Source of the DNA: Microbacteriaceae bacterium UBA4731 | Lineage (GTDB): Bacteria > Actinomycetota > Actinomycetes > Actinomycetales > Microbacteriaceae | Length of the DNA stretch: 15,519 nt | Assembly (NCBI GenBank): GCA_002404115.1 | Contig: DHJB01000074.1 | Location: 30,667 to 46,185 of the forward strand | Direction: 5' to 3' | Shown here: positions 1 through 15,519 of the stretch, piece by piece | Layout of the letters: each line of letters opens with the position of its first letter | How positions within the stretch are numbered: the stretch's first letter is position 1 | The notes under the pieces: generated by a model | Databases searched by the model: none | What the model was told of the DNA's origin: nothing | Seen by the model: only the letters and a program-made list of their open reading frames with translations | Made by a program: the position numbers and the translations under genes

Positions 1-849
1 GATCTTGCCGTTGCCGCGGACGGGTCCGTCGAGGCGCTGGAGGTTGCAGTTGACGATGAAGTTGAGGTTGTCGAGGCCTTCGTTGGCTGCAACCTGGAGC
101 TGGCCGCGGCTCTCGACCTCGTCCATTTCGCCGTCGCCGAGGAACGCCCAGACCTGCTGGTCGCTCGCATCCTTGATGCCGCGGTTGGTGAGGTACCGGT
201 TCAGCTGCGCCTGGTAGATCGCGTTGATCGGGCCGAGGCCCATCGACACGGTGGGGAACTGCCAGAACTCGGGCATCAGCCGCGGGTGCGGGTAGGAGGA
301 GATGCCGTTGGGGGCGTGCGACTTCTCCTGGCGGAAGCCGTCGAGCTGGTCGGTGGTCAGACGGCCCTCGAGGAAGGCGCGGGCGTAGGTGCCGGGGGAG
401 GCGTGGCCCTGGACGAAGATCTGGTCGCCGCCGCCCGGGTGGTCCTGGCCGCGGAAGAAGTGGTTGTAGCCAACCTCGTAGAGGGCGGCGGACGACGCGT
501 AGGTGGCGATGTGGCCACCGACGGCGATGCCGGGGCGCTGCGCGCGGTGCACGAGAATGGCCGCGTTCCAGCGGATCCAGGCGCGGTAGCGGCGTTCGAT
601 GTCTTCGTCGCCGGGGAACTCAGGTTCGTTCTCCGCGGCGATGGTGTTGATGTAGTCGGTGGTGGGAACCATCGGCACACCCAGGTGGAGTTCCTTGGAG
701 CGCTTCAGCAGGCTGAGCATGATTTCCCGGCCGCGGCCGTGTCCCTGGGCCGCGACGAGCGCATCCAGGGATTCGGACCATTCGGCCGTTTCCTCCGGGT
801 TCGCGTCAGACTTATCCATGGAATACGGGTCCTGGTCGTTGACAGTCAC
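1..849 (-). CDS. aceE: Pyruvate dehydrogenase E1 component, homodimeric type (5' part, cut by window edge)
   Basis: Thiamine-diphosphate-dependent decarboxylase of the pyruvate dehydrogenase complex, converting pyruvate towards acetyl-CoA in the cytoplasm. The window shows the first 283 codons; the rest of this roughly 900-residue family lies beyond position 1. Visible family motifs include [39 protein letters not shown] and [20 protein letters not shown]. Near the edge, [14 protein letters not shown] begins the ThDP/Mg-binding segment, followed by [23 protein letters not shown] chose the GTG at 849 because it gives [10 protein letters not shown], the usual start in related actinobacteria, and a GAGAAAGG Shine-Dalgarno lies just upstream. 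A downstream in-frame ATG at 819 would remove these residues. Residue V in [10 protein letters not shown] is commonly P in relatives, a minor change. The gene is divergent from the peroxiredoxin, with a 236-bp gap. Confidence 0.97.
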
Positions 850-1005
850 ACTCGACCTTTCTCTGGTGGGCAGATTGTGCCCGAATTGGGGAGCCGGAAG
901 CCAAGGGGCTCGGGTCAGCGCCATGAGCACCACGCCAGCCTACTAATCCTAGTTGAGGTGCGCGGGCGGGAATGATGGGCGGCGGCCCCGTCGTGCTCCG
1001 CGCGG

Positions 1006-1034
1006 TTGGATCCCGCATCCGGCAGGGCTATGCT
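1006..1034 (+). promoter_or_regulatory. Probable promoter of the ahpE-like gene
   Basis: TTGGAT at 1006-1011 and TATGCT at 1029-1034 are separated by 17 bases, close to the housekeeping sigma consensus. The predicted transcript starts near 1041, leaving about 45 bases before the ATG at 1086. That leader holds a GGAAAGGAAG ribosome binding site. This is inferred from sequence only. Confidence 0.6.
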
Positions 1035-1085
1035 TTGTCCCCGTGTTCAGCCGCCTCCGTTGGCGGTACGGAAAGGAAGCGCACT

Positions 1086-1553
1086 ATGGCTCTGGAGAAT
1101 GACACCCAGGCACCCGATTTCGAGCTCGTCAACCAGTTCGGCGAGCGGATCCAGCTCAGCCAGTACCGGGGGGAGAAGTCGGTCGCGCTGGTCTTTTTCC
1201 CGCTCGCGTTCTCCGGCATCTGCAGCGGGGAGTTGTGCGAACTGCGTGACAATCTCTCGCTCTTCGCCGACGCGGGGGTCGAGTTGATCGGCATCTCGGT
1301 GGACTCCCGGCACACCCTCCGCGCCTGGGGCGACCAGGAGGGGTACACCTTCAGCCTCGTCGCCGACTTCTGGCCGCACGGCTCGGTCGCCAAGGAATAC
1401 GGCGTCTTCCTCGAGGAGAAGGGTTTCTCGAATCGCGCGACGTTCCTGATCGACCACGGCGGCATCATCCGTGCCAGCTTCATCACCGCGCCGGGCGAAC
1501 CCCGTTCCCTGGGCGCGTACCGGGCCGCACTCGAGGAGCTCCAGCCGGCCTAG
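1086..1553 (+). CDS. ahpE: AhpE-like peroxiredoxin
   Basis: Thiol peroxidase expected to reduce hydrogen peroxide, organic peroxides and peroxynitrite in the cytoplasm. The 155-residue protein matches the mycobacterial AhpE pattern: APDFELVNQFGE near the N-terminus, FFPLAFSGIC around the peroxidatic Cys46, LVADFWPHGSVAKEYGVF in the middle, and a C-terminal PGEPRSLGAYRAAL. The active-site Pro39 and the S/T-x-x-C arrangement (Ser43, Cys46) are present. Unlike M. tuberculosis AhpE, which is 1-Cys at this point, there is a second cysteine five residues on (Cys51). This gives the CxxxxC spacing typical of PrxQ/Bcp enzymes. The ATG at 1086 is favoured over earlier in-frame codons because GGAAAGGAAG precedes it and homology begins there. 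Its stop shares a CTAG with the stop of the convergent DUF1003 gene. Confidence 0.9.
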   Translation: MALENDTQAPDFELVNQFGERIQLSQYRGEKSVALVFFPLAFSGICSGELCELRDNLSLFADAGVELIGISVDSRHTLRAWGDQEGYTFSLVADFWPHGSVAKEYGVFLEEKGFSNRATFLIDHGGIIRASFITAPGEPRSLGAYRAALEELQPA

Positions 1554-2008
1554 CCGCCGCTGCGGTCGTCAGTTCCGGGGGAGGCCAGGACTCCGCCGTG
1601 CAGGGCTACAACGAGCGTGCGCAGTTCGGTGATCATCTGCACCTGGTGCTTGTTGATGGTCATCAGGAGATCGATGTCGGCCTTTGCGGCGAGGTTCGTT
1701 TCGTAGTCGTGCTGGGCGAGGGCTGCCGCGATCCCGTCCTGTCGTTTGGCAGCGATAAGCAGGATCGCTCCCTGCAACCCCGCCAGCATGCTGAGGAACA
1801 GGTTCAGCAGGATGAACGGGTACGAGTCCCAGTGCAGGTTTCGGCTGAGGCCGAAGGTGTTCAGGATCGCCCAGACGCCCATGATCGCCAGGAAGCTGCC
1901 GACGAACGGCCAGCTGCCCATGCCGTTGCGCATGATGTCGGCGGCACGGGCGCCGCGGCTGAGTCCCTGCTGGTGTTTGGTGTGCCAGGTGGGCGGTCCT
2001 TGGGTCAT
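1550..2008 (-). CDS. DUF1003 family membrane protein
   Basis: A 152-residue inner-membrane protein of a widespread family with no established biochemical role. It has a basic, cytoplasm-like N-terminus (TKHQQGLSRGARAADIM). Two hydrophobic segments follow: about residues 32-51 (WPFVGSFLAIMGVWAILNTF) and about 64-85 (PFILLNLFLSMLAGLQGAILL). The family signature WDSYPFILLNLFLS lies between and within them. After the membrane part comes the typical KRQDGIAAALAQHDYETNLAAKADIDLL helix and a soluble tail. Length and motif order are normal for the family. It faces ahpE tail to tail, and the two stop codons are the two strands of one CTAG. No Shine-Dalgarno is visible; a -10 box 6 bases before the ATG suggests a leaderless message. 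Confidence 0.88.
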   Translation of the reverse strand: MTQGPPTWHTKHQQGLSRGARAADIMRNGMGSWPFVGSFLAIMGVWAILNTFGLSRNLHWDSYPFILLNLFLSMLAGLQGAILLIAAKRQDGIAAALAQHDYETNLAAKADIDLLMTINKHQVQMITELRTLVVALHGGVLASPGTDDRSGG

Positions 2009-2014
2009 TCGGTC

Positions 2015-2020
2015 AGTGTA
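2015..2020 (-). promoter_or_regulatory. -10 box of the DUF1003 gene, leaderless layout
   Basis: On the minus strand TACACT is followed by six bases (GACCGA) and then the ATG at 2008. This would place the transcription start at or next to the A of the start codon. The -35 region is poor (GCCCGG at 17 bases). Inferred from sequence. Confidence 0.5.
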
Positions 2021-2051
2021 TGGCGCGCAGCCGCACGCCGGGCCAGCTCGA

Positions 2052-2081
2052 TTCCGACTCGCCCGCGAGTGTCAGTATGAT
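2052..2081 (+). promoter_or_regulatory. Probable tRNA-Val promoter
   Basis: TTCCGA at 2052-2057 and TATGAT at 2076-2081 are separated by 18 bases. The predicted start near 2088 leaves about 33 bases of 5' leader before the mature tRNA at 2121. The -10 is strong and the -35 weak. Confidence 0.45.
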
Positions 2082-2120
2082 GGGAACATCCTGAGTCGCC
2101 GCGCGAGCGCCGCACAGCAG

Positions 2121-2196
2121 GGGCCTTTAGCTCAGTTGGTAGAGCGCCACGTTTACACCGTGGATGTCATCGGTTCGAGCCCGGTAGGGCCCACCA
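2121..2196 (+). tRNA. tRNA-Val (anticodon UAC)
   Basis: A full cloverleaf can be drawn. The acceptor stem pairs GGGCCTT with AGGGCCC, with one G-U pair. The D arm is GCTCAGTTGGTAGAGC. The anticodon stem pairs CCACG with CGTGG around the loop TTTACAC, giving anticodon UAC for valine. The T arm pairs ATCGG with CCGGT around TTCGAGC. The discriminator is A, and CCA is encoded at 2194-2196. Total length is 76 bases including CCA. No clear terminator follows. Eleven bases of its T arm recur about 50 bases downstream. Confidence 0.96.
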
Positions 2197-2229
2197 TATA
2201 AATCCCTGATCACATCGGCATCGGTTCGA
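2168..2229 (+). repeat. 11-bp direct repeat of the tRNA T-arm (possible attachment-site scar)
   Basis: CATCGGTTCGA occurs inside the tRNA-Val T arm at 2168-2178 and again at 2219-2229, just past the gene and at the edge of the region of broken genes. Short copies of a tRNA 3' part beside the tRNA are typical of integration sites. This copy is short, and no integrase is present, so the link is an inference. Confidence 0.35.
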
Positions 2230-2300
2230 TGACGACGGTATGGCTACCTGACGGGGAGCCAGGCCCGAGACCTCCCGGGACGCCTCTCGAGACTGATCGG

Positions 2301-2391
2301 ATGGCGCCATCAACCTCGGACACGGTTCTGCGGACTCCGCGGCTCGAGCTTCGGCCGCCGAGCGACTCCCACTTGCCCGTGATCCTGCGGC
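2301..2391 (+). pseudogene. 5' fragment of a GNAT-family N-acetyltransferase
   Basis: From the ATG at 2301 the reading frame gives MAPSTSDTVLRTPRLELRPP and then SDSHLPVIL. This is the usual beginning of a RimJ-like GNAT acetyltransferase: L-x-T-x-R-L-x-L-R-P, then an acidic D/S-x-x-x-LP helix start. After about position 2390 the frame becomes unrelated arginine-rich sequence and stops at 2456, while a different frame there encodes a VOC protein. Only about 30 of some 170 expected residues remain, so the acetyl-CoA binding motif is missing and no activity is expected. I read it as a gene truncated by a deletion that joined it to the next remnant. Confidence 0.5.
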
Positions 2392-2724
2392 TCCACCAGA
2401 ATTTCTTTCAGCGAAGCCGCAGAGTTCTACGAGCGCGTTCTCGGCCTCGGCATTGAGAGAGAGCCAGACGCGGCGGTTGTGACGATTGGGACGACACGGG
2501 TCGAACTCGTGGAGACAGCCGCCATTGAAGGTGGCCACCACTTTGCGGTCTCGGTCCCTACCAACAAGTTCGCCGAAGCGAAGGAATGGATACAGCAGCG
2601 GGCCGACCTTCTGGTTACTTCCGAATCGGACGAGTTCGAATGCTCGCCATCGTGGAATGCCCGCTCGCTCTACGTCAATGGCCCCGAAAATTCCGTTCTC
2701 GAGTTGATCAGACCAATGGCATGA
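2383..2724 (+). pseudogene. VOC/glyoxalase-family protein lacking its N-terminus
   Basis: The frame is open from the stop at 2380-2382 to the TGA at 2722-2724. It reads TRISFSEAAEFYERVLGLGI, then VVTIGTTRVELVE, GHHFAVSVPTNKFAEAKEWI, PSWNARSLYV and NSVLELIRPMA. These match the beta-alpha-beta-beta-beta units of the vicinal oxygen chelate superfamily (glyoxalase, dioxygenase, bleomycin-resistance proteins). FYERVLGL is the first-helix motif, HHF holds a possible metal ligand, and NSVLELI is the closing strand with a Glu ligand. The first strand is shortened and there is no ATG, GTG or TTG before the FYERVLGL helix. The first usable start, GTG 2479, would delete that helix. AGA, ATA and AAG codons are more frequent than in neighbouring genes, suggesting transfer. 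The substrate cannot be told. Confidence 0.65.
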
Positions 2725-2893
2725 GTGTTGCGGCGAAAGAATGGCCATCGATCGTCCCCTCGACTTTGACGGCCCGTCGAGTCGCGAAGAGTTCGGCTGA
2801 TCCCGGCACGGTCACGTACGTCGGGAATGCCCCGTCCTTGTCAATCGGTCCGGTGAAGGGCGGCCATTCGCGCGGCCCCGTCGTACCGAAGGC
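2708..2893 (-). pseudogene. DUF1905-domain fragment
   Basis: On the minus strand a 61-codon frame between stops (TAA at 2894-2896, TGA at 2708-2710) reads FTGPIDKDGAFPTYVTVP, then ELFATRRAVKVEGTIDGHSF and AATLMPLV. The VKVxGTIDGHxFxxxLMP stretch is characteristic of the DUF1905 domain, a small beta-barrel of unknown function often joined to a YdeI/OmpD-associated tail. Homologues continue with a glycine-rich turn after LMP, but here a stop follows within three codons. There is no good start codon at the front either. The piece therefore seems cut at both ends. Its end lies against, and overlaps by about 17 bases, the end of the VOC remnant on the other strand. I infer a second junction near 2715-2725. 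Confidence 0.55.
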
Positions 2894-3239
2894 TTACAGT
2901 TCGAGGTGCTCCGCGACGCCTCGTCCGACATCCTTGCCTTCACTTCACACCCCTCATGACGGCCGCGTGAGTGGCCCGGTGCTGGGCGGCTAACGGTCCT
3001 GGCTTCATGCCCCAGCGGCGCCGCCAGAGCACGGAGTCGCCGGTGAGGCGGCATGTCGCGAGCTTGTAAGCTTGTTCTACCGGCCCAGATGCCGGTACGC
3101 ATTTGCCCTACTGGCGATACGCTGAGGTCAGGCGGCCGGGGGGCCGCACCCACGAGGAAAGCCGGTCGGTCCGCCGCGGAGCGGGATGATCCTGAGGTCA
3201 TGATGACAACCCGACACGTTCGCCTGGCTCGCCTACATC
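2894..3239. other. Stretch without an intact gene
   Basis: No protein family can be recognised here on either strand. A plus-strand run at about 2885-2960 (GLQFEVLRDASSDILAFTSH, then PS and a stop) looks like the C-terminal end of some protein, but is too short to place. The stretch also contains a perfect hairpin at 3078-3097 and two copies of CTGAGGTCA (3122-3130 and 3192-3200). A longer minus-strand open frame spanning 2812-3291 is arginine- and proline-rich and looks like chance. Confidence 0.5.
3078..3097. repeat. Perfect 7-bp inverted repeat, hairpin
   Basis: TACCGGC at 3078-3084 and GCCGGTA at 3091-3097 flank a six-base loop, CCAGAT. No T-run follows on either strand, so a standard terminator is unlikely. 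It lies about 150 bases before the GAF-ANTAR genes. A hexaloop stem of this type resembles half of an ANTAR target, but only one stem is evident. Confidence 0.45.
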
Positions 3240-3245
3240 GTGACC

Positions 3246-4038
3246 ATGCCTGATCGGGCGGCCTTCGGGGCTGCGGTCGCGGAGCTGTCAACGGCGCATG
3301 AACAGCGGACGAGCCTGTGTCGTCCCTTCATGCGCGCACTGCCCATCTCCGGTGCCGCGATTTCGACGCTAGGCGGCCCATTTGGAACAGAGACGGTGTG
3401 CGCGAGCGACACCCGAGCTGCGCGGATCGATGAACTGCAGTTCGACCTGGGCGAAGGACCCTGTTGGGATGCCCTGAGGATGCGCCGCCCGGTGCTCACG
3501 AACGACGTCAAGGGATCCGCGCATCCGGCTTGGCCAGTCTTCGTGGAGGCGCTCGGTGACGTTAAAGTAGGCGCCCTGTACGCCTTCCCGCTGGCGATCG
3601 GTTCGCTGGACATCGGAGCGGTCGATCTGTACTCGGGGAAACCCGGGGGGTCTCACCGAGCCGCAGATCCTGGATGCGGTTGCTCTGTCGACCATCGCCG
3701 CGGTGCAGGTGCTGCGCCGAGCCCTGGCCTCCCAGACCGTGAAGCCCGACGTCGAGGGTGATGACGGGTATTCCCGGCGCGTGGTGCACCAGGCGACCGG
3801 GATGGTGCTGGCGCAGCTCCGACTGTCGGCCGTCGACGCGCTCCTGGTCATCCACGGCTACGCGTTTTCGCACGGCCTCACGGTGCGGGAGGCCGCGGCG
3901 GACATCGTGGCACGGCGATTGGATTTCTCCCCCCATTTGAACGAGTCGTACGATGGAAAACATGGTGACGCAGACACGGGAAGGTCAGCTGGTCGAGACC
4001 TTCGTTACTCTCGCCGACACGCTCGTTGTCGGCTTTGA
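3246..4038 (+). pseudogene. GAF-ANTAR regulator interrupted by a +1 frameshift
   Basis: The first frame (ATG 3246 to TGA 3759-3761) encodes a GAF sensor domain, with AAISTLGGPFGTETVCASD, FDLGEGPCWDAL and VGALYAFPLAIGSLDIGAVD. It loses homology after LYSGKPGG. The next frame continues at once with LTEPQILDAVALSTIAAVQV, then a full ANTAR domain (VVHQATGMVLAQLRLSAVDA, HGLTVREAAADIVARRLDF), ending at 4038. The switch falls in the G-run 3645-3650; removing one G restores a continuous reading frame of 263 codons. Known ANTAR domains bind paired hexaloop hairpins in RNA and prevent transcription termination. The start has no clear Shine-Dalgarno; TACATC sits six bases before the ATG. The last 86 bases overlap the next GAF-ANTAR gene. 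It may be a true mutation, a phase-variable tract, or a sequence error. Confidence 0.8.
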
Positions 4039-4675
4039 CATCGTTGACCTCTTACACACTCTTGTCGAGAAGTGCGCGCTTCTGTTCGAGGCCTCCGCAG
4101 CCGGCATTATCCTTTCGGCCGGCGACGGCGAACTCGAGGTGGTTGCCTCGACGAATGAACGCAGTCGTCTCGTTGAAATCCTGCAGCTTCGCTCCGGTAG
4201 CGGACCTTGCGTTGAATGCTTCACGAGCGGCAGCGTCGTTTCGGTCCCGGACATCGACGCCGTCGGACCCAAATGGCCGAGGTTCCGCGCCGGGGCCCTC
4301 GAGCAGGGCTTCGCGTCCATGCGGGCCGTCCCGCTGCGGTTGCGGGCGACGACAATTGGCTCCCTCAACTTGTTCTGGGATCGACTCGGCGGCCTGGGCG
4401 AGCAGGATGGCGTCACGGTGCAGGCGCTGGTCGACGTGGCCACCATCGGAATCCTTCAGGAGCGCGCCATCCGGGAGAGCGATGTGGCGAGGCAGCAGTT
4501 GCAGCACGCCCTCAGCAGCCGGGTGCTGATCGAACAGGCCAAGGGCGTGCTCGCTTTCACCCACGACGCCAACATGGACGAGGCATTCGTGCTGCTCCGC
4601 ACGTATGCCCGGAACGCTGGCGTGCCGCTCGCCGATGTGGCCGAGCGCATCGTGAATCGCACCCTCGAGCTCTAA
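3953..4675 (+). CDS. GAF-ANTAR transcription antitermination regulator
   Basis: A 240-residue cytoplasmic regulator. Residues about 15-165 form a GAF domain (VETFVTLADTLVVGFDIVDL, LFEASAAGIILSAGDGELEV, LRSGSGPCVECFTSG, MRAVPLRLRATTIGSLNLFW) that should sense a small molecule or redox signal. Residues about 180-238 form the ANTAR domain (ALSSRVLIEQAKGVLAFTHD, MDEAFVLLRTYARNAGVPLA, DVAERIVNRTL), including the conserved IEQAKGVL helix. Family members bind nascent RNA and stop terminator formation. It is the second of a tandem pair, and its start lies inside the end of the frameshifted first copy. ATG 3953 has only a weak GAACGAG upstream; ATG 3962 (MVTQTREG) is an equally possible start. The two copies share architecture but not close sequence, so they are old duplicates or separate acquisitions. 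Ligand and targets are unknown. Confidence 0.88.
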   Translation: MENMVTQTREGQLVETFVTLADTLVVGFDIVDLLHTLVEKCALLFEASAAGIILSAGDGELEVVASTNERSRLVEILQLRSGSGPCVECFTSGSVVSVPDIDAVGPKWPRFRAGALEQGFASMRAVPLRLRATTIGSLNLFWDRLGGLGEQDGVTVQALVDVATIGILQERAIRESDVARQQLQHALSSRVLIEQAKGVLAFTHDANMDEAFVLLRTYARNAGVPLADVAERIVNRTLEL

Positions 4676-4676
4676 G

Positions 4677-4697
4677 CCGGCACCGCGGGCCTGCCGG
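4677..4697 (+). terminator. Hairpin after the GAF-ANTAR gene, possible terminator
   Basis: CCGGCA at 4677-4682 pairs with TGCCGG at 4692-4697 around a nine-base GC-rich loop, immediately after the stop codon at 4673-4675. There is no T-run. Many actinobacterial terminators lack one, so termination is possible but unproven. Confidence 0.3.
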
Positions 4698-4703
4698 GCG
4701 ACG

Positions 4704-4709
4704 TACACT
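4704..4709 (+). promoter_or_regulatory. Possible -10 box of the 4774 gene
   Basis: TACACT fits the -10 pattern and would give a start near 4716 and a leader of about 58 bases with a good ribosome binding site. The -35 region is not convincing. Confidence 0.3.
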
Positions 4710-4773
4710 TGTCTCGTCGCCCCGGACCCTGGCAGCACACGTTTCAGTCGTGAGCTATCGAGGGAAGAGACCC

Positions 4774-5112
4774 GTGAAGCGCATATTCCACCCCGGGGGT
4801 TCCGTCATCACGGGAAGCGACCTGGCGGATGCCGTGCTGCTGTACGCGGAAGCGCTCAGCAACCGAAGACAAGTTGACGTCGTGGACATCCCGGTCGTCG
4901 GGGATGACGGACTCCCAGGCCGCGCCCAGTTCCTGATCGGTGCGGCGAGCCAGCTGGTGAGTGTGACAGCCGAGCAGGGGTCCCGCGAACTCGTCGAGCA
5001 GGGTACGACGGACCTCCTGCACCTGAAGGCGCGTAACCGGGGCACCGAGATGCCGGCGGCCTGGTTCAGCGATGAGCTGGAATCGACGCAGTTCGACGAC
5101 TTCGACTACTGA
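4774..5112 (+). CDS. Small conserved-looking protein of unknown function
   Basis: A 112-residue protein that I do not assign to a named family. The GTG at 4774 is preceded by a strong GAGGGAAGAG Shine-Dalgarno at 4761-4770, so it is very likely translated. The protein begins VKRIFHPGGSVITGSDLADA and has a helix LADAVLLYAEALSNRR. An alternating hydrophobic stretch follows (VDVVDIPVVGDDGLPGRAQF), then LIGAASQLVSVTAEQGSREL, a pattern like a small alpha/beta fold. There are no membrane segments, signal peptide or cysteines. It ends in an acidic, aromatic tail (ELESTQFDDFDY). Its stop lies in the same seven bases as the stop of the convergent allophanate hydrolase remnant. Codon use is native. No function is offered. 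Confidence 0.75.
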   Translation: MKRIFHPGGSVITGSDLADAVLLYAEALSNRRQVDVVDIPVVGDDGLPGRAQFLIGAASQLVSVTAEQGSRELVEQGTTDLLHLKARNRGTEMPAAWFSDELESTQFDDFDY

Positions 5113-6593
5113 CGCCGGTAGGCGCGCCACCCGCCGAACTCGCTGACGTCCGGCGCTCCGTCGAAGGCGTGCGGTTCGCAGACGAAGCCGTGCACGGTCG
5201 ATCCGTCGGCGAGTTCCACCGTGCCGATTGCCAACGGCGACGCCACGAGGGATACGAATCGGCCGAACGCGCGTGCGTCGAGCCGGTACACCTCGACTTC
5301 GATCCGGACGCCGCCGGTGCTCACCCGGCGCAAGGCGGGCTTCGGCGGAACGGTGCCGGGAAGCGCGTGCAGGCGGTACACGGCCGCGGTGGCCGTGCGC
5401 ATCGCGAACGTGGCGCCGAGATCGGTGAGTTCGCCGTTGAGCGGCATACCCGAAAGGTGCGCTCCCACGACGGCGAGCAGGACATCGTCGACGCCACCTC
5501 CGCCTCCCGTTTCGGCCGGCAGGGAGGGGCGGTCGGCGCTCACCCGCGCGTACCCGGTAGCGCCGAGCGGCCCGCCAACCAGCCGTTCGATCGCGGCGGC
5601 GATGCCGGCGAGCGAGCCGTCCGATCCCGCCGGCGCGCTCACCGTGACGCCGAAAGGCAGCCCGTTCGACGCGATGGAGCAGGGCACCGCGATGGCCGCG
5701 AGATCGAGGATGTTCGTGAACGTCGTGAACTGACCGAGACGGCTGTTGAGGGCGATCGGATCGGCCAGCATCTCCTCGACCGTAAACGTGGTGGTGACGG
5801 TCGGCGTGAGCAGCGCATCGACGCTCCGCCAGAGCGGCGCGATCCCCGCAGCGATGCGGCGGGCCTCGTCGAAGTCCCTGAACACCTGCGTTCCCGGCGT
5901 CGACCTGCCGGCGGACAGGACCCGGCTGATCACCGGATGCACGGCGTCCGGGTTCTCGTCGAGGAACGCCTCGATCCCGGAGAGCCGTTCGGCGAGCCAG
6001 CCGCCGGCGTAGAGTTTGCGTCCGGCATCGTAGAACGGCGTGAACGACGTTTCGACGAGCTGCACGCCCGCCGCCAGGAGCGCGTCGAGGAACGATGACC
6101 ACGCCGATTCGGTCGCCCGGTTGCCGGCGAAGTCGATGTCGGCTGGGCGCGGAACCGCGAGCACGAGGGTGTGCAGGGGCCGGGGGACCGGGCGCGGCGA
6201 CGGCACGGGCAGGTCGCGCGACCAGGCATCGCCTTCATCCCGCCCGGCGAGCACGGAGAGGACCAGCGCCCCATCGGCCACCGTCAGCGAGAAGACGCTC
6301 GCGCAATCGAGTGACCGGCACGCCGGCAGGAGTCCGCTCGTGCTGACCAGGCCGAAGCTCGGCTTGGTCCCGACCGTGTTGGTGAGCGCGGCGGGGACGC
6401 GGCCGGAGCCGGCCGTGTCGGTTCCCAGGGAGAATGTCACGAGCCCGGCCGAAACAGCCACTCCGGATCCCGAACTGGACCCGCCGGAGATCCGGGTGTG
6501 ATCGAAGGGCGTCGTGGGGGCGCCGTACGGAGAGCGTGTTCCGTTCAGGCCGGTTGCGAACTGGTCGAGGTTGCCGGTCGCGCCGAGTGACGG
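5106..6593 (-). pseudogene. atzF: Allophanate hydrolase lacking its N-terminus and catalytic lysine
   Basis: Intact enzymes of this family hydrolyse allophanate to ammonia and CO2 in urea breakdown. The frame, open from the TGA at 6594-6596, holds most of the amidase-signature domain. It has NLDQFATGLNGTRSPYG, the GGSSSGSG cis-serine loop (about codon 39), and GTDTAGSGRVPAALTNTVGT with the nucleophile serine (about codon 63). The complete C-terminal domain typical of AtzF/DUR1 follows, with LAVVGAHLSGMPLNGELTDL, RIEVEVYRLDARAFGRF and TVELADGSTVHGFVCEPHAF. About 495 codons remain of some 570-600. Just before NLDQFATG, where the catalytic lysine of KDN(L/I)D should be, the sequence reads GATGN and a stop lies six codons earlier. 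No start codon precedes the cis-serine loop; GTG 6461 would remove it. I infer a 5' deletion. No urea carboxylase gene is nearby. Confidence 0.85.
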
Positions 6594-6618
6594 TCATGTG
6601 AACGGATGGACCGGCCGC

Positions 6619-6648
6619 GTGACGATTGCATTTCGGCGTGGATAGGGT
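6619..6648 (+). promoter_or_regulatory. Probable promoter of the alpha/beta hydrolase, near-leaderless
   Basis: GTGACG at 6619-6624 and TAGGGT at 6643-6648 are separated by 18 bases. The -10 ends seven bases before the ATG at 6656, and there is no Shine-Dalgarno between them. Inferred from sequence. Confidence 0.4.
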
Positions 6649-6655
6649 GTGGGCT

Positions 6656-7303
6656 ATGACTCCCCACCGACTTCTGCTGCTGCATGGCGTCGCCACGACA
6701 GGCGCGGTGTGGCAACCGGTCCTCGACGCGCTCGGTGCGCTCGATGGCTTCGATGTGTCCGCGCCCGACCGCCCGGCCTGCGGCGACCTCCGCGCGGAAC
6801 TCGACTGGCTCGCCCCGCTCGCCCGTGACGCGTTCGTGGTGGGCTTCAGCGGCGGCGCGACGCTGGGCCTCGCGCTCGCCGCGAGCGACGTGCGCCTGGC
6901 CGGGGCGCTGCTGCACGAGCCCGCCGTCGGCAGCCTCGTGCCTGGTCTCCTCGCACCCGTCGCCGCAGCGTACGCCCGCGACGGGTACGCGGGCTTCGGC
7001 TCGGCGCGGTCCGGGCCCGGCTGGCGCACCGACATGGCCCTGGACGATGGGGCATCCGTCGCGCGGGAGCTTCCGATGTTCCGGGCGTTCGAACCTGCCG
7101 GCGCTACCCCTGGCCAGGGACGCGTCGTGGTCAGCGTCGGCGCGCTCTCACCTCGGCCGCGCCAGGACGCCGCCCACGCCCTGCGGGACCGCCTGGGCTA
7201 CGAGACCATCGAACTCGCGGCGAGCAGTCACTTCGCGGTCCAGGACAACCCGCAGGACTTCGCTTCCCTGATCCGCGAGTTTCTGGGCGCCGACCGTTCC
7301 TAG
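6656..7303 (+). CDS. Small alpha/beta-fold hydrolase
   Basis: A 215-residue cytoplasmic protein. It opens with the first strand and oxyanion segment RLLLLHGVATTGAVW (His10-Gly11). The nucleophile elbow VVGFSGGATLGLALA has Ser65 in G-x-S-x-G form. The likely catalytic histidine is in ASSHFAVQDNPQDFASLIREF (His192), placed as usual before a final helix. The acid residue is not obvious; an Asp in SPRPRQDAAH is one candidate. Length is short for the superfamily (often 250-300), with a reduced cap region. There is no signal peptide. The ATG at 6656 is chosen because homology begins there and a -10 box lies just upstream; an ATG at 6626 would overlap that promoter. The stop shares CTAG with the convergent usp gene. 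Substrate unknown (esterase-like). Confidence 0.82.
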   Translation: MTPHRLLLLHGVATTGAVWQPVLDALGALDGFDVSAPDRPACGDLRAELDWLAPLARDAFVVGFSGGATLGLALAASDVRLAGALLHEPAVGSLVPGLLAPVAAAYARDGYAGFGSARSGPGWRTDMALDDGASVARELPMFRAFEPAGATPGQGRVVVSVGALSPRPRQDAAHALRDRLGYETIELAASSHFAVQDNPQDFASLIREFLGADRS

Positions 7304-8148
7304 TCGCCCGGCTCGCCGGCGCTTCGGGCGACGAGCACGGGCACGTTGATGTTCATCAGCACGTCGTGGGTCACAGAGCCGATCAGGGTCTGGGTCGCGC
7401 TTCGCCGGTGGGAGACACCCAGCACGAGGAGCGAGGCGTCGTAGCTGGCATCCAGCAGCGCCTCGGCGGGTGCGCGGTGCACCAGCCGCCGGTGCACGAC
7501 CACCCCCGGTGCGGCAGCGGAGGCCGCCGCGGCGGCATTGGCCAGCAACAGCTGTGCCGCCTCGGTGCTCGCGGGAAGGTCGGCCGACCGCGCCGTTCGC
7601 TGGGGCGACGGGGGCGCATGAACGAGCAAGAGCTCCTGCCCCAGGCTCAGGGCCTCCCTGGCGCCGCGCGCCACGGCCGGCTTCGACCCGTCGAAGCGAT
7701 CGACCCCGACCACGACGCCGCGCCGGGACGAGGTGGCGGAGTCCGGCACGATGGCCACGGACGATCGGGCGGCGGATACCATCTGCACGCTCCGTGACCC
7801 GAGGACCCGGCCGCGGAGGAACCCGGTTTTGTGGGTTCCGATGATGAGCAGGTCCTCGGGGGACGGAAGCCCGGCGAGCTCCCACGACGGGCTGCCGTGC
7901 AGGATCCTGGTGCTGATGTCGACACCATCGGCGATGGCGTGGGCGTTCCCGGCTTCCTCCGCGAGGAGTGCGACCGTCTGTCGCTGCGCTTCCTCTGCAT
8001 AGTCCTGGCCGACAAGTCCCCACTCGTCGTCGACGACGTGCACGAGCACGACCGCGGCGCCGCGTTCGGCTGCCCGCTGCATCCCCCAGCGCAGCGCAGC
8101 CCTGCCGGGGCCTGAGCCGTCGACTCCGATGAAATAGTCGCCGCTCAC
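7300..8148 (-). CDS. Universal stress protein, two UspA domains (second gene of pair)
   Basis: A 282-residue cytoplasmic protein of two tandem UspA domains. Domain 1 (about 1-136) starts YFIGVDGSGPGRAALRWGMQ and ends SSVAIVP; domain 2 (about 144-275) starts VVVGVDRFDGSKPAVARGAR and ends VPVLVAR. The ATP loop G-x2-G-x9-G-S/T is altered in both: GTHKTGFLRGRVLGS (Lys for the second Gly) and GVSHRRSATQTLIGS (His for the second Gly). Nucleotide binding may therefore be weak or changed. The GTG at 8148 starts two bases after the stop of the upstream usp gene, with no strong Shine-Dalgarno, so translation is probably coupled. In mycobacteria, tandem-domain Usp genes are members of the DosR hypoxia regulon. 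The DosR-like pair next door suggests the same here, an inference. Confidence 0.92.
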   Translation of the reverse strand: MSGDYFIGVDGSGPGRAALRWGMQRAAERGAAVVLVHVVDDEWGLVGQDYAEEAQRQTVALLAEEAGNAHAIADGVDISTRILHGSPSWELAGLPSPEDLLIIGTHKTGFLRGRVLGSRSVQMVSAARSSVAIVPDSATSSRRGVVVGVDRFDGSKPAVARGAREALSLGQELLLVHAPPSPQRTARSADLPASTEAAQLLLANAAAAASAAAPGVVVHRRLVHRAPAEALLDASYDASLLVLGVSHRRSATQTLIGSVTHDVLMNINVPVLVARSAGEPGD

Positions 8149-8150
8149 GG

Positions 8151-9014
8151 CTACACCGCGGTCTTCTTCTCGTCGGGCCGAGGCACCACAACGACCGGGC
8201 ACGGCATGTTGAGGAGCACGTCGTGGCTGACCGATCCGAGGATCAGCCCGGCCACGGCTCCTCGCCCGTGGGTGCCGACCACGAGCATCTCCGCCTCCTT
8301 CGAGGCGTCGACCAGCATCGGAGCGGCCGGGCCCTGCTCCACCCACTCGGAAATGTCCACGCCCGGATGCGCGGCGCGGAGGCGTGCGGTCGACGTCGCC
8401 AGGATCTCCTCGTGCGCCTCACGGAGCGCGTCGAACGGAATGGCGGAGCCGAAATCCACGCCGATCGTGGCGGGGACGGTCCAGGCGTGGATGACGTCGA
8501 GCGTGCGGCCGAGGCGGGTGGACTCGCGGGCGGCGAAGTCGAGCGCGGCCTCCGATGTGACGTCATCCTCCATCCCAACGACGACGTGCCCGTCGCCGTG
8601 CTCCCAATTCGCCGGGACAACCACGACGGGGCAGCGCGCGTGCGCGGCGAGCCGAAGCGGCAGCGTGCCGTACACCGCGCCGGCGAGAAAACCGGTTTTG
8701 TTCGTGCCGATGACCAGGAGGTCGGCGTCGGCGGATGCGCGAACGAGTTCGTCGACCGGCACGCCGCGGCGCACGACGCTGGTCTTCTTCAGGGTGGGAG
8801 CCGCCTGCTCCACCTTTCGGGTGGCTTCGGCGAGCGCGCGTTCGTAGATCGGCTGGAATTCGTCCTCGGGTCCGCCAACGGGCGACCAGCCGAGTTCGAC
8901 GACGCTCGTCAGCTCCAGGGTGAGTTGCACCGACCGGGCGCGCTGTAGCGCCCACTTCAGCGCCGCGGCGCTCGCTGGGCCACCGTCAATGGCGACAATC
9001 ACTTTTTCAAGCAT
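8151..9014 (-). CDS. Universal stress protein, two UspA domains (first gene of pair)
   Basis: A 287-residue cytoplasmic protein with two UspA domains. Domain 1 (about 1-135) begins MLEKVIVAIDGGPASAAALK and carries the loop GTNKTGFLAGAVYGT, where Lys106 replaces the second glycine. Domain 2 (about 143-278) begins VVVGMEDDVTSEAALDFAAR and has a fully canonical ATP loop, GTHGRGAVAGLILGS (Gly247, Gly250, Gly260-Ser261). Only the second domain therefore looks clearly able to bind ATP. The ATG at 9014 has a GGAGGG Shine-Dalgarno seven bases upstream. It is the first gene of a two-gene unit divergent from the DevS/DevR-like genes. The shared 150-bp gap holds a DosR-like site about 94 bases before this ATG. 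Known mycobacterial relatives such as Rv2623 bind ATP and affect growth arrest. Confidence 0.94.
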   Translation of the reverse strand: MLEKVIVAIDGGPASAAALKWALQRARSVQLTLELTSVVELGWSPVGGPEDEFQPIYERALAEATRKVEQAAPTLKKTSVVRRGVPVDELVRASADADLLVIGTNKTGFLAGAVYGTLPLRLAAHARCPVVVVPANWEHGDGHVVVGMEDDVTSEAALDFAARESTRLGRTLDVIHAWTVPATIGVDFGSAIPFDALREAHEEILATSTARLRAAHPGVDISEWVEQGPAAPMLVDASKEAEMLVVGTHGRGAVAGLILGSVSHDVLLNMPCPVVVVPRPDEKKTAV

Positions 9015-9071
9015 GCAGCGGCCCTCCGGTTCTTCCCGCGGTTCGTCCCGTTGAGCGGAGCGCTTTCTCCA

Positions 9072-9077
9072 CGTGTA
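9072..9077 (-). promoter_or_regulatory. Possible -10 box of the usp operon
   Basis: On the minus strand TACACG fits a weak -10 and would give a start near 9064. The DosR-like site would then be centred about 50 bases upstream, a usual place for an activator. The -35 (GGTCCG) is poor, as expected for an activator-dependent promoter. All inferred. Confidence 0.3.
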
Positions 9078-9095
9078 CAGGTTCCCAGCGCCGAC

Positions 9096-9121
9096 GGACC
9101 TCGGAAAGGGTCAAAGGTCCC
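9096..9121. promoter_or_regulatory. DosR/DevR-like operator between the usp and kinase genes
   Basis: GGGTCAAAGGTCCC at 9108-9121 matches the mycobacterial DosR palindrome core GGGACTWWAGTCCC at 11 of 14 positions, including both GGG/CCC ends. The reverse strand also matches at 11 of 14. An overlapping inverted repeat, GGACCT (9096-9101) and AGGTCC (9115-9120), has a 13-base spacer. The outer flanks do not match the 20-bp consensus. The site lies 44 bases before the kinase ATG and 94 before the usp ATG. Confidence 0.55.
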
Positions 9122-9128
9122 ATGCGAG

Positions 9129-9134
9129 TAGACT
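9129..9134 (+). promoter_or_regulatory. Possible -10 box of the sensor kinase gene
   Basis: TAGACT fits TAnnnT and gives a start near 9141, with a 24-base leader containing GAGAGG. The DosR-like site would then fall between -35 and -10, a position better suited to repression or to control of the opposite promoter. Confidence 0.35.
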
Positions 9135-9164
9135 CCCCGCCAAGCGACGATGGAGAGGCGGGCC

Positions 9165-10892
9165 ATGGCGGTGACCGATCGTGACTCTCGACTCTCCTTT
9201 CCCGACGGACCCAGGTCCGAGCTCGACCGGGCGCTGTCCGAGCTCATGGACAACGCCCAGAAGGTGCTGGCCACGCAGGGCCGGTTGCGAAGCCTCCTCC
9301 AGGCGAGCCAGGCCGTGGTCGAGGAACTCGATCTTCCGGCGGTGCTGCTCCGAATCGTCGAGGTTGCGGTGGGTCTGGTCGGGGCGCGCTACGGCGCCCT
9401 GGGGGTGATCGGCCCGAACGGCCACATCGAGCAGTTCATTCACGTGGGGGTGCCCGACGACGTCGCATCGCGGATCGGTCGCCTGCCGGAGGGCCACGGT
9501 CTCCTCGGCGCACTGATCGACGATCCGGCGCCGATCAGGCTGGACCACCTGCTGGACGACCCGCGTTCGGACGGCTTCCCCCCGCATCATCCGCCCATGG
9601 ACAGTTTTCTGGGCGTGCCGGTGCACGTGCGCGGCGAGGTGTTCGGCAACCTCTACCTCTCCGAGCAGTCGTCCGGCGCGTTCAGCGACGAGGACCGGGA
9701 ACTCCTCAGCGCGCTGGCTGCGACGGCCGGGATCGCCATCGACAACGCCCGCCTGTTCGACGAGACACGGCGTCGTCAGCTGTGGTCGGCGGCATCCGCC
9801 GAAATCAGCGCGGCGCTGCTGTCGGAACGAGCCGACGATTCGCTGGCCCTGCTGGCCGAGCGCGTCGCATCCCTCGCCGAAGCCGACCTCGTCTGCGTCG
9901 TCCTGCCCACGGTCGACGGGACCCTCATGGTCGACACGGCCCGCGGCACCTACGCCGACCAGGTGGACGGCCTCGTCTTCCGGGCCGCCGGAACGCTCTC
10001 CGGTCGCGCGTTCGACAGCGGCCAGCCGATTCTCGCGGTCGACGGCACCGGCAGCCAGGAGGAGGCCGATTCGCCCCTGGTCCTCGGGCCGTCGATGATC
10101 ATCCCTCTGCTCGCCTCCGGGCGGCCGCATGGCGTGCTGACGGTGTCGCGTGCCTCCGGGCGGCCGCGATTCACCACGCCGGATGTCGAAATGGCCGCGG
10201 ATTTCGCCGGCCAGGCCAGTGTCGCCCTCGAGCTGGCCCGCGGCCGGGCCGACCGGCAGCGACTGGTGCTGCTGTCGGATCGGAGCAGGATCGCCCGCGA
10301 CCTCCACGACCACGTGATCCAACGGGTCTTCGCCGCGGGGATCGGGTTGCAGGCGATCGGCCGCACGATCGACGACCCGGCCATTCGCGGGCGAATCACC
10401 GACGAGGTGCAGGCCCTCGACGCCGCCATCGGCGAGATCCGCACGGCGATCTTCGCGTTGACCGCGCAAGCTCGCCCCGGCAGCCCGTCGCTCCGGCATC
10501 GCATCATCGACGTGCTCAGCGAAGTCGGCCCGCTTTTCGACCGGACGCCGAGGCTCCTCTTCGCCGGAGCGATCGACCTGGTCACCCCGGAGGACATGGC
10601 CGACGACCTCGTGGCCGTGGTTCGGGAGGGCCTCAGCAATGTGGCCAGGCACGCCCGGGCGCAGGAGACCGTCGTGAGCCTGGCGATCGTCGACGGGATG
10701 GTTGTCGTGACCGTTGCCGACGACGGCATCGGCTTCACGGGTTCCGAGCGGACGAGCGGCATTGCCAACCTCGCGGCCCGCGCAAAACGGTGGCAGGGCG
10801 AGCTGTCGCTGGGTGACCGGGACACCGGCGGAACCCTGCTGCGGTGGACCGCGCGGGTGCCCCTTGAGCCGGACCTGGCGGATTCCGCATGA
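9165..10892 (+). CDS. dosS: DevS/DosS-like haem GAF sensor histidine kinase
   Basis: A 575-residue cytoplasmic kinase (M. tuberculosis DevS has 578). GAF-A (about 57-200) contains LVGARYGALGVIG, HVGVPDDVASRIGRLPEGHG, DDPRSDGFPPHHPPMDSFLG and VFGNLYLSEQ. In DevS the proximal haem ligand His149 lies in HPPM and the distal Tyr171 in LYL; here His142 and Tyr164 hold the same positions, 22 apart. GAF-B covers about 215-357. The dimerisation helix has SRIARDLHDHVIQRVFAAGI with phospho-acceptor His381 (HisKA_3 type). The ATPase domain shows the N box VVREGLSNVARHARA and the loop VADDGIGF. There are no membrane segments. ATG 9165 is preceded by GAGAGG; ATG 9150 would use that sequence as coding. The stop overlaps the regulator start as ATGA. 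By family knowledge it should sense O2, NO, CO or redox state. Confidence 0.93.
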   Translation: MAVTDRDSRLSFPDGPRSELDRALSELMDNAQKVLATQGRLRSLLQASQAVVEELDLPAVLLRIVEVAVGLVGARYGALGVIGPNGHIEQFIHVGVPDDVASRIGRLPEGHGLLGALIDDPAPIRLDHLLDDPRSDGFPPHHPPMDSFLGVPVHVRGEVFGNLYLSEQSSGAFSDEDRELLSALAATAGIAIDNARLFDETRRRQLWSAASAEISAALLSERADDSLALLAERVASLAEADLVCVVLPTVDGTLMVDTARGTYADQVDGLVFRAAGTLSGRAFDSGQPILAVDGTGSQEEADSPLVLGPSMIIPLLASGRPHGVLTVSRASGRPRFTTPDVEMAADFAGQASVALELARGRADRQRLVLLSDRSRIARDLHDHVIQRVFAAGIGLQAIGRTIDDPAIRGRITDEVQALDAAIGEIRTAIFALTAQARPGSPSLRHRIIDVLSEVGPLFDRTPRLLFAGAIDLVTPEDMADDLVAVVREGLSNVARHARAQETVVSLAIVDGMVVVTVADDGIGFTGSERTSGIANLAARAKRWQGELSLGDRDTGGTLLRWTARVPLEPDLADSA

Positions 10893-11518
10893 TCCGGGTG
10901 TTCCTGGTCGACGACCACGAGGTCGTCCGCCGGGGGATAGCGGAGATGATCAACCAGGAAGCCGACCAGGAGGTGGTCGGGGAGGCAGCCACGGCCAGGC
11001 AGGCGATCGCCCGCGTGGCCGCGACCCGTCCGGACGTTGCCGTCCTCGACGTTCGCCTGCCGGATGGGAGCGGCATCGACGTGTGCCGCGACATCCGGTC
11101 GGCCAGCCCCGGCGTGCGGTGCCTGATCCTGACCGCGTTCGACGATGACGAGGCAAGCTACGCGGCGGTCCTGGCCGGCGCGTCGGGCTACGTGTTGAAG
11201 GACATCCGTGGGGACAAGCTGATCGACGGGATCCGGCGGGTCGCGCGGGGCGAGTCGCTCGTCGCCCGCTCGGTGACGAGGAAGGTCGTCACCGAGTTGA
11301 GCGACGACCGGGCGGAGACGTCGGCGTCCAGGCTCACCACGCGCGAACGGCAGGTGCTCGAGCTCATCGCAGAAGGTCTGACAAACCGGCAGATCGGAGA
11401 GCGACTCGAGCTGGCGGAGAAGACGGTCAAGAACTACGTGTCAGGGCTGCTGGGCAAACTTGACATGGAGCGGCGCACGCAGGCGGCGGTCTTCGGCGCC
11501 GGGCTCCGCGGGCACTGA
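10889..11518 (+). CDS. dosR: DevR/DosR-like NarL-family response regulator
   Basis: A 209-residue transcription factor, partner of the preceding kinase and translationally coupled by an ATGA overlap. The receiver domain opens IRVFLVDDHEVVRRG and carries the phosphorylation site Asp54 in VAVLDVRLPDGSGI, Thr82 in LILTAFDDDEA and Lys104 in GASGYVLKDIRG. All three have the same numbers as in M. tuberculosis DevR. The C-terminal LuxR-type helix-turn-helix runs LTTRERQVLELIAEGLTNRQ, then EKTVKNYVSGLLGKLDMERR and TQAAVF. Lys178, Lys181 and Asn182 correspond to the DevR DNA-contact residues Lys179, Lys182 and Asn183. Identity across the recognition helix is near complete, so a DosR-like target sequence is expected; a matching site lies before the kinase gene. 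Known role: activates a dormancy regulon under low oxygen. Confidence 0.94.
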   Translation: MIRVFLVDDHEVVRRGIAEMINQEADQEVVGEAATARQAIARVAATRPDVAVLDVRLPDGSGIDVCRDIRSASPGVRCLILTAFDDDEASYAAVLAGASGYVLKDIRGDKLIDGIRRVARGESLVARSVTRKVVTELSDDRAETSASRLTTRERQVLELIAEGLTNRQIGERLELAEKTVKNYVSGLLGKLDMERRTQAAVFGAGLRGH

Positions 11519-11527
11519 ATCCCGCGG
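11506..11527 (+). terminator. Hairpin spanning the dosR stop, possible terminator
   Basis: CCGCGGG at 11506-11512 pairs with CCCGCGG at 11521-11527 around the eight-base loop CACTGAAT, which contains the dosR stop codon. The 3' arm is part of the 12-bp palindrome CCGCGGCCGCGG. No T-run follows. It separates the two-component genes from the DUF427 promoter. Confidence 0.35.
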
Positions 11528-11537
11528 CCGCGGCGAG

Positions 11538-11543
11538 TACGCT
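11538..11543 (+). promoter_or_regulatory. -10 box of the DUF427 gene, leaderless layout
   Basis: TACGCT is followed by GGCCGA (six bases) and the ATG at 11550, with no Shine-Dalgarno. The arrangement predicts transcription starting at the start codon. Confidence 0.45.
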
Positions 11544-11549
11544 GGCCGA

Positions 11550-11765
11550 ATGAAGCCACGCCACATCGACCGGGTCCAGCCGGCGCAGGGCCACACGGTG
11601 TGCGCGTACAAGGGCGTCGCGTCGTACCTGGACCTGGTCGCCGGGGGAGCGCGGGCGGATGCCGCGGCCTGGGGCTATCCCGAGGCGCGGTCCGGCTACG
11701 GCGGCTGGATCACCTCCCGGGTCGTCGGTCTGTTCAAGGGGGAGCCCGGAACCCTCGGGTGGTAA
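11550..11765 (+). CDS. Short DUF427-like protein
   Basis: A 71-residue protein. Residues about 12-44 match the centre of DUF427: GHTVCAYKGVASYLDLVAGG, then DAAAWGYPEA. This corresponds to the family pattern HTxCPYKGxASY...DAAWxYPEP, including the conserved Cys18, Lys21-Gly22 and Trp41. Typical members are 90-120 residues with an N-terminal strand pair before this motif and a final G-Y-V-A-F-Y strand. Here the front is missing and the end (WITSRVVGLFKGEPGTLGW) is divergent. It may be a short active version or a decaying gene. The function of the family is unknown. It is probably translated from a leaderless message, and its stop overlaps the first codons of the EamA gene, suggesting an operon. 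Confidence 0.65.
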   Translation: MKPRHIDRVQPAQGHTVCAYKGVASYLDLVAGGARADAAAWGYPEARSGYGGWITSRVVGLFKGEPGTLGW

Positions 11766-12751
11766 GCAGCGCGCGCGGCGTCATTCCGATCCTGCTCGCC
11801 TCGCTGCTCTGGGGGACGACGGGCACGGCCGCGCACTTCCTGCCGAACACGGTCAGCCCGCTGGCGATCGGCGCGGCCACCATGGCGATCGGTGGCGGCC
11901 TGCTCTTCGCGCTGTCGGCGCGTGGGGCGCTCCGGGTCATCAGGGACCGGTCCCTGCGACGCCCGGTCGTCGCCGGTGTCTCCGGCATCTTCGTCTATCC
12001 GCTCGCCTTCTACACCTCTATGCACCTGGCCGGGGTGGCGATCGGCGCGGTCGTGTCCCTGGCATCGGCTCCCGTCTTCGCCGCGGTGATCGAATTCTTA
12101 GTCGACCGCCGCGGCATCACACGTCGGTGGACGGCGTGCACGGCCGTGGCGCTGGTCGGCACGGTCCTGCTTGTCGGCGGGCGCCCGTCCGGAACGGATG
12201 CCGCCGCATCCGCCGCCCCGGTCGGAGTGCTCCTCGGCCTGCTCGCCGGCCTGAGCTACGCCGTCTACGCCGACGCGTCCCACCGGGTGATCGCGGCCGG
12301 ACACGGCTCGAGCGCGACAATGGGGGCGCTGTTCGGGCTCGGCGCCGTGTTCCTGCTGCCGGTCCTGGCGCTCACCGGGGCGGCTCTCCTGCGCACGGCG
12401 GGCAGCGTCGCCGTGACCGCGTACCTCGCGATCGGGCCGATGTTCCTGGCCTACTTGCTCTTCGGTGCGGGCCTCCGCACCGTGCGCGGCAGCACGGCGA
12501 CGACCATCACCCTCGTCGAACCGCTGGCGGCCACCATCCTGGCGATCCTGGTCGTCGGCGAACGGCTCGACCCGGTCGGCTGGACCGGCCTCGGGCTCGT
12601 CATGGTCGGTGTGAGCGTCCTCGTCACGAGTGGCCGGATAAACCAGGGGGGCAGAGGCAAAAAACAGCCACCCTTGATACAATCCGGGCATGCTCGAGCG
12701 CAAGCCGACGGGGCAGGAAGGCCCCGAACCACCCGAAACGCCGGGCGATGA
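11759..12751 (+). CDS. EamA-family (drug/metabolite transporter superfamily) permease
   Basis: A 330-residue inner-membrane protein with two EamA repeats of about five helices each. The first repeat runs from GVIPILLASLLWGTTGTAAH to TAVALVGTVLLVGG. The second runs from PVGVLLGLLAGLSYAVYADA to WTGLGLVMVGVSVLVTSG. LASLLWGTTG near the N-terminus and the closing VEPLAATILAILVVGERLDP (helix 9-10 signature with PLxA and GExL) are classic for the family. The direction and substrate of transport cannot be told; relatives export amino acids, metabolites or drugs. GTG 11759 is the only reasonable start before the first helix; a purine-rich AAGGGGGAG lies about 15 bases upstream, rather far. The hydrophilic tail after residue about 300 overlaps the start of the next gene by 62 bases and may not matter for function. 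Confidence 0.9.
   Translation: MVSSARGVIPILLASLLWGTTGTAAHFLPNTVSPLAIGAATMAIGGGLLFALSARGALRVIRDRSLRRPVVAGVSGIFVYPLAFYTSMHLAGVAIGAVVSLASAPVFAAVIEFLVDRRGITRRWTACTAVALVGTVLLVGGRPSGTDAAASAAPVGVLLGLLAGLSYAVYADASHRVIAAGHGSSATMGALFGLGAVFLLPVLALTGAALLRTAGSVAVTAYLAIGPMFLAYLLFGAGLRTVRGSTATTITLVEPLAATILAILVVGERLDPVGWTGLGLVMVGVSVLVTSGRINQGGRGKKQPPLIQSGHARAQADGAGRPRTTRNAGR
12678..12683 (+). promoter_or_regulatory. -10 box of the 12690 gene, leaderless layout
   Basis: TACAAT, preceded by TTGA, is followed by CCGGGC (six bases) and the ATG at 12690. It is among the best -10 matches in the window. It lies inside the 3' end of the EamA gene. Confidence 0.55.
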
Positions 12752-12980
12752 GGATCTCGCCGGCGCGTTCGATGACGGTGCCCAGACCGGCTCCCACGAT
12801 GTGATCAAGACCGGTTTCGACACGGATCTGCCCGACGATGCCGATGACGTGCAGGGGGGCGCCGCGGCGCCCATCCCCAGCCCCCGGGTCGGAGCCGACG
12901 AGAAGGTCGTTCTCGACAAGGTGAGGAGACCCCGGCGCGCCGGGCCGGGCGGTGTCCGCAGGAGCGCACCGCGCAGGTAG
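12690..12980 (+). CDS. Small, probably disordered protein of unknown function
   Basis: A 96-residue frame with no recognised family. The first two thirds are acidic and rich in Pro, Gly, Asp and Glu (GQEGPEPPETPGDEDLAGAF, DTDLPDDADDVQGGAAAP). The last 25 residues are strongly basic (KVRRPRRAGPGGVRRSAPRR). This polar, low-complexity make-up with opposite charges at the two ends suggests an unstructured protein. Support for a real gene comes from a good TACAAT -10 box six bases before the ATG and from its place in the otherwise empty gap between the EamA and Nif3 genes. It overlaps the EamA end by 62 bases. There is no Shine-Dalgarno, signal peptide or membrane segment. It may be lineage-specific. 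Confidence 0.5.
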   Translation: MLERKPTGQEGPEPPETPGDEDLAGAFDDGAQTGSHDVIKTGFDTDLPDDADDVQGGAAAPIPSPRVGADEKVVLDKVRRPRRAGPGGVRRSAPRR

Positions 12981-12987
12981 TCACCGG

Positions 12988-12993
12988 TAGGCT
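12988..12993 (+). promoter_or_regulatory. -10 box of the Nif3-like gene, leaderless layout
   Basis: TAGGCT is followed by GGCCAC (six bases) and the GTG at 13000. No Shine-Dalgarno is present, so a leaderless transcript is predicted. Confidence 0.45.
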
Positions 12994-12999
12994 GGCCAC

Positions 13000-13821
13000 G
13001 TGTCATACTCGCTCGCCGACGTAACCCGGGTCGCCCACGATCTGTGGCCGCTGTCCGGGGCGGAGGCGTGGGATGCGCCCGGTCTTCTGAGCGGGGATCC
13101 CGCGAGCCCGGTCGACTACATTCACCTGGCCGTCGATGCCGTCTCCGACACCGTCGAGGAGGCCGTCGAGGCGAACGCCGACCTTCTGCTCGTACATCAC
13201 CCGTTGCTGCTGCGCGGCGTGACGACGGTGGCGGAGGACCGGTACAAGGGTGCGCTGCTCAGCCGCCTGATCCGGGCCAACTGCGCGCTCCTGGCGGCAC
13301 ACACCAACGCCGACGTGGTCGTCGACGGTGTGTCGGACATCTTCGCCAGCCGCCTGGGCCTCATCGACGCCAGGCCGATCACCGAGGGCTCGGTGCCCGG
13401 AACGGGTATCGGTCGAGTCGGCCGGCTCGCACAGCCCACTACGCTCGGGCAGCTCGCGCGCGTCGTTGCCGACCTGCTGCCGCCGACCGCATCCGGAATC
13501 CGGGTCGCGGGAGACTACGGCGGCACCGTCGAAACCGTGTCGCTGTGCGGCGGTGCGGGCGACTCGCTCCTGGGGGACCCGGCGGTTGTCGCATCCGATG
13601 TCTACATCACCGCAGATCTCAGGCACCACCCGGCCTCCGAGGCCCGCGAGCAGGCTATGGTCGCCGGGAGCGGCCCGGCGCTCATGGACGTGTCCCACTG
13701 GGCCAGCGAATGGCTCTGGCTCGAAACCGCGGCCAGCCAGTTGCGTGAGGCGCTGCCCGGCCTGCGCGTGACGGTCAGTGAAATCCGCACGGATCCGTGG
13801 GATTTCGTCGTCATGCAATAG
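13000..13821 (+). CDS. Nif3-like dinuclear metal centre protein
   Basis: A 273-residue cytoplasmic protein of the NIF3/YbgI family, known as ring-shaped hexamers with a two-metal site. Its reaction is unsettled; some members are reported as GTP cyclohydrolase-like. Visible ligands and motifs are: the early VAHDLWPLSGAEAWDAPGLL segment (family pattern P..A..WDN.GL), DLLLVHHPLLLRG with His66 and His67, LLAAHTNADVVVDGVSD with His101 and Asp105, VYITADLRHH in place of the usual TGDxxxH, and MDVSHWASEW with His233 and Glu237. All expected metal ligands are present and length is normal. GTG 13000 begins the homology and sits six bases after a -10 box. In many actinobacteria this gene precedes the zinc-ribbon protein and an RNase H gene, as here. 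Confidence 0.93.
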   Translation: MSYSLADVTRVAHDLWPLSGAEAWDAPGLLSGDPASPVDYIHLAVDAVSDTVEEAVEANADLLLVHHPLLLRGVTTVAEDRYKGALLSRLIRANCALLAAHTNADVVVDGVSDIFASRLGLIDARPITEGSVPGTGIGRVGRLAQPTTLGQLARVVADLLPPTASGIRVAGDYGGTVETVSLCGGAGDSLLGDPAVVASDVYITADLRHHPASEAREQAMVAGSGPALMDVSHWASEWLWLETAASQLREALPGLRVTVSEIRTDPWDFVVMQ

Positions 13822-13879
13822 CCTGCCGGCTACCCCAACAGCACCACTCGAACTCAATACCCGTGAAGGTCAGGACATC

Positions 13880-14617
13880 GTGAAGGCAACTCCAGCAGAG
13901 CAGAAGGGGCTTCTCCGGCTCCAGGCCCTCGACACCAAGCTCGCCCAGGTAGAGCACCAGGCCAAATCGCTGGCACAGCACGCCGAGCTGGCCGCACTGG
14001 CAAGCCAGGGCGAGAAGACCCGGGCGACGCTGGCGGCGCGAAACGGCGAGCTCGAGGATGTGCGCACCGAACTGCGTCGCATCGAATCGGACGTCGACGT
14101 GGTCGAGAAGCGCATCGCCCGCGACACCGAGCGAGTGGACCACTCCTCGTCGGTGAAGGATGTCCAGGCGCTGGAGACGGAACTCGCCGCGCTGCGCAAG
14201 CGCCTCTTTGACCTCGAGGAGATCGAGATTGCGGTCATGGAACGACTCGAAGAACGCGAATCCGCGGTCGCCGAGGTGCAGACCGAACGCGAGGCCCTGT
14301 CCGCCCGCGTCGTCGAGACGGAGCAGGCCCGCGACGCCGCTCTCGCCGACCTGAACCGGCAGCTCGCCGACCTCACGCGCGACCGTGCCACGATCGCCGG
14401 GACCATTTCCGACGAGCTGGGCGCCTTGTACGAGAAGCGTCGCGTGGTTGGCCGGGGCAATGCCGCCGCGTTGCTCCGGGCCCGCACCTGCAGCGGCTGC
14501 ACCATGACGCTGACCGGCAGCGACCTCGAGGCCGTGCGCAGCTCTCCCGCCGATGACGTTGTCTTCTGCCCGGACTGCGGTGCAATCCTGGTGCGCACGG
14601 AGGAGTCAGGCATCTGA
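13880..14617 (+). CDS. Coiled-coil protein with C4 zinc ribbon (DUF164/CdsZ-like)
   Basis: A 245-residue cytoplasmic protein. Residues about 5-180 form a long heptad-rich helical hairpin, with many Glu, Arg, Leu and Ala. It includes the conserved RDTERVDHSSSVKDVQALET segment and the loop motif LYEKRR. The C-terminal 45 residues are a zinc ribbon with Cys204-x2-Cys207 (CSGC) and Cys230-x2-Cys233 (CPDC). The family is widespread; related proteins from other bacteria bind nucleic acid, but the role here is unknown. I chose GTG 13880 because homology begins at KATPAEQKGLLRLQALDTKL and a CAGGA ribosome site lies just upstream. Its TGA shares one base with the ATG of the RNase H gene, so the two are coupled, and the Nif3-like gene 58 bases upstream is probably in the same unit. 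Confidence 0.92.
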   Translation: MKATPAEQKGLLRLQALDTKLAQVEHQAKSLAQHAELAALASQGEKTRATLAARNGELEDVRTELRRIESDVDVVEKRIARDTERVDHSSSVKDVQALETELAALRKRLFDLEEIEIAVMERLEERESAVAEVQTEREALSARVVETEQARDAALADLNRQLADLTRDRATIAGTISDELGALYEKRRVVGRGNAAALLRARTCSGCTMTLTGSDLEAVRSSPADDVVFCPDCGAILVRTEESGI

Positions 14618-15039
14618 TGACACGGTCGCTCATCGTCGAGGCCGACGGGGGGTCCCGGGGGAATCCGGGCCGCGCGGGCAGCGGCACGCTCGTTATCGAT
14701 GCGAAGACCGGTGAGACGCTCGCGGAGATCGGGGTGTACCTCGGGGTCGCGACGAACAACGTCGCCGAATACCGAAGCATGATCGAGGGCATCCGGCGCG
14801 CGGTCGAGATCGACCCAGGTGCCGGCATCCACGTGCGAATGGACTCGCAGCTCGTCATCGAACAGATGTCGGGCCGCTGGAAGATCAAGCACCCCGACAT
14901 GCGGGAACTGGCGACCAAGGCGCGCGAGCTGATCGGTCACCGTCCGGTCACCTTCGAGTGGATTCCCAGGGCCGAGAACTCCCGTGCCGACGCGATCGCC
15001 AACCGGGCCATGGATATGGGCTCCAGCTTCGGCCTGTAA
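14617..15039 (+). CDS. rnhA: Ribonuclease HI-type enzyme
   Basis: A 140-residue RNase H-fold enzyme expected to cut RNA in RNA-DNA hybrids, using two metal ions, in the cytoplasm. The four catalytic acids are present: Asp10 in EADGGSRGNPG, Glu51 in TNNVAEYRSMI, Asp76 in VRMDSQLVIEQM and Asp125 in NSRADAIAN. The length equals a single RNase H domain. The mycobacterial homologue Rv2228c is fused to a CobC-like phosphatase, and that second domain is absent here. The ATG at 14617 overlaps the preceding TGA by one base, and GGAGGAG lies about 11 bases upstream. The stop codon TAA at 15037-15039 forms the first half of the rnpB -10 box, so its mRNA would read straight into rnpB. Confidence 0.95.
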   Translation: MTRSLIVEADGGSRGNPGRAGSGTLVIDAKTGETLAEIGVYLGVATNNVAEYRSMIEGIRRAVEIDPGAGIHVRMDSQLVIEQMSGRWKIKHPDMRELATKARELIGHRPVTFEWIPRAENSRADAIANRAMDMGSSFGL

Positions 15040-15042
15040 GAT
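15037..15042 (+). promoter_or_regulatory. -10 box of rnpB, overlapping the RNase H stop codon
   Basis: TAAGAT lies seven bases before position 15050, which is the first base of the P1 stem of RNase P RNA, the right distance for a transcription start. No good -35 is visible. Its first three bases are the TAA stop of the upstream gene. Confidence 0.45.
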
Positions 15043-15049
15043 TTCACCT

Positions 15050-15431
15050 GGAATGGGTCGGCAAGACGGTCGCGTCATCCTGTGTTCTTCGGAGCACCGG
15101 ATGCCGAGGAACGTCCGGGCTCCAGAGAGCAGGGCGGTGGGTAACACCCACCCGGGGCAACCCGCGAGACAGTGCCACAGAAAGTAAACCGCCACCGGCT
15201 CCGGCCGGGGGTAAGGGTGAAACGGTGGTGTAAGAGACCACCAGAGGCCAGGGTGACCTGGTCGGCTTGGTAAACCTCGTCCGGAGCAAGGTCGAACAGG
15301 AAACGCTAAGGCGGCTCGCCGAGTTTCCGGGTAGACCGCTAGAGGGCTGCGGCAACGTAGTCCCAAGATAGATGGCCGTCCATGGTGCTTCGGCACCGGG
15401 ACAGAACCCGGCGTAATAGCCGGCCCATTCC
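15050..15431 (+). ncRNA. rnpB: RNase P RNA, bacterial class A
   Basis: Catalytic RNA that trims the 5' leader of tRNA precursors together with the RnpA protein. The ends pair as P1: GGAATGGGTCGGC (15050-15062) with GCCGGCCCATTCC (15419-15431), with one G-U pair. Conserved blocks appear in order: GAGGAACGTCCGGGCTCC (15106-15123), ACAGTGCCACAGAAA (15169-15183), AGGGTGAAACGGTGG, GTAAGAGACCACCAG, CCGGAGCAAGG, GGGTAGACCGC, AGATAGATGGCCGTC (15366-15380) and ACAGAACCCGGC (15401-15412). The length of about 382 bases is normal. The exact ends are set from P1 pairing; the mature RNA may differ by a few bases. Confidence 0.96.
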
Positions 15432-15461
15432 CTGTCTAGGTTTGACGTTACGGCCTGCCGC

Positions 15462-15479
15462 GGGCGGACCTCTCCGCCC
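15462..15479 (+). terminator. Hairpin downstream of rnpB, possible terminator
   Basis: GGGCGGA at 15462-15468 pairs with TCCGCCC at 15473-15479 around a CCTC loop, starting 31 bases after the end of P1. The stem is strong, but there is no T-run. The remaining 40 bases of the window show no gene. Confidence 0.45.
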
Positions 15480-15519
15480 CTAGAACGGTGGTGGGGGTTC
15501 GAGTGGGGTTTCGGGTTCG

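Follow-up and report, generated by a model that had tools for sequence, protein, structure and literature searches.

A DevRS/OsdKR-type sensor and regulator pair facing two usp genes in a Microbacteriaceae genome, most probably the local component of a regulon for fermentation and survival at low oxygen

The devRS-usp locus and its proteins

The window analysed here, a stretch of 15,519 nucleotides from Microbacteriaceae bacterium UBA4731, encoded two universal stress proteins, Usp2 (7300-8148, minus strand; 282 aa, GTG start at 8148) and Usp1 (8151-9014, minus strand; 287 aa). Their genes are separated by two bases, probably form a single operon and are divergent from devS. Both proteins matched PF00582 in two stretches (E = 4.5e-36 for Usp2 and 2e-46 for Usp1), so the tandem-domain label of the initial annotation is correct, as is the divergent orientation on opposite strands. 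On the plus strand, devS (9165-10892; 575 aa) encoded a DevS/DosT-like sensor kinase, and devR (10889-11518; 209 aa) a DevR/DosR-like response regulator, the stop of the former and the start of the latter sharing ATGA at 10889-10892. This overlapping kinase and regulator pair had also been proposed initially, and the domains, the PDB matches and the shared positions all agree with it.

The kinase exceeded the Pfam cut-offs for GAF, in two stretches (GAF-A and GAF-B), HisKA_3 and HATPase_c. Its GAF-A domain matched five solved GAF-A domains in the PDB (E = 1.7e-47 to 1.4e-41), four of which carry the name DevS; the best match was 2vzw, which is presumably DosT. The equivalent of the proximal His149 of DosS was His142 in an HPPM motif, and that of the distal Tyr171 was Tyr164, so that HPPM-x18-Y is kept; the motif was also present on the plus strand in 53 of 78 related loci. 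At the positions that separate DosS from DosT, described with the roles of His149 and Tyr171 in PMC4082495, the kinase had the DosT letters Gly87, Gly90 and Asn169 (DosS numbering), and residues 89, 97, 108 and 118 matched neither protein.

The top PDB match of the regulator was DevR 3c3w (E = 8.8e-66, 207 residues). It is of the NarL type, with Asp54 and a DevR-like recognition helix, and retains D8, D9, D54, T82, K104 and the KTVKNYV helix. Among the NCBIfam matches listed, none reached its cut-off for kinase or regulator: the top ones, MadR/MadS (NF047785/NF047786), scored 175.1 against a cut-off of 300 and 100.7 against a cut-off of 500 bits, and NarXL and the remaining labels were likewise below theirs.

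A GAF-A that is no longer a heme gas switch would make DevS a sensor of redox state or of another ligand rather than of O2 or NO. This is an unlikely reading of the window kinase, which retains counterparts of His149 and Tyr171 together with the three DosT letters, although its residue 89 is Ile and not the His of DosS. It gains some ground from the relatives: in five genomes (G011, G013, G014, G030, G033) the DevS match does not begin before residue 195-203, which suggests loss of GAF-A, and in the two of them that were read out (L296, L297) the usp/devS operator is kept and usp and the DevS match lie too close together to leave space for a heme GAF.

Elsewhere in the window, a GAF-ANTAR-like gene was seemingly split over two frames (3240-4038; GAF part 3240-3761, later part 3703-4038), and an open GAF-ANTAR gene followed at 3953-4675. 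The latter and usp2 are separated by allophanate hydrolase-like and alpha/beta hydrolase genes (4744-7300), unlike in the Cryobacterium loci L001-L006, where the two adjoin each other. The allophanate hydrolase-like ORF (5106-6461) lacks roughly 136 positions at the start of the Amidase profile and is possibly truncated. The window also contained a tRNA-Val gene (2121-2196) and an RNase P RNA gene (15054-15431).

Conservation of the locus and a putative shared operator

The nearest named relatives of the locus belonged to Cryobacterium (L001-L006; DevS identity 72-73%). All six had the order usp2-usp1 divergent from devS-devR, with orthologues 62-64% identical to Usp2 and 66-72% identical to Usp1. 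Two divergent usp genes also faced devS-devR in L007 and L009, at lower similarity, and a single one did so in L008, L010, L012 and L016. In two Streptomyces loci, PflB and AdhE (L028) or PflB and Xfp (L060) were encoded about 10 kb or less from DevRS homologues.

Between usp1 and devS, the 14-mer GGGTCAAAGGTCCC (9108-9121, plus strand; GGGACCTTTGACCC on the minus strand) was the sole match to GGGNCNNNNGNCCC in the window and is a putative DevR operator, a palindromic GGGNC-N4-GNCCC site lying before the candidate target genes. Since 1.49 matches to GGGNCNNNNGNCCC are expected from shuffling the window, the motif is no evidence by itself. The operator is credible because its position and sequence are conserved before devS in relatives, and for the same reason a chance 14-mer, with usp controlled by other means, is very improbable even with the expected number of chance matches above one. 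Among the first 20 loci listed (L001-L020), 16 had the 14-mer pattern near devS, the span counted being -420 to +60 bp relative to the extrapolated start of devS (L013 at -322). One-mismatch variants were seen by eye in L008 and L009, and neither site nor variant was found before devS in L014 and L015. Over all 78 loci, 27 showed a site match, one of them (L075) not upstream.

The sequence GGGCCGAAGGTCCC occupied the operator position before devS in all six Cryobacterium loci, and variants of it were found there in other relatives. Across 10 lineages, picked for having the site, the site columns averaged 1.73 bits compared to 0.42 bits in the flanks, a mean inflated by the eight columns that the search pattern itself prescribes; columns 8 and 10, which it leaves free, were also invariant. 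The DosR-like palindrome noted initially in this gap was thus sustained as a conserved site. It is an imperfect palindrome, self-complementary at 8 of 14 positions, and the mycobacterial 20-mer had no match with up to three mismatches in the scan of the window.

The spacing of the operator suggests a promoter on each side. On the usp side, the putative -10 box GAACCT (9079-9084, minus strand) lies 23 nt from the operator and is a weak box, shared with L293; at this spacing L001-L006 had CATTCT or CAGTCT, L012 had GACGCT and L016 had GACACT, and the pattern.A...T did not fit in L008, L009, L017-L020 and L258. On the devS side, the putative -10 box TAGACT (9129-9134, plus strand) lies 7 nt past the operator, where L001-L006 had TACACT. 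Promoter details were sought in PMC4973870, and none were found there. Overall, a DevRS-type sensor and regulator pair with a shared putative usp operator is well supported by these comparisons.

Sites before fermentation genes in related genomes

In six Cryobacterium genomes, the pattern GGGNCNAAGGTCCC matched 4 to 6 times per genome and its reversed form 0 to 3 times, and the genes beside the GGGNCNAAGGTCCC matches included devS/usp (6/6), adhE (6/6) and pflB (4/6). Among 57 genomes of the genus, DevS was detected in 51 (E<=1e-80; many of these matches merely 35-44% identical), DevR in 51 (E<=1e-45), PflB in 41 and AdhE in 29.

The sites were most regular in a Cryobacterium-type clade of 12 genomes (G001-G006, G009, G034, G040, G043, G044, G046), in which one preceded pflB in 12/12 and adhE in 12/12, the latter count taking in three sites altered at one base close to the end, which reads GGCAC (G009, G034, G043), and one altered at its first base, beginning with AGG (G005). 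A site also preceded devS in all 11 readable cases, the contig of G044 ending there. Of the promoters of pflB and adhE, all 24 had a TA...T box starting 23 nt after the site, the one offset between 10 and 35 at which it occurred. This class II pattern (site, 23 nt, TA...T) had 61 matches in the 12 genomes compared to 20 for the reversed control, so some single matches are due to chance.

Judged by likeness of the matched sequences, a class II site also accompanied xfp in nine of the 12 genomes (four loci translated: L201, L202, L204, L212) and, in all 12, a gene for a class V aminotransferase (six loci translated: L198, L200, L207, L208, L211, L213). PflB, AdhE, PflA and NirD, the last from G043 only, reached an NCBIfam cut-off; the partial Xfp protein fitted Pfam XFP_N and no NCBIfam cut-off, and the class V aminotransferase was under every desulfurase cut-off. 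Other genes beside sites in part of the genomes were ArsR-SulP, CstA, a polysaccharide deacetylase, DUF393/OppA-like, TerC, FKBP and KduI-like genes; ArsR and CstA are backed by Pfam matches and the other names were given by eye, and none is claimed as a target. Among the site neighbours identified in relatives, where part of the matches was translated, there was no nitroreductase or ferredoxin gene.

Four genomes of the genus with pflB and adhE and without DevR or DevS at these thresholds (G007, G012, G020, G053) had no site before either gene, and neither pattern matched anywhere in them. In a second, more distant clade (DevR identity 54-57%), the site followed after 23 nt by TA...T preceded pflB in nine of the 12 genomes with an intact copy (G010, G015, G016, G019, G022, G038, G047, G049, G052); G024, G035 and G051 had a pflB site scoring at least 10 with another spacing. 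The scores come from a matrix built on 11 devS sites, that of the window included, with a background containing some true sites.

In a family sample of 249 genomes, DevR was detected in 88 (E<=1e-50, with at most 12 candidates scored per genome) and PflB in 23. DevR was present in 16 of the 23 genomes with pflB and in 72 of the 226 without (p = 9e-4), and a site scoring at least 10 lay upstream of pflB in 12 of 15 genomes with DevR compared to none of seven without (Fisher p = 7e-4), both p values being only indicative and overstating independence because the genomes are related. This second count omits the pflB of G018, which has an internal stop, and covers 300 bp in G002 and G023 and 400 bp in the rest. 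Seven of the 12 sites had the 23-nt spacing, and five had another (G086, G093, G164, G178, G220); in the DevR-bearing G117, G179 and G023 no upstream pflB site reached a score of 10. In six of the 16 genomes with both genes (G086, G117, G153, G164, G220, G270), pflB and devR lay on one contig within 11 kb, and in G117 pflB and pflA were downstream of usp, behind the operator.

DevR does not by itself imply a link to fermentation, because 12 close relatives whose DevR identity is 70-81% (G008, G011, G013, G014, G017, G023, G030, G032, G033, G041, G042, G050) had no site before pflB (0/12) or adhE (0/11 readable). Nor did the additional pflB copies in G032 and G014 have one, and the class II pattern matched nowhere in the 12 genomes. 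A devS-side operator or variant was present in all 10 of them that were read at this position (all but G011 and G014; G030 by coordinates).

A minimal local circuit, in which DevR governs only usp1-usp2 and itself, may also apply in the organism of the window, a possibility of clearly lesser weight that these 12 relatives seem to exemplify, since 10 of them keep the operator with no class II match in the genome. Their DevR proteins come close to that of the window too (up to 81%), and its placement next to the 12-genome clade had a support of 0.845 only, in a tree restricted to genomes with both proteins (leaving out G009, G017, G023, G024, G034, G043, G044 and G046). By identity of DevS (71-73%) and DevR (81-83%), however, the window is most similar to the clade that has fermentation-gene sites, and pflB sites recur in the second clade and in the family, which speaks against so narrow a role.

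A fermentation regulon is likely in the relatives of the module. As pflB, adhE and xfp genes in some of these genomes have the motif at the same 23-nt spacing, the window most likely contains the local part of a wider regulon: a DevRS/OsdKR-type gas-sensing module for low-oxygen fermentation and survival. The initial annotation had set a compact response against the large, scattered regulon of mycobacteria. The local packing of devRS and usp stands, but compactness of the response is doubtful given the sites of the clade, and the contrast itself is not supported, as the same motif precedes scattered pflB, adhE and xfp genes in relatives.

The presumption of an aerobic organism is likewise only partly sustained. 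Cryobacterium strain 1639 is described as aerobic in PMC12113805, but the genome of the record Cryobacterium sp. 1639 (L004, G004), paired with it by matching name, carries pflB, adhE and xfp. In that paper, the strings "ferment" and "hypoxi" are absent from the main text, and a figure legend includes fnr among the genes unique to strain 1639.

Proposed regulatory scheme and comparison with known systems

In the scheme proposed for the window, the GAF-A domain of DevS would bind heme, probably via His142 of the HPPM motif, and its kinase activity would be released when O2 falls or when NO or CO is present. Phosphate would pass from His381 of an RDLHD motif to Asp54 of DevR, and phosphorylated DevR bound at 9108-9121 would act as a class II activator of usp1-usp2, with 23 nt between the site and the -10 box. 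On the devS side, the operator may limit or tune devRS, or even repress it, rather than activate it, because the site lies just 7 nt before the devS -10 box. Further targets in the genome from which the window derives would be predicted from those of its relatives.

A broader reading, offered tentatively and with somewhat less than even confidence, is that heme-sensing DevRS is a main fermentation switch in Cryobacterium-type Microbacteriaceae, either replacing FNR-like control or acting alongside it. It would drive pflB, adhE, xfp and usp from promoters built alike (site, 23 nt, -10 box), clades would have acquired or lost sites, and the module of the window would be the regulon core. If true, it would show how a DevR regulon is assembled in a family where only some clades have the sites, would offer non-mycobacterial strains for studying the DevR switch and would bear on anaerobic genes in actinobacteria described as aerobic. 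DevR is known chiefly from work on mycobacterial dormancy, and among the titles listed in the literature search none concerned DevR in Microbacteriaceae.

From its domains and residues, the module is of the DevRS/DosRS-OsdKR kind. MadR/MadS are its closest NCBIfam names, but the scores are below the cut-offs, so the pair does not belong to them. With DosS/DosT-DosR of Mycobacterium tuberculosis it shares the GAF-A heme His and Tyr, a GAF-B, the kinase and a NarL-type regulator, and it differs in having one sensor, with DosT letters at 87, 90 and 169, and the kinase gene ahead of the regulator gene. In M. tuberculosis, Rv3134c, which encodes a Usp, adjoins the pair. The operon there is Rv3134c-devR-devS according to a reference title in PMC3029386, and that paper places promoter-proximal DevR sites over the -35 element.

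In Streptomyces coelicolor, OsdK-OsdR (SCO0203/SCO0204) is a DevRS-type pair like that of the window, with the OsdR consensus AGGGCCGATCGGCCCT and binding demonstrated before uspA close to osdRK (PMC5069765), so the local link to usp is not new. The words "formate" and "phosphoketolase" are absent from the main text of that paper. The sole literature find connecting DevR, DosR or OsdR to pyruvate formate-lyase or phosphoketolase was a co-expressed OsdR cluster of S. lividans (PMC6302529), in which a putative pyruvate formate-lyase is accompanied by a fragment of an activator, a putative pseudogene; the pyruvate formate-lyase link is therefore not wholly new either. Compared to OsdKR, the window has its usp genes and devS diverging on either side of a single operator, and its relatives have sites before pflB, adhE and xfp, mostly at a fixed spacing of 23 nt.
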